From NCBI RefSeq assembly GCF_014217335.1, contig NZ_CP060092.1, positions 2,683,501 through 2,747,500 on the forward strand: 64,000 bases of DNA, in the 5' to 3' direction. Under the pieces are notes generated by a model. That model did no database searches, was not told where the DNA came from, and saw nothing but the letters and a program-made list of their open reading frames with translations. Numbering within the stretch: position 1 is the stretch's first letter; each line of letters opens with the position of its first letter. Positions 1-64,000 of the stretch are shown here, in pieces. Both the position numbers and the translations under genes were made by a program. The DNA is from Teredinibacter purpureus. GTDB lineage: Bacteria > Pseudomonadota > Gammaproteobacteria > Pseudomonadales > Cellvibrionaceae.

Positions 1-1214
1 TTCGATAGATACGACAACGCTTTGCCCACAGCCGTTTCCGGCGGAATAGTGAGAAGACTTTTATCCAGCCATCTTTTCAAATTTTCAAGAATAGGCTTTG
101 CTTTTTCCTGTCTGATTCTATAACGCTTATCCGGAGGATCGTGTTTGGTTGCTGCCTCTATCGCGTAAAGCTTCTTGATTTCGTTAATTGCAACATCCGC
201 TTTACCTATTTTTCCTTTTGGTTGAACTTTTTGTGCTTCAACGAACTTTCTTCGCGCATGAGCCCAACATCCTATGCGAGTAATATTATATTTTTCGCAT
301 GCAGGCTGATAACCCTCATAGCCGTCCACCATAATGGCGGCGGTTTGATTTGATAGTAAGGTATTGGGTGTTTCTTGTGATCGCGATGCTGAATAACGAT
401 AAAGCAATGCAGGCCGATCACCAAAACTTGCCATTAACCATAAATAACTTTTACTTTGCGCCGTTTTCCCCGGTTCATCTAAGACTTGCAGTGTTGTTTC
501 ATCTAAGTGCAAGAGTGTTTGTTGCTGTAAATGCTCTTGTAAACGATCAATGAAAGGCTGTACAAGATCTCCAACTTTTACCATCCAGTTGGCGAGGTTG
601 GTACGATCCAAGTGAATACCAATACGTTTAAACATGTCGCTTTGGCGATAAAGCGGTAACGCATCGCAATACTTTTGAACCGCCACATAGGCAAGTAACC
701 CTGGGCTGGCGATACTTTTCTCTATTGGTAGTTTGGTGGACCGCGCTGCTGTTTTGACATGCTCTTCACAGCACGGGCAGGCATACTTTAATCGTCGATG
801 ACGAATGACTTTGATTTGAGCAGGAATAATATCGAGCTGTTCTAAATCATCACTACCGATAAGCTCTAGCTCCGCACCATCATGTGGGCAGACTTTATCC
901 TCTTCGGATAGATCATGAATAATGTCTTCTCTTGGAAGCTCTTCGGGAATGCTGATGCGTGGCTTACGTGTACGCTCGTGAGACTTGACTATTGTGGTAT
1001 CTGCTTCTTGCTCAAAAGCTGCCTCTTCGGCAATGGATTCAGCCTCATTAAAGAGACCGACTTGATCAGGAGAAGCTTTTTCGCTTGAGGGTGAAAATTT
1101 ACGATGAAGGAAGAGACGAATTTGCTCCTTCAGTGATTCAACTTGCGCATCTCTCTTAGCAAGCTTTTCTCGCAATTCCGAATTTTCTTTTTCAAGTTTC
1201 ACCACGGTATTCAT
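1..1214 (-). CDS. tnpC: IS66 transposase TnpC, C-terminus beyond the window
   Basis: DDE transposase of an IS66 element. Translating the minus strand from the ATG at 1214 gives about 404 residues with no stop before the window edge. The N-terminus is a leucine-zipper-like coiled coil (VVKLEKENSELREKL). A CPCC zinc-binding segment follows, then the first catalytic Asp in LLHLDETT and the second in MVDGYEGY, followed by WAHARRKF, which is typical of the family. The third acidic residue would lie outside the window. The gene starts 23 bp after tnpB ends and belongs to the same transcript. No internal stop or frameshift is seen in the visible part, so the element may be intact. Confidence 0.9.
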   Translation of the reverse strand, partial: MNTVVKLEKENSELREKLAKRDAQVESLKEQIRLFLHRKFSPSSEKASPDQVGLFNEAESIAEEAAFEQEADTTIVKSHERTRKPRISIPEELPREDIIHDLSEEDKVCPHDGAELELIGSDDLEQLDIIPAQIKVIRHRRLKYACPCCEEHVKTAARSTKLPIEKSIASPGLLAYVAVQKYCDALPLYRQSDMFKRIGIHLDRTNLANWMVKVGDLVQPFIDRLQEHLQQQTLLHLDETTLQVLDEPGKTAQSKSYLWLMASFGDRPALLYRYSASRSQETPNTLLSNQTAAIMVDGYEGYQPACEKYNITRIGCWAHARRKFVEAQKVQPKGKIGKADVAINEIKKLYAIEAATKHDPPDKRYRIRQEKAKPILENLKRWLDKSLLTIPPETAVGKALSYLS

Positions 1215-1237
1215 GGTGCTGGATTATACCAAAAACA

Positions 1238-1594
1238 CTAGCCAACGGAGCGATAACTTAGCGTTTTATGAGGCTTAATTTGCATAATATCGAAGCCACG
1301 TAGCAGCCAGAGCCATTGCTCACCACTAAGCTTTATGGTTTCTTTCTTTGAACGCTTAGGCCACTTGAACCGCTCTTTCTCTAGACGCTTTTGCCAAAGT
1401 ACAAATCCTGACTCATCCCAGTAAAGCACTTTGAGCTGGGAGCAGCGCTTATTGCAGAAAACAAAAACAGCGCGATCAAAAGGCGATAACTCCATTTCTT
1501 CAGATACGATAAGCGATAGACCGTTTATCGCTTTACGAAAATCAACCGGATCTCTATGCAGATAGACCTCAATATCATCATTCCAATGAATCAT
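1238..1594 (-). CDS. tnpB: IS66 accessory protein TnpB (IS66 Orf2)
   Basis: A 118-residue protein with the hallmarks of IS66 Orf2: the HRDPVDFRKAINGL N-terminus, the VFVFCNKRCSQLKVLYWD core and the FVLWQKRLEKERFKWP segment. TnpB is needed for full transposition of IS66-type elements, although its biochemical role is not well defined. Its start overlaps the tnpA stop by 4 bp (ATGA), which indicates translational coupling. Length is normal for the family. Confidence 0.93.
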   Translation of the reverse strand: MIHWNDDIEVYLHRDPVDFRKAINGLSLIVSEEMELSPFDRAVFVFCNKRCSQLKVLYWDESGFVLWQKRLEKERFKWPKRSKKETIKLSGEQWLWLLRGFDIMQIKPHKTLSYRSVG

Positions 1595-1884
1595 GCTAAG
1601 CTATGCACCAAGGTCAAAAGTGACTGCATCGGCATATTGGCAGGACACTGGATTTTGCAGCGACCAACAGCAATCGTAAAGTTTGTATCTACGGTGCCTA
1701 TCTTAGTCGACTCAACACCAACGGCAACAAACTTAGATTGATTGCGACTTAGGCGTTTGTTCAGTTGCTGGTTGAAGTAGCTGGAGTTTATTTTTTGGTC
1801 TTTGCAGTACTGAGTTTGAGTCTGGCCGCTTTGTTTAAACGCTTCAATGAGTTTTGGCCAGTCGTACTTTTTGTATTTTCGCAT
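1591..1884 (-). CDS. tnpA: IS66 accessory protein TnpA
   Basis: A 97-residue protein. Its N-terminal half (WPKLIEAFKQSGQTQTQYCKDQKI) is the helix-turn-helix segment of IS66 TnpA proteins, followed by the SSYFNQQLNKRL motif. It probably binds the element's ends. It is the first gene of the element, is coupled to tnpB by an ATGA overlap, and has a GGAGG-like site just upstream of its ATG. It is complete. Confidence 0.88.
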   Translation of the reverse strand: MRKYKKYDWPKLIEAFKQSGQTQTQYCKDQKINSSYFNQQLNKRLSRNQSKFVAVGVESTKIGTVDTNFTIAVGRCKIQCPANMPMQSLLTLVHSLA

Positions 1885-1992
1885 GATCCCTCCGGTTATT
1901 TAGTGGAGGCATTAGGGTACTGAATGTCTAGCTCTGCTGATAGATGGGGTTGGATTGGCGCTTACGTTATAACGGCATCAGAAGTTGGAACA

Positions 1993-2346
1993 ATGAATAG
2001 AGTTATAATCGGAAAGATAAATGGGGTAGCAATCTACATTACGTGGGTGTTTTTATTTATTATGATGTTAGGTCTTGTTGGGGTAATGTCATCATTATAA
2101 AATCTGGCCCTGTTTTTTTCGGTGGGTTTTGTAGGGCTCCTTATTTTTGGCCTAATACATGCGGTGTTAAGTTTTAGTGTTCGCTGCCCTGAGTGCAATA
2201 AAATGCTAACGGCTCAAGGCGTAAAAAAACCAAAGCATGCTCAAAAATCTAATTTTTACGGTTGGGTATATACCGCAATCAAGTGGTTTACTGGTAATAT
2301 TACTTGCATGCACTGCAACGCCTCGGTAAATACAAACAAGTTATAA
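1993..2346 (+). pseudogene. small membrane zinc-ribbon protein split by an in-frame TAA
   Basis: An ATG at 1993 opens a 35-codon frame ending in TAA at 2098-2100. The same frame continues without interruption to 2346. Read through, the product is about 117 residues: a first TM helix (WVFLFIMMLGLVGVM), a second TM helix (GFVGLLIFGLIHAVL), then a CPEC and a CMHC pair suggesting a zinc ribbon. The downstream part could also start at GTG 2122. The gene sits directly before an attC-like site, so it is best read as an integron cassette gene. I do not recognise the family. It may be inactivated by the nonsense codon or expressed as two pieces. Confidence 0.55.
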
Positions 2347-2473
2347 CAAAGCTGTGCACCGGAACAGCTAGGCTACGCTTGGAATTTTTGCAGTGCACTG
2401 CACTGCACTGCACTCCGCTCCGTTAACAAAAATTACAACTCCGCCTAACTGTCCGGTGACAGCGGCGTTATGC
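2341..2473 (+). other. integron attC recombination site (about 133 bp, VCR-like)
   Basis: The segment starts with TTATAAC and ends with GTTATGC, which fits the attC core consensus (RYYYAAC ... GTTRRRY). The ends are imperfectly complementary: GCTGTGCACCGGAACAG near the left pairs with CTGTCCGGTGACAGC near the right, with unpaired bases as is usual in attC. An inner pair (GGAATTTTTG with CAAAAATT) extends the hairpin. The loop carries GCACT repeated at 2395-2414. It separates the zinc-ribbon cassette from the acyltransferase cassette. Length is within the known attC range. Confidence 0.8.
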
Positions 2474-2509
2474 TTTAAAAATATACACTCGTCTAAATTG
2501 GAGGACTGT

Positions 2510-3667
2510 TTGGAAAAGGAATTATCTAGTCAAAGTCAAATAGAAAGGCATGTCTATATTGACTTTTTAAGGGTTATAGCCATTCTACTAATGTTCATTT
2601 ATCACGTAAACATGGTATTCGTAGCAGAGTGGGATTGGCATATTAAAAACAATACCCAAAGCAATGTTTTAATGGAAGTGAATTACTGGATGGCGTTTTT
2701 TAGAATGCCTCTGTTGTTTTTCGTGTCAGGATTTATTTCTTGCATTCTTCTTGAAAAGCTATCCAATACAAAATTTATTATTCAGCGATTTAGTCGATTA
2801 ATCATCCCGACAGTAATTTGGATATTTATTTTGGTTGCACCTCAGATTTATTTTGAGCGAAGGCTGCAAGGAAATGATTTTACGTATTTAGAGTTCTATA
2901 AAACATTTTTACAATTTAATTGGTGGCCAAACGGAAATTTTCACTGGTTGCACCTTTGGTTTATACCTTATCTATTTCTTTATAATATTATATCGATACC
3001 CGCGTTTCGTTTTCTCCAAAAGTTTCGTGGTATTGCTGTGCTTGAGACAGAATCTCAAAGCACTTTACTTCTAATCGCTCTGTTTGTGGTAATTGCAATC
3101 ATTCCGTATACGATTCTGAGTGTCCATTACCCTGTAACATACGACCTAATACACGATTACGCGAGGCACTCTCAGTTTATTTTCTTTGTATTTGCCGGGT
3201 TGTTTTCGTATAAGTATAAGCAGATTATGTTAGCTATAGAGCTTAATAGAGCACTATTATTTCGTTTGGCATTTGCATCCATCATTGCAATAAACATTGT
3301 ACGGTGGAACGGATTGGAACCGAAAAACATATGGGATAATTGGCTAAGTCATCCTATGTCATGGTTGTACCTGGCGTTGCTTAACGTAAATTCATGGTTG
3401 TGGGTGTTGACGATACTCGGATATGGAAAGAGATATATAAAAAATGGAGGTAAGGTGCTCACGTATTGTAACAACGCTGTATATCCCTTCTATATCTTGC
3501 ACCAAACAGTTATTGTAGTAGTAGGCTACTATGTTGTACAAACTCGGGACGATGCTGCATTTAAGTATGGATTTTTACTTGTTGCGTGCTTCTTAATTAG
3601 CGCGTCTATTTATCACTTGTATATACGGCCTTTTAAAATCATGAGATTTACCTTTGGGGCAAAATAG
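2510..3667 (+). CDS. acyltransferase family 3 membrane protein
   Basis: An integral-membrane acyltransferase of the type that acylates sugars of surface polysaccharides or other envelope molecules (Acyl_transf_3). The N-terminal motif YIDFLRVIAILLMFIYHVNM carries the conserved Arg and His of the family, followed by FRMPLLFFVSGF and about ten hydrophobic segments. I place the start at TTG 2510, six bases after a good GGAGGA site at 2500-2505, giving 385 residues. The frame stays open back to ATG 2393, but that start lies inside the attC hairpin and lacks a ribosome site. It is the cassette gene following the attC site; the substrate cannot be told from sequence. Confidence 0.85.
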   Translation: MEKELSSQSQIERHVYIDFLRVIAILLMFIYHVNMVFVAEWDWHIKNNTQSNVLMEVNYWMAFFRMPLLFFVSGFISCILLEKLSNTKFIIQRFSRLIIPTVIWIFILVAPQIYFERRLQGNDFTYLEFYKTFLQFNWWPNGNFHWLHLWFIPYLFLYNIISIPAFRFLQKFRGIAVLETESQSTLLLIALFVVIAIIPYTILSVHYPVTYDLIHDYARHSQFIFFVFAGLFSYKYKQIMLAIELNRALLFRLAFASIIAINIVRWNGLEPKNIWDNWLSHPMSWLYLALLNVNSWLWVLTILGYGKRYIKNGGKVLTYCNNAVYPFYILHQTVIVVVGYYVVQTRDDAAFKYGFLLVACFLISASIYHLYIRPFKIMRFTFGAK

Positions 3668-3724
3668 CCGCGTAATCCAGAATCTGCGGACACACGTGAG
3701 GGATATGGCCGACAGGTATAAACT

Positions 3725-3964
3725 ACCTATACAAACGGCAAGACACCTAGCGATTGGATGCGTAAGCGCGTTGATAGTAAAAAAGGAAAGCTGTATTACA
3801 GTCATCGAATGTCAGTTGTGGAACTGGTTTTTGGAAATATCGGTACGAATAAAGGATTAAATCGCTTCTCATTACGCGGTAAAGAGAAGGTGCAAGGGTA
3901 GTGGTATTTATTTAGTTTGATACACAACATCGAAAAGATTAAGAATTACGGAAGAATTGCTTAA
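3725..3964 (+). pseudogene. C-terminal remnant of an IS1182/IS4-type transposase
   Basis: One frame reads DWMRKRVDSKKGKLYYSHRM, then SVVELVFGNIGTNKGLNRFS, LRGKEKVQG, a TAG stop at about 3899-3901, and WYLFSLIHNIEKIKNYGRIA ending in TAA. The Y.HRM..VE.VFG.I and RGK.KV..(Q)W.L..LIHNI.K pattern is the C-terminal end of IS1182-type DDE transposases, and the TAG replaces the Gln usually before WYL. No N-terminal part is present upstream, where the acyltransferase cassette ends. It is a dead fragment and probably replaced the attC site that should follow the acyltransferase gene. Confidence 0.7.
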
Positions 3965-4131
3965 ATACACAGACATATCCACAAATACGCGATGCTAAAT
4001 CGCATAATCGTGATTATGTTAATGAAATCTGCTTAAATGGCAGGCAATGAAATAATAAATATAAGCTTGTGGATAACTGATTGTGGATTATGTTTTTCTA
4101 CAGGCTCGTTAGAACTCTTCATGGCTTCGAT

Positions 4132-4641
4132 ATGAAAAAATATTTGTTGTTATCAATATGGTTTATAGGTGCAAGCTGCTTTGCCACTGAGCAAATTAAA
4201 GATGTACTGAGTGTTGGTGAGGCTCGTTACTCAATTAGAGAGCTACCGCTGAATCAATTGTATGGTCATGACAAGCTCTCGTCGATTTTAAATCAAGAGC
4301 TGTGTTCAGCTAGTTGGCGGGGCTATAAGGCTCGGTGGGAGCTTAAAGATAGTTTTCTTTGGCTAAGAGGTTTAGAAAAAAATCCATGTAGCAATGGGTA
4401 TGAACCGGTTGAGGCTAAATTACTTTTCGGAGGCCAGGAATACCCAATTAAAGCTGAATGGTTTACAGGAAAGATTGTGTTGCCCGTTGGCGAGACCAAG
4501 TATGTAATGCGCGAAGGTTTCGATGAGAACGACATGAAAGATGGGGATTTATTGGGTTACGATCTAGAAGCTTTTGTATTCAACTTTGTTGATGGCAAGC
4601 TTAACTCCAAAGGCGTAGAACTTATCCAAAAAAGGTACTAG
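4132..4641 (+). CDS. secreted hypothetical protein
   Basis: A 169-residue protein from ATG 4132 with a clear Sec signal peptide (MKKYLLLSIWFIGASCFA, cleavage after CFA). The mature part is mixed alpha/beta with two similar segments, VGEARYSIRELPL and VGETKYVMREGFD, which suggest an internal repeat, and two Cys (CSASW, NPCSNG) that could form a disulfide. The frame is open back to TTG 4081, but the signal peptide fixes the start. A GTTAGAAC sequence at 4108-4115 resembles an attC core, so this is likely a cassette gene. Its TAG stop overlaps the first base of the adjacent IS3-type fragment, so the native C-terminus may have been altered. Confidence 0.6.
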   Translation: MKKYLLLSIWFIGASCFATEQIKDVLSVGEARYSIRELPLNQLYGHDKLSSILNQELCSASWRGYKARWELKDSFLWLRGLEKNPCSNGYEPVEAKLLFGGQEYPIKAEWFTGKIVLPVGETKYVMREGFDENDMKDGDLLGYDLEAFVFNFVDGKLNSKGVELIQKRY

Positions 4642-4994
4642 TCGATAGAGGCTCACAATATACCCGTAAGCGCTATCGAAAACTTCTAACTGCTTACGAT
4701 ATTCGGGCGAGTATGGGGTACGTTGGTGCCTGTTGGGATAATGCGGTTGTTGAACGCTTCTTCGGAAGCCTTAAACACGATCGGATATTTAATATTGCGC
4801 AGCCGACAAGAGCGCACATGAAGACTGACGTGGGCAAATATATGCGCTACTACAATGTACATCGTTTGCATTCGGCGAATGAAAATTTATCGCCAATAAA
4901 ATACGAAGAATCCAAGTATGTTCTGCAAAATGGAAGAGTCGGTTCTGCTCGAACAGAGCAGGTTCGGCACTTCGATTCTGCAGTCAACAAGTGA
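4641..4994 (+). pseudogene. IS3-family transposase, C-terminal fragment
   Basis: The frame DRGSQYTRKRYRKLL, then SMGYVGACWDNAVVERFFGS and LKHDRIF, is the C-terminal half of an IS3-type integrase-core transposase. It contains the second catalytic Asp (DRGSQY) and the final Glu (VVERFF), followed by the usual YYNVHRLHS tail. The N-terminal half, orfA and the left inverted repeat are missing: the fragment begins exactly at the stop codon of the preceding secreted-protein gene. It ends with TGA at 4992-4994, overlapping the next open frame. It cannot move on its own. Confidence 0.85.
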
Positions 4995-5482
4995 AGCGTG
5001 TTAGCAGGGGATTTATAAAAATAGGTGTCCGGTTTTACTTGGCCAGAACATGCAAAGTCGGGTTCAATAGAGGGAAATATAAATGCGTAGCCTTTGATTT
5101 TCTAGGTTATACGTTTAGGCTTCGCTGGATCAAGACAAGAAAAGGTGGGCAAGGACTTTATTTTCTTGCAGTGATTGGTCAGAAATCGGCTAAGGGAATA
5201 CGGCATGAAATAAATAGCTGGCCTTGGAAGTGTTGGTGTCAGAAAGAGTTGAAGGACATAAATAGTTACAGGAGTAACAGGCTACGTGGTTGGATGAACT
5301 ACTATAGTCTGTTTGGGGCTAGCATTATCCGTAATGTATTATTCCACTTCGATAAGCGTTTGAGTCGTTGGGGGAAAGCTAAATACAAAAAGCTCAAGAC
5401 ACTGATGCAGGCAGCACGTCGGGTTAACCCAATAAGGAAGGAAATTCTCGTTGGTTTCCCCATTGGAGTGTTGCTTAGATGA
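4991..5482 (+). pseudogene. ltrA: group II intron reverse transcriptase/maturase, C-terminal fragment
   Basis: The 163-codon frame matches the tail of group II intron-encoded proteins. FDFLGYTFRLRW marks the end of the reverse transcriptase domain. The maturase (X) domain follows, including NRLRGWMNYYSLFG and LSRWGKAKYKKLK, with a degenerate end (FPIGVLLR) where such proteins usually carry an HW..GV motif. All catalytic RT blocks upstream, including YADD, are missing, so it is non-functional by itself. It is joined directly to the IS3-type fragment and is followed within 25 bp by intron domain V, which confirms the identity. Confidence 0.88.
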
Positions 5483-5506
5483 TTGAAAAAAAAGGTTGGG
5501 CAGGGA

Positions 5507-5580
5507 GAGCCGTATGAAGCGAGAGTTTCAAGTACGGTTCTGTGAGAGGTTAAGGGGGCGGTTCCCTTGGCCTACTCGAC
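5507..5580 (+). ncRNA. group II intron domains V and VI (intron 3' end)
   Basis: Positions 5507-5540 form a canonical 34-nt domain V. GAGCCGTA pairs with TACGGTTC, a short bulge follows, then TGAA pairs with TTCA and a GAGA tetraloop closes the hairpin. A domain VI-like hairpin (AAGGGGGCGGTTCCCTT) follows, and the intron probably ends near CTACTCGAC at 5572-5580. The 5' half of the ribozyme is absent, so this is the 3' end of a truncated intron. The flanking DNA on the right runs into an attC-like half-site. Confidence 0.85.
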
Positions 5581-5613
5581 CATTTTTTCACACAAAGCAC
5601 GGAATAATTTTTG

Positions 5614-5634
5614 CTCGTTCACTCAGCGTTACTA
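5614..5634 (+). other. partial attC site (right half)
   Basis: CGTTCACTCAGCGTTACTA is nearly identical to the right end of the full site at 6159-6295 (GGTTCACTCGGCGTTACAT) and ends in the GTTAC core. The complementary left half is missing: it has been replaced by the group II intron end about 35 bp upstream. It sits immediately before the GNAT cassette gene, as expected for the junction of two cassettes. Confidence 0.6.
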
Positions 5635-5645
5635 GGTCTTATATC

Positions 5646-6156
5646 GTGGAAATATTCATACAGTCTGAAATCGAAAAGATGGACTCGAATCATCTCTTTC
5701 ACTGGAATGACAACGTTTTCCCAGCTGAGGGGCGTGAGTTTACTTGGGCCGAACCTCAGCGCCATATTATTGTAAAGGATAGGGGGCTCGCGATTGGTCA
5801 TATTGGTTTCGGAGTCTTTAAGGTTGTTGGCGATGAAGATGAAGATGAAAATAAAGAGGTTATAGGTGTTGGTGGTGTAGTGGTTAGGCCATGAATATCA
5901 TGGTCAGGGAATACCGGGTAAAATGTTCGAAGTCTTAAATGCAACCGATACGCTTAATTCAGCATCTACAGTCAAAAGATTATTTTGCCCCAGTAGATTG
6001 ACTGGATACTATAAGCGGCATGGTTATAAAGAATATTGCCATTCTGTAAAGTTCATTCAAAACGAGGGGTATACTGAAGCAAGCGAGTTTAGGTTTATGG
6101 TCCGTGGTAATTTTGGTCTATCTTGTGGTTTGAGTATCCCCTCATATCCATGGTGA
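5646..6156 (+). pseudogene. GNAT-family N-acetyltransferase with a one-base frameshift
   Basis: From GTG 5646 the frame reads through the GNAT beta sheet (HIIVKDRGLAIGHIGFGVFK, then EVIGVGGVVVRP) and stops at a TGA at about 5892. In the next frame the sequence continues as EYHGQGIPGKMFEVL, the acetyl-CoA binding loop (Q-x-x-G-I-G/P type), then LFCPSRLTGYYKRHGY and a normal C-terminus ending at 6156. Removing one T after CCA at 5889-5891 restores a single open frame of about 170 residues. The gene is flanked by attC-like ends on both sides, so it is a complete but inactivated cassette gene. Confidence 0.75.
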
Positions 6157-6158
6157 TA

Positions 6159-6295
6159 CTCTAACAAGTCGTTCAACCTCGTTCGCAAAAACACGCTCAC
6201 TGGAATCTCCCCATTTCTGGTTCTTGTGCCTTCGCTGCGCTCAGTGTTGCATAAGGCCCCATAAATGAGTCGGTCCGGTTCACTCGGCGTTACAT
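6159..6295 (+). other. integron attC recombination site (about 137 bp)
   Basis: It starts with CTCTAAC and ends with GTTACAT. The left TAACAAGTCGTTCAACC is imperfectly complementary to the right GGTTCACTCGGCGTTAC, with mismatches and extra bases as is typical of attC. It lies directly between the stop of the GNAT gene and the start of the next small gene at 6305, leaving almost no other intergenic DNA, which is the packing seen in cassette arrays. The GTTACAT core departs from GTTRRRY at one position. Confidence 0.7.
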
Positions 6296-6304
6296 GACAT
6301 AATT

Positions 6305-6679
6305 ATGAGTATCTACGAAGAAGAATTAGAGGGCAGGGAATTCGATTGGTTTGCAATAGATAGCGAAGGAAACTTTGGTCTGTTCTCGACTGCCGGTGAA
6401 GGCTCAATACCTAGTCTAGTTATTGAAGCTTATATTGAGCACGACAAAATTTCGGAGCTACTTGATTCATCAAATTGGGGTAGCTCAGAAGTTTGGTCTG
6501 ACTATGCTGCGCTTGGTTTTTATGTCTTCGGCTGGAATTTACACGGTGACCCATATAAACGAGAACGGGAACCTACGGGGAGTATGAGCACTGAGCTAAA
6601 GGCCAAGTTAGTAGCAATGGGCAGTATCTCTAAGCTGCCTGTGAAATTCACGGAACTGAAGGAAATAGCAAGTGTGTAG
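6305..6679 (+). CDS. acidic hypothetical protein, integron cassette type
   Basis: A 124-residue soluble protein, acidic, without signal peptide or TM segments. It begins only 10 bp after an attC core and is followed by another attC-like sequence. The DWFAIDSEGNFGLFSTAG N-terminus has the style of small cassette-encoded proteins, with a Trp-rich middle (SSNWGSSEVWSDY). I do not assign a function; some proteins of this general look are immunity-like, but nothing here proves that. The start at ATG 6305 has no strong ribosome site, which is common for cassette genes that rely on attC-proximal translation. Confidence 0.6.
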   Translation: MSIYEEELEGREFDWFAIDSEGNFGLFSTAGEGSIPSLVIEAYIEHDKISELLDSSNWGSSEVWSDYAALGFYVFGWNLHGDPYKREREPTGSMSTELKAKLVAMGSISKLPVKFTELKEIASV

Positions 6680-6686
6680 CTCAGCA

Positions 6687-6721
6687 CTACAACCAGAACG
6701 CGGCTGACAAAGTCGTTAGGC
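6687..6721 (+). other. short attC-like site
   Basis: CTACAAC at 6687-6693 and GTTAGGC at 6715-6721 fit both attC core boxes, and AACGCGGCTGACAAAGTCGTTAGGC has the look of the right half of a classical attC. At 35 bp the site is too short to be complete, so the middle has probably been lost. It separates the acidic cassette gene from the small membrane peptide that follows. Confidence 0.45.
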
Positions 6722-6727
6722 TTCAGG

Positions 6728-6874
6728 GTGAAAATCAAGATGTTTTCGGGATTGCTGATAGCGATAAATCTGGTATATGCACCCTTTCTATTTTTGCTTG
6801 TCTGGGGAGGAATGCCTCGCTGGTATCTACAAATGTATGGAGTGGGCGCTGTACTATTAACAGTGGTTTTTTAA
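6728..6874 (+). CDS. 48-residue membrane peptide, possible cassette gene
   Basis: GTG 6728 lies 7 bp after the GTTAGGC core and opens a 48-codon frame. The product starts MKIKMFSGLLIAINLVYA and contains two hydrophobic stretches (GLLIAINLVYAPFLFLLVW and VGAVLLTVVF), so it would be a small inner-membrane protein. Position directly behind an attC-like core is the main support. Function is unknown and the coding call rests on context. Confidence 0.4.
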   Translation: MKIKMFSGLLIAINLVYAPFLFLLVWGGMPRWYLQMYGVGAVLLTVVF

Positions 6875-7548
6875 TCACATATAAGGTTCAGTTCAAGAAT
6901 AGGCTCATCGTACTAGGTTGCGCGAAATCAATATCTAAGCGCACTACTCTGGCGTCTTTAGGCTGCGTGTTGTGTTTGAGTAAAACCTGCCGGTAGTTAA
7001 AAGCGTTTGTTAGCCTCTTAAAAAAGCGCTAATTCGCTCGCGCGTGACGTCTTTTCGTCCAGTTGGTGGTTAAAAAAACGGCTTTCAGTTTGACAGGCAA
7101 ATTTTTGGAAATCAGATTTACTTGTCGTTATCGCTTAATACCAGCTTTTTTATACCTATATTCTGGTTGGTTTGTAGGGTGCTGTGGGGTGAAGCGCTCT
7201 AGTGCTACGTTGCAATGCATGAATGGGTTGCCCTCGTGTTGCTTTGCGGAGGCAAATAGGTAGCCATAGGCGCCTGAGCAGGGCATCAAAACTGTTGCTG
7301 GCGAGAATCTCGCTGTGAAAATATACGAGGGCTATTTTTTCAGTGAATGGCGTTGAGATTATACATACAAGGTTTAATGTGTATGGAACGAGCAAAGCAG
7401 CAAACCTTCATTTTAGCGAAGGCTATACAATGGCATATGTGGGACGGGCAGCTTGCGGCGTTTAGAGTGTATGTGGTTGCCCGTCTTCGTGTGATACATG
7501 AGTGGTTTGGCTCGTAGGGTGTCGTTGTATTGTGGCGTAATAAGTGTA
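6875..7548. other. gap without a convincing gene
   Basis: About 670 bp of mixed composition. Short open frames exist on both strands, including a 44-codon one at 7383-7517 on the plus strand, but none has a good ribosome site or a recognisable product. A GACGGGCA/TGCCCGTC inverted pair occurs within 7450-7485. It may be degraded cassette DNA; I see no clear attC site in it. Confidence 0.4.
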
Positions 7549-7797
7549 TTAGTTACCGCAAGAAGGGTGGGACGATCCATTATTATCTGTACCGCTAAAG
7601 CTGTTCGATGTTGCAAGGGTAAGGGCGTCGTCTTCTAGGTCTAGCAATGATTCTTTAACGTGTTGAGTATCGAAGACTAGAAAACCGTAGTCGAGCTCGG
7701 TCAAGGCTTCCTGTACTTTATTTTCAATCTTTAATAAGTTTTCTTCTAGTGGGGCGATCGAGCTTCCACAGTCCACCTTTATGATTATGGTCGGCAT
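7549..7797 (-). CDS. small acidic hypothetical protein
   Basis: An 82-residue protein starting at ATG 7797, with a plausible GGAGTG ribosome site eight bases upstream on the minus strand. It begins PTIIIKVDCGSS, has an amphipathic helix region (EENLLKIENKVQEALTEL) and a Ser/Asn-rich tail. There is no signal peptide or TM segment. It is divergent from the KAS III-like gene at 8000, so the shared 200-bp spacer with paired palindromes could control both. I do not recognise the family. Confidence 0.5.
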   Translation of the reverse strand: MPTIIIKVDCGSSIAPLEENLLKIENKVQEALTELDYGFLVFDTQHVKESLLDLEDDALTLATSNSFSGTDNNGSSHPSCGN

Positions 7798-7908
7798 TTT
7801 TTACACTCCGCAATAAGTCTATATGTTTTAAATATTTAGTTGATGCGTTATCTATTTCTGCCGCTTTAGAGTAGTTGTGGCGTTTTATTCTTGTCAATTG
7901 TTTAATTC

Positions 7909-7944
7909 TGAACAGGATGTTTCAAGTTTGAACATTATGTTTTC
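7909..7944 (+). promoter_or_regulatory. paired imperfect palindromes, candidate operator
   Basis: TGAACA-GGA-TGTTTC (7909-7923) and TGAACA-TTA-TGTTTTC (7929-7944) are two copies of the same TGAACA-N3-TGTT dyad, spaced exactly 20 bp start to start, about two helical turns. They lie 55-90 bp upstream of the KAS III-like gene. Fis-type helix-turn-helix proteins bind dyads of this kind, and the second gene of the downstream pair carries such a domain, so autoregulation is a reasonable inference. Confidence 0.5.
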
Positions 7945-7999
7945 GTTTTGATATACCCTCTAAATTCCATTAAAAACAACTAAAATGAGGAAAAAAAAC

Positions 8000-9004
8000 A
8001 TGGAAATTAAAGGTAGTTCAATGATAGCGGGTGTTGGCGCTTTTTTACCAAAGCAGCGCGTTAAATCGGATGATCTAATGCTTGAAAGTAGGTGTTTCAG
8101 ATTTGGAACACCTGTAGATTACATTTCTAAGTCAATTGGAATAATTGAGCGCCGTATTTCCGACGAGCATGTATTGCCGTCCGACATGGCAATAGAGGCT
8201 TCGCACGTGGCATTGATAGATGCGTCAATAGCGGCCTCTGAGCTTGATCTGATAATCTATTGTGGTATCGATCGAGATTGGCAGGAGCCTGCAACATCGC
8301 ACCGCATTCAAGTTGAATTGGGTGCGCTAAATGCGAGTTGTTTCGATGTGTCTAACGCTTGCCACGGTTTTATGGATGGAATCTCGATTGCCAATTCTTT
8401 TATCGAAAGCGGGTCTGCGAGAAAGGTGTTGGTATGTACGGGGGAGAAACCTAGCAGGGTGTTATATATGGCGCTTAAGGAGTTGCGTCAAGTAAAGTCA
8501 AAATTGGCCTTTAAACGCATGCTTGGCGCGTTAACGGTTGGTGATGCAGGGGGCGCCATGGTAATTCAGGCGAAAGGTGAGAGCGATTCGGGAGGGCTTC
8601 AGTGGATGCAAAGTTATTCTGAAGGGAAGCATGCCGACCTTTGTTATTACCGCCATACAAAAGACGGTTATGACGGACAAATGCTTATGAGGGAGATTAC
8701 CTTGCAGATCGCAAAGCTCCATAAACGATTAATTGAAAAAACGTACGACAATCTTTGTTGGTTACCGAGCGATGTAGACCGATTGTACTGTCATCAGGTT
8801 GGTGAAAAACCACATGCGACCTTGGTTGGCATTGCAAACAAAACGTTAGACAGCGCGCCGATTACTTATCCGCAGTTTGGCAACTTGACCAGTGCTAGTA
8901 TTCCTGTGAATATGTACCTCAACCCCCCTGAAAAGGGAGATAAACTACTCATTATGGGAACGGGAAGTGGTCTTTCTGTTTGCCAAGCAGGAATGGTTTT
9001 CTAG
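8000..9004 (+). CDS. 3-oxoacyl-ACP synthase III (FabH)-like condensing enzyme
   Basis: A KAS III-type thiolase-fold enzyme that joins an acyl-CoA-derived starter to a second acyl unit. The full catalytic triad is visible: Cys121 in SNACHGFMDG, His265 in YCHQVGEKPH and Asn295 in FGNLTSAS, with the GTGSGLS glycine loop near the C-terminus. I start at ATG 8000 because a GAGGA site lies eight bases before it; the frame is open to an ATG at 7985 that contains that site. Length (334 aa) is normal. It is divergent from housekeeping FabH and stands outside any fatty-acid cluster. The next gene starts 4 bp after its stop, so they form one operon. Related stand-alone KAS III-like enzymes (PqsD, PpyS, DarB) make signals or secondary metabolites. 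Confidence 0.85.
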   Translation: MEIKGSSMIAGVGAFLPKQRVKSDDLMLESRCFRFGTPVDYISKSIGIIERRISDEHVLPSDMAIEASHVALIDASIAASELDLIIYCGIDRDWQEPATSHRIQVELGALNASCFDVSNACHGFMDGISIANSFIESGSARKVLVCTGEKPSRVLYMALKELRQVKSKLAFKRMLGALTVGDAGGAMVIQAKGESDSGGLQWMQSYSEGKHADLCYYRHTKDGYDGQMLMREITLQIAKLHKRLIEKTYDNLCWLPSDVDRLYCHQVGEKPHATLVGIANKTLDSAPITYPQFGNLTSASIPVNMYLNPPEKGDKLLIMGTGSGLSVCQAGMVF

Positions 9005-9008
9005 CTAG

Positions 9009-9914
9009 ATGGAGTTATATTTCTTACCCGCTATCTTCGCGATTTCCGCGAAGATAGCGTTATTTGCAATCGGTTGGCGAGCTGTTCGATTCATCGAAAA
9101 AAGTTTGCTACTCTTCCTCATAGGTTTATCTGTCGTCAATATCATTGAGTTGACGCTCCTTTATTTGGCTTCGCAAGGAGGAGAGGCGTTTTTATTTATA
9201 ATCCTCTACTACGATGCTGCAATAATATCTTGTTTTACGTTCACTTATTACGTGCTCAACCTTAATAAAACACTGTCACTCAAAATAAAACGTACCCTTA
9301 TTGGGTTTTGTTTGTTTGTGGTGTTATGTGTTTCTGTTCCTGGGCTTGCCTTGGATTCCGCTATTTCCATTGGGTATTCTTTTACGCGCGTACCAGGGCC
9401 CTTTTATTTTGTTGTGCAATTAGCCTTGTTATTGTGTGTTGGTGTTGCGTTCGTAGCACTATTTAAATCGCTCTGGATCGATGACGATTTGATACGCACA
9501 CGCGCCAAAGTTATGTTGCTTGCCTTAAGCCCGTTGATGTTATCTGTGATGGTAGTACTTGCTGTGATGCAATTAGGGTACGAAGTGAATGCCACGGTTG
9601 TCATTTCTATAGCAACCTCTTTTATGATGGCTGTTTTGGTCGTTGCTGAGTCGAAATACCGTTTGTTTCAGTTGCTATCGCTAATACCTGCAACGCATGA
9701 GCATAAACAGTGGACGCGTATTGCTGAAATACTCAATAACCCAGACCTTAGTTTAAAGGAAGCGCAACTTAAGTTTACAGAGTTATTTGTGGCTGATGCG
9801 GTAAAGCGGGCGAACGGGAGCCAGGTTAAAGCGGCTAATATATTGAATACTTCTCGCACCACTATTTACCGTTATTCCGTTGATGCCTTACCCGATTCAG
9901 ACAATAGTGATTGA
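9009..9914 (+). CDS. seven-TM protein with C-terminal Fis-type helix-turn-helix
   Basis: A 301-residue protein. Residues 1 to about 215 hold seven hydrophobic segments resembling the membrane sensor regions found at the N-terminus of some histidine kinases. A short cytosolic linker follows, then at about 262-290 a Fis/HTH_8-type DNA-binding motif (AVKRANGSQVKAANILNTSR, then TTIYRYSV). There is no kinase, receiver or AAA+ domain, so it looks like a membrane-bound one-component regulator. It starts 4 bp after the KAS III-like gene and is therefore co-translated with it. Inference: it senses a membrane-soluble product, perhaps that of its partner, and acts at the paired dyads upstream. I know of no named family with exactly this architecture. 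Confidence 0.75.
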   Translation: MELYFLPAIFAISAKIALFAIGWRAVRFIEKSLLLFLIGLSVVNIIELTLLYLASQGGEAFLFIILYYDAAIISCFTFTYYVLNLNKTLSLKIKRTLIGFCLFVVLCVSVPGLALDSAISIGYSFTRVPGPFYFVVQLALLLCVGVAFVALFKSLWIDDDLIRTRAKVMLLALSPLMLSVMVVLAVMQLGYEVNATVVISIATSFMMAVLVVAESKYRLFQLLSLIPATHEHKQWTRIAEILNNPDLSLKEAQLKFTELFVADAVKRANGSQVKAANILNTSRTTIYRYSVDALPDSDNSD

Positions 9915-9993
9915 GTGTGATCGTTTGCGATTGCGGCATCTTTTATGTTCTCTTCCCTATAGTTTTTATGAGCTAAACGTTTTCGCCGCCTCT

Positions 9994-11163
9994 TTAATAT
10001 GGCCGGTTAAGCGTTAAGTCAGAAAAAATTATCGCTTCTTGGTCGATAAATTCGCCTAAGTCGCGCATAGCAGGGAGCAGTTTTGTATCTGCAAATTCAC
10101 AGCCACTTAGGCCTGGGTCTTTTTGTCTTTCTTTGCCGCTGCTTTCGTGTGCATGGCCTTGTCTATTAAGCAAGCGTTCCAATAGCGGCTGATAGCCTGT
10201 TTTCCATGCGGTAACGTCAGGAAAGGTATTTTTCAGCGACTTTAAAATACCTATACCGGCAAAATCGAGATCGCCCCAAAATTGAACGTTGAATGTTGAA
10301 GGTGTTGTGGCATTACACCACCAGTGCTCAAAGGCGGTGGCAGAGGCTACATGGCTATTGGGTAAATAGCTGAATGCTACGTTTCCTTGTTCTCGAATGC
10401 GCGTAGCACTGCCGCGAAAGCCAGCGCTGTAGACAAAGGCTATGCGAGGGGGTTGGGCTTGAGCAAGAGCAAGAAAGGTGTCTTGATTTTCGATAAATAC
10501 AATACGCTCGAAGCGTTCTGGTAAGCACACATTTAATAGCACAGGACGTGGCTGCAGGTTATGGCTCGCTGCGGGAAAAAGACTACGCACTAGCGCTTCT
10601 CGGTGATCAAGAAATTTTGAGTCTCCCCAAAAACAACGCGCTGAAAGTGCACGTAAGCTAATCGATCTCTGCAGTTCTTTATTTAGCCGCGCGAAAGCGT
10701 GTAATGTCTGTTCTGCGCCCTTGTCGGGTAAGCGTATAATCTGCTCGTAAAGCGTTTGGCCGTGATCTTCAAAATTGGCGTGGAGTTTTCGTAACGTATC
10801 TTGCCAGACAAGAGCGTAGGGATCGAGTGCGGGGCGGTTTAGCCAATGTCGAACCAACTCCTCTTTATCGGGGTTAAAGACCAATTGAGCGTTGTCGTAG
10901 GGTTCTTGGTAGGGTTTGTTACGAGCATAACGAATGGAGAGTATGTGGTATTCGTTATTCAGAGATTTGATTAGCGTCCAGAGGTATTGAGGTTCCTCTG
11001 TGTCAAAATTGAACAGCTCGGGCAAGGTTTTACTCGAAACGCGTAAGCTTAAGCGTTGGCCTTTTTCCAGTTTATGAATAAATGTATCGAGAAGGCTTGC
11101 GATCATTGGCTCTTCATCGGCCCACCGCGGCCGAGAGCGGAGCATTGGTTCGTCCATATTCAT
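9994..11163 (-). CDS. jetD: Wadjet subunit JetD, Toprim-type nuclease
   Basis: The nuclease of the Wadjet anti-plasmid system, which cleaves small circular DNA after loop extrusion by the JetABC complex. The 389-residue length fits JetD. The N-terminal DNA-binding arm region is followed by the C-terminal Toprim fold, visible as VFIENQDTFLAL (conserved Glu) and FWGDLDFAGIGIL (the D-x-D metal-binding motif). It is the last gene of the jetABCD operon, starting 88 bp after jetC ends. All four genes appear intact, so the system should be active. Confidence 0.92.
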   Translation of the reverse strand: MNMDEPMLRSRPRWADEEPMIASLLDTFIHKLEKGQRLSLRVSSKTLPELFNFDTEEPQYLWTLIKSLNNEYHILSIRYARNKPYQEPYDNAQLVFNPDKEELVRHWLNRPALDPYALVWQDTLRKLHANFEDHGQTLYEQIIRLPDKGAEQTLHAFARLNKELQRSISLRALSARCFWGDSKFLDHREALVRSLFPAASHNLQPRPVLLNVCLPERFERIVFIENQDTFLALAQAQPPRIAFVYSAGFRGSATRIREQGNVAFSYLPNSHVASATAFEHWWCNATTPSTFNVQFWGDLDFAGIGILKSLKNTFPDVTAWKTGYQPLLERLLNRQGHAHESSGKERQKDPGLSGCEFADTKLLPAMRDLGEFIDQEAIIFSDLTLNRPY

Positions 11164-11251
11164 GGCAGGGTACTCGCGAGTTGTATGATGTTAGCAAATG
11201 AACAATTCGCTTACACGGGAATCTAAATTCTCGGCCACGAAGCGGTTAAAT

Positions 11252-14200
11252 TTAAATTCCATCCATAAAATCTAGCATACCTTGGTGTCGCACTGTTTTG
11301 CGATGGTTTGCCCACAATTCTTTAATTTTTTCTTGGTTACAGGCTTTTCTATCGACCAGTACGCGCGTGTTCAGCTCGCCTACCTTGTGCGCGGTTGGGC
11401 ATTTACTGAAAACAAATTGATTGCTGATTAAATCCATAAACGGGCCAGATTTGCTCGTAGGCATGATGAAGACTAGTTGTAGCCCCAGCGTTTCGGTCAG
11501 ATAATGGATAACTTCACGAGAGCGTGTTTCATCCATTTTAGAGAAGGCTTCGTCTACCAGTACCATGCGCAGATGAGCATTGCCTTCGCTAAAGCGAAAT
11601 GCCGAGGTGACGGCGGCGGACCGGATGATATAGGCGGGCGTTTCCAGCTGCCCACCCGAACCCGTACCATACTGGCTGAGAGCGATAGGCGCTTTATTTA
11701 AAGGTTCTTTGTAGATCTCGTAATTACGGTAGTTGCGATAATCGCTGATGCGGTTTAATTCTCGGAGTGCTACTTGTTCATCAGTGTCTAGCAACATTAC
11801 TAGCATTTTGTCGCGAATAATACAGGCTTTGGGTGAGAGCTCGGCATCAAATAAATTGGAGCCGTCGCCGAGGTTGGGTATGTTGATGACTTCTTGAAAA
11901 AACCGCCAGTAATCTCTAAATTCCGGCACCCACTCGTACCCAAAATAAAAGCGTTCTTGATCGGCACCAAAGCGATGCCCTTCAAGTTCACTGTTTAAGT
12001 GCTTGAGTGTTCGTTCACCTTCGCCAATGGCTTGGTAAATGGAGTGGCAAAGATTGGTCACAAATGCGGTGTTAAAATTATCTTTTAGGCCTGTGAGCTG
12101 CTCGTAACGATCGACAAGGACATTGTTTTTGAGGCGGTTATGTATAAGATCGACTTCGGTTCGTAATTTTACTAGCCGTTGAAAGAACTCATTATCATGG
12201 CGCTCACCAAAGCCTGTGTCATAAACAATTGCGTCGTGCGGGTTACATTGTTGGTTGTGTCGTAATATGGTTTGGTAGAGTTCGCGCTCTATTTTTTCTA
12301 AGCTGCCGAATAATGTTTTTGCTTCCTCTTCAAAATTAAAATCTGTACCGGCCTGTTGTGCCCGCTGCTCCGCTAGCGAGAGGGCTTGATCATAATCGAA
12401 TTCAGGGTTCCAGTCTGAGATGCGTTCGATTGCGACTTCAGCATCTTCTTGTGCTTCCTGGAAAATCTCTACGGCATCGGCTAGTTCAGTGACTTTTTTA
12501 GCATTTTGGCGTTCGCGTTCTTGTAAGCGCCCAGTATCTTTGACGAGATCACGGCTTTGAGTTTCTAGCGCAAGGTAAGAGGTTTTTAGATCGTGCAATT
12601 GACATTCAAGATGTTCGAAATCGCTTAGGTCAAGTCTTTCGAGGGCTGATTCCGTACTTTGAATATCACGGTGCAAGTTTAGAATGGTCTGAATAACGTC
12701 TGCACACTGCACGGTTTTTATGGCTTCTACCGATTCAAAAATACGCGCAATACTTTGGTAATCTTGCTCGGCGCTATTGGCGTCAACGGCAAGTTTTTCA
12801 CATTCGTTTTCTTTGGCTTTAAGGGCTCTTTCACGTGCGCCCTGGCCAAAGACTAGTTCGCTGTCGTCTAAATCGCAGCGCCACATAGAGTAGTTTCCAG
12901 AGGCTAAGCCTTCGGGCGTAATACCACGTGAGGTACTGCGGAGCATTTTTGCATCGTTAACACGCACCACAGAGCCATAGGAAGCCTTTAAATAATGCTC
13001 TGCTGTTTTGTGGCTAAACGACATCACATCGGTAACAGATTGTTGCGGCAAGGATAATCGTTCGGCGTCTCGTTGTGCTTTGTAGCCTTGTATAACCCGT
13101 GCTCGGTTGCGTCGGGAATCGGAGAGGTTGCGGACAATTCGAATGGCCTCCGCTTCGTAATCTTGTTCGACTATTAGTGAAAAACGCGCGCCGCCAATGT
13201 AGCCTTCAATGGCCATTTGCCATTGTGGATCTAGTACTTCGATATAATCACATAGTACTCGTGGGTCGGCTTGTGGGCAGTGTTTTTGTATCGCGGCAAT
13301 GGCTGTTTCGACATACGGCGGGTAACTGACTTTACGACTATTGAGTAATTGAACTTCTTTTTGTTTCTGTCGCAGCCGTGTTTGTAGTTCGTCTCGTTTT
13401 CTATTTTGATTCGATAGTTGCAGGGAAATTTGGTCACGTATACCGCTATTGCCGTTTTCAGAGGGCCGATGTAAAAACTCAACCCATCGCCGATGGTCAA
13501 CTTCGGCGAGGTTGACCTGGTGTAGAAAACTCTCGAGCGGAGCGGTATCTATCCAGTCATTGCCGAGTAGTCGTGTTAAATCAAAGTCGCTTAACTCCGC
13601 GGTTGCCGTTACCGATTTTGCAAGGTTACGAAACGCTTTGCTTTCTAGCGCTGGGATAGCAATGGCGAGTGAGTATTGATTCAAGCCTGCGGTTAATTGT
13701 TGGCTAGCATGAATGTTGGTTTCTAATTGTTGATGCTGTTCTAGTAGCGGGCGAGCTTGGGTTGTTAGCTCGCGATTAGCGGTATCTTTGGCTTGCTCTA
13801 GTGCGTCTTTATCTTTAAGCGCGCTAATGCCTTGGCGTTGTGCCTCTAGGGCGATAATGTCTTCGTGCGTTTGGCGGCGACGCTGCTCGCATTGTTGTAT
13901 TTTATTTTCACTTTCCAGTAAGCTTTCGTGCGTTTCTTTTTGTGTGGTTTTTGCGTTGATATAGGCTGCGCTTGTGGTGCTTAGCCGACGCGAAGCTTCG
14001 GTGTAGTCGGCGAGTCTTCGTTCCATCCATGTGTCGACATAACGGTTGGCGTTGTGGGTGGCCGAGGTCAATGTTTCGATTGAATCGCGAATGGCTTTGG
14101 TATCACTTTCCATTTGATGAATGGTTTTCATGAGTTCAGAAACATTGCGAATGGCATCGCCCAAGTCTTTGGGCTCCATTATTTCGCGGGCTACAAATTC

Positions 14201-14890
14201 ATTGATGCTTTTGACGGGTTTGTAAGCCATAAAGTTTGAAAAGGTGCGCGCCGCATGTTTGGCTTCTCTGTCCGAAACGGCTTCACGTCGGCCGCGTAGC
14301 GCGCCATATAACCGACGTAAATACGCTCCTTTTTTATCGTACACTTCAATTGTTTTTGAGCCGAATTCCTTTTTCAGTAGCGTAGTAATATCCGTGATCG
14401 GAATAATGTGTTTACCGTCTGGGAATTCTCGAACAAAATGAGAGAGTGCTAATTGCTCACCCGGTACCACTAAAAACGTTAAGTCATCTAGGCGCGCCTG
14501 TTTTTGCGTGCCCGCATTGTCAACGTGCGCGCGCATACACATTACCGCCGTAAATACTTCGCCGCTTTCGCCTTGGGTGGGATGAAAAATTCCGGCTACA
14601 TATCCGTCCGTGGGGTGTGGGCGTGCGTAGCTTCCATCGTCACAGCCTAGAACGTAGGATGCGAGCGTGCGAACTTGTTTTCCTCCACGGCCTCTTTGGG
14701 TCGTTTCGTCTTGGCCGGGATTGTAATTGAAGAGGTTTTCGTGCGCGGCAGTCATTAGTGTTTGAATGGCGTCGGCCGCTGTTGTTTTTCCAGAACCGTT
14801 GCCGCCGGAAAATAAGTTAATGGGGCCAAAATCGAACTCAAGGTGGGGGATGTTTCCCCAGTTTACGAACACGCCACGTTTTAAAAACAT
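11252..14890 (-). CDS. jetC: Wadjet subunit JetC, SMC/MukB-like ATPase
   Basis: The motor of the Wadjet complex: a 1212-residue SMC-type ATPase that extrudes DNA loops. The Walker A motif GGNGSGKTT is at residues 29-37. Long coiled coils fill the middle on both sides of a hinge region around residues 530-640. The C-terminal head carries the signature-like QYGTGSGGQ and the Walker B segment VLVDEAFSKMDE. It begins one base into the jetB stop (TAATG), so translation is coupled. Length matches type I JetC proteins. Confidence 0.95.
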   Translation of the reverse strand: MFLKRGVFVNWGNIPHLEFDFGPINLFSGGNGSGKTTAADAIQTLMTAAHENLFNYNPGQDETTQRGRGGKQVRTLASYVLGCDDGSYARPHPTDGYVAGIFHPTQGESGEVFTAVMCMRAHVDNAGTQKQARLDDLTFLVVPGEQLALSHFVREFPDGKHIIPITDITTLLKKEFGSKTIEVYDKKGAYLRRLYGALRGRREAVSDREAKHAARTFSNFMAYKPVKSINEFVAREIMEPKDLGDAIRNVSELMKTIHQMESDTKAIRDSIETLTSATHNANRYVDTWMERRLADYTEASRRLSTTSAAYINAKTTQKETHESLLESENKIQQCEQRRRQTHEDIIALEAQRQGISALKDKDALEQAKDTANRELTTQARPLLEQHQQLETNIHASQQLTAGLNQYSLAIAIPALESKAFRNLAKSVTATAELSDFDLTRLLGNDWIDTAPLESFLHQVNLAEVDHRRWVEFLHRPSENGNSGIRDQISLQLSNQNRKRDELQTRLRQKQKEVQLLNSRKVSYPPYVETAIAAIQKHCPQADPRVLCDYIEVLDPQWQMAIEGYIGGARFSLIVEQDYEAEAIRIVRNLSDSRRNRARVIQGYKAQRDAERLSLPQQSVTDVMSFSHKTAEHYLKASYGSVVRVNDAKMLRSTSRGITPEGLASGNYSMWRCDLDDSELVFGQGARERALKAKENECEKLAVDANSAEQDYQSIARIFESVEAIKTVQCADVIQTILNLHRDIQSTESALERLDLSDFEHLECQLHDLKTSYLALETQSRDLVKDTGRLQERERQNAKKVTELADAVEIFQEAQEDAEVAIERISDWNPEFDYDQALSLAEQRAQQAGTDFNFEEEAKTLFGSLEKIERELYQTILRHNQQCNPHDAIVYDTGFGERHDNEFFQRLVKLRTEVDLIHNRLKNNVLVDRYEQLTGLKDNFNTAFVTNLCHSIYQAIGEGERTLKHLNSELEGHRFGADQERFYFGYEWVPEFRDYWRFFQEVINIPNLGDGSNLFDAELSPKACIIRDKMLVMLLDTDEQVALRELNRISDYRNYRNYEIYKEPLNKAPIALSQYGTGSGGQLETPAYIIRSAAVTSAFRFSEGNAHLRMVLVDEAFSKMDETRSREVIHYLTETLGLQLVFIMPTSKSGPFMDLISNQFVFSKCPTAHKVGELNTRVLVDRKACNQEKIKELWANHRKTVRHQGMLDFMDGI

Positions 14891-15621
14891 TATGTGTTCT
14901 CCTTTTTGGTTGTTGTATCACTAAAGAGCGTATTGCCTGCAATAGTCTCAGGCTCTTCGTCTGTTTGTTCTTCTGCGGTGTTGGTGTCGAATGTTGTTTC
15001 GTCCATTAAGCTGCTAAGAATTTCTTCTGTAACGAAACTGGTAATGGTGGGCTGAATGCTTAACCAGCTTTCATCACTATCAAGTTCATCTTCAATATTA
15101 AATTGAATTAATCTTAGCTGGCGCAAGCGAATGAAGAGTTTTTTTCGTTCCACAAGGCTTTCGGGAAGGCTACGTTTCAATAGGTTGTTGATGGCAATAG
15201 CGAGACCTTCGAGTGACAACAATACTTGCCCTTTTTCATTAATCTGACCTTCGCGCAGTGCTTTTTCATATTCGGCGCGTAGCACCAATATTACGGCGAC
15301 TTCTTGTTGGCTAGGACGTGAGCGAAAGCCGCTGTTGAAAGGGGAGTTTTCGTCATCGGGCATGCCGGGTATTTCGGCTCCTGGTGGGTACGCACGCACA
15401 AAACAAAATTGTCGGTCGTGCTGTAAACGAATACCGATAATCTGTAGATAATCCTCCACCAAATTTTTGCACTGTAGATAGCGGTCGTAGAGTGCACATT
15501 CTACTTGGCTTTCATTGCGGCAGATTACGCCATAATCCAACAGGCGTATGAGAATTTCGGAAAATTCTTCTTGTCGAATTCCAGACGTTTTAAGTTGTTC
15601 GGTGATGAAGGTGTTGATCAT
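14890..15621 (-). CDS. jetB: Wadjet subunit JetB, MukE-like kleisin-associated protein
   Basis: The MukE/MksE-like winged-helix protein that binds the kleisin in the Wadjet complex. I start at ATG 15621 (243 residues, [10 protein letters not shown]), because upstream codons are basic and unlike the family although the frame is open to 15711. The body has the expected DUF4194-type look ([36 protein letters not shown]). The tail after residue 210 is acidic and low-complexity (EEQTDEEPE). It is coupled to jetC by a 1-bp overlap and follows jetA after 132 bp. Confidence 0.9.
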
Positions 15622-15753
15622 TATGTTGCTTCGCAATTCCCGTGGGCGGGAGGTGGTTGTTTTTAGTTGAGCACGCTCGTGCTTATTACATGTTCGCCAG
15701 TTTTTGGGCAAGGATGGCGTAAGTATTGTGGTGCAAACAAAGCATTATCTATG

Positions 15754-17196
15754 TTAGGGCTGTGTATTGTTGGGTGCGCTTAACTCAATTGTGAATTCGT
15801 CTAATTCGCGATAATACACGGTGCTTATTCGGTTGCCTGTGGGCTCTACGATAAACTGATGTTCGCTGCTCAGATTATTGACTGCGCCTACCTCGACGAT
15901 ATGGGCCATTGCGAGCAGGTCGTTTGCTGTTTTGACGGGCAGGTGACGGCTCGATATCTTTTTGCCGGAGCGGAGCGCTTGGATGACATAATCTCGTACG
16001 TTCTGGTTGTTGATGGAAAACGCTTGGTCGAGTAGCTGTTGAATAAGAATTTCGCGTTGAGCATTTTTATCAACAGCTTCTTCCTCGTGAACTGCGGTTT
16101 GCACCTGTTGTGTTTGACGACGTTCATGCAGTTTGATTTGCGCGGGATCGGTAAGCTGCACTTTAACGGTGGCTAGATGTTCAGCGGCCGCTTGCATGTT
16201 GTGCGTATACTCCGCTTCTGGAAGTGCGCATAGATGTTGACAGACTTGTAGTAAATCGTTATTTGGTTGGCTATTTAAATAGCTGAGCTGGCGAATAATG
16301 ATGTCCGCTCGTTTGGTAAAGCTGTGTAATGCACGCCGTAAGGCCGGTAGCATAATATCGGCGGCATTGCCCATGCGTCTTTCGATTGTGTCTAGTATGA
16401 GCCAAAGCACGGATTGACCGGGAATTGCGAGTTCGGGCACTAGCCTACGCAGCTGTCGTTCGATTTGTTGTTTTGAGTCGTTCTTTTTGCGCCGAATCTT
16501 ACTGATAGCTTTATGGATTTGATCACGATGTTTTTCAACGCTATCGGCCGAGAGGCGTACCGAAATGTCGGGCTGAAAACGCTTTTCCATAAATTCAAAA
16601 AACTGTTCAGTAGCTTGCTCTACCAATTGTTGAGATTCAACTTCGCGAACCAGCTCGCGTTTGCGTTCTTCTAATTCTGATATTACATCGGTAAAGTCGG
16701 TGACGATACGTTCTGAGTATTCAAAAGCGTCGAGTAAATCATGCACTTCGCCGCGATTTATAAACGCATCAAGTGCGTTTAAGGTATTGCGGGTATTTCG
16801 GTGTCGTGTACGAATTTGGGTGCTATCCGATTCAACCAGCGGTTGCGTGAATAAGCGCCCCATTCGGCTGAAAGGGTAGGTGGATTGCATAGTCGCGGTG
16901 TCCACTTGTTTTTCTAGCCAGCCAAACTCTAATAATTGTTTGAGGATCCAATTGGCTTGTTCTCGGTTACTTTTAAACCGTGTTTCTTCTTCGCCATCTT
17001 CCGATTCCAGTACTGGCGCCCGAACGAGTGCTTCTTCGAGTATTTCAACGACTTGCTCGCGGGAAAGTGACGAGCCATAGTCGGCATTGGAGCTATATAG
17101 CCGCTGGTATAGCAAGCATAAGCATTGCACGACCTGTTCACGGTATTTGCTCGTGAGTGGTTTAAAGAAGTTTTCGCGTTCTGGGGTGAAAAACAT
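15754..17196 (-). CDS. jetA: Wadjet subunit JetA, MukF-like kleisin
   Basis: The kleisin of the Wadjet complex (DUF5716 type), which bridges the SMC heads. I choose ATG 17196, giving 480 residues beginning MFFTPERENFFKPL; the frame extends to 17280 but the extra codons are atypical. The N-terminal winged helix (YREQVVQCLCLLYQRLY) is followed by helical, coiled-coil-rich middle parts (LEERKRELVREVESQQLVEQ) and a C-terminal winged-helix region (RQLDEF-like end). First gene of jetABCD; the promoter should lie in the 125 bp before it, where I see no clear consensus. Confidence 0.9.
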   Translation of the reverse strand: MFFTPERENFFKPLTSKYREQVVQCLCLLYQRLYSSNADYGSSLSREQVVEILEEALVRAPVLESEDGEEETRFKSNREQANWILKQLLEFGWLEKQVDTATMQSTYPFSRMGRLFTQPLVESDSTQIRTRHRNTRNTLNALDAFINRGEVHDLLDAFEYSERIVTDFTDVISELEERKRELVREVESQQLVEQATEQFFEFMEKRFQPDISVRLSADSVEKHRDQIHKAISKIRRKKNDSKQQIERQLRRLVPELAIPGQSVLWLILDTIERRMGNAADIMLPALRRALHSFTKRADIIIRQLSYLNSQPNNDLLQVCQHLCALPEAEYTHNMQAAAEHLATVKVQLTDPAQIKLHERRQTQQVQTAVHEEEAVDKNAQREILIQQLLDQAFSINNQNVRDYVIQALRSGKKISSRHLPVKTANDLLAMAHIVEVGAVNNLSSEHQFIVEPTGNRISTVYYRELDEFTIELSAPNNTQP

Positions 17197-17321
17197 ACTA
17201 AATACGTACAACCTGGCGTGAAACTGGAAGCGTATGTTAGTGGTTTCTGCGGGGGAAAGAAACGCTCTTTTAGCCTGCAAAGGGCTTGTGTATTACGTTT
17301 GGGAGGTTGGGGGTTAAAACG

Positions 17322-18139
17322 TTATTTTCGGCGCGATAAATAGAAAAAGAAGTCGTCAGCGTTCGCTAGGTCGTTTAGGCCAAAAATCCAGCAGGCTTCT
17401 GCGGTATCGGAGAAGTCTAGCCCTCCTTCAGCGATAGTGACGTTGTTATAGCGGCCTTGCTTCCCATTATATTTATCGGCAATTGGGAGTGCCTGACACC
17501 ATAATTCTGCGGTTTTGAAATTGTTTTTAAGGGTTTCGGGTAGGGCGCGGGTTAAAGTTTTAAAGCCGGGGCTGCCGTTTCCGGGGGCATTGCCGTCTGG
17601 TATTTTGTGGTAGTCAGACACCGATCGAACATAAGCCAGTTTTTCAGGTGTCGTTTGTTCTTCGTTCCACTGGCTGTGCTGCACAATATGAATAGGCTTT
17701 TGGGGGTTGAGTTTGGGACGTCGTTTGGTGAGGTTGCGAATAAGGTCAGCCGAAAAATCAGATTGTCCGGCTTCGGCTATCCATAGGTTGCCATTGCCCC
17801 GCAGCACTTGTTCGGCTAGCGCTGTAACGCGCTTAAGCGTATAGGGGTAGTTTTTGTAAGCGTCAGACCAATGGTTGCCAAAAGCGAGGCTAAAGAGCAC
17901 TGGGGCGGGCACATACAGGCCGCTTTGGCGGCCGTAAGCACCAGCAACCGCATGGTATTGCACGTTCGCGAAGGTTGGGCTGGTTAGTAGGGTGCCAATC
18001 GCGGCAATAGAGTGGATGTCGTCAACGTCGGTTTGCGCGAGAAATAGATCTGTCTCGGTATTGAAGTGTCCCAACGTTTTTGCGTGAAGAGGTGTGCAGC
18101 TAAGCTAGCACTGAGTATAGCGATAAGTGGGCGTGTCAT
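17322..18139 (-). pseudogene. secreted nucleoside-hydrolase-like protein, frameshifted in the signal peptide
   Basis: The main frame (17322 to about 18104) encodes roughly 255 residues with AQTDVDDIHSIAAIGTLL, resembling the calcium-binding D-x-D-D start of nucleoside hydrolase-like proteins, and NGNLWIAEAGQSDFSA further on. A TAG at 18107-18105 blocks it upstream. In the adjacent frame, ATG 18139 with a GAGG ribosome site six bases upstream starts MTRPLIAILSASLA, a typical signal peptide. Adding one base near 18090-18104 would join them as ...SLACTPLHAKTLGHF. The gene is therefore probably broken by a one-base deletion. The substrate is uncertain; the family match is by motif only. Confidence 0.6.
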
Positions 18140-18310
18140 TGGGAGCCTCTAGTGAGCGCCGAGGGAGTTTATGATGGTAGCGGCTCTTGATTGTGGCATA
18201 AAGCCTTGCTTGGGGCTCGTATGATTTGCCATTTGAGGGCGCACAACAAGACGCTACAGAGAGGTCCGCGAGGTGAGGTGTACTGAGAGTGAGTTAATTT
18301 TATCACCCAT

Positions 18311-18338
18311 AAAAAAACCCCGCCGTATGGCGAGGTTT
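18311..18338 (-). terminator. terminator of tRNA-Arg
   Basis: On the minus strand AAACCTCGCC-ATAC-GGCGGGGTTTTTTT forms a strong GC hairpin followed by seven T, just downstream of the tRNA 3' end. Confidence 0.85.
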
Positions 18339-18345
18339 CTTTATA

Positions 18346-18422
18346 TGGCGCACTCGGGAGGATTCGAACCTCCGACCGCTCGGTTCGTAGCCGAGTACTC
18401 TATCCAGCTGAGCTACGAGTGC
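18346..18422 (-). tRNA. tRNA-Arg (anticodon ACG)
   Basis: A 77-nt cloverleaf on the minus strand. Acceptor GCACTCG pairs with CGAGTGC, then discriminator G and an encoded CCA. The D arm has AGCTCAGCTGGATAGAG, the anticodon stem-loop is CTCGG-CTACGAA-CCGAG with anticodon ACG, and the T arm is GGAGG-TTCGAAT-CCTCC. The ACG anticodon is normally edited to ICG to read CGU, CGC and CGA. The 3' end faces the Wadjet/integron region. Confidence 0.97.
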
Positions 18423-18591
18423 ATATTCGTCAAGAGCTTGTGCTCGTTGAGGGCGCGTATATTATTCAGTAGACCTAGTTGAGTCAAGCGTATTTTTAAA
18501 TGATTGTAATGTTTTTTTCTTTGCTACCACAGTTAGGTAGAGAATCGGTTAAACTGCTGTGCATACGTTTATATTTTTAAGAGGTCTGATT

Positions 18592-19053
18592 TTGAAAACA
18601 AAAGGGTCGAAACTGCTCGCAAGAAAGAATATTGCGCTGATTGCACACGATAATATGAAAGAGAAGCTGAGCCTTTGGGCAACTAAACACCAAAACGAGC
18701 TCAGTACTCATAAACTGTACGCCACCGGAACAACCGGCTACAAGCTTGAAGATGCAACCGGTTTAACGATAGAAAAGTGTGTGAGCGGCCCGATGGGTGG
18801 CGATCAACAGATTGGAGCCAAGATATCGCAGGGTGAGGTTGATGTACTCATTTTCTTTTGGGACCCCTTTGAACCCATGCCCCATGACCCCGATGTAAAG
18901 GCATTACTCCGTATAGCGGCGGTGTGGAATATTCCGGTTGCCTGTAACCCTGCTTCTGCTGATTTCATTATTTATTCTGCGCTAATCTCGCAGGATTATG
19001 AGCGGCAAGTACCGGATTATGATGCCTATATTGCCGAGCGTACGGCTCGTTAA
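18592..19053 (+). CDS. mgsA: methylglyoxal synthase
   Basis: Converts dihydroxyacetone phosphate to methylglyoxal and phosphate, a bypass of lower glycolysis used when phosphate is short or sugar phosphates accumulate. The sequence carries the family blocks [23 protein letters not shown] (phosphate binding), [12 protein letters not shown] with the catalytic Asp, [10 protein letters not shown], and [22 protein letters not shown] start at TTG 18592, six bases after AGAGG, giving 153 residues, close to the usual 152; the frame is open further up to 18559 without a better site. It is transcribed alone, away from the tRNA. Confidence 0.95.
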
Positions 19054-19397
19054 TGTAGTCTGATCAAGTTGCGATGAGGGTGTGAACCTTACATCGCAGC
19101 GTAATTGCAGTTTAGTGTTAGTTTGCTCCCTTCTGTGGTGGTGTATTCACGCCAAAATTTATAGCCTTTCTTCCTTCTTTTTGTTTTGAAGTATGTTTTT
19201 CGCCAGCGTTTTTGTTTGACAAAGCCGTTTGCCTGCTTGCGCTTTGGGTAATGTTTGTCGTTGCACAATCGACGAGTGCTTAAATGCCGCCGTAAGTGTT
19301 TAAAATGGGCGGTGGTACCGTCATTGTTCATTCCGCGCATTCCCATTAAATAAGTGTTGATGGTACTGTACGGCTAAATTTGCGGAGGATTATTCAC

Positions 19398-21101
19398 TTG
19401 AAAACTCGATACCGGTTCTGGATTATTTGTCTTTTAATCACGGCAATGGCCGACGCAAGTGAGGTACCACCGTACAATGTTTACGCTGATATGGCGCAAG
19501 TTACGGTTGATGGGCGGGGCGCGATAGCCTCGGTGAATAGCATGGCCACAGAATTGGGGATGCAAGCGTTTGCTAAGGGCGGGAACGCGCTTGATGCCGC
19601 AGCTGCAGTGGCATTTGGCCTAGGTGTGGTGGATACGGCGAATTCCGGCATTGGTGGTGGCTGTTTTATTCTCGTTCATTGGGCTGATGGCACTGTAGAG
19701 GCTATTGATGGCCGTGAAATGGCGCCAGCTGCTGCTACGAGAGAAATGTTTTCGGTGGCGGGGGAGTATCAGCCCGCGTTGAGTAAGACTGGCGCGCTGG
19801 CGATTGGGGTGCCGGGTTCCGTGGCGGCCTTGGAATATGTCCTGAAAAAAGGCGGGAAGCTTGGCTGGAAGAATGCCATTTTGCCTGCGGCTAACTTGGC
19901 TGAATCGGGATTTAAAATTGGCCCTACGTATCACCATCGGTTGAGCCGTGTTGTTGACCGAATGAAAATGTTTCCTGCTAGTGCTACAACGTTTCTGGAT
20001 GAAAACGGGCGGGCGCGCGCTATAGGCGAAACGTTCCAACAGCCGGAACTGGCGAATACGTATCGAAAGTTGGCCGAGCAAGGCAGTCAGTACTTTTATC
20101 AAGGTGAGTTTGCCCAGCAAGTAGCCGCTTGGATGAAAGCCAATAAGGGCATCGTCACCGCCGAGGATTTTGCCGCGTATACCGTGCTGCAACGTACTCC
20201 CGTCACATCCACTTTTAATGGGTACGACATTGTTGGTTTTCCGCCGCCTAGCTCGGGGGGGGCGCACGTCGCTCAGATACTTAACATGATGGCGTTATAC
20301 CCATTAGACAAACTGACGGAAGTTGAGCGCTACCATTTAGCCATTGAGTCAATGAAGCGAGCTTTTGCTGATCGTGCCTATTGGATGGGCGATGCAGACT
20401 TTGTGGATGTGCCTAAAGGGCTAGTTGAAAAGTCTTACGCTAAGCAGTTAGCGTCTACTATTAATCTTAACAAAGCGACGGCAGTTCTTAGTCATGGAAC
20501 GCCACCCGCGGCTACGACTCATCTGTTTAATCGTCACACTACTCATATTGCAGTGGCTGATGCTGACGGTAACTGGGTGGCAATGACCACAACATTAAAC
20601 ACAACTTTTGGCAGCAAGGTGACTATTCCAGGTTCTGGTGTGGTAATGAATAATCAAATGGATGATTTTGCGGCTCAGGCCGGTAAAGCCAATGCGTTTG
20701 GGTTGTTGGGTGATAGCGCCAATCGTGTTCAGCCTCGAAAGAGGCCTCTATCTAGCATGAGCCCTACAATTGTACTGAAAAATGGTAAACCCGTCGTGAC
20801 GATAGGCGCCGCTGGTGGCCCAACGATTATTAATCAGGTTGTGCAGGGGTTGGTTAATCGGTTGGTACTGGATTTACCTTATGAGGAGGCTTTGAGTCGC
20901 CCGAGGGTGCACCATCAGTGGCAGCCGGATAGAGTCTTAATTGACCCTTCTGCATCGGATGAACTGCGAGCAGGGCTGGAAAAGCGCGGCCACGAATTGG
21001 TGACATGGCCGGGCTTTGGTTCTGCGCAAATGCTGGGGTTAGAAAAAGGTAAATTTGTAGCGGTAGCAGAGCCGCGCCTAGAGGCGAGAGCTAAGCGTTA
21101 A
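19398..21101 (+). CDS. ggt: gamma-glutamyltransferase
   Basis: A periplasmic enzyme that cleaves glutathione and transfers its gamma-glutamyl group; it is made as a proenzyme that cuts itself. The autoprocessing and catalytic Thr is in RHTTHIAVAD (Thr381 from the chosen start). Other family marks are GGNALDAAAAVAFGLGVVDTANSGIGGG, within the first 110 residues, then the GAAGGPTIINQV lid region. I start at TTG 19398 because a GGAGG site lies nine bases upstream and this gives a signal peptide (MKTRYRFWIICLLITAMADA). The frame is open to 19380, which includes that ribosome site. Its end overlaps the end of the convergent barrel gene by 4 bp. Confidence 0.94.
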   Translation: MKTRYRFWIICLLITAMADASEVPPYNVYADMAQVTVDGRGAIASVNSMATELGMQAFAKGGNALDAAAAVAFGLGVVDTANSGIGGGCFILVHWADGTVEAIDGREMAPAAATREMFSVAGEYQPALSKTGALAIGVPGSVAALEYVLKKGGKLGWKNAILPAANLAESGFKIGPTYHHRLSRVVDRMKMFPASATTFLDENGRARAIGETFQQPELANTYRKLAEQGSQYFYQGEFAQQVAAWMKANKGIVTAEDFAAYTVLQRTPVTSTFNGYDIVGFPPPSSGGAHVAQILNMMALYPLDKLTEVERYHLAIESMKRAFADRAYWMGDADFVDVPKGLVEKSYAKQLASTINLNKATAVLSHGTPPAATTHLFNRHTTHIAVADADGNWVAMTTTLNTTFGSKVTIPGSGVVMNNQMDDFAAQAGKANAFGLLGDSANRVQPRKRPLSSMSPTIVLKNGKPVVTIGAAGGPTIINQVVQGLVNRLVLDLPYEEALSRPRVHHQWQPDRVLIDPSASDELRAGLEKRGHELVTWPGFGSAQMLGLEKGKFVAVAEPRLEARAKR

Positions 21102-22297
21102 AAGTACCGCCTAACTTCTATTTGAAAGTAATCGTCATCACGGAAATCGTATTCGGGTGTGCCGGCCTCGATGTGCGTAAAAAAGCGTGCTTCAGCTTCG
21201 AGTGTCCAGTCGTCGGTAATGCGGCGACTGACCTCTACCGAATAGAAACGATTGGTTGAATCCAAATCTTGATTAACCAGGGCTAAGACTGTCGAGCCAT
21301 CGAGATCATTGAAAGCCCAGCGTACACCGAGGGCGATATCGTTTTGTGATGTGGATTCGCGGGCACCTTCGGCATCGTCAAATTGATATTCGGCAATTAA
21401 ACCGATATCGGCGTTAGTATCACGTAGGTTAAAAACGGTGTATTCCAGCCCTGCGACACTGGCCAATGTACTGTCGTAATCTTTTTCGTTTCGAGTGATA
21501 ACCTCCAATTTCCATAACCACGCATCAATTGTGGCTTGAATATCCAGGCCTGTCTGATCGATTAGGGAATAATACGGGCGTAACGTTATGTCGCCATTTA
21601 TAGACGACTCGGGTAGAAAAATAGGGTCTCGATTAGTGCCCGAAAAGTGACTTAAACCAATATCCCAGTTACCAAAATAATGACTCCAGCGTAGCGCAAT
21701 ATCAATGTGTTCGTCTTCTTTTGAGGATTCATACTGAGCGTTATCGAGTACGGGTATCCCGGGGCGTAAACGCCCATGAATACCTGGAAATTGTTGCTCG
21801 CGAAAACCTAACAAGACAAAGGCTTCTAGTGTTCCCCAGTCTCTCATGCTAACCAATTGCAGCATTGGCTGCCCAAGCTTTTCTTCGCGGTCCAAGCTTT
21901 CTATAACGTCATCTTGGTTAATAATATCGACAAGATGCACTGATTCCGTTACACCCCAATAAACTTTTCTAATACCGCCATAGAGTTCGAAGTGAGTGAA
22001 ATCTTTCCACCAATAAAGTTCACGAATATCGGCGTGTGTGCGGTGGTCATCGGCGCTGTCTATTCGGCCAAAGCCGGTAAAGGCAATGCGCTGGCGGGCA
22101 TCATCAAAGTCGTGGTAGTACTCTAGCTGAGCCGCAACAGCAGCGCTGTGCTGTTCTTGTGGCTCGAATAGTGGTGTGTTGGCGAAGTAGCGCGCTTCTA
22201 CACCGCCGTAGCCTCGCAACTCTCCGGCATAAAGCGTTGTGCTCGTTAACGTTACAGTGGCAACAATGGCGAGCGTTATAGTGTGTTTTGGTACCAT
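21098..22297 (-). CDS. outer-membrane beta-barrel protein of an RND/MMPL export operon
   Basis: A 399-residue protein with a signal peptide (cleavage after TLYA), then alternating amphipathic strands, ending in the aromatic C-terminal signature EVRRYF of outer-membrane barrels. It lies 12 bp after the LolA-like gene and is the last gene of a unit made of an RND permease, a LolA-like periplasmic protein and this barrel, a grouping known from many gammaproteobacteria. The partner set suggests it works in moving a lipid or hydrophobic molecule across or into the outer membrane; the cargo is unknown. Confidence 0.8.
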   Translation of the reverse strand: MVPKHTITLAIVATVTLTSTTLYAGELRGYGGVEARYFANTPLFEPQEQHSAAVAAQLEYYHDFDDARQRIAFTGFGRIDSADDHRTHADIRELYWWKDFTHFELYGGIRKVYWGVTESVHLVDIINQDDVIESLDREEKLGQPMLQLVSMRDWGTLEAFVLLGFREQQFPGIHGRLRPGIPVLDNAQYESSKEDEHIDIALRWSHYFGNWDIGLSHFSGTNRDPIFLPESSINGDITLRPYYSLIDQTGLDIQATIDAWLWKLEVITRNEKDYDSTLASVAGLEYTVFNLRDTNADIGLIAEYQFDDAEGARESTSQNDIALGVRWAFNDLDGSTVLALVNQDLDSTNRFYSVEVSRRITDDWTLEAEARFFTHIEAGTPEYDFRDDDYFQIEVRRYF

Positions 22298-22309
22298 ATT
22301 TTAGTTTCG

Positions 22310-23101
22310 CTATTTCGCTCGTGAAAGACTATTTTTGTTGAAATCACTGTCGGTAAAACCGTTTCTAAAGGCCCAGTTGGTCATCTGTAAAACGGTGCTT
22401 TTTCCTGTTTGATGATTTTCCATTTCCCATTTTTCTGCACGCCAGTATTGTTCTAGGTGCTGTTTGTAGTCTTTTAGTAGCAGCGTTTTTTTGTGGAGGT
22501 TGCCGCGATTATAAAATTCTATTTTTAAGGGAATAAGACGTTCTTTGTCGCCCCAAATAATGAGTTTTGAATAACCTGATTTTGGGTCTACAGGTATTGC
22601 TTGATTTATGTAGACGTCTCGCCCTTCAAATTTGTCGTCGCCTAGATACAGGTAGGTGTATTTTTCGACTTCTTGCGATGCGATATCTTCGAAGGAAAAT
22701 TCACTATTCATAAACGCGCCGGATTTATTGCTCGACGATATTTTTTTAATGCGTTTAAGCGCTGGTAAAAATAGCCACTGATCATCCGAGCCAGATTTAT
22801 GTGTATGGGATAAAAAAGCTGTCCCTTTTACATCGCCAGGGTTGTCAAACACGATAATAGACTTATCTCCGTCGTTTGCTTGTTCCATGGTGCTATTGCG
22901 CATATAGCGTGGTCTTTCGTTGCCGTATTTATCTCTAAGGATCATGGTAATGGCGTTTTTAGAATCGCCAAAACCAATATCTTGTTTGTCAAACGCCTGT
23001 GCAATGGTTAGGCCTTTTTCTTCCATTGTTCCTTCGAGGTCAATAGCCGTGGAGCTGGATGCCCACAATACGACGACAAGGAGTAGGGATAATTTATACA
23101 T
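22310..23101 (-). CDS. LolA-like outer-membrane lipoprotein-sorting protein
   Basis: A periplasmic LolA-fold protein of the type annotated as outer membrane lipoprotein-sorting protein (PF17131-like). The start at ATG 23101 is supported by a GGAGA site and gives a signal peptide (MYKLSLLLVVVLWASSSTA); the frame reaches 23152 only because it overlaps the upstream gene. Family features are DKSIIVFDNPGDVKGTAFL, DDQWLFLPALKRIKKISS, and SFEDIASQEVEKYTY. It overlaps the RND gene by 8 bp. It likely carries a lipid-like substrate between the RND permease and the outer membrane. Confidence 0.88.
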   Translation of the reverse strand: MYKLSLLLVVVLWASSSTAIDLEGTMEEKGLTIAQAFDKQDIGFGDSKNAITMILRDKYGNERPRYMRNSTMEQANDGDKSIIVFDNPGDVKGTAFLSHTHKSGSDDQWLFLPALKRIKKISSSNKSGAFMNSEFSFEDIASQEVEKYTYLYLGDDKFEGRDVYINQAIPVDPKSGYSKLIIWGDKERLIPLKIEFYNRGNLHKKTLLLKDYKQHLEQYWRAEKWEMENHQTGKSTVLQMTNWAFRNGFTDSDFNKNSLSRAK

Positions 23102-25472
23102 AATGTTTCTCCGATAATTCAGTGGGGATAGGGCCATTTTGTTGCGCCGCATATGCTGTTGTGTAGTCGGTTTTATCGAGTTTGATTAGGAGTACGGGCA
23201 ACAACAGAAGGTCAATGATGAGTGCGACTGTAATGGCGATACTGGTGAGCTGCGCCATCGCGGAATTCATACCAAAGCTTGATTGAGCCAATATCATAAA
23301 GCCGCCGACTAAAATAATGGAGGTGACGACCAACGCAATGCCAACGGAGTTAAACGCGTATCGAATAGCATCTTCAGCATTCATGCCGTCTTCTCGACGA
23401 GCCCGTAAATATTTACTGAGAAAGTGAACGGTATCATCGACCACAATACCGAGAGCCATCCCTGTTACCATAGATACGGCCACATTAACTTCGGCAATAA
23501 AGAACCCCCATAAACCAAAGGCGAGCGAGATGGGCAGCAAGTTTGGTATTAGGCTAAGAATGCCTAAACGTGTACTGCGCAAGGCCACCGTAATAATGAG
23601 GGAGATGATGAGTATGGCGATAAAGGAGCTGAGGAACATACTTTTCATGTTGGTTGCGGATATATGTGCAAACATAACCGCCGGGCCTACACCGTAAGAA
23701 TCAAATCCATTGTTGTCTTTGAGCCAGTTGCGGCCTCTTTCGGCGACATTCGCGATGGTTTTTGATCCTGAGTTTCTAAGTGTCACGATCACTTGTGTTG
23801 AGCTTTTGCCAATATCCATTTGATTGTTTAAATCTAAGCCTTCTGGTAATGATAGCTCGTAGAGTAATAGATATTGAGCGGCAAGAGCCTTGTCTTCGGG
23901 TAGTGTGTAGTAGGCTTTATCTTCGTTGTGCATGTTTTTGTTAAGACGCTTAAACGTGTCGGTGAACGTATTTACATGAGTCACTTCTGGTTGAGTGCGA
24001 TACCATTGAACGAAATCATCAACCTTCTTCAAAAAAACGGGATGACTTACACCGTAATCTTCACCGGCATCTAATGAATATTGGATTTGATAAATACCCG
24101 TGAGGTTGTCATTTATGTAGTCTGTATCCTGACGAAATTCGATTGACTCATCAAAATATCCTACGAAATTATCGTCAAACGTATTTAAGCCAATGCCGCT
24201 AACCACCACTATTGACATTAACGCAGTGCTGATAAAAATAGTTTTTTGTCGTGTGATGACAAGCTCGGCAAGCTTACCTAGCATTCCTGCAATATAGCCA
24301 CCGGTTTTATGGGACCGAACAGGCACTACAGCAATAAAGGCCGGTAACAAGGTCACAGAAAGGATGAACGCGATAGCAACGCCAAAGGCGGTAATATTGC
24401 CAAGGTCATGAAACGGCGGGGTATCACTAAAATTCATTGAGAGAAAACCAACTGCCGTTGTTAAGGAGGTCAGAAATATAGGCGATATGTTCAGCCGTAA
24501 GCTGTGACGAATAGCATCGTGACGGTTCATCCCTTTTCTCATGCCATCGAATAGGGTTACAAGGAAGTGAATGGAGTCGGCAACGGCCAGTGTGGTAATA
24601 ATGGTTGTAGCCGCAAACGAAGGGGGCGTCAGTTTTCCGCCGAGCCAGAAGAAGCCGCCAAGCGCCGAAAGCATTGAGAAAAACACGACTAAAAAAGTGC
24701 CAGCTGTAGCACCAAAAGATCGTAATAGTACACCGCAAATAACCAGCACTAGAAGATACATGGCAGGCACAAGTGTCATTTGGTCTTGCATTGAGGCCTC
24801 AAAAAAAGCGTTTGAAAGCATTACAACACCGGATAACTGAATGGTTACTGGGTAATTCTGTTCTAAGCTCGTTTGTAATTCACGTATAGCCTCTACCAAT
24901 AATGGCAGCTCTGTTTCGGGTGAAACTTGCGGCATTTCGAAGGTAATATTAAGTGCAGTGACGGTGCCTTCGTGGTTGACTAACTGGCCTTTTAGTAGTG
25001 GTTCTGACAGCGCAATATTTTTTATGTTAGCTATTGTTTCTGGTGTTAGGCTGCGCGCATTCTCTATGAGATCTTCTACAATTAATTCGTCCTCTTCGGC
25101 ATGAGAGTATTGAAAGTTTGAGATTGAATCGACTCTTAATACAAACGGAAGTGTCCAAGACGTGCGCGTGGCATGTTCGACTGCGGCGAGCACGTCTGGT
25201 GTAAATACGGAACCTGAGTTGGGTGTAATGGCAATGAGTACGTTATCGTTTTTAGTATAAATTTGTTGCTGTTTATCGAAGGCCTTTAAATGCGGGTTTT
25301 CATCGCTAAAAAAGACACGGTAATCTTGATCGAATCCAAATTTTGGCATTCCGGACATTAGCGAAAATACGAATAAAAGACTCAGTAAAATGACAAGCCA
25401 ACGATAGCGAATAACGAAATTTGCGTACCGTTCTACAAGAGGTCGGTTTGTGAGGGTAGGGCTCATCGACAT
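23094..25472 (-). CDS. RND-superfamily (MMPL-type) permease
   Basis: A 792-residue inner-membrane protein with two repeats. Each repeat has one N-terminal TM helix, a large periplasmic loop and a bundle of five to six TM helices. Characteristic segments are FDQDYRVFFSDENPHLKAF in the first periplasmic loop, and TTLAVADSIHFLVTLFDGMR and MALGIVVDDTVHFLSKYLRA, the paired helix-4 motifs with the acidic residue used for proton relay. It belongs to the predicted exporters close to hopanoid/lipid transporters. First structural gene of the operon; a TetR regulator is encoded 51 bp upstream on the same strand. Confidence 0.92.
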   Translation of the reverse strand: MSMSPTLTNRPLVERYANFVIRYRWLVILLSLLFVFSLMSGMPKFGFDQDYRVFFSDENPHLKAFDKQQQIYTKNDNVLIAITPNSGSVFTPDVLAAVEHATRTSWTLPFVLRVDSISNFQYSHAEEDELIVEDLIENARSLTPETIANIKNIALSEPLLKGQLVNHEGTVTALNITFEMPQVSPETELPLLVEAIRELQTSLEQNYPVTIQLSGVVMLSNAFFEASMQDQMTLVPAMYLLVLVICGVLLRSFGATAGTFLVVFFSMLSALGGFFWLGGKLTPPSFAATTIITTLAVADSIHFLVTLFDGMRKGMNRHDAIRHSLRLNISPIFLTSLTTAVGFLSMNFSDTPPFHDLGNITAFGVAIAFILSVTLLPAFIAVVPVRSHKTGGYIAGMLGKLAELVITRQKTIFISTALMSIVVVSGIGLNTFDDNFVGYFDESIEFRQDTDYINDNLTGIYQIQYSLDAGEDYGVSHPVFLKKVDDFVQWYRTQPEVTHVNTFTDTFKRLNKNMHNEDKAYYTLPEDKALAAQYLLLYELSLPEGLDLNNQMDIGKSSTQVIVTLRNSGSKTIANVAERGRNWLKDNNGFDSYGVGPAVMFAHISATNMKSMFLSSFIAILIISLIITVALRSTRLGILSLIPNLLPISLAFGLWGFFIAEVNVAVSMVTGMALGIVVDDTVHFLSKYLRARREDGMNAEDAIRYAFNSVGIALVVTSIILVGGFMILAQSSFGMNSAMAQLTSIAITVALIIDLLLLPVLLIKLDKTDYTTAYAAQQNGPIPTELSEKHYV

Positions 25473-25523
25473 ATAACTGTCCTTAGTGAATGTTATTTAA
25501 ATTACTATGGGGAGATAGAGAGA

Positions 25524-26123
25524 TTAGGGCTTAAGTGTGACGAGGTAATCGGTAAGGCAGCTGACGGTTTCTGCAAATAATTGCGGGTCCCCGATGGTTC
25601 TTCCTTGCATGATCATGCCTTGCATCGCGGCAACTATAAACATGGCGACTGATCTAGGAACAACATTTTTTCGGATATAACCTTTTTTATGAGCCTCTGA
25701 AAAAGCTGCTTCAATTCGGTTGCTTAGAGATAAAAATGCTTCTACGGCTTTTATCTTGAAACCTTCATCGACAGAAGACATCTCCATGGCAATCTTGCCC
25801 ATTGCGCACCCTTGATCTAATTCTTCTTGAGAAATGGTGCCACTACAGGCGGAGAGCCATTCACACATGGCTTCTAGCGGATTTTCCTGTGAAAGGGGTT
25901 CTTCCCAATCTTCTAAAAATGCTGTTACAAAAACCTCATCGAAAACCGCATAGCCGAGTTCTTGTTTGTTGGCAAAATGATGGTAAAGAGCACCTTTAGA
26001 GACCCCAGCTTTTTCCAGAATATCGGAGAGGCTCGCGGCTTTAAAGCCGTTAGCAATCATTACACCGGCTGTTGTTTGTAAAATGTGCTGGCGAGTGGCT
26101 TCTGGATCTCTTGGGGGCGTCAT
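25524..26123 (-). CDS. TetR-family repressor
   Basis: A 199-residue regulator. The N-terminal helix-turn-helix is clear: HILQTTAGVMIANGFKAASL, then SDILEKAGVSKGALYHHFANKQEL. The C-terminal ligand domain resembles the TetR_C group with CAMGKIAMEMSS. It is the first gene of the run with the RND, LolA-like and barrel genes, and two matching palindromes lie just upstream of its start. That layout indicates autoregulation and control of the export genes, probably released by the exported or a related molecule. Confidence 0.92.
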   Translation of the reverse strand: MTPPRDPEATRQHILQTTAGVMIANGFKAASLSDILEKAGVSKGALYHHFANKQELGYAVFDEVFVTAFLEDWEEPLSQENPLEAMCEWLSACSGTISQEELDQGCAMGKIAMEMSSVDEGFKIKAVEAFLSLSNRIEAAFSEAHKKGYIRKNVVPRSVAMFIVAAMQGMIMQGRTIGDPQLFAETVSCLTDYLVTLKP

Positions 26124-26152
26124 AGATGTGCTATCACTTTAAAGTCAAGTTG

Positions 26153-26168
26153 CAAACCAACTGGTCTG
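26153..26168 (-). promoter_or_regulatory. TetR operator, imperfect copy
   Basis: CAAACCAACTGGTCTG differs at two positions from the perfect palindrome at 26188-26203, and starts 35 bp from it. It lies 30 bp upstream of the tetR start codon, so a bound repressor would block its expression. Confidence 0.65.
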
Positions 26169-26187
26169 TTTAGGTTGTGGGACTATA

Positions 26188-26203
26188 CAAACCAACCGGT
26201 TTG
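26188..26203 (-). promoter_or_regulatory. TetR operator, perfect palindrome
   Basis: CAAACC-AACC-GGTTTG is a perfect dyad with a 4-bp centre, the typical form of an AcrR/TetR operator. Together with the copy at 26153 it makes a double operator in the promoter region of the tetR-RND-lolA-barrel run. Confidence 0.75.
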
Positions 26204-26368
26204 TTTTCAAGCGGAAATTGATGACGTTAGTAAAATGGCGCGAAAGTGTTTGTCATGATAGGTGGAAAAAGATTTTTTGCGTCGCAGGGCGTCAAACTGA
26301 ACAATTGTTTTGTAGGTTGCTTTAAGGAGCGCTTCGGTTAGCGGGGGCAAGTGGTAAGGGGTGATGGT

Positions 26369-27349
26369 TTAGGGCGCTTTTACGCCAATGTCTTGTTTAA
26401 TTCGCTGAGCGATAATAGCTCTGTCTTTACACCGCTTAATGTCGTGAAATAATGAAATTGCTTGCGGGTAATGACGTTGCAAATAATGCAGCCACTGTTT
26501 TACGCGGTTACCGGTGTACTTACTTGGGTATAGGTCTGATGTATCGATGAGTAGTTGATGCACAAGTACAGCGATGTCACTCCAGCCGAGAGGGGTGTAG
26601 GGGATGTTTGCGAGTTTTGCTTTAATGGCAATGGCAAGGTCTGGCTGAGCAAGCAGGCCTCTTCCGAGCATTACGTCGTCGCAGCTGCTTTGTTCTCGGC
26701 ATTTAAAATAATCGTCAACGGTCCAAATTTCACCGTTAGCGATAACGGGAATTTTAATGATTTGTTTGATCTCGCCAATGTATCTCCAGTAAGCGGGTGG
26801 CTGGTAGCCGTCGCTTTTCGAGCGTGCATGCACCACCAGCTCGCTGGCGCCAGCTTTTTCGATGGCTAGGGCGTTCTCTAAATAGGAGTCTCTCTGTTCA
26901 TAACCCAGCCGAATTTTAACGGTTACAGGAATGTCTTCGGGAACTGCCGCTCGTACAGCACTCACTATCTCGTAAATTAACGGTGTTTCGTCTAGTAAAC
27001 AGGCGCCGCCTCGGCTTTTATTCACTGTTTTAGCGGGACAGCCAAAATTAAGGTCTATTGCGGGCGCGCCTAACTGTGCGGCGGTGCGAGCGCTGTTAGC
27101 GAGAGCCGTTGGGTTGCTGCCTAATAATTGGACTCGGACAGGGTATGTGTGAGCTTTTAATAGCTCCGGGCAGCTGCGGTAAAATACTTTGTTCGTTACC
27201 GCGTGGTCATTGACCCGAATAAACTCGGTTACACAAGCATCAATGCCCTTTAAATTTGTACAGCGACGGTCGCTCGACGATACGGCATTTAGAATCTGGC
27301 GCATGGGGTAGTCAACCACACCTTCCATTGGAGCGAGTAAAATTCTCAT
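26369..27349 (-). CDS. dusC: tRNA-dihydrouridine(16) synthase
   Basis: A flavin enzyme that reduces uridine 16 in the D loop of tRNAs. The sequence has the FMN-barrel start LLAPMEGVVDYPMRQIL, the catalytic Cys104 in DLNFGCPAKTVNKSRGG, then VKIRLGY and VHARSKSDGYQPPAYW, where the Lys/Arg and His residues of the family sit, and IPVIANGEIW for phosphate binding. DusC rather than DusA/B is chosen from the ACVTEFIRVND segment and the 326-residue length. It is transcribed alone. Confidence 0.92.
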   Translation of the reverse strand: MRILLAPMEGVVDYPMRQILNAVSSSDRRCTNLKGIDACVTEFIRVNDHAVTNKVFYRSCPELLKAHTYPVRVQLLGSNPTALANSARTAAQLGAPAIDLNFGCPAKTVNKSRGGACLLDETPLIYEIVSAVRAAVPEDIPVTVKIRLGYEQRDSYLENALAIEKAGASELVVHARSKSDGYQPPAYWRYIGEIKQIIKIPVIANGEIWTVDDYFKCREQSSCDDVMLGRGLLAQPDLAIAIKAKLANIPYTPLGWSDIAVLVHQLLIDTSDLYPSKYTGNRVKQWLHYLQRHYPQAISLFHDIKRCKDRAIIAQRIKQDIGVKAP

Positions 27350-28000
27350 ATTATCAATCAGTTTTGGGTTTGGCGGCAGGGCTGGCGCGGGAGTCTATCA
27401 AAAGGATTCGACCTGTGAAATGACGAAGTGATGGTTAGTTGTACTTAATGGTGTATTTTTAATCGTAAAGCGTGTAAAAATCCAATGTTGCACTTGCTCA
27501 CTAGGGGTAATTTTCTTTATCTTATGCGGCCCTTCGCTGGCGCGGCCAAATACCAATATAAAGAGTCTGGGTATTAGGCGCCACATTGGGTAGCAGAGGC
27601 AGCACTGGCTGAACGTTTATTTAGATCTAATTTACGTCTAAATTGAACACTGGGGGCGAGTCTCTGGAGTAGAGCGTAGTGCGTGTTTTCCAGATTATTG
27701 ATAAGGCATCTGTATTGTGAATAAGCCGCGTGGCAAATGATCACCGGTAATGTTGATGTACGGCAGCCTCTATTTAAACGTCATATTCAGTTTCAGGTTA
27801 ATCAATAGCACGCCATCGTGTGGTGACGCACTGTGGCAATTTGTTGTGAGTTTTGGGGAAGTTGGCCGAGAGTTTGATGCCAGACAACTCAAAAGGGTGT
27901 CTCTAGGGTAAAATGACCGCGATAAAAGGGTTAGTCCAACAGAGGCAAGCGTGAACATCGTTAAAGTGTAGATACAGCATCAAGCTCGAAGAGGGGAGTC
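27350..28000. other. gap without a convincing gene
   Basis: About 650 bp upstream of oadG. A 62-codon frame on the minus strand (27398-27586) has no ribosome site and no recognisable features. The oad promoter should lie in the last 150 bp; I do not see a clear consensus. A GAGGGGAG ribosome site precedes oadG. Confidence 0.4.
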
Positions 28001-28246
28001 ATGCAACAAAATTTATGGGAACAAGGCTTAGACCTTATGATATTCGGGATGGGGACAGTATTTGTCTTTTTGACTTTACTGGTTATCGCCACCCTGTTGA
28101 TGTCGGGTTTCATTGATCGATTTTTAGCGGAGGAACCCGAACCTCTTGTTATACCGACAAGTAAGAGTGCACCGCCAGTGGGTAAGAAAACGTTAGCGGT
28201 AATTCAAGCGGCGGTTCATGCACATCGCGCAAAACACCAAAAATAG
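28001..28246 (+). CDS. oadG: oxaloacetate decarboxylase gamma subunit
   Basis: The small membrane subunit that holds the Na+-pumping oxaloacetate decarboxylase together and helps in carboxyl transfer. It has 81 residues with one N-terminal TM helix (LMIFGMGTVFVFLTLLVIATLLM) and a Pro/Lys-rich cytosolic tail ending AHRAKHQK. It is the first gene of oadGAB, 40 bp ahead of oadA, with a strong GAGGGGAG ribosome site. Confidence 0.92.
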   Translation: MQQNLWEQGLDLMIFGMGTVFVFLTLLVIATLLMSGFIDRFLAEEPEPLVIPTSKSAPPVGKKTLAVIQAAVHAHRAKHQK

Positions 28247-28286
28247 AAATCTACGAACATTCACCGACGAATGGGGGCTGCAGTAA

Positions 28287-30074
28287 ATGAGCGACACTAA
28301 GAAAAAATTGGGTATAACCGAGGTTGTCCTGCGTGATGCGCATCAATCTTTGTTTGCCACCCGAATGAGAATCGACGACATGCTTCCGATTGCGGAAGAT
28401 TTAGATAATGTTGGTTACTGGTCGGTTGAAACCTGGGGCGGCGCAACGTTTGATGCGTGTATTCGCTTTTTAGGTGAAGACCCTTGGGACCGGATTCGCG
28501 AACTTAAGAAAGCGATGCCGAAAACCCCTCATCAGATGCTCTTCCGTGGTCAGAATATTTTAGGTTATCGTCACTATGCTGATGACGTTGTCACCAAATT
28601 TGTTGAGCGTTGCGCGGTAAACGGTGTTGATGTCTTCCGTGTTTTCGATGCGATGAACGATATGCGCAATATTGAAACTGCGTTAAAAGCCGTTAAGAAA
28701 ATGGGCAAGCATGCGCAAGGCACAATATCGTATACGTTAAGCCCGGTGCACACTGTTGATAAGTGGGTTGAACAGGGCAAAATTATTGAAGATATGGGCG
28801 CAGATTCCATTGTCATCAAGGATATGGCAGGTTTGTTGAAGCCTTATGATGGCTATGAACTCGTTAAACGTTTAAAAGCATCGTGTGATATTCCCATTCA
28901 TTTTCATTGTCATGCGACAACCGGTTTGGCGCATTCGACTATCTTGAAAATGGCGGAAGCTGGTGTCGATAATGTCGACACCGCAATATCGTCTATGTCG
29001 ACCACCTACGGTCATAGCCCTACCGAGACGTTGGTTGCTTCACTTGAAGGTACCGAGCGAGACACAGGTTTGGATTTGGCTCGATTGGAAAAAATAGCGC
29101 TTTATTTCCGCGATGTTCGGCCTAAATACGCCAAATTTGAAGGCGCTCTAAAAGGTGTCGATGTTCGAATACTAACGGCGCAAGTTCCTGGCGGTATGCT
29201 AACCAACATGGAAGGCCAGCTAAAAGAACAAGGTGCTGCAGACCGAATTGACGAAGTATTAGAAGAGATCCCGCGTGTACGTAAAGATTTGGGGTATATC
29301 CCTCTCGTTACGCCTACATCGCAAATTGTAGGTACACAAGCGGTACTTAACGTGCTAACTGGCGAGCGTTACGCGAATATTTCGAATGAAACGCGCGGAA
29401 TTTTACGTGGAGAATATGGCGCCGCGCCTTCTGAAATCAACAAAGAGTTACAAGCGCGAGTATTGGAAGACGGTGAGGTGCCAATCACTTGTCGGCCAGC
29501 GGATTTGATAGACGACGAGCTTGATGCGCTGTCGAACGAACTCAAAGAAAAAGCGGCAGATCAAGGCGTAGTCTTGCATGAAGGCGAGCAAGTTATTGAT
29601 GATGTCCTTATTTATGCATTGTTCCCTCAGGTAGGGTTAAAGTTTCTCGCGAATCGCGGCAACCCTGATGCCTTCGAGCCGGCGCCAACAGGAAAAGAAA
29701 CTGCGGTTGTGAAGGCCGGTAACGGTGATGAAGTTTATACCGTTAATGTAGAAGGTAGTGACTACACCGTAACGGTAAGTAACGGTGGTGAGCTTACCGG
29801 TATCGTTCCTTTGAGCGGGGCCCCCTTAGTTGCCGGCAGTAACGCGCCAGCGGGATCTACAGGTGAACCTGTGAACGCACCTTTGGCGGGGAATATTTTC
29901 CGTGTAATGGTTAGCCCAGGTCAGCAGGTAGAAGAGGGTGATACATTGCTGGTATTAGAAGCGATGAAGATGGAAACACAAATTAGTGCACCTCAGGCCG
30001 GCATCATTGGCTCGGTAAATGTGAAAGAAGGTGACGTAGTAGCAGTTGGCGACAGTCTGCTTACCATTGCCTGA
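28287..30074 (+). CDS. oadA: oxaloacetate decarboxylase alpha subunit, biotin-dependent
   Basis: Takes the carboxyl group from oxaloacetate to biotin; pyruvate is the product. The 595 residues hold an N-terminal carboxyltransferase barrel ([17 protein letters not shown]; the [11 protein letters not shown] metal-site His pair), a central conserved domain, an Ala/Gly/Pro linker and a C-terminal biotinyl domain with the target Lys561 in EAMKMET. The gene lies between oadG and oadB and the order GAB is the usual one. It supplies pyruvate and a sodium gradient, which fits the Na+ symporters encoded further right. Confidence 0.96.
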
Positions 30075-30092
30075 GAATAATAGGGGTCATTC

Positions 30093-31400
30093 ATGGGGAA
30101 TTTGTTAGGTCTTTGGCAGGCTTCGGGCCTGTATCAGATGCAGTCTGGGCAGTTTGTAATGATGCTCGTATGTCTGTTATTGCTTTTTCTTGCAATACGC
30201 AAAGGCTTTGAGCCGTTGTTGTTGGTGCCGATTGGATTCGGAGGAATACTAGCGAATATTCCAGGCGCAGGATTGGCGCTACCTGCAGTGGATAACGCCA
30301 TTGTAGCAGGAGACCCAGCTGTTCTGGCTGAGATAGCAAGAGCATTGGGGATATCGGCTTGGGAAAGCGCCAAAGAGCTTTCTGTGGCTTATGGTAGCGC
30401 AGGGCCTGCGGCCTATCATGCGGCTGCTAACATTGCGCTTGAAGCGGGTTACACCAATGGCATGCTGTATAACTTTTACTCTGTTGCGATTGCAACAGGT
30501 GTTGCACCTCTGGTGATATTTATGGGTGTAGGCGCTATGACGGATTTTGGCCCGTTATTGGCAAACCCTAAAACGTTATTCTTAGGTGCCGCGGCTCAGG
30601 TTGGTATATTTGCAACCATTATCGGTGCTGTGGCGTTATCGTCTGCAGGAATCATGGATTTCTCTATTGCAGATGCTGCCGCTATTGGCATTATTGGTGG
30701 TGCCGACGGTCCAACCGCAATCTATGTTTCGAGCAAGCTGGCGCCAGATCTATTAGGTGCGATTGCTGTTGCGGCTTATTCTTACATGGCATTGGTACCA
30801 TTAATACAACCGCCTATTATGAGAGCGCTTACCTCGAAAGAAGAGCGCTCCATAGTGATGACGCAATTAAGAGAGGTGAGTCGGCGAGAGAAAATTGCAT
30901 TTCCTGTGTTGTTACTGATACTGGTTGCAATTGTACTACCGGATGCCGCTCCACTGTTGGGGATGTTTTGTTTTGGTAATTTGATGCGTGAGTGCGGTGT
31001 AGTTGATCGATTATCGGACACTACTCAACATGCGCTTATTAATATTACTACTATTTTCCTTGGGCTCTCTGTTGGTTCCAAGTTGGCGGCGGACAAGTTC
31101 CTTGACCCCAAAACTCTCGGCATCTTAGTGCTAGGTATTCTGGCCTTTAGTATTGGTACGGCCGCGGGTGTGATGATGGCGAAGGGGATGAATGTGATCA
31201 GTAAGCGTAAAATCAACCCGCTTATTGGCTCTGCAGGTGTGTCTGCGGTTCCGATGGCTGCGCGTGTTTCTAACAAGGTGGGGCAAGAAGCCAACCCACA
31301 TAACTTCTTGTTAATGCATGCTATGGGGCCAAATGTGGCGGGCGTTATCGGTTCTGCGGTTGCGGCAGGCGTAATGATCTCTATGGTTAATGGTATGTAA
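30093..31400 (+). CDS. oadB: oxaloacetate decarboxylase beta subunit, Na+ pump
   Basis: The membrane subunit that couples decarboxylation of carboxybiotin to Na+ export. It has 435 residues, about nine or more TM segments, and the conserved [20 protein letters not shown] region with the Asp of the sodium site, plus [19 protein letters not shown] near the C-terminus. It follows oadA by 18 bp and ends before a strong terminator. Confidence 0.96.
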
Positions 31401-31424
31401 TCTTGCCCTTTAAGGTGAGTATTG

Positions 31425-31446
31425 ACGGGCGCTCTGGCGCCCGTTT
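31425..31446 (+). terminator. terminator of oadGAB
   Basis: ACGGGCGC-tctg-GCGCCCGT followed by TTT forms a perfect 8-bp GC-rich stem 24 bp after oadB. Confidence 0.85.
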
Positions 31447-31764
31447 TACGTTTTCAATGTCTTTATTCTCGGCCGCAAAGCACCTGAAGTTGGAATGAAG
31501 GCCTTTTTATTCGTGAGTAAGGTAACGCTAAGGAGCGTTTTCATTCGGTAACCTGCGCCTTATTGCGGTCTCCCTTCAGTGGTGCATAGCACCAAATGCT
31601 CACAGTAATGGTGCAATCAACTAAACTTCGGGCTTAGCTGAAGCGCTTATTGTTCGAATATTGGCCCGCTGCCCTGCATTTTGCAGAGAATCGTTTACAA
31701 CTGGCATCCTGCATATAGTAGAATGCGCGCAATTTCACGCACCTGAATTCCCATGGAGTTATCT
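31447..31764. other. intergenic region before pyruvate kinase
   Basis: About 320 bp with no gene. It should hold the pyk promoter; TTTACA at about 31694 and TA-rich sequence near 31715 are possible elements but do not give a convincing spacing. Confidence 0.35.
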
Positions 31765-33213
31765 ATGTATAGACGTACGAAGATTGTTAGCACCTTAGGC
31801 CCGGCCACAGATGAACCCGGAATATTAGAGAAATTAATTGTCGCGGGTGTCAACGTTGTACGTATGAACTTTTCGCACGGCAGCCCAGAAGACCATATGC
31901 GTCGTGCCAAGATGGTGAGAGAGTTGTCCATCAAGCATAATACTTATATTGCGATTTTAGGTGATCTTCAGGGGCCAAAAATCCGTGTTGCTCGTTTTGC
32001 TGAAGGCCCGATAGATTTAGAGATTGGCGCTACATTTGTTTTGGATGCGAATCTTGAACGCGATGCTGGAAACCAAAATGAAGTTGGTATTGACTATAAA
32101 GAGCTGCCAAACGATGTAAATCCTGGCGATATGCTGTTGTTGGATGATGGGCGCGTTGTCCTTAAAGTTGAATCAGTAGATGGTTCGCGAATCAATACAG
32201 AAGTTGTTGTTGGCGGAAAGCTCTCAAATAACAAGGGAATTAACCGTCAAGGTGGAGGATTATCCGCTCCGGCTTTAACGGATAAAGACCGTGCAGATAT
32301 TAAGACAGCTGTAGAAATTGATGTTGATTACCTTGCCGTGTCGTTTCCGCGTAGCGCAGAAGATATGAATCTCGCTCGCCAGTTATCACGTGAAGCCGGT
32401 GGCAACATGTACATGGTCGCTAAAATTGAGCGTGCAGAAACTGTTGCCGATCACCAAATTCTAGATGACATCATTCTGGCGTCTGACGCCGTGATGGTTG
32501 CTCGTGGCGATCTGGGCGTTGAAATTGGCGATGCACAGTTAATTGGTGTGCAAAAACATATGATTCAGCGTGCTCGCACCTTGAATCGCTGTGTGATTAC
32601 AGCGACCCAAATGATGGAAACTATGATTAGCAGCCCAATGCCGACTCGCGCGGAAGTATTTGACGTTGCTAATGCTGTGTTGGATGGCACCGATGCGGTA
32701 ATGCTGTCAGCTGAAACTGCAGCAGGTAAATACCCTGTTGAAACGGTTGAAGCCATGGTGCGTGTTATCCGTGGTGCAGAGAAGCACCCACAAGCCGAGA
32801 TACCTCCTTCTAAGCCTGAGGGTGGTTACGCGGCTATTGACCAAGCGGTTGCGTCAGCCACTATGTACACGGCTCGTGAATTACAGAAGGTACGTTGTAT
32901 TGCAGCTATGACAGAGTCTGGTTCTACTCCGTTATTGATGTCTCGTTATGGTTCTCGTTTGCCTATTTTTGCTTTTTCTCGTCATGAAAAAACACTTCGA
33001 CGGGCCGCATTGTTCCGTGGCGTACAGCCTGTATTATTCGATAGCGATGCTATTCCTTATACCGAGACTAACGCAGCAGCACTGAATATCTTGTGTGAGC
33101 AAGAAGGCCTAGAGGACGGTGATTTGGTTCTTATCTCTAAGGGTGACTCTGCGAATATTAACGGTGGTACTAATACACTTAAGATTTTGCAAGTAGGTAC
33201 GGACGTTTCTTAG
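31765..33213 (+). CDS. pyk: pyruvate kinase
   Basis: Makes pyruvate and ATP from phosphoenolpyruvate in glycolysis. The 482 residues show [55 protein letters not shown] (catalytic Lys), [11 protein letters not shown] (metal-binding Glu/Asp) and [17 protein letters not shown], covering the active site. I use ATG 31765, eight bases after GGAG; the ATG at 31753 would contain that site. PykA/PykF type is not decided. It is followed by a strong terminator. Confidence 0.96.
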
Positions 33214-33254
33214 TCTTAAAAATTAGTGTAGACAGACTCTTTACTAATTAAATT

Positions 33255-33291
33255 AAAAAAGGCCGCTGGGTTAATCTCAGCGGCCTTTTTT
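33255..33291. terminator. bidirectional terminator between pyk and the response regulator
   Basis: AAAAAAGGCCGCTG, a short loop, then CAGCGGCCTTTTTT gives a GC-rich stem with A and T tracts on both sides, able to end transcription from both convergent genes. Confidence 0.92.
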
Positions 33292-33305
33292 GTGATATAG
33301 GAACG

Positions 33306-33960
33306 TTACGATTCTTTTTTATCCTCGGTTGAAGGCTCATCATCAATGTTGAGTGCTGTTTTAATCTTGGCTTCTAAAACATCCATATCGATGGGTTTAA
33401 CGATATAGTCGTTAACACCTTGTTGAATGGCTTCTCTAATACGAGACGATTCGGATACCGCGGTAACCATTACAAAGTGAGCGCCCTGCAGTTTGTTGGA
33501 GGCTTTTGCTTTGCAGTGGACTTCTAACCCCGTGAGTTCAGGCATATCCCAATCACAAAGAATCAGGTCGTAGGGTGTTTTTTGCGCGTTTAATCTTATC
33601 GAAGGCTTCCATCCCGTCAGTAGCAAGGTCCGCCTGGGTCATGCCAAAATCCTGAAGCACATCTAATAGTAAGTTAGCTGAGTCGGCGTTATCTTCGGCT
33701 ATGAGCACACGGGCACTAGCCATTGTGAGTTTTTTTCTAGGCGGTGGCGCTGGAGGTGCAGTTGGTTTCGCGGGTTTATTCGCGGGTGGCGGGGCGCTGG
33801 CGGCGAGTTTTTTAATGGCACTTTCGATGATCTTAATCGAGTCCATATAATCTTGCCTAGCACTAGGGTCTAGGTTCGCATCGTCGAGTGATTTGCGTAA
33901 CCATGCGCGTCGCTTGGTTAGTGTTGCAACAACGAGCTTCGTTTCTGCCGAGGTCAGCAT
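33306..33960 (-). pseudogene. response-regulator receiver protein with a homopolymer frameshift
   Basis: The first part (from ATG 33960) has a helical N-terminus, a Pro/Ala linker (KPTAPPAPPPRKK) and the start of a receiver domain (ARVLIAEDNADSANLLLDVL, with the acidic pair). It leaves frame at FDKIKRAKN. The rest of the domain lies in another frame: TPYDLILCDWDMPELTGLEV with the phospho-acceptor Asp, VMVTAVSE, and DYIVKPIDMDVLEAKI. The switch is at a run of six T (33578-33583). With five the frame is continuous and gives about 217 residues. It may be a true mutation, a sequencing error or slippage on the run. There is no output domain, so it would be a CheY-like signalling protein. Confidence 0.78.
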
Positions 33961-34129
33961 TGATTATCTACCTTAATCATTCATTACACGTAAGTAGTGA
34001 GAATAGAGAAGGCGTTGCCCCGTCAGAAATGAACCTCTAGCCGGCATTCGCCAGAGGTAAGTATAGAAAGGATACAGTGGTTCGGGGGAAGAGGTGTAAG
34101 GAATTGGCGTACTACGGCACAAAGAGGCG

Positions 34130-34387
34130 CTAGGCGTGATCTTTTACTCGTTTGGCGTCGCTTTGAACTTTCTCCATTACCTTGCGCATGTAAGCATAGT
34201 AATCATCGCTGAGTGTTCGATTGGTATCGCGGCGGTCTTTAGATTTCCGACGTTTTCGATGGTAAAGATCCAATGGCATTTCACTGCAAGGATCAGCGTC
34301 TAAACGGCGATCGTCCCCTTTGCGTCGGTTAACGAAAAAGATTTTGTTGTCCTTCATTAGGTCACTCGAATTGCGTTGGTTACTCAC
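34130..34387 (-). CDS. small basic DRR-rich protein
   Basis: An 85-residue, strongly charged protein. It carries RRKGDDRRLDADPC and RKRRKSKDRRDTNR, repeated RR..(D)DRR motifs of a type common in small proteins of marine gammaproteobacteria and often linked to PilZ/c-di-GMP-style arginine patches, although it is too short for a PilZ domain. The rest is an amphipathic C-terminal helix (YYAYMRKVMEKVQSDAKRVK). No ribosome site decides the start. Function unknown. Confidence 0.6.
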   Translation of the reverse strand: MSNQRNSSDLMKDNKIFFVNRRKGDDRRLDADPCSEMPLDLYHRKRRKSKDRRDTNRTLSDDYYAYMRKVMEKVQSDAKRVKDHA

Positions 34388-34664
34388 GTGATATCATTCC
34401 TATCGTATAGCACTGCACGGTCTATTTACCAGTTATTGGAGCCACTATTTTTGTAGGGTATTGGCTTTTCTGTCTGGCTGGCGTGTTTTTTTTCATTCAG
34501 TCGCTTATGTACTGCTTACTACCGTAAAGTTGGGGTGCCGGGGTGGTTTCGATCTTAAATGTCAGCATTTAGTATTGTTATATGGGATTATGAGCGGTAC
34601 ATAAGAATTAAATTGTATATAAAAACGTGACGCGTGTCACATTATTTTAGGGGAAAGGTTAAAT

Positions 34665-34979
34665 ATGCGCCATTCAGAGGTCATTGAACAAAAAATTAAG
34701 CAAGCGCTCTCGCCTGAAGTTTTGCATGTTGAAAATGAAAGCCACATGCATAGCGTGCCAGAAAACTCTGAAACACATTTTAAGCTCACGGTGGTTGCTC
34801 GTTGTTTTGAGGGGGTGTTGCCGGTGAAGCGGCATCAGCAGATATACGGCCTTTTAGCAGAAGAGTTGGCAAATGGCGTCCATGCGCTATCGCTTCATCT
34901 TTATACGCCACAACAATGGGCCCAAAGAGAGGGGGCTGTTCCTGTATCACCGGATTGTGCCGGTGCAAGCAAAGGTTAG
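34665..34979 (+). CDS. bolA: BolA-family protein
   Basis: A 104-residue BolA-fold protein. Helix-1 start IEQKIKQALSPEVLHVENESHMHS, then THFKLTVVARCFEGVLPVKRHQQIYGLL, with the conserved His and the class-II KH-like motif, and ANGVHALSLHLYTPQQW closing the fold. BolA works with monothiol glutaredoxins on Fe-S cluster handling and influences stress-related morphology. It is followed 72 bp later by trhO on the same strand, with which it may be co-transcribed. Confidence 0.93.
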   Translation: MRHSEVIEQKIKQALSPEVLHVENESHMHSVPENSETHFKLTVVARCFEGVLPVKRHQQIYGLLAEELANGVHALSLHLYTPQQWAQREGAVPVSPDCAGASKG

Positions 34980-35051
34980 TGCAGGTGCTATTGCCCTCGC
35001 AATTGGTTAGAATTGCGGCTCTTTTCCACTGCTACCCGATGTATGTAAATT

Positions 35052-35990
35052 ATGACCCACACTGTTATCGCCGCCCTTTACAAATTTGTTGCCCTTCCCG
35101 ACTTCCATGATCTACGCAATCCATTATTAAAATGTTGTGAAGAGCACAATATTAAAGGCTCTTTGCTACTGGCAGAGGAGGGAATCAATGGGACTGTTGC
35201 CGGTTCTCGAGCGGCAATAGATGCGTTACTGAGCTACTTGCGGAGCGATGTCCGTTTCGAGGGGTTATCGCATAAAGAATCCTTTGAAGAAGGTGAGCCT
35301 TTCCATCGAATGAAGGTAAAGCTTAAAAAGGAAATTGTCACTATGGGGGTTGAGGGTATCGATCCAAATGATATTGTTGGGACCTACGTGGAGCCAAAAG
35401 AATGGAACGCGCTTATTAGCGATCCTGATGTAACAGTCATTGATACACGTAATTACTATGAATATGAAATTGGAACCTTTGAGCGAGCGATTGATCCGCA
35501 CACTGAAAGTTTTCGTGATTTGCCCCAATTTGTAGCCGAAAACCTCAACCCTCAGAAACACAAAAAAGTAGCTATGTTTTGTACGGGTGGAATTCGTTGT
35601 GAAAAATCAACCGCGTTTATGAAACAGCAGGGCTTCGAGGAAGTATTTCACTTAAAAGGTGGGATTTTAAAATACTTGGAAGATGTACCGAAAGAAGAAA
35701 CCCTTTGGAAAGGGGAGTGTTTTGTTTTTGATAATCGTGTTGCGGTTAATCACGATTTGGAAAAAGGCATTTACGACTTGTGTCATGGTTGTCGCCACCC
35801 CATCACCGATGAGGATAAGGCATCTGAGCATTTTATTGAGGGGGTTACCTGTCCACGTTGTTATGACACTCAGACCGCTGATCAGCGAGAGAGGTTTATG
35901 GAGCGTCAAAAGCAAATTAAATTGGCCAAGCTTAGAGGCCAAGAGCATATTGGCGCAAAATCGCAGGGCAGAAAAAATACTAAACAGTAG
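35052..35990 (+). CDS. trhO: tRNA uridine(34) 5-hydroxylase, rhodanese-type
   Basis: Installs 5-hydroxyuridine at the wobble position of certain tRNAs, using prephenate-independent, oxygen-dependent chemistry in the TrhO branch. It has 312 residues: an N-terminal acylphosphatase-like domain ([22 protein letters not shown]), a rhodanese domain ([21 protein letters not shown]) with the catalytic Cys in [12 protein letters not shown], and a C-terminal zinc-binding-like segment (CHGCRHP... CPRC). The start at ATG 35052 matches the family. The older name is YceA. Confidence 0.95.
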
Positions 35991-36050
35991 CGAGTCAGAT
36001 TAGTTCTACAAAAATAGTGGCTCTTAAAAAAATAAAAATAAGGATATGCC

Positions 36051-37847
36051 ATGGAACTTCATTTAATCGATAGTGCGATCGTAATCGGGTACCTGGTGGT
36101 GATGATTGCCGCTGGTTCTATCGTATCGTCAAAAGCCAGTAAAAACCTAAATACCTATTTTCTGGGTGGCAACAAAATACCTTGGTATGCCCTAAGCTTG
36201 TCAAATGCCGGCGGTATGTTTGATATTGCAGGCACAATGTGGCTGGTGTATTTGGCCTTTGTTTATGGAATGAAAAGTGCGTTCATTCCTTGGTTGTGGC
36301 CGTTTTTCAATCAAATCTTTATGATGATTTATCTTGCCGTTTGGCTACGTCGCTCTAATGCAATGACGGGTGCGGAATGGATTGCCACGCGTTTTGATCA
36401 GGCATCTTCTGGTGGCAAAATGGCACACATGGTCGTGGTGTTGTTTTCAACCATCTCAATTGTAGGTTTTCTGGCCTATGGATTTGTGGGTATCGGAAAG
36501 TTTGCGGAAATTTTCTTGCCCTGGGGTTGGCACCCACATGCCTATGCCACGCTCATTACACTTGTGACAGCGGTATACGTTGTACAAGGAGGGTTAATGG
36601 GGGTGGTGTTAACGGATATTATCCAATATGTATTAATGACAGTTTCGGCCATTATTATTGCGGTTATTGCCATGAATAAAGTGTCTCCCGAAATGTTGGC
36701 GGCTGTTACGCCTGACGGTTGGGGGCAAATGCAATTTGGTTGGCATTTAGGGCTCGACTGGTCAGGTATTTTGGAATCAGTCAACACTAAAATTGAAAGT
36801 GATGGCTGGGAACTATTTACCATCTTTATTATGATGGCGCTCTTTAAAGGGCTCTGGGTAAGTATGGCCGGCCCAGTGCCAACCCAAAGTTTACAGCGAA
36901 TTTTGGCCGCAAAAAGCCCTAGAGAAGCTGCGCTAATGTCGGGGGCGAGTTCTGTTATTGTCGCCATTCCTCGTTATTTAATGATCGGGGGGTTAACGGT
37001 TTTAGCGCTGGTGTTTTTCAGCGGTGAGTTAAATGAAATGGGGCCGGATATTGATTTTGAATTAATTTTACCTTTTGCAATAAGCAAATTTATTCCTGTG
37101 GGGCTTATGGGATTATTGCTGGCGGGTATGTTGTCTGCGCATATGTCGACGACCAGTTCGTTTTTGAATGTGACGCCGGCGTATATTGTGAATGATGTGT
37201 ATAAAAAATACTTTCGCCCTAATGCAAGCCAGAAAACGTATATTCGCATGAGCTATCTCGTGTCAGCGATACTGGCAATTGCGAGTATTTTTGTCGGTAT
37301 GGTTATTGAATCTGTCGATTCTATAACGCGTTGGATTGTGTCCGCGCTATGGGGGGGCTACGCGGCGGCGAACGTATTGAAGTGGCATTGGTGGCGATTT
37401 AACGGGCATGGCTATTTTTGGGGAATGATTGCAGGTTTATTGTTTGCGTTATTAATGCCTATATTTTCCCCCGACACGAAGGCGCTCTATGCTTACCCTG
37501 CTATTTTATTCTGTTCGCTTGCAGGATGTATTGTGGGCACATTATTAACACCAGCAGAGCCTAAGGCACTATTGATGTCGTTTTATTCTTCAGTGCGTCC
37601 GTGGGGCTTTTGGAAGCCCGTTGAGAGGTGGGTGAAGGCTGAAGATCCAGCATTTACGCCTAATCAGAATTTTCTGCGAGACATGGGGAATGTGACGGTG
37701 GGGATTGTCTGGCAGTTATCCATAATGGCGGCTCCACTCGCATTGGTTATTAAAAACTGGAGTACATTGATAGTATTATTAGTGGTGGCCAGTGTTGGGA
37801 CGGTGATACTAAAATATAGTTGGTACGATAAGTTGGAGAATCAATGA
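36051..37847 (+). CDS. sodium:solute symporter (SSS family)
   Basis: A Na+-driven sugar importer with about 13 TM helices in 598 residues. It has the SSS start AIVIGYLVVMIAAGSIVSSK, NTYFLGGNKIPWYALSLSN, the GQ/LRRSNAMTGAEWIATRF-type helix-3 region and a long C-terminal extension including SSVRPWGFWKPVERW. Its stop overlaps the start of the beta-mannosidase by 4 bp (ATGA), so it very likely imports manno-oligosaccharides or mannobiose, which that enzyme then cleaves. It resembles the SSS protein at 54605 throughout, including the C-terminal extension. Confidence 0.92.
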   Translation: MELHLIDSAIVIGYLVVMIAAGSIVSSKASKNLNTYFLGGNKIPWYALSLSNAGGMFDIAGTMWLVYLAFVYGMKSAFIPWLWPFFNQIFMMIYLAVWLRRSNAMTGAEWIATRFDQASSGGKMAHMVVVLFSTISIVGFLAYGFVGIGKFAEIFLPWGWHPHAYATLITLVTAVYVVQGGLMGVVLTDIIQYVLMTVSAIIIAVIAMNKVSPEMLAAVTPDGWGQMQFGWHLGLDWSGILESVNTKIESDGWELFTIFIMMALFKGLWVSMAGPVPTQSLQRILAAKSPREAALMSGASSVIVAIPRYLMIGGLTVLALVFFSGELNEMGPDIDFELILPFAISKFIPVGLMGLLLAGMLSAHMSTTSSFLNVTPAYIVNDVYKKYFRPNASQKTYIRMSYLVSAILAIASIFVGMVIESVDSITRWIVSALWGGYAAANVLKWHWWRFNGHGYFWGMIAGLLFALLMPIFSPDTKALYAYPAILFCSLAGCIVGTLLTPAEPKALLMSFYSSVRPWGFWKPVERWVKAEDPAFTPNQNFLRDMGNVTVGIVWQLSIMAAPLALVIKNWSTLIVLLVVASVGTVILKYSWYDKLENQ

Positions 37848-40342
37848 AAAAAACGATAGCGCTCAACAATGATTGGACTTTTCGTCAAGTGTCTGTCGAC
37901 ACAAACGGCAAGGATACTCCGTGGCTAAACGCAACGGTTCCGGGGCATGTACATTTAGATTTGTTGGATAACCATGTCATTGATGATCCCTACTGGCGCG
38001 ACAATGAAAAATCACAACAGTGGATAGGCGAAGTCGATTGGGAATATCAAACACATTTTAATTACGCTGATGCACTTTCCGGGAACAGCCACTATGAAAT
38101 GTGTTTCGACGGTTTAGATACCTATGCCGATGTATATTTGAATGATCAGCTAATTCTGACGGCCGATAATATGTACGATGGCTGGCGTGTAAACGTAAAA
38201 GATTTTTTAGTTCATGGTAGTAATCATCTTCGTATTGTATTTCATTCTGTCATAAAAAGGACGCTGCCTTTATACCAAGAAAATGGTTTCGTTTATCCCG
38301 CTAACACCTCTCAGCCAGAACCTAAACTCAGCGTGTACTCCCGTAAGCCCGGTTATCATTTTGGTTGGGATTGGGGGCCTAGATTGGTGACTTGTGGCAT
38401 TTGGCGGCCGATTTGTTTAGAGGTGTTTAGCTGTAATCGATTGTCTGATGTGCAATTTGTTCAGCACTCGCTGGATAGTACGGTGAGTGTATTGTCGTTA
38501 AATGTAGAGTTGAACGCTCCAGCAGAAAGTGAACTGTCCTTGAGCTTAATCGATGCTGACAATAGTTTTGAACCTGTTACGTTAACTATCGCCCCCAGTA
38601 CCGCTGCAGCCGTTGTTCATTTTACGATAGATAACCCAAAATTTTGGTGGACGCTGGGGTTAGGGGAACAGCCTCTTTATAAATTGTCCTTATCGTTGCT
38701 AAAAGACGGCTCCGTTATAGATTCTTGGCAGCACAATGTCGGCTTGCGTACAGTGGAGTTGGTTCATGAAGATGATGAATCTGGAAAGAGTTTTTACTTT
38801 AAATTAAATGGCGAGCCGCTTTATATCAAAGGGTCTAATTGTATTCCCGCCGATTTCTTTGTGCCTAGGTTAGGGGAAATCGATTATCGAAAGATGTTAG
38901 GTTATGCCGTAGACGCTAACATGAATATGTTGCGTCTTTGGGGCGGGGCAATATACGAAGAAAAAGTATTTTATACCTTGTGTGACGAATTAGGGGTTTT
39001 GGTATGGCAAGACTTTATGTTTGCGTGCGCAGCGTACCCCTGCGGTACCGAAATGGCCGAGCGAATTGCCTCTGAGGCCGCCTATAATGTAAAGCGTATT
39101 CGAAACCATACCAGTTTGGCTCTGTGGTGCGGGAACAATGAAATTTCTGAGGGCTGGCATACTTGGGGCTGGCAGCAACGTTATGAGTATGACGAGGCTA
39201 CGTGTGAAAAAGTATGGCGTGAATATGAAGCTATATTTCATGAAATTTTACCTCAAGCGGTCGCGCAATATGACCCCTCTCGGGCGTATTGGGCGTCGTC
39301 ACCGAAATATGGTTTTGTAGATCCTAAAGCTAAAACTGACGGAGATATGCATTATTGGGGGGTTTGGTTTCTTGGGCACGAGCGAAACGGTTTCAATGAA
39401 TATTTGCCGCGATTTATGAGTGAATATGGCCTGCAAGCCATGCCAGAATTAAAAACGTTTGAGGCCTTTTCCCTTCCAGAGGATTGGGACATTCAATCCT
39501 CTGTTTTACAAACACATCAAAAACAATATGCTAATCCGTCAAAAAATCAGTTTCTTGATGGGTACGGCATGATGATCAAATACCTTGAGCGTGAATATAC
39601 CGTGCCGAAAGATTTTGAGCAGTTGGCGTATATGACCCAGCTATTACAGGCTGACTATCTCGCTTTTGCCATTAAGGCGCACCGGCATAATAGGCCCTAT
39701 TGCATGGGGACAATGTATTGGCAGCTTAACGATATGTGGCCTGTTACTTCTTGGGCTTCGGTCGATTACTTCGGTCGATGGAAGGCCTCTCATTATGCGA
39801 TTCGAGAAACGTATAAACCGGTCATTGTGGTGATTGTCGAAGAAGGTGATAACACGGTTTTAAAAGTGGTGTCCGATAAACTGGATAATACGCCGGTTAA
39901 CGTTACGCTTAATTTGTTATCGTTTGGTGGAGAGCAGTACGTAACAGAAAATCTTCAAGTTGTTGCCGTTGCGAATAGTAGTACAGAAATATTTCGATGT
40001 TTGACGTCTGACTTGTTAAACCAGCGAAACAGTCACCAATGTGTACTCCAAGCGATCTGTTACGAAAAGGGTGAGGAAGTGAGTTCAGACTTACATTATT
40101 TCCATACGAATAAAGCACTTGAATTCGATTCGCCTGAATTGTCGATAGTAGTTGAACAAGAGGGCGATATTTATACGCTTGTTATATCGACCAATACACT
40201 TGTAAAAAACTTATTTTTAAAAGTGGATCAACATCTACTGTTGAATTATTTTGATGTGCTGCCGGGGCAACATTGTCGTATTCCGCTCGAAAAAAAGATT
40301 ACTCAAAATATTGAGTATATTCATTATGAACTTTGTCAGTGA
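37844..40342 (+). CDS. beta-mannosidase, glycoside hydrolase family 2
   Basis: Hydrolyses beta-1,4-linked mannose from manno-oligosaccharides. The 832 residues follow the GH2 order: sugar-binding jelly roll (TVPGHVHLDLLDNHVIDDPYW), immunoglobulin-like domains, then the TIM barrel with the acid/base Glu433 in WCGNNEISEGW and the nucleophile Glu527 in FMSEYGLQAMPE. RPYCMGTMYWQLNDMWPV, typical of beta-mannosidases, follows. There is no signal peptide, so it acts in the cytoplasm on sugars brought in by the coupled SSS transporter. Confidence 0.94.
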   Translation: MKKTIALNNDWTFRQVSVDTNGKDTPWLNATVPGHVHLDLLDNHVIDDPYWRDNEKSQQWIGEVDWEYQTHFNYADALSGNSHYEMCFDGLDTYADVYLNDQLILTADNMYDGWRVNVKDFLVHGSNHLRIVFHSVIKRTLPLYQENGFVYPANTSQPEPKLSVYSRKPGYHFGWDWGPRLVTCGIWRPICLEVFSCNRLSDVQFVQHSLDSTVSVLSLNVELNAPAESELSLSLIDADNSFEPVTLTIAPSTAAAVVHFTIDNPKFWWTLGLGEQPLYKLSLSLLKDGSVIDSWQHNVGLRTVELVHEDDESGKSFYFKLNGEPLYIKGSNCIPADFFVPRLGEIDYRKMLGYAVDANMNMLRLWGGAIYEEKVFYTLCDELGVLVWQDFMFACAAYPCGTEMAERIASEAAYNVKRIRNHTSLALWCGNNEISEGWHTWGWQQRYEYDEATCEKVWREYEAIFHEILPQAVAQYDPSRAYWASSPKYGFVDPKAKTDGDMHYWGVWFLGHERNGFNEYLPRFMSEYGLQAMPELKTFEAFSLPEDWDIQSSVLQTHQKQYANPSKNQFLDGYGMMIKYLEREYTVPKDFEQLAYMTQLLQADYLAFAIKAHRHNRPYCMGTMYWQLNDMWPVTSWASVDYFGRWKASHYAIRETYKPVIVVIVEEGDNTVLKVVSDKLDNTPVNVTLNLLSFGGEQYVTENLQVVAVANSSTEIFRCLTSDLLNQRNSHQCVLQAICYEKGEEVSSDLHYFHTNKALEFDSPELSIVVEQEGDIYTLVISTNTLVKNLFLKVDQHLLLNYFDVLPGQHCRIPLEKKITQNIEYIHYELCQ

Positions 40343-40379
40343 GTGCGGCTATTATTGTGGTAGAAAGTGTGCCTAACGT

Positions 40380-41015
40380 ATGGCAATGAAGCCTTATCAG
40401 CAGTTAACCCATTCGGTCGTGTTTGAGTTAGAGGAAAAACGTAGCCGTTTCTTGTGTTATCTCTATCCCGTCACTTCTCGAGAGCAATCGCTGATGCGCT
40501 TAGAAAGCCTTCGGGTCGAGTTTCCTGATGCACGGCATCATTGCTGGGCGTATGTCATTGGCGATCCGAAGCAACCTATAACGCAAGCGTATAATGATGA
40601 TGGTGAACCAGCGGGTACGGCGGGTAAGCCTATACTGAACGTACTGGTGCAGCGAGGGGCGGGGGATGCTTGTGCGATCGTTGTTCGCTACTTTGGCGGC
40701 ATTAAATTAGGCGCTGGTGGCCTTGTCAGGGCTTATGGTTCGTCGGTATCGCAGGCGTTGGATCACGCTACGTTGGCCGCGAAAATACCGTTGGCTGAAC
40801 TTTCGGTTTTAATCGATTTCAATTTTGAAGCAGTGGCTCGCCGTTTGGTTGCACGTTGTTCAGGCGAAGTGTTAGAGGTAAATTACGGCGTAGAAGTAAC
40901 ACTCGTTGTGGTGCTGCCTATAGACCAAGAGGGTATTTTCAGAAAAGCTTTGCAGTCGTCGACAAGTGGTAGTGCGACTATTCAAGCGTGTGGTAGTGCG
41001 ACTATTCAAGCGTAA
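40380..41015 (+). CDS. yigZ: IMPACT/YigZ-family protein
   Basis: A 211-residue member of the IMPACT family, thought to act in translation control or ribosome-related steps; its exact role in bacteria is open. The N-terminal domain shows HHCWAYVIGD, YNDDGEPAGTAGKPIL and IVVRYFGGIKLGAGGLVRAYG, the strongest family blocks; the second domain is ferredoxin-like. The last 16 residues are a duplicated (S/C)GSATIQA unit encoded by a 24-bp tandem repeat, not part of the family fold. Confidence 0.92.
   Translation: MAMKPYQQLTHSVVFELEEKRSRFLCYLYPVTSREQSLMRLESLRVEFPDARHHCWAYVIGDPKQPITQAYNDDGEPAGTAGKPILNVLVQRGAGDACAIVVRYFGGIKLGAGGLVRAYGSSVSQALDHATLAAKIPLAELSVLIDFNFEAVARRLVARCSGEVLEVNYGVEVTLVVVLPIDQEGIFRKALQSSTSGSATIQACGSATIQA
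40966..41013 (+). repeat. 24-bp perfect tandem duplication at the end of yigZ
   Basis: Two identical 24-bp units (40966-40989 and 40990-41013) keep the reading frame and add eight residues. It looks like a recent slippage duplication. Confidence 0.95.
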
Positions 41016-41124
41016 TGCTCTTACCGCTTAAATCATCAGGCTAATATTTCACATCGCGTTCACGCAGGCCAGTGAACAATGCTAGATTAATAGCCCTCAT
41101 TTATTATTACACTTCAAGCCTATT

Positions 41125-42069
41125 ATGTTGTCATCTTCTAGCCTGAATATTCTCCAATCTATTTATGAGCGATTGGTCGCACATGAAGAGATCTTTCTTA
41201 TCACCGTGTTAAGCACGTGGGGTAGCTCTCCTAGGCCTCCTGGCTCCATGATGGTTTGGAGTGAAAAGAGTGGTGTTATTGGCTCTGTTTCGGGTGGTTG
41301 TGTAGAGGACGATCTTATCAAGCGCTTGCTAGCTAGGGAGTTCGATGGATCTTTGCCTTGTGAAATACCGTACGGTGGAGAGGCGGATGCGCAAGGCGAA
41401 ATCCGCTTGCCTTGCGGTGGAATACTTAAAGTATTAATCGAAAATGTGTTGCCTTGCGATCTTTCCGAGTGGAAAGCCATACGTGATTACGTTGCTGAGC
41501 GGCAAGGTGTGAGCCGGTGTATTTGTCGGGCGTCGGGTGCTTGGCGGTTTGTGGTGAGCCAATCTCACTCGTTAAAGTCTTCCGATACACATTTACAAGT
41601 CTATATGGGGCCAACACGAAAGCTTTTAATAATAGGCGCGAATCAAACAAGTTTTTATTTGGCGAACTATGCGAGCTCGCTCGATTTTGATGTCACCATT
41701 TGTGACCCGAGCGATTCATTAAGCGATCTGTGGCAGACAGAAGCGTTTGAATTCGTGGGCATATATCCGGACGGGCTTATTGATGACCGTTTTTCCGATT
41801 CGAACTCAGCGATTGTGGCGGTGTCACACGACCCAAGGTTGGATGACATGGCGTTACTTGAGGCCTTACCAAGTGATGCGTTTTATGTGGGCGTGATGGG
41901 CTCACAAAAGACAACCGTGGCCAGACTAAAGAGGTTAAGAGAGCTAGACGTTACAAGCGCGCAAATCGAGCGGTTACACGCGCCCATCGGTTTGGATATT
42001 GGCAGTAAAACACCCGCTGAAATTGCAATTAGTATCGCGGCACAGCTTGTTAAGTGTTATGGGCACTGA
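41125..42069 (+). CDS. xdhC: XdhC/CoxI-family molybdenum-enzyme maturation factor
   Basis: Binds and sulfurates molybdenum cofactor for insertion into xanthine dehydrogenase-type enzymes. In 314 residues it has the CoxI N-terminal block (TWGSSPRPPGSMMVW; GSVSGGCVEDDLI) and the C-terminal Rossmann-like XdhC_C domain (KLLIIGANQTSFYLA; FYVGVMGSQKTTVARLKRL; HAPIGLDIGSKTPAEIAISI). Its stop overlaps the start of mocA by 11 bp. No xanthine dehydrogenase-type structural gene is in the window, so the client enzyme is encoded elsewhere. Confidence 0.92.
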   Translation: MLSSSSLNILQSIYERLVAHEEIFLITVLSTWGSSPRPPGSMMVWSEKSGVIGSVSGGCVEDDLIKRLLAREFDGSLPCEIPYGGEADAQGEIRLPCGGILKVLIENVLPCDLSEWKAIRDYVAERQGVSRCICRASGAWRFVVSQSHSLKSSDTHLQVYMGPTRKLLIIGANQTSFYLANYASSLDFDVTICDPSDSLSDLWQTEAFEFVGIYPDGLIDDRFSDSNSAIVAVSHDPRLDDMALLEALPSDAFYVGVMGSQKTTVARLKRLRELDVTSAQIERLHAPIGLDIGSKTPAEIAISIAAQLVKCYGH

Positions 42070-42667
42070 TCCTTTAACGCCAGGGTTTCTAGTGCTGGCC
42101 GCTGGGGCTTCCCGTCGCTTTGGTTCATGCTGTAAATTGGCCTCTCTTGTCGGTTCCAAAGGGCCAATGCTGGACGCAACTTTAGCCGAAATTCATTCTG
42201 TTTCCTCTAAAGTTGCCGTTGTCACCTCCTCTATGAACGCAGTTATCAATGAGCGGGTGGCTAACCTTGGTATCCAATCGTTTGCTTTTCCAGCACAATC
42301 GCCCGGCATAGGGGAGTCTATTCGGTTTGGTGTGGCGTCGACCCCTCATTGGGGGGGCTGGATTATTTGCTTAGCGGATATGCCTTTTATCGCGGCTCAA
42401 ACCTATCAAGCGATATTGACCGAAGCACAGCACTATTCGCTAGTGGCCCCCAGTATAGGGGGAAGGCGTGGGCATCCTGTTTATTTTTCTAATCGTTACC
42501 AATCTTCGTTGCTTGCGCTACAAGGAGATGTTGGTGCAGCAGCGTTACTCGCTCAAAATGCTGCCGAATTGCACCTTCTAGAGTGCGATGATAAAGGTAT
42601 TTTTTACGATATCGATACCCCTGAAAACCTTTCTAGCCTTCCAGAATACTCGTGTTTGCGCGATTGA
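42059..42667 (+). CDS. mocA: molybdenum cofactor cytidylyltransferase-like protein
   Basis: Adds CMP to molybdopterin to make the cytosine-dinucleotide cofactor used by xanthine dehydrogenase-type enzymes. The 202 residues from ATG 42059 have the nucleotidyltransferase start LVLAAGASRRFGSCCKL, then IICLADMPFIAAQTY with the metal-binding Asp, and GRRGHPVYFSNRY, and the DIDTPENL end. The frame is open to 41999 inside xdhC, but the later ATG fits the family. It is translationally coupled to xdhC. Confidence 0.9.
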   Translation: MGTDPLTPGFLVLAAGASRRFGSCCKLASLVGSKGPMLDATLAEIHSVSSKVAVVTSSMNAVINERVANLGIQSFAFPAQSPGIGESIRFGVASTPHWGGWIICLADMPFIAAQTYQAILTEAQHYSLVAPSIGGRRGHPVYFSNRYQSSLLALQGDVGAAALLAQNAAELHLLECDDKGIFYDIDTPENLSSLPEYSCLRD

Positions 42668-42884
42668 CGGGCATTAACGTCTCGGAAGAGCGTACACTTC
42701 GTGACTTGTAGTCAAAATGAACTTATCATCGCGATATCTGTTGCCTTTCGATGGCTATCAAAATGACTACTTATTAGTTGAAACTCACAATACTGATGGT
42801 TAATTTCGCCATTCCGTTAAAACGAACATTATTGAAATGTAAAAATAGCTAATAAAAACAGTTAGTTACAAATTTTTTTTACAT

Positions 42885-42900
42885 TGGCATAAAAACTGTA
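42885..42900 (+). promoter_or_regulatory. sigma-54-type promoter of pspABC
   Basis: TGGCATAAAAACTGTA has the GG of the -24 element and the TG of the -12 element at the correct 10-bp separation. The second base of the -12 pair is T instead of C. It lies 48 bp before pspA, and psp operons are classically sigma-54 dependent. An A/T-rich stretch directly upstream could assist activator-driven bending. No pspF gene is present in the window. Confidence 0.55.
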
Positions 42901-42948
42901 ATAACTTCTTCGAAGATAGACATAACGTACTATTAAGGAGAAATAAGA

Positions 42949-43623
42949 ATGGGCATTTTTTCCCGATTTTCAGACATTATTAATTCAAATATTAATTCAT
43001 TGCTCGATAAGGCAGAAGACCCTGAAAAATTGGTTCGCCTTATAATTCAAGAAATGGAAGAGACATTGGTTGAGGTTCGGACCGTTTCAGCGAAATCTAT
43101 TGCGGATAAAAAAGAGTTACTTCGAAAAAAGCAATGGCTAGCGGACCAAGTTGATGCGTGGGAAGGCAAAGCCGAACTCGCTATACAAAAAGGCCGAGAA
43201 GATCTTGCCAAAGGAGCCTTGGCTGAAAAATTAAAATTCATTAATGAAGGCGTGGATGTCGATTCAGAGCTTGATGCAATTGAAGATGGCTTACAGTCTC
43301 TTGAGGGTGAAATTACGCAGCTTCAGCAAAAAATTGCGGAGGCGAAAGCACGTCAAAAATCGTTAGTCGCTCGCCAAAAAACAGCCACCACAAAATTGAA
43401 AGCACGTATGGTGCTTAAGGGTGGATCAGTCGAGGAAACACTGTCTAAGCTGGAAGGCTACGAACGTAAACTGGACGAGCTTGAAGGCAAAGCAGAATCT
43501 TTTGATTTGGGTGAGAAATCGCTCGCTGACGAAATAGAACAGCTGGCTAAGAATGATGAAATTGAAGTACAGCTCGCAGCATTAAAAGCGAGAGTTAATG
43601 CTAAAACCGACGGACAAAACTGA
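42949..43623 (+). CDS. pspA: phage shock protein A
   Basis: An ESCRT-III/Vipp1-like protein that binds stressed inner membrane and, in the classical system, restrains the activator PspF. It has 224 residues, almost entirely helical: MGIFSRFSDIINSNINSLLDKAEDPEKLVRL is the amphipathic helix 0/1 start, then QEMEETLVEVRT and long coiled coils. An AAGGAGAAATAAGA ribosome region precedes it. First gene of pspABC. Confidence 0.95.
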   Translation: MGIFSRFSDIINSNINSLLDKAEDPEKLVRLIIQEMEETLVEVRTVSAKSIADKKELLRKKQWLADQVDAWEGKAELAIQKGREDLAKGALAEKLKFINEGVDVDSELDAIEDGLQSLEGEITQLQQKIAEAKARQKSLVARQKTATTKLKARMVLKGGSVEETLSKLEGYERKLDELEGKAESFDLGEKSLADEIEQLAKNDEIEVQLAALKARVNAKTDGQN

Positions 43624-43634
43624 GGGGCAATGGA

Positions 43635-43874
43635 ATGTGGTACCAAATTATAGGCATACTCGAAACGCCGTTGATTCTTTTTTGCTTATTCATTGCCCCT
43701 ATATGGGTATACATGCATTACAAGCACAAAGGTAAGCCTGTGACGGCAGAGACTGAAGGCGATAAAAAGAAGATCGAAGAATTGTTAGCGATGGCTGACA
43801 AAATGGAAAATCGTATTGATACGCTGGAGTCCATTTTGGATAAACAAGACCCCAACTGGAGGCACGAGGTATGA
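43635..43874 (+). CDS. pspB: phage shock protein B
   Basis: A 79-residue inner-membrane protein: one TM helix (TPLILFCLFIAPIWVYMHY) followed by a cytoplasmic coiled coil (IEELLAMADKMENRIDTLESIL) and the typical ending DPNWRHEV. It acts with PspC as membrane-stress sensor. It lies 11 bp after pspA and overlaps pspC by 4 bp. Confidence 0.94.
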   Translation: MWYQIIGILETPLILFCLFIAPIWVYMHYKHKGKPVTAETEGDKKKIEELLAMADKMENRIDTLESILDKQDPNWRHEV

Positions 43875-44251
43875 GTGAATTCAGAAACGAAAGGAAATTA
43901 TACCGAAATAGGAAGCGCGGCGTCGTTGGTGGTATTTGTGCGGGCCTGGCAGATTACTTCGACGTAGATGTGGTGTTAGTTCGAATTATCGCTATCACGT
44001 GTTTATTCTTTACGCTTCAGGTTGCATTCATCGCGTATTGGGTAGCGTACTTCGTACTTAATGATGATCCGAAGACGTTGACCAATAAGAGTGGTCATCT
44101 GAAATCGAAATTCCGTAATTCTTACCAAAGAAAAGCGGTATTCAGTAGCGTACATGATCGCTTCCGGAAAGTGGAAACGCGTATAAGAACGTTAGAAGCT
44201 TATGTGACATCACCGCGCTTTAAACTCAGTGATGAGATCGATAGTTTGTAG
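43871..44251 (+). CDS. pspC: phage shock protein C
   Basis: A 126-residue PspC-domain protein (LYRNRKRGVVGGICAGLADYFDVDVVLVRI) with the hydrophobic helix LFFTLQVAFIAYWVAYFVL and a basic, helical cytosolic tail (HDRFRKVETRIRTLEAYVTS). It transmits membrane stress with PspB. Its start overlaps pspB (ATGA). Next gene on the strand is a small zinc-ribbon membrane protein 27 bp further on. Confidence 0.94.
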   Translation: MSEFRNERKLYRNRKRGVVGGICAGLADYFDVDVVLVRIIAITCLFFTLQVAFIAYWVAYFVLNDDPKTLTNKSGHLKSKFRNSYQRKAVFSSVHDRFRKVETRIRTLEAYVTSPRFKLSDEIDSL

Positions 44252-44278
44252 CGTAAATTTCTATTCAATACTGAAAGG

Positions 44279-44662
44279 ATGACAGTAGACATGACTACAG
44301 AGTGCGGTAATTGCGGTAGAACATTGGAGGGTAAGAAATCGCCCGCGCCATTCTTTTTGGGTGGCATTAATGCAAAGCTTTGCTCTGGGTGTTCTCATCG
44401 CGTAAAGGAGCAGTTGGTTGGTGTTAGGCATCTGCTGTTTAAATCTATATCTATTGCAACGGCCGCCACAATTGTACTACCTCTCATGTTTGTTTTTGTA
44501 CTGTCTGTAGCTTCAAATCAGGTTAGTTTTGGGTATAGTTCTCAGTTTTTTTTCCAAAAGGCAGAGTCTCTTGGCAGTATTATTTTATTGTTGAATTTCG
44601 TGGTTGTGTTTTTGGGGTTGAGCGTGCCAGACATTATGCGATACAGGGATGTTAGGCGTTAG
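44279..44662 (+). CDS. small membrane protein with N-terminal zinc ribbon
   Basis: A 127-residue protein: CGNCGRTLEGK and LCSGCSHRV form a four-cysteine zinc ribbon at residues 9-40, followed by two TM helices (ISIATAATIVLPLMFVFVLSV and SIILLLNFVVVFLGLSV). The start could be ATG 44279 or ATG 44291. It follows pspC by 27 bp with no terminator between, and a terminator comes after it, so it probably belongs to the psp transcript. Function unknown. Confidence 0.7.
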   Translation: MTVDMTTECGNCGRTLEGKKSPAPFFLGGINAKLCSGCSHRVKEQLVGVRHLLFKSISIATAATIVLPLMFVFVLSVASNQVSFGYSSQFFFQKAESLGSIILLLNFVVVFLGLSVPDIMRYRDVRR

Positions 44663-44705
44663 TGTTGTTGGCTTGCGAGGAGCCTCGTGATTGAGTTCTA
44701 TTTAT

Positions 44706-44733
44706 AAGGCCTATTGAAGAATAGGCCTTTTTT
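44706..44733 (+). terminator. terminator of the psp transcript
   Basis: AAGGCCTAT-tgaaga-ATAGGCC followed by TTTTTT; a perfect 7-bp stem with a T tract 44 bp after the zinc-ribbon gene. Confidence 0.88.
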
Positions 44734-44804
44734 ATGTCTAGGCGCTTAACATGGTTTTATGTGTTATAACGTTTACCCTTTACCAATATGCACTAGGAGG
44801 ATAA

Positions 44805-45359
44805 GTGAAAAAAGTAGGTTTTTTAATCGCTTTTATAACCGTCGTTATTTTAATCGGTATGTATATCTATTTCAGTGGAAAAAATTATTTGATTGTTGTA
44901 CCTGAGAGTGAAATACAGCAAAAGCTAAACACTAAGCTTCCATTAAAGAAATCGTATTTTGTTTTTTTTGACATAACCTTGGATAACCCGAGAGTTGACC
45001 TTGTTGAGGGGAGTGATCGGATTAACGCGGGGCTGGATGTAGAACTCAATATTAAAATTGTTAACGAAGGTAAACCTCTTGGCGGGACTGTCGATGTGTC
45101 GGGTGCGTTGCAGTATCGTCCAGAGGAAGGTGCGTTTTATTTGCTCGATCCCAAAGTCGAAAATCTCGTTATGCAAGGGTTGCCTAGCGAGCTTCAAGAA
45201 AAAGCGTCGAAGGTAGCAGAGAAAGCGTTGCTAACGTTTTATTCAGAGCGCCCGCTGTATCGTTTAAAAGCATCGGATGTAAAACAGGCGGCGGCCAAGC
45301 TAACATTGAAAAATATTGTTGTTAATAAGGAAGCGTTGGAAATTACGCTTGGTTTATAA
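44805..45359 (+). CDS. DUF1439-type membrane-anchored protein
   Basis: A 184-residue protein from GTG 44805 with an AGGAGG ribosome site. An uncleaved-type N-terminal TM segment (VGFLIAFITVVILIGMYIYFS) precedes a periplasmic domain resembling DUF1439/YceB (VPESEIQQKLNTKLPLKKSY; INAGLDVELNIKIVN; ASKVAEKALLTFYSERPLY). Such proteins have a lipid-binding fold; no Cys lipobox is seen, so it is not a lipoprotein. Function unknown. It converges on the GH94 gene with a long hairpin between. Confidence 0.7.
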   Translation: MKKVGFLIAFITVVILIGMYIYFSGKNYLIVVPESEIQQKLNTKLPLKKSYFVFFDITLDNPRVDLVEGSDRINAGLDVELNIKIVNEGKPLGGTVDVSGALQYRPEEGAFYLLDPKVENLVMQGLPSELQEKASKVAEKALLTFYSERPLYRLKASDVKQAAAKLTLKNIVVNKEALEITLGL

Positions 45360-45401
45360 TTATATCAATGTTGTGTTGAATTTGTGGGTGTTCCTAAGTA
45401 A

Positions 45402-45452
45402 AAAAGTTCACAACCTGTATGCACTGAAACGTGATACAGGTTGTGAACTTTT
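45402..45452. terminator. long perfect inverted repeat, bidirectional terminator
   Basis: Two 19-nt arms (45402-45420 and 45434-45452) are perfectly complementary with a 13-nt loop. Each strand carries A-rich then T-rich ends (AAAAG ... CTTTT). It lies between the convergent DUF1439 and GH94 genes. The stem is longer than usual for a terminator. Confidence 0.8.
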
Positions 45453-45479
45453 CGGGTTCTAGGGAATAGGCGTGTAGCG

Positions 45480-47876
45480 TTAGCCCATTATCACAACAAC
45501 GGTATTGATTGCCTTGCACGTATTGGGGTCGATAACATTACCTTCAATGAGCTGACCGTTAACGGTTACGCTAGCCACGCCTTTTTCGATTCCGTTGGGG
45601 TTTTCCACTGAAATATTAAACGTTTTATCACGAAAAATACGAGTAGCTGTAAAACTGGGCCAGTGTGAAGGAATACACGGGTCGATCTTTAAACCGTCGT
45701 ATTCAGGTCTAATGCCCAACATATACTGAGACGTAGCGTGATAGGCCCATGTTGCCGCGCCAGTCAGCCATGGTAGACGAGAAGCGCCGTATCGAGGGCT
45801 GTATTTACTGTGGGTGCTTTGGCAAAATACGTAGGGCTCACTTTCGCGCACTTCAGCTTTTTCGTTGAAGGCCGCGGGCATGAATGTTCTTAAGTAATCA
45901 TAACCACGATTACCGTTTCCAAGCATACTTTCGGCCATTACAACCCAGCCTTGGGTATGACAAAAAACAGCCCCGTTTTCTTTCATGCCTGGGTTGAATA
46001 AGCGCGCACGCATAATGCTAGGGTCAAGTTTTGTGACGGGAGGGTCTAGTACCATTAGGCCAGCGTCAGTTGCAAGTCGCTCGTTAACACTATCCATTGC
46101 GAGTTTTGCTTTTTCTTCAGAGGCATGGCCGCTAAGTACAGACCACGTTTGTGGGTTGAGAAAGATGGAGGCTTCTTCGCTTTCGCTCGAACCAAAAACA
46201 AAACCGTCGACCCGGAAAGCGCGGCGATACCACGCACCGTCCCACGTGTGTTCATCAAGGTTTTTATCGAGAGTGGCGAGGTGGCCTTTTGCCCACGTAA
46301 TTTCGCTGTCGAGCGCGCCTTTCATGGTACATATTTCGATGTAGGTCGAGAGTGCGAAGCGTAATTGCATGGCAACAAATACAGTCTCGCCGTCTTGACC
46401 TAGTTCAAGGCAATCGTTCCAGTCTGCAAGTAAGCCACAGGGTAATCCGTGATTGCCCAGCCGGTTTAGGCTGAATTCAATTGCGCGACGCAGGTGCCCT
46501 AGAACGGTGTCGTCACCTTTGTCGCCATAGGGCAGTATTTTGTCGTAGAAGCTCATGTCACCGGTTTCTTTCACCAGTGCTGGCACGGTATTGAATAGCC
46601 ACATGCAATCGTCGGAACGGTATTCCGTTTCGTCAGGCAGTGCTTCGGTGCCGGGAGTATGGGCGTAAGGCTTCACGACGGGCATCGCGCCGCCAGTAGA
46701 AACTTGCCCTGTAATCATTAATTCTAATCGTTCTTGTGCCTCTGCGGGAATGGAATGCAGTGTGCCGAGCATATCTTGTACGGTGTCACGATAGCCAAGC
46801 CCATCGCGCTCGCCGTTATAGACTAAGCTTGCCGCGCGTGACCACGCGAAGGTAATCAGGCAGTTGTAAGGGTTCCAAGTATTAAAAAAGCTGTTAAGTT
46901 CGGTATCGGGCGTGTTGGCGCTAAAGTTATTTAACTTCGAGTGCCAGTAGTCTTTAACATCGTCTAAGGCTTTTTCGACGTTTATCATATCGGAAAACTG
47001 AGCACGTGCGGCAGCACCTTCGACGTCGGCGCGGCCTATTCCCATAATCACACAGAACGATCGACTCTCGCCCGGTTGTAGCTCAATGTCAATTTGCAGC
47101 GTACCACAGCCATTATCCGCGACGGCGATAGACTGACCGCATTCACCTTGTTCAACCGCTAGTGGGTTGTGGTAACTGCGGTAAGGCCCTAGAAATTTTT
47201 CGCGGTCGGTGTCGTACCCACTAACATCGGCACCCGCAACGGCAAGAAAGGTGTGACGGCCTTGGTCCGAATCTTCGAAGTCGTCAGGGTTTGGGTCCAT
47301 GCTGACGTTGGTGCCGTGATCGATAATGCCGTCTTTTACCGACATTTTCACAATGTAAGCGGAGTATTGGAGGTTCAGCAGGTCGTTTGTCAAATTCCAA
47401 TTGTTGGTGTATTCCACAAACGTAAAAAGGCGAAGCTTGCGCGGCGTATCGCCTTTGTTGGTGAGGGTTGTGTGCCAGATTTCATTGGTCTGGTTAAGCG
47501 GTACAAAATAGGTGCTGCTGGATTCAATATTGGAATATTGTGAGGTTATTGTTGTGTAGGCCGTGCCGTGTCGACATTCGCTTTTGTATTCTTCTAGAGG
47601 TTTACCTACCGGCTGCCATGCGTTCGACCAGTAATCTCCGCTGTCTTGGTCGCGAATATAGATATTGCGACCGGGCTGGTCCATAGGCACAGCATTTGAG
47701 CGATAGCGAGTAAAGCGCCCTTGAGCTGCGGATTTGTAGAAACTATAACCACCAGCGTTATTGGTAATAATCGCTCCGTACTCGGTTGAGCCTAGGTAGT
47801 TAGTCCAGGAGCGAGGGGTGTCTGGGCGAGTAACTACATACTCGCGATTTTGGTCGTCGAAATAACCGAATTTCAT
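45480..47876 (-). CDS. GH94 disaccharide phosphorylase (cellobionate- or chitobiose-type)
   Basis: An intracellular inverting phosphorylase that splits a beta-1,4-linked disaccharide with phosphate to give a sugar 1-phosphate. It has 798 residues: the N-terminal beta sandwich (FGYFDDQNREYVVTRPDTPR), the helical linker, then the (alpha/alpha)6 barrel with the DWNDCLEL motif holding the catalytic Asp and GLGYRDTVQDMLG for phosphate/sugar contact. It differs clearly from the cellobiose phosphorylase at 52078 (for example SECRHGTAYT and GERDGLGYRD). It may be a cellobionic acid or N,N'-diacetylchitobiose phosphorylase; sequence reading alone does not decide. There is no signal peptide. Single gene. 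Confidence 0.85.
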   Translation of the reverse strand: MKFGYFDDQNREYVVTRPDTPRSWTNYLGSTEYGAIITNNAGGYSFYKSAAQGRFTRYRSNAVPMDQPGRNIYIRDQDSGDYWSNAWQPVGKPLEEYKSECRHGTAYTTITSQYSNIESSSTYFVPLNQTNEIWHTTLTNKGDTPRKLRLFTFVEYTNNWNLTNDLLNLQYSAYIVKMSVKDGIIDHGTNVSMDPNPDDFEDSDQGRHTFLAVAGADVSGYDTDREKFLGPYRSYHNPLAVEQGECGQSIAVADNGCGTLQIDIELQPGESRSFCVIMGIGRADVEGAAARAQFSDMINVEKALDDVKDYWHSKLNNFSANTPDTELNSFFNTWNPYNCLITFAWSRAASLVYNGERDGLGYRDTVQDMLGTLHSIPAEAQERLELMITGQVSTGGAMPVVKPYAHTPGTEALPDETEYRSDDCMWLFNTVPALVKETGDMSFYDKILPYGDKGDDTVLGHLRRAIEFSLNRLGNHGLPCGLLADWNDCLELGQDGETVFVAMQLRFALSTYIEICTMKGALDSEITWAKGHLATLDKNLDEHTWDGAWYRRAFRVDGFVFGSSESEEASIFLNPQTWSVLSGHASEEKAKLAMDSVNERLATDAGLMVLDPPVTKLDPSIMRARLFNPGMKENGAVFCHTQGWVVMAESMLGNGNRGYDYLRTFMPAAFNEKAEVRESEPYVFCQSTHSKYSPRYGASRLPWLTGAATWAYHATSQYMLGIRPEYDGLKIDPCIPSHWPSFTATRIFRDKTFNISVENPNGIEKGVASVTVNGQLIEGNVIDPNTCKAINTVVVIMG

Positions 47877-48141
47877 GGTGGAGAATCTCGTTAGGTTAGG
47901 ATGATGCTGGACACCTTAGCTTGTGCTTCAGCGCCGTATAGTCATTATTAAGAATAAGGGGGATTATAAATAAGCTTTCTGCGAATGTCGTGATTGAATA
48001 TAGCGTAATACTCGGATAGCGCACGTGATGGCTGCTGGGTAGACAATAGAAGGTTGGGCTAATATGATCGAGTGCTGCGTATCGTGAGTGGAATTGTCCT
48101 TCATTTTTAGTGGGCTTAGCCCGCTCTAGCCTGGTAGGTGT

Positions 48142-49533
48142 TTGTTGATTAGCCGTATCTTTGTCTCCGTTGTACAACGTTGTTCATGTTTTATCTATAT
48201 TTTGCCTTTCATCGCAGCGTTTTCTCACGCTGTTCAAGCGAACAATATTGCGCCTCCACGAGGTGATGCTGAACAAGCTTTTGCAGAGTTTGGCTCATCA
48301 ATTTTTCAGGTTCGAATTATTAACCTTAAATCTCATAATCTCAATAGCTCTGGAACCGGCTTTTTTGTTGCGGATGGGCATTTGGTTGCGACGAACTACC
48401 ATGTGATTTCCTCTGTAGTACTAGAGCCACAGGAGTACAAGGTCGTTATCAAAAGAGAAGGTCGCGAGGTGGCACTAGAGGTCGTTGCCATTGATGTTGT
48501 TAATGATCTAGCTGTTTTGAGGGTAGAGGAACAAGGCAAGCCTTTGCTTATGAGGGCACTATCACCGTTTAAAGGTGAAAAATTGTATTCTATTGGCAAT
48601 CCTCACAATATAGGGATGACCATTGTTGAAGGGAATTACAATGGGTTGGCCGATGGCTATGTTTTCGATCGAATCCATTTTTCTGGCGCTTTAAACCCGG
48701 GTATGAGCGGTGGTCCCACTATCGATGTTAATGGCGATGTTGTTGGCGTAAATGTTCAAACAGCAGGCAACCAAGTGGGTTTTTTAGTCCCTGTCGAAAA
48801 GTTAACTCGGTTGCTTGATGGCGTTAGCGGGGGGGCGGGGGCGGTAGCGGCGGTAGCCGAACCTGAAGAGGTCGAAGATTTAACCGAGGCTACGCAAGAT
48901 GATGAGGAGCCGAAGGTCGTGCTCTACGAGCATCTTCAGCACGCGATTGGTGAGCAGATAATGAGTGCAACCAGCACGCTAATTGATGAGATTAATACGC
49001 GCGATTGGCCTACAGAGTTATTATCTGATGCGACAGTGGTTGGCGAGGTTCATCCGGGATTTCATTGTTGGGGGCAAAGCGATACCGATGAAAAGTTGAA
49101 TATATTAACCGTCGTGAAAGGCTGTAATAGTCGGCAGTCTATATACGTCTCTAGTGAATTGGATTCAGGTTATTTTGAATATGAATTTCGTTATATCGAA
49201 GGTAAAGATTGGCCCGCGATGGCCTTTTATCAATATGCTAGCAACGAATTTTCTCACGGGCGCCCTTCGAATAGTGCGGGAGAGGAGGATGTAGAAGATT
49301 TTACCTGTGTCAACGATATTATCGAACGAGAGGATGGCTCGGTACGTCGACGAGCGGCTTTTTGTGCACGGCCCTATAAAAAATACGGCGGGCTTTACGA
49401 TACTTTTTATATGGGGGTCACCATCGATAAAAATAATAGAGCCTTAATGGAACACTTTTGTCTCTCTGGCGTCGACAAACAAAAATCGAATGAATTTATG
49501 ACTCGCTTTATTCAACAGGTGAAATGGCAATGA
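48142..49533 (+). CDS. secreted trypsin-like serine protease with unknown C-terminal domain
   Basis: A 463-residue S1C-type (HtrA-like) protease. The N-terminal hydrophobic stretch (CFIYILPFIAAFSHAVQA) is a signal peptide, so it acts in the periplasm or beyond. The catalytic triad is complete: His87 in TNYHVI, Asp122 in VNDLAVL, Ser189 in GMSGGPTID. No PDZ domain follows; instead an acidic linker (EEVEDLTEATQDDEEP) leads to about 200 residues I do not recognise, with several Cys (HCWGQ, KGCNS, FTCVND, AFCARP, HFCLSG). It starts at TTG 48142; other starts are possible. Its stop overlaps the FHA gene start (ATGA). Confidence 0.85.
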   Translation: MLISRIFVSVVQRCSCFIYILPFIAAFSHAVQANNIAPPRGDAEQAFAEFGSSIFQVRIINLKSHNLNSSGTGFFVADGHLVATNYHVISSVVLEPQEYKVVIKREGREVALEVVAIDVVNDLAVLRVEEQGKPLLMRALSPFKGEKLYSIGNPHNIGMTIVEGNYNGLADGYVFDRIHFSGALNPGMSGGPTIDVNGDVVGVNVQTAGNQVGFLVPVEKLTRLLDGVSGGAGAVAAVAEPEEVEDLTEATQDDEEPKVVLYEHLQHAIGEQIMSATSTLIDEINTRDWPTELLSDATVVGEVHPGFHCWGQSDTDEKLNILTVVKGCNSRQSIYVSSELDSGYFEYEFRYIEGKDWPAMAFYQYASNEFSHGRPSNSAGEEDVEDFTCVNDIIEREDGSVRRRAAFCARPYKKYGGLYDTFYMGVTIDKNNRALMEHFCLSGVDKQKSNEFMTRFIQQVKWQ

Positions 49534-50489
49534 TTGTTGAAATCGTGACAAAGTCAGGTCGAGTAATGGAAATACACGCCTTCCAAAAAGATCATATTTC
49601 GATTGGTCGTGGGTACGGGAACGATCTGATTCTCCAAGATCCGTATATGGATGCTAACCATTTGGAGGTTACTTTTGATCGCGGTGAAGGCACGTTTGTT
49701 GTGCGAGATTTAAAGTCGACGAATGGAACAAAGGCTGAGCCACCCTTGGCAACTCTACGACCTTGCGAATTGGAGTCGTTCCAAAGTGGGGAAATACTTA
49801 CACTGGGAAAAACGCATATCCGTTTAATAGACCCTTCGCATGCAGCTCCAGCCGCCTTAAAACTTTCTGCGTTCGAGCCAGTATTTGCGTTGCTTTCAAC
49901 GTGGCGGGTTATGCTATTTTTATTGTCGGCAATTATTACAATCACTATAACGCAGGCGTACTTAGCGAATCCTTTTTCCGAAAAATTATTAAAAGAACTT
50001 AATACGGGTGTGATTTTTCTCTTTGTAGCGCTTTGCTACGGCGGTATTTGGATGTTAGCTGCTCGATTACAACGAATGGAAGGCCGGCTTTTATTTAACG
50101 TAAATATCTTATTATTCCTGTTCGTAGTTGATGGCACATTCCAACTTTTTGTGGCGGTTTACGATTTTAATATCGGCTGGTTGCTTTCCACCCATTACTT
50201 TTCATTGGTTCTAACGTTTTGGTTGGTCGCAACGGCGTTATTTGTATCGAGCACTCAAACACTTCATTTAAAACGATGGCTTGCGGGTGGCATTGCTGGG
50301 GTATTGGCCTTGCTATCGATAATGACCGATATTAGTGCCATTATATTTCCTGCCGACTTTAGCGCCCACCCCGTGTATAACATGACATTAGTAGAGCCTG
50401 CCCTACAGTTGCGAGGTGAGGTAAGTGAAGCGGAGTTTATGCTGTTAGTTGAGGATGCTTTTCAACGTGCAGAGGAGGCGAGCGAATAG
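49530..50489 (+). CDS. FHA-domain membrane protein
   Basis: About 319 residues. The N-terminal 100 residues form a forkhead-associated domain that binds phosphothreonine (ISIGRGYGNDLILQD; HLEVTFDRGEGTFVVRDLKS; STNGT). After a short linker come about five to six TM helices in two groups, then a cytosolic acidic end. I choose ATG 49530, which overlaps the TGA of the protease gene and sits eight bases after AGGTG; ATG 49524 is the alternative. It is translationally coupled to the protease. Inference: the FHA domain faces the cytoplasm and links kinase signalling to the secreted protease. Confidence 0.85.
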   Translation: MIVEIVTKSGRVMEIHAFQKDHISIGRGYGNDLILQDPYMDANHLEVTFDRGEGTFVVRDLKSTNGTKAEPPLATLRPCELESFQSGEILTLGKTHIRLIDPSHAAPAALKLSAFEPVFALLSTWRVMLFLLSAIITITITQAYLANPFSEKLLKELNTGVIFLFVALCYGGIWMLAARLQRMEGRLLFNVNILLFLFVVDGTFQLFVAVYDFNIGWLLSTHYFSLVLTFWLVATALFVSSTQTLHLKRWLAGGIAGVLALLSIMTDISAIIFPADFSAHPVYNMTLVEPALQLRGEVSEAEFMLLVEDAFQRAEEASE

Positions 50490-50513
50490 CGGGGCGGAGG
50501 ACGATTAAATGTT

Positions 50514-50545
50514 ACAAAAAAGCCTGCAATAGCAGGCTTTTTTGT
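50514..50545. terminator. bidirectional terminator
   Basis: ACAAAAAAGCCTGC-aata-GCAGGCTTTTTTGT is a perfect dyad with A and T tracts, between the FHA gene and the convergent MFS gene. Confidence 0.93.
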
Positions 50546-50550
50546 AAGGG

Positions 50551-51888
50551 TTACGCTGTTTTCAATTTCTGTTGAACTTCATCCATTTTGGCATCGGATA
50601 ATTGATAGGCCATCATCGCTAGTGCTGCCACTATAGACAGCGCTGCAGGTATTAGCGTAAACATCATACGAATACCCTGAATGGTTTCTTCTGGTTGAGC
50701 AACGTTGGGTTCATAGTTGAAGAAGGCCAAAAGAAAACCTCCTGATGCGCCGCCAACGGTCCACCCCATTTTTTGAGAAAATGATGCACCGGAAAAAATT
50801 AACCCATCTACACGTCTACCTTTAGCGGCTTCGGTATAATCGGCAATGTCGGCGTACATGGAGAATACAATTACCGTAATAGGCCCAGCTAAAAGACCGT
50901 TTGCTAAATGTAAAGCACCAAAAAGAATCATGCTATCTGGGCTAATCCAATAAACTACTGCGATGGTGACTGAATTTAGCAGCATAAGGGCGATGTACAC
51001 CATTTTCTTATCGCGACCTTTGCAAATCCACTGGGTGAGTGCAGCGCCAGCTATATTGCAAATGGTAAAGCCAGCCATAAACCACTTAGCCTGATCTTCC
51101 ATATTCAAGTAATACTTGAAGTAATACATGATCGAAGCACCGCGTATCGATACCCAGCTTAGCGTGAATATTCCAACAAAGAACAAGACATAAAAGGGAA
51201 TGTTTGATAGCAAAGCGAGAGCATCATTTTTAATGGAGTGCTTTTTCTTTATAGGTTTTACGCGTTCTTTAGTCCAGCTAAAAGTGAAATAAAGCAATAT
51301 GGCGAAGATCACCGAATAGAGCCCCATAGTCATTTGAAAGCCGAGGCGGTCATCGCCTTCGCCAAACCAACCAACTAGATCTAAGGTCGCAAATTGTACG
51401 ATCAGGCCAGCGCAATAGGCGCCAATCAATCGTGCAGAAGAAAGACCGTTACGCTCGTCTCTGTCGGATGTCATAACCGGCAGCATAGAGGAGTAGGGGA
51501 TATTAAGAATGGTATACACCATGCCGACTAGAAAGTAAGTGACATAGGCGTAGATAACTTTGTTTTGGTCAGATATGTCTGGCGTGGTGAAACACAGTGT
51601 GGCAACTATGCCTAAAGGTAAGGCGCCAAACAGCATGTAGGGTCGAAATTTGCCCCAGCGCGTTTCTGTCCTGTCTGCCAGCATACCCATTATAGGGTCG
51701 TTTATTGTATCCCATAATCGGGTTATCAAAAATAAGGAACCAACCGTTAAGGCTGAAATGCCAAACACATCCGTGTAAAAATAGGTTCCAAAATAAATAA
51801 ACGTCATCCATACAAAATTGAATGCAGCATCCCCCATGCCGTAGCCAATTTTTTCTTTAATGCCAACTTTGGCAAAATCGGAAGTCAT
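50551..51888 (-). CDS. MFS sugar transporter of the GPH (MelB-like) group
   Basis: A cation-coupled glycoside importer with 12 TM helices in 445 residues. GPH features are KIGYGMGDAAFNFVW at the N-terminus, RLWDTINDPIMGMLADRTETRWGKFRPYML with the conserved Asp pair and loop RxG.RP, then FSMYADIADYTEAAKGRRVDGLIFS in the second half. It lies 189 bp downstream of the cellobiose phosphorylase gene, with a terminator between them, so it probably has its own promoter. It likely imports cellobiose or related beta-glucosides. Confidence 0.92.
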   Translation of the reverse strand: MTSDFAKVGIKEKIGYGMGDAAFNFVWMTFIYFGTYFYTDVFGISALTVGSLFLITRLWDTINDPIMGMLADRTETRWGKFRPYMLFGALPLGIVATLCFTTPDISDQNKVIYAYVTYFLVGMVYTILNIPYSSMLPVMTSDRDERNGLSSARLIGAYCAGLIVQFATLDLVGWFGEGDDRLGFQMTMGLYSVIFAILLYFTFSWTKERVKPIKKKHSIKNDALALLSNIPFYVLFFVGIFTLSWVSIRGASIMYYFKYYLNMEDQAKWFMAGFTICNIAGAALTQWICKGRDKKMVYIALMLLNSVTIAVVYWISPDSMILFGALHLANGLLAGPITVIVFSMYADIADYTEAAKGRRVDGLIFSGASFSQKMGWTVGGASGGFLLAFFNYEPNVAQPEETIQGIRMMFTLIPAALSIVAALAMMAYQLSDAKMDEVQQKLKTA

Positions 51889-52020
51889 ACATATCTCCGG
51901 AGGTCGGCGGGCGTTGCCCGTGTGAAATTGTTATGGTTATAGTGCAGGCCGAGTATAACTGGGATAGTCAGGAATAGGTATCGTCTGCAGAAACTCCTAT
52001 TTGACTTGTCCGATCGAGAA

Positions 52021-52048
52021 CAAAAAAGCCCCTAAAAAACGGGGCTTT
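52021..52048 (-). terminator. terminator of the cellobiose phosphorylase gene
   Basis: On the minus strand AAAGCCCC-gttttttag-GGGCTTTTTT forms a stem with a T tract about 30 bp after the stop codon. Confidence 0.85.
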
Positions 52049-52077
52049 ACAGAGTCTAGTTAAGCACAGATTAGAGG

Positions 52078-54513
52078 CTAGCCTAGTACAACTTCAACCG
52101 TAACGGTTGCGCCTTCGGCTTGCACGGGTATTACGGTGCCCTCTACTTTCTCTCCATTTACGGTGAGAGATTTGACGCCTTTACAAACGTTGTCTGGGTT
52201 TTTCACTTCGATGGAGTACGTTGCGCCACGGAACTTACGTGACACGGTATAGCCTTTCCATGCGCTCGGAATACAAGGGTCTACGGCTAGACCGTCGTAA
52301 TCGGGTTTTACGCCCAGAATGTATTGTGTAATCGCAACGAAGTTCCAAGAAGCCGTACCTGTGAGCCAAGAGTTTTTGCCTTCGCCAGGTTTGTAGGCAT
52401 CTTTACCTGCAACCATTTGGCAGTAAGCGTAAGGCTCAACTTTATGTAAATCACTGATATCTTCTAGATAAGCAGGCGCGATCTTTTTGTAGGTATCGAA
52501 GGCTCGGTCACCGTTACCAATGGTGGTTTCGGCGATGGTAATCCAGGGGTTGTTGTGACAAAAAATACCGGCGTTTTCTTTATACCCTGCAGGGTAGGTT
52601 GAAATTTCGCCGTACTCGATGACATATTTGGTGAAGGCGGGTTGTTGTAAAACAATACCGTATTCACAATCAAGGTGCTCTTTAACCGATTCCATGGATT
52701 TGTGCACCATGCCGTCGTCTAGACCAATGCCGGCCATGCCACAAAAACCTTGCGACTCGATGAAAATTTTACCTTCTTCGTTTTCTTTACTACCAATTTT
52801 CTTACCGTAGTAATCGTATGCGCGGAGGTACCACTCACCATCCCAGCCATCTTTCTTAACGGCCGCTATCATGGCGTCGACGTGTTTTTGTGCTTCTGCG
52901 GCGTCAGCATCGTTCCCAATGAACTTACAGAGCTTAATAAACTCTTTACCGTACAGCACAAAGGAGCCGGCAATCATGAGTGATTCTGCTGTAAATCCTT
53001 TTTTATTCCCGGTGGTTTGGAAGGATTCGTTTGGATCTTCAGAGAAGCAATTTAAGTTTAAGCAGTCATTCCAGTCTGCACGGCCAATTAAGGGCAGGCC
53101 GTGTGGCCCTAAATTGTTCACCGTAAAGTAGAAAGAACGCTTTAAGTGTTCGAAGTGGCTAGTGGCTTTACTTTCATCGTTATCATAAGGCACTTGTACG
53201 TCAAGTATACCGAAGTCACCCGTTTCTTTAATGTAATCGGTGGTGGATAAGATCAACCATAGAGGGTCATCGTTAAAACCGCCGCCTAACGCGTCGTTAC
53301 CGCGTTTGGTTAAAGGCTGATATTGGTGATAGGCAGAACCATCTTCGAATTGAGTTGATGCAATATCGATAATTCGTTCGCGCGCACGTTCTGGTACTTG
53401 ATGGACAAAGCCAATGAGATCTTGGCTGGAGTCACGGAAGCCCATGCCACGGCCAATGCCGGTTTCGAAGAACGAAGCCGAACGGCTCATGTTAAACGTT
53501 ACCATGCACTGGTACTGGTTCCAGATGTTTACCATACGGTCTAGTTTGTCATCGCCACTATCAACGGAATAGGTCGATAATAGGTCTTCCCAATAAACAC
53601 GTAGTTTGTCTAGTTCAGCATCAACTTTCTCAACTGTATCAAAGCGCGCAATCACGTCTTTTGCAGGAGTCTTGTTGATGATGTTTTTGCTTTCCCATTT
53701 ATTTTCGGGCTCAACTTCAATATAACCCAATACAAATACAAGCTCTTTTTCTTCGCCTGGGGCCAGCTCTACTTCTATGTAGTGAGAGGCGCAAGGCGAC
53801 CAGCCATGAGCTTCAGAATTTCGGGGCTTGCCTTCGAATACAGCGTCAGGGCGGTCAAAGTCATTGTAGAGACCTTTCCATGTGTCGCGGTCTGTATCAA
53901 AGCCTTGAATTGGGGCATTTACAGAATAAAAAGCGTAGTGATTTCGACGCTCTTTAAATTCAGTTTTGTGATAGATAACAGAATCTTCGATTTCTACTTC
54001 ACCGGTAGAAAAGTTACGCTGAAGATTTTGCATATCATCTTCAGCATTCCAAAGGCACCATTCAGCCCATGAAAAGAATTTTAATTTTTTCGTTTCGTTC
54101 GACGTATTTTTAAGCTTAACTTTTTGAACTTCGGCCCATGTTTTTAATGGGATAAAGTAGGTTACTTCTGCCTCAACGCCATTACGTTCACTCGTGATGC
54201 GCGTATAACTCATACCGTGCGCACATTCGTATTTATCGAGATCTGCTTTTACGGGTTTCCAGCCTGGGGACCAAACATCACCACCGTCATTGATATAAAA
54301 GTACTTGCCGCCATTGTCGACAGGAACGTTGTTATAGCGGTATCGGGTTAAACGACGGAACTTGGCGTCTTTATAAAAGGTGTAGCCGCCAGCGGTGTTG
54401 GATATAAGACTAAAAAAGTCCTCATTTCCCAAGTAGTTGATCCAAGGGTATGGGGTTTTCGGGTTTGTAATGACGTACTCTCGGGCGTCATCATCAAAAT
54501 GACCAAATTTCAT
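52078..54513 (-). CDS. cellobiose phosphorylase (GH94)
   Basis: Splits cellobiose with phosphate into glucose 1-phosphate and glucose, saving one ATP per disaccharide. The 811 residues follow characterised Cellvibrio gilvus-type cellobiose phosphorylases closely: [62 protein letters not shown], and the DWNDCLN motif around residue 480 with the catalytic Asp. It is cytosolic. Upstream on the same strand, 91 bp away, is an SSS symporter, and downstream an MFS carrier, so import and phosphorolysis are encoded together. Confidence 0.95.
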
Positions 54514-54604
54514 TTTGTTTCTACCTTAGCTTAAGTGGTTAGGAATTTTATAAATTTAGGGGGAAAGGCAGAATGCTCCACCATTTCCCCCAGACTTATT
54601 ATTG

Positions 54605-56503
54605 TTATGAGTTCTTTAAAGCATTTTCCTGTGCAATTTCTTCTTCAGGCCAATCACACAAATTCTGATACCACGTCTTCCAGAGCACGAGGGCCGCAGC
54701 CGCCGAGATAGCCGCTGTAATGGCAGCGAAGTAAAACTCTTTGATTACAAAAAATATGGGTAATGCAACCAACGCAGTTTGCAGAATTATACCGACAGCA
54801 ATGTTAAACATATCGCGACGGAAATGGGGGTTTCGAGTGAATTCAGGGTTTTCTTTGGCTACTCGATCGTGAATAGGTTTCCAGAATCCCCAAGGGCGTA
54901 CACGCTTGTAGAACGTCATGAGGCGCTCTTCATCTTCAGGAGGCCCGTAGATGGTGCCCAATATTGCCGCTATTGCAGACCCAACTAAAATGACTGGGAA
55001 TGAATAGAGCGGGATTATATCGCTTGGCAAGGTAGGCACTAGTATCCCAATAATAGTGGGTAGCGTTAGAGCGAGGAGTATGCCTGACGCCATACCACAG
55101 AAATAGCCCATACCATTGAAGCGCCACCAATACCATTTGAGAACATTAGAAACAGTATAACCGCCATACAAACCGCCGACTATCCATTGTAATACGGAGT
55201 TGATGCTGGAGATGAATAGACCAATACAGGTGCTAATCAGTACAACTGAAACCGAGACAATGTAGCTCATTCGAACCAATCTATGAGCGGACGCTTGAGG
55301 GTTTATGTAGCGTTTATAAATGTCGTTCACTAAGTAGGCGGGAGCCGCGTTTACCGTAGAGGCGAAGGTAGACATAAAGGCCGCGAGTAAGCCTGCAAGC
55401 AACAAACCGGCAACGCCCGCAGGGGCGAATTGTCGGATAGCGGATGGCAGAATGTTTTCGAAGTCCATGTTACCGGCTGTTCTTAGGTCGAGTTGATCGT
55501 AGTAAACAAGCGCTAGAACAGTAAAACCTGCAATCATCAAATAACGAATAGGCATGAGTACAACAGAGACAAAACCACTCATTTTCGCTGCTTCACGGGG
55601 TGATTTTGTTGCTAATACTTTCTGCATGTCATAGTTAGGTGCAGGGCCTGCAGCACTAATAAGAACACCTTTAAATAAAAGCATCATGACGAAAGCGGCA
55701 AACAACTCATAACCATCGGAGTTGATTTTAGTCATTACTTCTGGGATGACGTTGGTCCAATCTAAGCCAAGATTCCACCCAAAGAAAGGGTTGCTCCAGC
55801 CTTCGGGAACCGCTGCTTGAAATGCTTCTGGTGATACTTGCATCATGGCGATGCTGGCAATTATTACAGCTGAAACGGCCATAATGGTAAATTGCAAAAC
55901 ATCAGCCCATACAATACTGAGCATACCGCCAAGCATGACATAAAAGGTGGCAATGGCCGTGAAGAAAATACCGTACAGATGGGGTACGTATTTAGCTGAT
56001 ACCGCAAAGGGTACGTATGGGGCAACGTTTTCCCATGGAATAAAGATTTCCATGAACTTGCCTATGCCAACAAAACCGTAGGCTAAAAAGCCCAATACAC
56101 CGATAACGGCGAATACGATTACAATGCTGTGCGAAAGGGTGCCGCCTAGGTCATCACCGAAGCGGAGTCGAATCCACTCTGCGCCGGTCAATACATTAGA
56201 GCGACGTAACCAGACGGACAAGAAGACCATAAGGAAAACTTGGTTAAATACTGGCCAAGCCCATGGTATCCACATGCTTTTTAAGCCGTATACAAATAAT
56301 AGCGTTACAAGCCACATTGTACCGGAAATATCGAACATGCCGGAGGCGTTAGACAAACTGAGCATGTACCAAGGTAGTGTTTTTCCACCGAGAAAATAAG
56401 AGTCGAGATTTTTGGAGGCTTTCTTCTTCAGGAGCAGACCGATAATCACGGTGCTGACCAGATAGAGGCAGATAATGGAAATATCCAAATACGTTAAGTG
56501 CAT
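54605..56503 (-). CDS. sodium:solute symporter (SSS family)
   Basis: A 632-residue Na+ symporter, about 13-15 TM helices. It opens DISIICLYLVSTVIIGLLLKK, then LDSYFLGGKTLPWYMLSLSN and LRRSNVLTGAEWIRLRF. The C-terminal extension KRVRPWGFWKPIHDRVAKEN is shared with the SSS protein at 36051. The protein is the first gene of the cellobiose phosphorylase unit and most likely brings in cellobiose or short cellodextrins. The pair at 36 kb and 54 kb look like paralogues specialised for mannose- and glucose-based oligosaccharides. Confidence 0.93.
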   Translation of the reverse strand: MHLTYLDISIICLYLVSTVIIGLLLKKKASKNLDSYFLGGKTLPWYMLSLSNASGMFDISGTMWLVTLLFVYGLKSMWIPWAWPVFNQVFLMVFLSVWLRRSNVLTGAEWIRLRFGDDLGGTLSHSIVIVFAVIGVLGFLAYGFVGIGKFMEIFIPWENVAPYVPFAVSAKYVPHLYGIFFTAIATFYVMLGGMLSIVWADVLQFTIMAVSAVIIASIAMMQVSPEAFQAAVPEGWSNPFFGWNLGLDWTNVIPEVMTKINSDGYELFAAFVMMLLFKGVLISAAGPAPNYDMQKVLATKSPREAAKMSGFVSVVLMPIRYLMIAGFTVLALVYYDQLDLRTAGNMDFENILPSAIRQFAPAGVAGLLLAGLLAAFMSTFASTVNAAPAYLVNDIYKRYINPQASAHRLVRMSYIVSVSVVLISTCIGLFISSINSVLQWIVGGLYGGYTVSNVLKWYWWRFNGMGYFCGMASGILLALTLPTIIGILVPTLPSDIIPLYSFPVILVGSAIAAILGTIYGPPEDEERLMTFYKRVRPWGFWKPIHDRVAKENPEFTRNPHFRRDMFNIAVGIILQTALVALPIFFVIKEFYFAAITAAISAAAALVLWKTWYQNLCDWPEEEIAQENALKNS

Positions 56504-57542
56504 AAAATAGGCGCCTTAAATGCTATGTAATTGTTATCGCTGGGGCTGAGCCAAGTCGATGGAGTAATACCGGTGTTACTTCTGAGACTATAGTCGCCAG
56601 AAATAGGTGGTAGCACGGTATAGCTATCGATAATCGTTAGTGCATATCGATAGTTAGTGTTAGTGAAACGCCGGTTGTTCCATTAATAGCTCTATAATTT
56701 CAGCAGCGCAGCTGCCATCGTTAAAGAGACATCTAAGTGAACCCATTGTTACGCTCGTACTATGGTAAAACAAGATCCATGGTCTCGAACAGAAATCCCC
56801 TAGGTTTGTAGTGCCGCCCTTACCACTCGTCACGCGATCGCTTCTTTTCATCCACATTTGCCAGTGCCAACGAAGGAACCCTCAAATGTGACTGTATTTT
56901 ATTGCAATCTCGAACTTTCTCGATACTCTCGCCGCCAGAAAAATTGGCTGCATAGCAGTGAATATCGCCTCCCAATCATACGAGTCTCTTTTAATGAGAT
57001 ACAGACAAGGCAAAGGTCGCGGCTATTTTAGGAGAATTTGAGGCGTTTGACAGCAGTTTGCACATAAAAACACTTTCAAACTAAGTAATTACTACGAAAG
57101 TACGTGGCTGAGGTGCAAAGAGGGTGTAGTTTTACCTGATAATTGTACAAAGGTTAGCTATATACATCATCAGCTAATAGAGCGGGCAGCAGAAAATTAT
57201 AGTGAGTGTAGGTGAATTTAACGTCACCGCACCAAATTGTGGCACTAAAGTCCTTGTTATCGTCGTCGAATGTACCGATCAAATCCCTACCTGAGGAATT
57301 GGTTTTTGTTAAAGCTGCCACGATTAGAGGTACGCGTCGGGAGCGTTACTCTATTGGCGTTCGTTGCCTAGGCGTTTGAGTTGTCATTAAGTGATTAACC
57401 TTGTGCGGCATAGCAAAGCGAAAGGCCCTTAAGCACCCGCCGATGATCTTAGACAAATTCATCGGCGGCCAATAGGTTACGCGTTACCCTACAGTAAGAG
57501 TACAATTAAGTTTGCAGCTTCGTGCAAAGGAGGGAAACGGCA
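56504..57542. other. one-kilobase gap with possible gene remnants
   Basis: No intact gene is evident. Two short minus-strand frames exist: 56660-56857 (65 codons, no features) and 57154-57321 (listed separately). The region contains the promoter of the SSS gene at its left end, and a GGAGGG site for bdhA at its right end. TA-rich sequence at 57060-57200 has no recognisable pattern. It may be the remains of a regulator or transposed gene lost between the two clusters. Confidence 0.4.
57154..57321 (-). pseudogene. short coding-like remnant
   Basis: A GTG-started frame of 55 codons on the minus strand reads VAALTKTNSSGRDLIGTF, then DDDNKDFSATIWCGDVKF and ends PALLADDVYS. The composition is protein-like, open back to 57345, but no ribosome site is visible and no family is recognised. 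It could be the C-terminal end of a lost gene. Confidence 0.25.
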
Positions 57543-58322
57543 ATGTCGTATTCAAATCAACCGTTAAAACGAACGGCTCTAGTAACAGGGGCAGGAAGCG
57601 GTATTGGCGCGGCCTTATCGTTGTCATTAGCGAAGCAAGGTTTTGATGTTGTTGTGAGCGACCTTGACGAAATATCTGCGCAAAAAGTGGCTGATGAAGT
57701 GTTGACACAAGGTTTTCAAGCTCGTGCGTTTAAGCTGGATGTTTCCAAGCAAGACAATATTGACGGGGTGGAGGCCAGCGTAGGGCCCATCGATATTCTT
57801 ATTAATAATGCAGGCCTGCAATTCGTCGCTAAGCTTGAAGCCTTTCCGCCTGAAAAATGGAGGCAATTGAACGAAGTGTTACTGGTTGGCCCTGCTATGC
57901 TCACTCGGGCATTGTTACCTTCAATGAAGGCGAAAAATTTTGGCCGGATTATTAACATAGGGTCTATTCACGCATTGGTAGCATCGCCCTTTAAAAGTGC
58001 CTACGTTGCGGCAAAACACGGCATATTGGGGTTTTCAAAAGTAATTGCCTTAGAAACTTCAGACTTCGATATTACCATCAACACCTTGTGCCCTTCTTAT
58101 GTCAAAACTCCTCTAGTAGAAAAACAAATTAAACAGCAAGCGCAGGAATATGGAATGTCTGAAGACGAGGTGGTAACAACCGTAATGTTGGAGCCAATGC
58201 CTAAAAAAGCGTTTATTGAAATGGAAGAGTTGTCAGGTACGGTAGAGTATTTAGTGTCCTCTGCCGCAAAAAATGTTACTGGCCAATCTATTGTTCTTGA
58301 TGGGGGATGGACGGCCAGATAA
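57543..58322 (+). CDS. bdhA: D-3-hydroxybutyrate dehydrogenase
   Basis: A short-chain dehydrogenase that interconverts 3-hydroxybutyrate and acetoacetate with NAD, used when PHB is broken down. The 259 residues show ALVTGAGSGIGAALSLSLA for NAD, ILINNAGLQ, the catalytic Ser in INIGSIHALVASPFKSAY, YVAAKHG with the Tyr/Lys pair, and the typical NTLCPSYVKTPLVEKQI loop followed by GQSIVLDGGWTAR at the end. ATG 57543 has a GGAGGG site; the frame is open to 57522. It lies 19 bp before phaC. Confidence 0.93.
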   Translation: MSYSNQPLKRTALVTGAGSGIGAALSLSLAKQGFDVVVSDLDEISAQKVADEVLTQGFQARAFKLDVSKQDNIDGVEASVGPIDILINNAGLQFVAKLEAFPPEKWRQLNEVLLVGPAMLTRALLPSMKAKNFGRIINIGSIHALVASPFKSAYVAAKHGILGFSKVIALETSDFDITINTLCPSYVKTPLVEKQIKQQAQEYGMSEDEVVTTVMLEPMPKKAFIEMEELSGTVEYLVSSAAKNVTGQSIVLDGGWTAR

Positions 58323-58341
58323 TCAGGGAGTAATAATCGCT

Positions 58342-60159
58342 ATGATTGAGCAGGAACGTACAGAGATTCTGCGCTACATAGAAAAATTTAGTGGTGTTTT
58401 CAATGATATGATGCGACAGGTTATAGAGCGTATTATTCAAAATCAGTTCGACGGCGGCTGTCAGCCTGCTGCCGATCAAAAATCTTCTCCTACATCCCCC
58501 CCCAAAATGCCTAACGTAAAAGTTAATGCAGAACAATTTGTTCAGCAGCAGTTGTTGTTTCTTGAAAAACAGCAACAGCTCTGGCAGAACGCCGCTAAAT
58601 CAATGATGGGTGAGCCCACTGAGCCTATTATTGAAGAAGGAAAAGATGATAAGCGTTTTACAGATGACGATTGGGACGGCAACCCGATGTTTAGCTACAT
58701 AAAACAAGCCTATTTATTGAATGCAGAATATATGCATCAAATGGTTGATGCATTAGATTTTGAGGACAAAAAGCTCGAAGAGCAGGTTAGGTTTTGTACG
58801 CGACAGTTTGTTAGCTCAATGGCGCCAAGTAATTATGTATTAACCAACCCCGAAGTCTGTCGGGAAATTTTGAACACCGAAGGCGAGAACCTCGCTAAAG
58901 GTATCGATAATTTTATGAGGGATTTGGATAATAGCCCAAACGAAGCCTTCAAAATCACACAAGTAAGCTTAGATGCCTTTACGTTGGGGGAAGATTTAGC
59001 GTATACCCCGGGAAAAGTGATTTTCGAAAACAATTTAATTCAGCTTATTCAGTACGAGCCTACTACCGATGCGACCTTTGAAAACCCGTTGCTTATTATT
59101 CCTCCCTTTATCAACAAGTACTATATCCTTGATTTAGACAAAAAAAAATCAATGGTTAATTGGTTGGTGGGGCAGGGCTATACAGTATTTATGGTCTCTT
59201 GGGTAAATCCCGATCATACGCTAAGCGCGACTACGTTCGATCACTATGTAATGGATGGCGTTATTGCGGCTTTAGATGTCGTTCAAAAGTCAGTGAACAA
59301 CATGCCCATAAATGTTGCAGGCTATTGCGTGGGTGGTACTCTGTTAGCAACGGCCCAGGCGTATCTGTTGTCTCAGGGGGACGAGCGTATTCACTCGCTT
59401 ACTTTTCTGACAAGCCTTTTTGATTTCTCTGAACCGGGGGAGGTAGGGCATTATATTTCTGAGGAAATGTATCCTTTAGTCGAAAAAATGGTTCAGAAAA
59501 AGGGTTATTTCGATGGACGCATTCTGGCGCTAAGTTTTTCGTTATTAAGAGAGAATAATTTATTTTGGTCTTTTTTCATTGAACACTATTTAAAAGGAAA
59601 AGACCCTACACCTTTTGATATTCTTTATTGGAACTCCGACTCCACTAATATTCCAGGCGAAGCCTATTTGTACTATTTACGGAATATGTATTTGGATAAT
59701 AAACTTATTGAAGCCGGCGGTATTTTTGTAAAAAATGTACCAGTGGATTTACGTACGATAAAAACACCTAGCTATTGCTTGGCCGCTATGGCTGATCACA
59801 TAGTATTGTGGCCGGCGGCCTATAAAAGTGCGCAATGCTTAGGCGGTGAAAAACGTTTTGTGTTAACGGAATCTGGGCACGTAGCCGGCGTTGTGAACCC
59901 TGTCAATCGAGGCAAATACTCCCATTGGGTCAATAGTGAAATGCCAAAAACGCATCAGGGCTGGCTGGAGGGCGCGTCTCAGCAGCAAGGATCGTGGTGG
60001 CAAGATTGGCATCAGTGGTTGCAGTTATATTCAGGTAAGAAAGTTGCACCCGCATCGGTTGGTGGTGATAGTTTCCCTGTTATCGAAAATGCCCCTGGCC
60101 GATACGTAAAACAAAGACTGGAAAGAGTTGTTCCTTCGAGCGTAGAAGAGTCGCTATAA
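58342..60159 (+). CDS. phaC: class I polyhydroxyalkanoate synthase
   Basis: Polymerises 3-hydroxybutyryl-CoA into PHB at the granule surface. The 605 residues contain the lipase-like box GYCVGGTLLA with catalytic Cys329, Asp485 in AMADHIVLWP, and His513 in ESGHVAGVVNP. Class I is chosen for length and for the absence of phaE or phaR(Bacillus-type) partners. ATG 58342 is preceded by GGGAG; the frame is open to 58273 inside bdhA. The N-terminal 80 residues are variable and helix-rich, as usual. phaR follows 30 bp later. Confidence 0.95.
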   Translation: MIEQERTEILRYIEKFSGVFNDMMRQVIERIIQNQFDGGCQPAADQKSSPTSPPKMPNVKVNAEQFVQQQLLFLEKQQQLWQNAAKSMMGEPTEPIIEEGKDDKRFTDDDWDGNPMFSYIKQAYLLNAEYMHQMVDALDFEDKKLEEQVRFCTRQFVSSMAPSNYVLTNPEVCREILNTEGENLAKGIDNFMRDLDNSPNEAFKITQVSLDAFTLGEDLAYTPGKVIFENNLIQLIQYEPTTDATFENPLLIIPPFINKYYILDLDKKKSMVNWLVGQGYTVFMVSWVNPDHTLSATTFDHYVMDGVIAALDVVQKSVNNMPINVAGYCVGGTLLATAQAYLLSQGDERIHSLTFLTSLFDFSEPGEVGHYISEEMYPLVEKMVQKKGYFDGRILALSFSLLRENNLFWSFFIEHYLKGKDPTPFDILYWNSDSTNIPGEAYLYYLRNMYLDNKLIEAGGIFVKNVPVDLRTIKTPSYCLAAMADHIVLWPAAYKSAQCLGGEKRFVLTESGHVAGVVNPVNRGKYSHWVNSEMPKTHQGWLEGASQQQGSWWQDWHQWLQLYSGKKVAPASVGGDSFPVIENAPGRYVKQRLERVVPSSVEESL

Positions 60160-60189
60160 TCAATAGAAAATTAAGATAAGAGTAGCCTT

Positions 60190-60699
60190 GTGATAATCAT
60201 CAAAAAATATCCAAATCGACGTTTATACGATACCTCTAAAAGTCAGTATATTAATTTGGAGACCATTAGAGCGCTCGTTATGGAGCATAAAGAGTTTAAA
60301 GTTATAGACTCTAAAACTGAGAGTGATCTGACAAAAAGTATTTTATTGCAAATTATCAGTGAGCAGGAGGCAGGTGATCAGCAAGCAATATTGACCGAAA
60401 CAGTCCTAAAGCAGCTAATTCGGTTTTATGGGACTGAGATGCAAGATTTTATGCGTCAGTATATTGAGCAGAGTATTGCCACCTTCTTGGAGCGGCAAGA
60501 TAGCTTCCAAGGCGTGATGAGCGACTTTATTCAGAGTGCTTCACCTATGACAGCATTCAATCAAATGATGGAAAAGAATATGGCTATGTGGCAGGGGTTT
60601 ACAGGTACTGCTAAAAGTCGTCCTCAACCTTCCGATAGGCCCAGTAGCAGCCCTGACCCAGATCCCTCCCCCAAAGATAACGATAGCGCCAGTAGTTAG
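60190..60699 (+). CDS. phaR: PHB synthesis repressor PhaR
   Basis: A 169-residue regulator that binds DNA upstream of phasin genes and releases it when PHB granules form. It has the PHB/PHA accumulation regulator DNA-binding domain at the N-terminus (IIIKKYPNRRLYDTSKSQYINLETI) followed by the PHB-binding helical domain (LLQIISEQEAGDQQAILTE; QLIRFYGTEMQDFMRQYI) and a Pro/Ser-rich tail. The start is GTG 60190. It follows phaC; two palindromes upstream of the next gene are its probable targets. Confidence 0.94.
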   Translation: MIIIKKYPNRRLYDTSKSQYINLETIRALVMEHKEFKVIDSKTESDLTKSILLQIISEQEAGDQQAILTETVLKQLIRFYGTEMQDFMRQYIEQSIATFLERQDSFQGVMSDFIQSASPMTAFNQMMEKNMAMWQGFTGTAKSRPQPSDRPSSSPDPDPSPKDNDSASS

Positions 60700-60826
60700 C
60701 TGGGTTCTTTCGCTCCTTTATGCTATGAGCCTGCGTGGTTTTGGGGCCTGAAAGGTCTTGATCTCGCTAATATCACTATCGCTTTTTACCGTGTTGTTGG
60801 TAGTAGTAAAATGGTATAAGAAAGTG

Positions 60827-60901
60827 TGCTGCATCGCAGCAAATCAGCTTGACGGACTTCCTTTTCATGCTTAAACTAAGTCTAAATACTGCAGTGCAGC
60901 A
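60827..60901 (+). promoter_or_regulatory. phasin promoter with two candidate PhaR sites
   Basis: TTGACG (60849-60854) and TAAACT (60872-60877) form a sigma-70-like promoter with a 17-bp spacer. It is flanked by two TGC/GCA dyads: TGCTGC-ATC-GCAGCA (60827-60841) and CTGCA-G-TGCAG (60889-60899). PhaR proteins are known to bind TGC-rich dyads of this kind in phasin promoters, and phaR is the adjacent gene. One site lies before the -35 and one just downstream of the expected transcription start. Confidence 0.6.
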
Positions 60902-60924
60902 ATATCATTAATGGAGGATTAGTC

Positions 60925-61242
60925 ATGTTAGATAAAATGTTTGAGCAAGCCCAGACAATGTTTAAACCAATGAACGAACTGCTATCCCTTAATTCCAAAG
61001 TGATGGAAAACCTTGCCGATAAGCAAAAAACGCTTGTTACCGATATGGTTAGCGAAAGTATGGCATTTGCCAAAGAGTTAGGGGCTCAGAAAGATTTCTC
61101 GGGTGTCTATCAAACGCAGAAAGCGTATATGGAAGGGGTTCAAGATAAGTGGGTTTCAACGTCTACTGAATTTTATGAAGTATTGACATCGACCCAAGAG
61201 AAAGCTGGGGAAGTACTAAAAAGTGCGGCTGTTGTTCAGTAA
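60925..61242 (+). CDS. phaP: phasin
   Basis: A 105-residue amphipathic helical protein that coats PHB granules and limits their fusion. It has the Phasin_2-like pattern FEQAQTMFKPMNELLSLNSK, then ESMAFAKELGAQKDFSGVYQ and STEFYEVLTSTQEKAGEVL. It starts after a GGAGG site. Expression is probably controlled by PhaR through the dyads upstream. Confidence 0.88.
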   Translation: MLDKMFEQAQTMFKPMNELLSLNSKVMENLADKQKTLVTDMVSESMAFAKELGAQKDFSGVYQTQKAYMEGVQDKWVSTSTEFYEVLTSTQEKAGEVLKSAAVVQ

Positions 61243-61327
61243 CGATCTCAACCTCGGGATATAACAGATCTATTCGTCGATTCGATCAAGCGTAATGTAA
61301 AAAAACGGTGCTTGCGATTATTGAGGA

Positions 61328-61360
61328 ATAAAAAGCCCGGCTTGGTACCGGGCTTTTTTG
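61328..61360 (+). terminator. terminator of the first phasin gene
   Basis: AAAAAGCCCGG-cttggta-CCGGGCTTTTTT: perfect GC stem with a T tract 85 bp after the stop. Confidence 0.92.
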
Positions 61361-61495
61361 TTTTAAGCTAAGCGGTGCGAGGGTGCAGTTCTGTAGGGTG
61401 GTTTGGTTCGGTCGCGTGGGAATTCGTACGCTCGCCAGTAATGCTGTGTGCTCGAGACAATTATTCTTATTGTTGAATGGAAAAGGAGTGGTGTC

Positions 61496-61972
61496 ATGTA
61501 CGAAAAACTTTATGAGCAAGTTGAAACATTATTCAAGCCTTTCTCAGACCTGATGAGTATTAATATCGAAACGATGGATGCTGTTCGAGAGAAGCACGTC
61601 GACCTTGTTAACACCTTAATGGAGAGGGGCCTTGAGCATGCAAAAGGGATGTCGACCCAACAAGGGTTGGATGATGTCTTTGGCATGCAGCAGCAATATT
61701 GGGAATCAGTACAACAAACGGTATCCGCGAGTGCGAAAGATGCCTTTGTGTTGCTGAATGATTCACACGAGAAAATGGGAGAAATGCTAGGGGTAGGTTA
61801 TACGTGGTCAGATGTGCCCGTTTCAGATCCCGCGCCGCTGAAGCCTGCAAAAGAAGCGGTTAAAAACGAACCGGTTAAAACAGTTAGAAAGAAAACCGCA
61901 GCGGGGAAGAAAGCTAAGCCCAGTGCGCGTAATATTTCAGCGGCGAAGCAAACGGATTTAGTAACGGATTAG
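61496..61972 (+). CDS. second phasin with a lysine-rich tail
   Basis: A 158-residue paralogue of the upstream phasin over its first 100 residues (KLYEQVETLFKPFSDLMSIN; LEHAKGMSTQQGLDDVFGMQ). It then carries a Pro/Lys/Ala-rich tail (KTVRKKTAAGKKAKPSARN) like the histone-like tails of PhaF-type proteins, which attach granules to the nucleoid. The start is ATG 61496, eight bases after GGAG. It is separated from the first phasin by a terminator, so it has its own promoter. Confidence 0.85.
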   Translation: MYEKLYEQVETLFKPFSDLMSINIETMDAVREKHVDLVNTLMERGLEHAKGMSTQQGLDDVFGMQQQYWESVQQTVSASAKDAFVLLNDSHEKMGEMLGVGYTWSDVPVSDPAPLKPAKEAVKNEPVKTVRKKTAAGKKAKPSARNISAAKQTDLVTD

Positions 61973-61975
61973 GCG

Positions 61976-62018
61976 CCTATAGGCCCTTACCTATTACAAA
62001 GAGATAAGGGCCTATAGG
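61976..62018. terminator. inverted repeat between convergent phasin and phaB genes
   Basis: CCTATAGGCCCTTA (61976-61989) and TAAGGGCCTATAGG (62005-62018) are perfectly complementary with a 15-nt loop. There is no T tract, so a factor-assisted terminator or transcript stabiliser is possible. Confidence 0.6.
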
Positions 62019-62096
62019 GGGCGTGCAAATTTTCTTCGCATGCTTTTTATTGGCGCTGAGCAGTAAACGATAGCGTTGGGCCGGTTTTCCGTAGGG

Positions 62097-62822
62097 CTAA
62101 TACATATGTTGACCGCCATTTATCGAAAGAGTAGACCCTGTAATAAAGCCCGCATCATCCGCCACTAAAAATTCAACACCCCGCGCAACCTCGTCAGCAC
62201 TACCTAAGCGTCCAACAGGGATTTTGGCAACGATTTTTTCAAGTACTCTTTCGGGTACCGCTCTCACCATATCTGTTGCAATATAACCTGGCGCAATGGC
62301 ATTGGCCGTAATATTGTGGCGAGCGCCTTCTTGCGCTAACGCCTTAGTGAACCCATGAATACCGGACTTAGACGCTGCATAATTAACCTGCCCATATTGT
62401 CCTGCTTGGCCGTTTATAGAGCCAATATTTACAATACGACCAAAATTATTGGCTCGCATAGTACCTATGACGTTACGAGACAAGTTAAAACAGGACCCCA
62501 GATTTGTTTCCATGACTTTGTGCCAGCACTCGGGTGTCATATTATGAATGGTGTTATCGCGCGTAATGCCTGCGTTGTTAATCAGAATGTCAATGTCATG
62601 CCCGAAGTCAGTGCGAATGCTTTCGATAGCCGTTTTGCACGCGTCAAAATCAGCAACGTCGAACTTGTATACGGGAATGTCAAACTCCTTGCTGAAATCT
62701 CTGGCTTTAGCGTCGTTGGAGGCGTAATTGGCCGCTACTAAATAGCCCGCTGTTTTTAATCGTACAGATATAGCTTCACCGATACCGCGTGTACCTCCAG
62801 TGACGAGTGCAAGTCTACTCAT
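62097..62822 (-). CDS. phaB: acetoacetyl-CoA reductase
   Basis: An NADPH-dependent short-chain reductase that makes (R)-3-hydroxybutyryl-CoA for PhaC. The 241 residues show ALVTGGTRGIGEAISVRL, ILINNAGITRD, the catalytic Ser in VNIGSINGQAGQYGQVNY, YAASKSGIHGF with Tyr/Lys, and NAIAPGYIATDMV. ATG 62822 has a GGAG site nine bases upstream; the frame reaches 62849. No phaA (beta-ketothiolase) lies in the window, so it must be encoded elsewhere. Confidence 0.95.
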   Translation of the reverse strand: MSRLALVTGGTRGIGEAISVRLKTAGYLVAANYASNDAKARDFSKEFDIPVYKFDVADFDACKTAIESIRTDFGHDIDILINNAGITRDNTIHNMTPECWHKVMETNLGSCFNLSRNVIGTMRANNFGRIVNIGSINGQAGQYGQVNYAASKSGIHGFTKALAQEGARHNITANAIAPGYIATDMVRAVPERVLEKIVAKIPVGRLGSADEVARGVEFLVADDAGFITGSTLSINGGQHMY

Positions 62823-62998
62823 GGTTGTTCTCCTTGACCAAATGAGCAAAAAAAAAGGTATGGTTCTAACGGGTGCAGGTTTCTTTCAGCGTTTTTGGTG
62901 TGCTTCCAATTGAAACTTGCACTTTCGTAACTATATAGAAGAATTGCAAAAGCGAAACCTGCTAAAAAGAAACTGGTGCCAACCATAGAGGAAAGACT

Positions 62999-63853
62999 GT
63001 GTCAGATCATGTTGTAGATATAAATGAGTCGAATGCGCAGGCATTACTCATTGATGAATCGTTTAAACGGCCGGTATTAATTGATTTTTGGGCGGACTGG
63101 TGCGAACCCTGTAAAAATTTAATGCCAGTACTTGAAAAGCTTGCTGTTGAATGTGGCGGCGCCTTTCTTTTGGCGAAAGTTAATGCTGACGAACAGCAAA
63201 TGATTTCTGGTCAATTTGGCGTTCGATCTCTTCCTACGGTAATGGTAATGAAAGACGGCCAACCAGTAGATGGCTTTACAGGGGCTCAGTCCGAACAGCA
63301 AGTACGAGAGTTGCTTGGTAAGTATTTGCCTAAGCCTTGGGACCTGCTGCTGGAGCAGGCTCAGGCGTTGTGTGCGGAGGAGGATTTTGGCGGCGCTTTG
63401 CCGCTTTTACAGCAAGCATACAAAGAGTCTGAGGCGCGTGCCGATATTGCTGTGGTGTTAGCAAAGGCCCACATTCAGCTTAACCGTTTGTCTGATGCAG
63501 AAGTCGTGTTAGCTCAAATTAAAATGGCTGATCAGGACGCCGAATACAACAATGCTATCGCTAAGCTTGAATTAGCGCAGCAGGCCGGTAAAGCGCCGGA
63601 AATTGAAGCGTTAGAGGAGCAGCACAAGGCAAACCCTGCCGATCAGCAGGTCGCTTATCTGTTAGCGGTGCAATATAGCCAGCATGATTATTATGCCGAA
63701 GCATTGGCTTTGCTGTATGGAGTGCTTCAATTAGACCTTAATTTTAACGACGGGGAAGCCAGAAGAATTTACACGGATGTGCTCGCGGTACTAGGCAAAG
63801 GGGACCCGCTCGCCGTTGAATACCAGCGTAAAATGTATACATTGCTTTACTGA
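62999..63853 (+). CDS. cnoX: CnoX/YbbN-type thioredoxin-TPR protein
   Basis: A chaperedoxin: a thioredoxin domain joined to TPR-like repeats that holds unfolding, oxidised proteins and passes them to chaperones. In 284 residues, VLIDFWADWCEPCKNLMPVL carries the active-site Cys pair with CEPC instead of the usual CGPC, followed by RSLPTVMVMKDGQPVDGF with the cis-Pro. The second half is helical (LLQQAYKESEARADIAVVLA; ADQQVAYLLAVQYSQHDYY). The start is GTG 62999, three bases after GAGGAAAGACT. Single gene. Confidence 0.93.
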   Translation: MSDHVVDINESNAQALLIDESFKRPVLIDFWADWCEPCKNLMPVLEKLAVECGGAFLLAKVNADEQQMISGQFGVRSLPTVMVMKDGQPVDGFTGAQSEQQVRELLGKYLPKPWDLLLEQAQALCAEEDFGGALPLLQQAYKESEARADIAVVLAKAHIQLNRLSDAEVVLAQIKMADQDAEYNNAIAKLELAQQAGKAPEIEALEEQHKANPADQQVAYLLAVQYSQHDYYAEALALLYGVLQLDLNFNDGEARRIYTDVLAVLGKGDPLAVEYQRKMYTLLY

Positions 63854-64000
63854 TTCACAGTGATAGTAGATGTGGCTCAATGGAATGCTCAAAAGCTATT
63901 CTTGGTGCTCATGGGCGTCGCATCAGCACTAGGAGTGACGAGGTAACAATGGCATAATGCGCACCGTTTTCAGGGCAAGCGAGTATTCGCCCACTTCGCC

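Follow-up and report, generated by a model that had tools for sequence, protein, structure and literature searches.

A conserved pair of an OleA/PpyS-type ketosynthase and a seven-helix Fis-type membrane protein, a putative lipid-signaling cassette of Teredinibacter purpureus and other marine gammaproteobacteria

Introduction

The photopyrone-signal synthase PpyS of Photorhabdus is a stand-alone ketosynthase with the KAS III fold that makes a diffusible signal. It requires E105, the equivalent of the catalytic glutamate of OleA (PMC4578411). Its receptor PluR is LuxR-like. In OleA, this glutamate (Glu117) is described as reaching into the partner subunit to act as a general base (PMC4578411, PMC7064751). 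It is followed by proline in all but two OleA proteins of the latter study, where the Glu-based mechanism is said to be unique to OleA homologs (PMC7064751). In CqsA/CqsS and LqsA/LqsS, a dedicated synthase is encoded with its cognate membrane sensor (PMC3376566). The synthase of these systems is PLP-dependent, and the sensor acts through a histidine-kinase phosphorelay.

In this study, we analyzed a two-gene locus in a 64,000-nucleotide stretch (the window) of the 4.89-Mb genome of Teredinibacter purpureus. An earlier sequence-only reading had proposed that a KAS III-like enzyme encoded here makes a hydrophobic ligand, that the membrane-bound regulator encoded downstream senses it, and that the pair regulates itself. 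The enzyme resembles PpyS as a stand-alone ketosynthase with the OleA-type glutamate, but its neighbor is a seven-helix (7TM) protein with a predicted HTH_8 domain instead of a LuxR-like receptor. It shares Glu-Pro and Cys-His-Asn with OleA of the oleABCD system, its nearest solved relative by single-sequence search, but is paired with a membrane regulator and has no recurrent ole-type neighbor. A dedicated synthase encoded with a membrane sensor also recalls CqsA/CqsS and LqsA/LqsS; here, however, the synthase is a KAS III enzyme and the sensor would bind DNA directly, with no kinase domain among the Pfam matches, which places the pair outside the CqsA/CqsS type. No description of a pairing of KAS with a 7TM-HTH protein was found among the open-licence PMC papers listed in our searches.

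Results

Features of the locus are listed in Table 1. The two ORFs are intact and lie on the same strand with a gap of 4 nt.

Table 1 Features of the ketosynthase-receptor locus in the window.
Feature	Position	Strand	Remark
First dyad, TGAACA-GGA-TGTT	7909..7921		Present, not conserved
Dyad TTTCA-AGTT-TGAAC, candidate regulator binding site	7920..7933		Between the two TGAACA-N3-TGTT dyads
Possible promoter, TTGAAC-N18-TATACC	7928..7957	+	By eye; absent from promoter scan output
Second dyad, TGAACA-TTA-TGTT	7929..7941		20 bp from the first; overlaps the possible -35; not conserved
Proposed signal synthase, an OleA/PpyS-type ketosynthase with the KAS III fold	7985..9004	+	339 aa; Pfam ACP_syn_III
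Alternative in-frame ATG of the KAS ORF	8000	+	Second start
Codon of Glu101, putative general base for the partner subunit	8285..8287	+	Aligned with OleA Glu117
Codon of Cys126, putative acyl-accepting nucleophile	8360..8362	+	Conserved in 44/44 aligned clade KAS
Proposed receptor/regulator, a membrane protein of seven helices and a Fis-type (HTH_8) domain at the C-terminus	9009..9914	+	301 aa
7TM sensor part, residues 2-224	9012..9680	+	Positive-inside rule places the N-terminus outside and the C-terminus inside
Predicted TM4-TM5 extracytoplasmic beta-hairpin, residues 113-131	9345..9401	+	Within the strongest motif of the family
Predicted Fis/HTH_8 DNA-binding helices, residues 249-293	9753..9887	+	Profile match to Fis; AlphaFold helices

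The ketosynthase

The ketosynthase matched ACP_syn_III (E = 1e-14) and ACP_syn_III_C (E = 3e-8) in Pfam, and it carries Glu101-Pro102 together with the intact triad Cys126-His270-Asn300 that the earlier reading had described. A single-sequence search of the PDB gave 3row (E = 8e-30), which we take to be OleA of X. campestris, as the top match, and a family-profile search scored 2ebd, a 3-oxoacyl-ACP synthase 3, slightly higher (181 bits) than 3row (171 bits). Glu101-Pro102 aligned with position 103 of the OleA chain, which would correspond to the published residue 117 if our assumed offset is correct. In an alignment of the clade KAS without L116, L044, and L041, Glu-Pro and Cys were kept in 44/44 sequences, including that of L118, which has no receptor partner; His was present in 43 (one gap) and Asn in 42 (two gaps). 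The Glu was also present in all 53 other KAS of the named-genome scan, among the matches listed, which suggests that the closest KAS outside the clade resemble OleA. The T. purpureus genome has two further KAS III-like genes, and both lack the Glu. The score against the FabH model TIGR00747 was 121 bits, far below the cut-off of 292. This score and the presence of the catalytic Glu do not place the synthase in ordinary fatty-acid synthesis, and by its sequence the enzyme is an OleA/PpyS-type KAS III and not FabH. These results support the earlier assignment to the stand-alone, signal-making ketosynthases of the PpyS kind.

The proposed membrane receptor

A 7TM protein ending in a Fis/HTH_8 helix-turn-helix had been proposed for the downstream gene, and both the domain search and the AlphaFold model (pLDDT 92.8, pTM 0.86) bear this out. 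The protein matched HisKA_7TM over its full length (18.5 bits, E = 0.0019; Pfam gathering score 28.6) and HTH_8 at its C-terminus (17.7 bits, E = 0.003; Pfam cut-off 22). Among 50 receptor homologs, HTH_8 matched 47 and HisKA_7TM matched 22 at E ≤ 0.01, and the profile of the receptor family (A3) matched Fis with E = 1e-7. The C-terminal helices of the model (residues 249-267, 272-279, and 283-293) agree with a predicted Fis/HTH_8 DNA-binding domain. The strongest motif of the family lies around the TM4-TM5 hairpin and has the consensus PGxAIxGxxSIGYSxTRxPGP. Foldseek returned nothing at E ≤ 0.001 for the short receptor model, and a GPCR-like structural match barely exceeded the chance level for helical bundles.

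The Pfam matches of the window receptor included no kinase, receiver, or ATPase domain, and those of the 50 short receptors included no AAA+ family. Weak-to-moderate HisKA_7TM matches (22/50) may link the family with HisKA_7TM sensors and the PrsK-PrsR two-component system of PEP-CTERM, as does a PEP_resp_reg match (E = 2.5e-8) at the C-terminal end of one long receptor described below. Unlike PrsK, in the make-up that we assume for it, the receptor has no kinase domain that we could find and combines the sensor with the DNA-binding domain in one chain.

Pairing and distribution

The family sample comprised 144 genomes, of which 13 carry KAS of the clade (20 matches) and 14 the receptor (29 matches). 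One KAS is a contig-end fragment whose downstream side is invisible, and a receptor lies directly downstream of all 19 others. The gaps range from -32 to +40, and 25-nt overlaps are frequent, as measured from the first start codon of each frame. A single genome has up to three pairs. Ten of the 29 receptors lack a synthase of their own. Five of these stand by themselves, three come immediately after a paired receptor, and two are located upstream of a pair at a distance of approximately 3 kb. A scan of named genomes, in which 80 loci were kept of 531 relatives, yielded 25 further clade loci (L096-L120; L093-L095 duplicate pairs already counted). Among the matches listed, 23 of these have a receptor homolog; for L103, the match ends before the HTH. 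The two receptor-less loci, L118 and L120, both have broken KAS frames, and L116 from Motiliproteus has a broken KAS beside two intact receptors. The class-wide sample of 369 genomes contained seven positive genomes, and the six other than that of T. purpureus carry 10 KAS, all adjoined by a receptor, which for nine is downstream in the same orientation and for one (L224) is arranged tail-to-tail. In the phylum-wide sample, only the T. purpureus genome was positive (1/398). An order-wide receptor profile search was dominated by HTH-only matches and was excluded from the counts.

In total, 52 of 54 KAS are paired with a receptor (the samples may share genomes), so the co-occurrence anticipated by the earlier reading has been borne out. 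The pair is a conserved, strictly coupled synthase-receptor cassette. None of the 52 KAS loci outside the clade (L121-L172) has a receptor within the DNA scanned, among the matches listed; for L137 and L162, less than 1 kb downstream of the KAS was covered. No third gene is conserved across the clade and the flanks mostly differ; local gene order is shared among marine Pseudomonadales metagenome-assembled genomes, at up to 11 loci, and single neighbors recur in a few close relatives. At the level of neighbor clusters, we saw no exporter or acyl-supply family recurring beside the pair, and no ole-type family, which sets it apart from ole operons.

Across 42 pairs, the gene tree of the KAS agrees with that of the receptor (r = 0.88), whereas the highest value among 2000 permutations was 0.20. 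Long receptors were trimmed to the first 270 residues for this comparison, and L116 (KAS broken), L044 (partial), L041 (near-duplicate of L040), L105, and L118 (partnerless) were left out. Swapping partners within genomes did not reveal co-evolution specific to paralogs: the actual pairing came 22nd of 144.

A sister clade with long receptors

In the KAS tree, a sister clade of 11 tips, including two decayed loci, stands beside the window-type clade of 34. Its KAS have kept the pairing, and its receptors are long: those of nine loci (L107-L114 and L117) have 834-884 aa, and G829 also encodes one. A model (pLDDT 73.6) comprises seven helices, a coil, receiver-like and AAA+-like domains, and an HTH, with a GAF-like domain recognized by eye. 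The best Foldseek match was NtrX (E = 5e-12), a receiver-AAA+-HTH protein, and the sequence matched ZraR (1e-12). The long receptors thus align with the NtrC family of activators (NtrX, ZraR, VpsR), but all nine lack Walker A and GAFTGA and fall outside the sigma-54 activators, and the window-type receptor has no AAA+ part. All nine read RDK at what we take to be the position of a receiver's acidic pair. By sequence, the long receptors hold degenerate receiver and AAA+ modules, and therefore neither receptor form appears capable of running a phosphorelay or remodeling sigma-54.

The promoter region

The earlier reading had noted two TGAACA-N3-TGTT dyads upstream of the KAS, of a kind that Fis-type motifs bind. 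Both are present exactly, but they are not conserved as written: AACA-N3-TGTT has no exact match upstream of 17 other KAS or 28 other receptors of the family, and a conserved operator of this form was rejected. The pattern occurs at 31 sites in the genome, compared with 10 for a reversed control. The two in the window are the only listed sites less than 100 bp apart, and all eight examined of the 29 outside the pair fall within ORFs of 100 aa or more; the tandem is therefore unusual, but we see no hint of a motif that serves a whole regulon. When the tandem was tested as a direct repeat, the shuffle p was approximately 0.10.

A different palindrome recurs. A distant subclade comprises 11 marine Pseudomonadales loci, and two dyads are prominent in the 10 whose upstream DNA is long enough. 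TGTAGGA-N5-TCCTACA is present with at most one mismatch in eight of these 10 upstream regions (in L063 and L096, the spacer is 4 nt). TTTCA-N4-TGAAA is exact in seven and has one mismatch in two. Neither TGTAGGA-N5-TCCTACA at two or fewer mismatches nor an exact TTTCA-N4-TGAAA was found in 317 control upstream regions. The distant pair L068 has both, with two mismatches and one mismatch, respectively, at a spacing of 71 bp versus 63-70 bp in the others (by subtraction). Across nine genomes, TGTAGGA-N5-TCCTACA occurs at six places (none in four genomes), five of which are within approximately 250 bp upstream of a pair. Its core GTAGGA-N5-TCCTAC has eight exact sites in eight genomes, five at the pair and three elsewhere (one in an ORF); with one mismatch, there was no excess over the reversed control (36 versus 137 places).

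Outside the subclade, TTTCA-N4-TGAAA with at most one mismatch was found in 6/35 other upstream regions, including that of the window, versus 5/317 controls (p = 2e-4); the 35 include some that are closely related, as well as the receptor-less L118. The shorter TCA-N4-TGA, a pattern chosen after inspection, occurs in 8/29 KAS upstream regions versus 1/316 controls, and in 2/23 (p = 0.013) after removal of the six that prompted it. T. turnerae has an orthologous pair, with a KAS 74% identical to that of the window. Its promoter has ATCA-TTTT-TGAT at the place of TTCA-AGTT-TGAA in the window, with paired changes in the arms, and TTTTGA-ATACCCTCT near the possible promoter is common to both. A palindrome at the promoter of the pair is, by sequence comparison, well supported in the distant subclade and moderately supported in the window, where the earlier claim of a promoter palindrome stands in the TTTCA-N4-TGAAA form. 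We infer that it is bound by the HTH of the partner.

A de novo search gave a palindrome score of 27.3 at w = 14 (at most 23.2 in six shuffles), 25.4 at w = 16 (shuffled, at most 28.4), and 34.2 at w = 18 (at most 32.7). On repetition with 29 upstream regions (in both runs, 17 of 46 were omitted as redundant, short, or broken), the observed score was matched by 4/20 shuffles and 10/20 control sets at w = 12, and by 0/20 shuffles and 3/20 control sets at w = 14. The best motif differed between the runs, and a clade-wide de novo palindrome was not upheld. The strongest non-palindromic motif of the first run resembled an RBS and was ignored.

Discussion

A ketosynthase that is nearly always encoded beside a predicted DNA-binding membrane protein looks like an undescribed system for making and responding to a fatty signal. 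We favor the reading that the locus encodes a lipid-signal synthase and its own membrane one-component receptor in one mobile cassette, with a probability of roughly 60%. The type of synthase, the membrane regulator, the strict pairing, and the promoter palindrome speak for the signaling unit of the earlier reading, which has lost its TGAACA-N3-TGTT dyads. Against it stand those unconserved dyads, the failure to detect paralog-specific co-evolution, the unconvincing de novo motif search, the near-chance GPCR-like match, and the lack of a recurrent exporter or acyl-supply family in the neighbor clusters. The enzyme would join two acyl thioesters head-to-head: an acyl chain bound to Cys126 in one subunit would lose a proton to Glu101 of its partner. 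The product may be a beta-keto acid or a derivative, such as a ketone or an alpha-pyrone, that would partition into membranes and travel from cell to cell by diffusion. It would enter the 7TM bundle beneath the TM4-5 hairpin and alter the dimerization of the C-terminal Fis domains, shifting their binding at the palindrome of their own promoter (candidate TTTCA-N4-TGAAA) and probably also at sites beyond it. The signal would thus pass directly from membrane to DNA, as in a membrane one-component regulator. The pair is probably autoregulated; we infer the ligand and its hydrophobic nature, its sensing by the partner, the direction of regulation, and traffic between cells.

The same genes could serve membrane-lipid homeostasis within one cell: the product of the synthase would be a structural lipid, either a long-chain ketone or a beta-keto lipid, and its 7TM-HTH neighbor would read the membrane state or product level and set its own operon by feedback. 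OleA-type enzymes yield precursors of membrane hydrocarbons (PMC7064751), the sensor sits in the membrane, and the promoter dyads suggest autoregulation. However, the pair is patchily spread (13/144 family and 7/369 class genomes), and several divergent pairs per genome occur together with unpaired extra receptors. A signal therefore fits better than a housekeeping lipid, and we regard the homeostatic role as unlikely.

Regulators often adjoin their target gene, and the receptor might simply sense an outside cue and control the KAS, whose secreted product, for example an alpha-pyrone antibiotic, it would not sense. Production of antibiotic pseudopyronines by PpyS relatives (PMC4578411) agrees with such an arrangement. 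It is rendered quite improbable by a pairing that has survived extensive remodeling of the receptor, one inversion (L224), and mostly different flanks, by the lack of any other gene conserved across the clade, and by receptors that multiply without synthases. Strict pairing and frequent 25-nt gene overlaps would also suit a ketosynthase that serves the receptor as its protein partner or cofactor, with no small product involved, but the retained catalytic residues and the existence of solo receptors make this highly improbable.

If the favored reading of a lipid signal and its own receptor is correct, the cassette would represent an additional signaling family of shipworm symbionts (Teredinibacter) and further marine gammaproteobacteria, would connect the OleA/PpyS enzymes with a new type of receptor, and would be a case in which a seven-helix receptor is itself the transcription factor; the two genes could be tested in E. 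coli. A wider proposal, which we hold tentatively and at somewhat less than an even chance, is a new class of cell-cell signaling with a fatty product of head-to-head condensation by an OleA-type ketosynthase and a GPCR-like 7TM-Fis receptor without kinase or phosphorelay, in which the cassette moves between marine gammaproteobacteria, divergent pairs form parallel channels, and solo receptors eavesdrop. The long receptors suggest a route by which parts of a two-component activator may have become a one-component membrane receptor.

A defense role suggested by the neighboring Wadjet genes was rejected: PADLOC matched neither gene of the pair, and the jet genes of the window have no homolog in the approximately 12-20 kb contexts of other family pairs. 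Among the KAS loci outside the clade, 48 of 52 had a downstream ORF to scan; 28 of these neighbors are alpha/beta hydrolases, six AMP-binding proteins, and two epimerases, among the matches listed. In a smaller subset of 10 neighbors, eight of which were chosen for size, eight are alpha/beta hydrolases. The three types of neighbor recall oleB, oleC, and oleD.

Receptors in other genomes

Receptors with no adjacent synthase occur, singly or as a tandem pair, at L043 (8180-10094), L045, L050, L051, L058 and L039, and in this they resemble LuxR solos. At a Motiliproteus locus (L116:4977-8072), the ketosynthase is broken and two tandem receptors are intact; this locus is possibly a listener that has stopped making the product. 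In the sister clade of the window-type ketosynthase (L107-L114 and L117), the 7TM receptors are long, and degenerate receiver-like and AAA+-like parts precede the HTH. These long receptors are perhaps decayed NtrC-type activators that have become membrane receptors.

The candidate operator TGTAGGA-N5-TCCTACA, found upstream of pairs in the marine Pseudomonadales subclade, has only one other exact site in genome G516 (L216:2982-2998). This site lies approximately 230 bp 5' of an ORF that resembles, by eye, an HD-domain phosphohydrolase and which is a possible second target.

Surroundings of the pair in the window

The immediate downstream neighbor of the pair is a Wadjet system in convergent orientation, and the DNA upstream looks like a mobile, decaying stretch. 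A hairpin lies within the start of the receptor gene; the segment spanning it (8985-9105) has a fold z of -2.85, and the stem was not seen by eye in the receptor gene of T. turnerae. The hairpin may serve translational control or may have arisen by chance.

Features in and around the pair (window coordinates)
Feature	Position	Strand	Details
Group II intron maturase, C-terminal fragment	4991-5482	+	GIIM, E 1e-6
Hairpin	9029-9059		perfect stem 13 bp, loop 5 nt
Wadjet system	9994-17280	-	PADLOC matches to JetA, JetB, JetC, JetD, type 1 models
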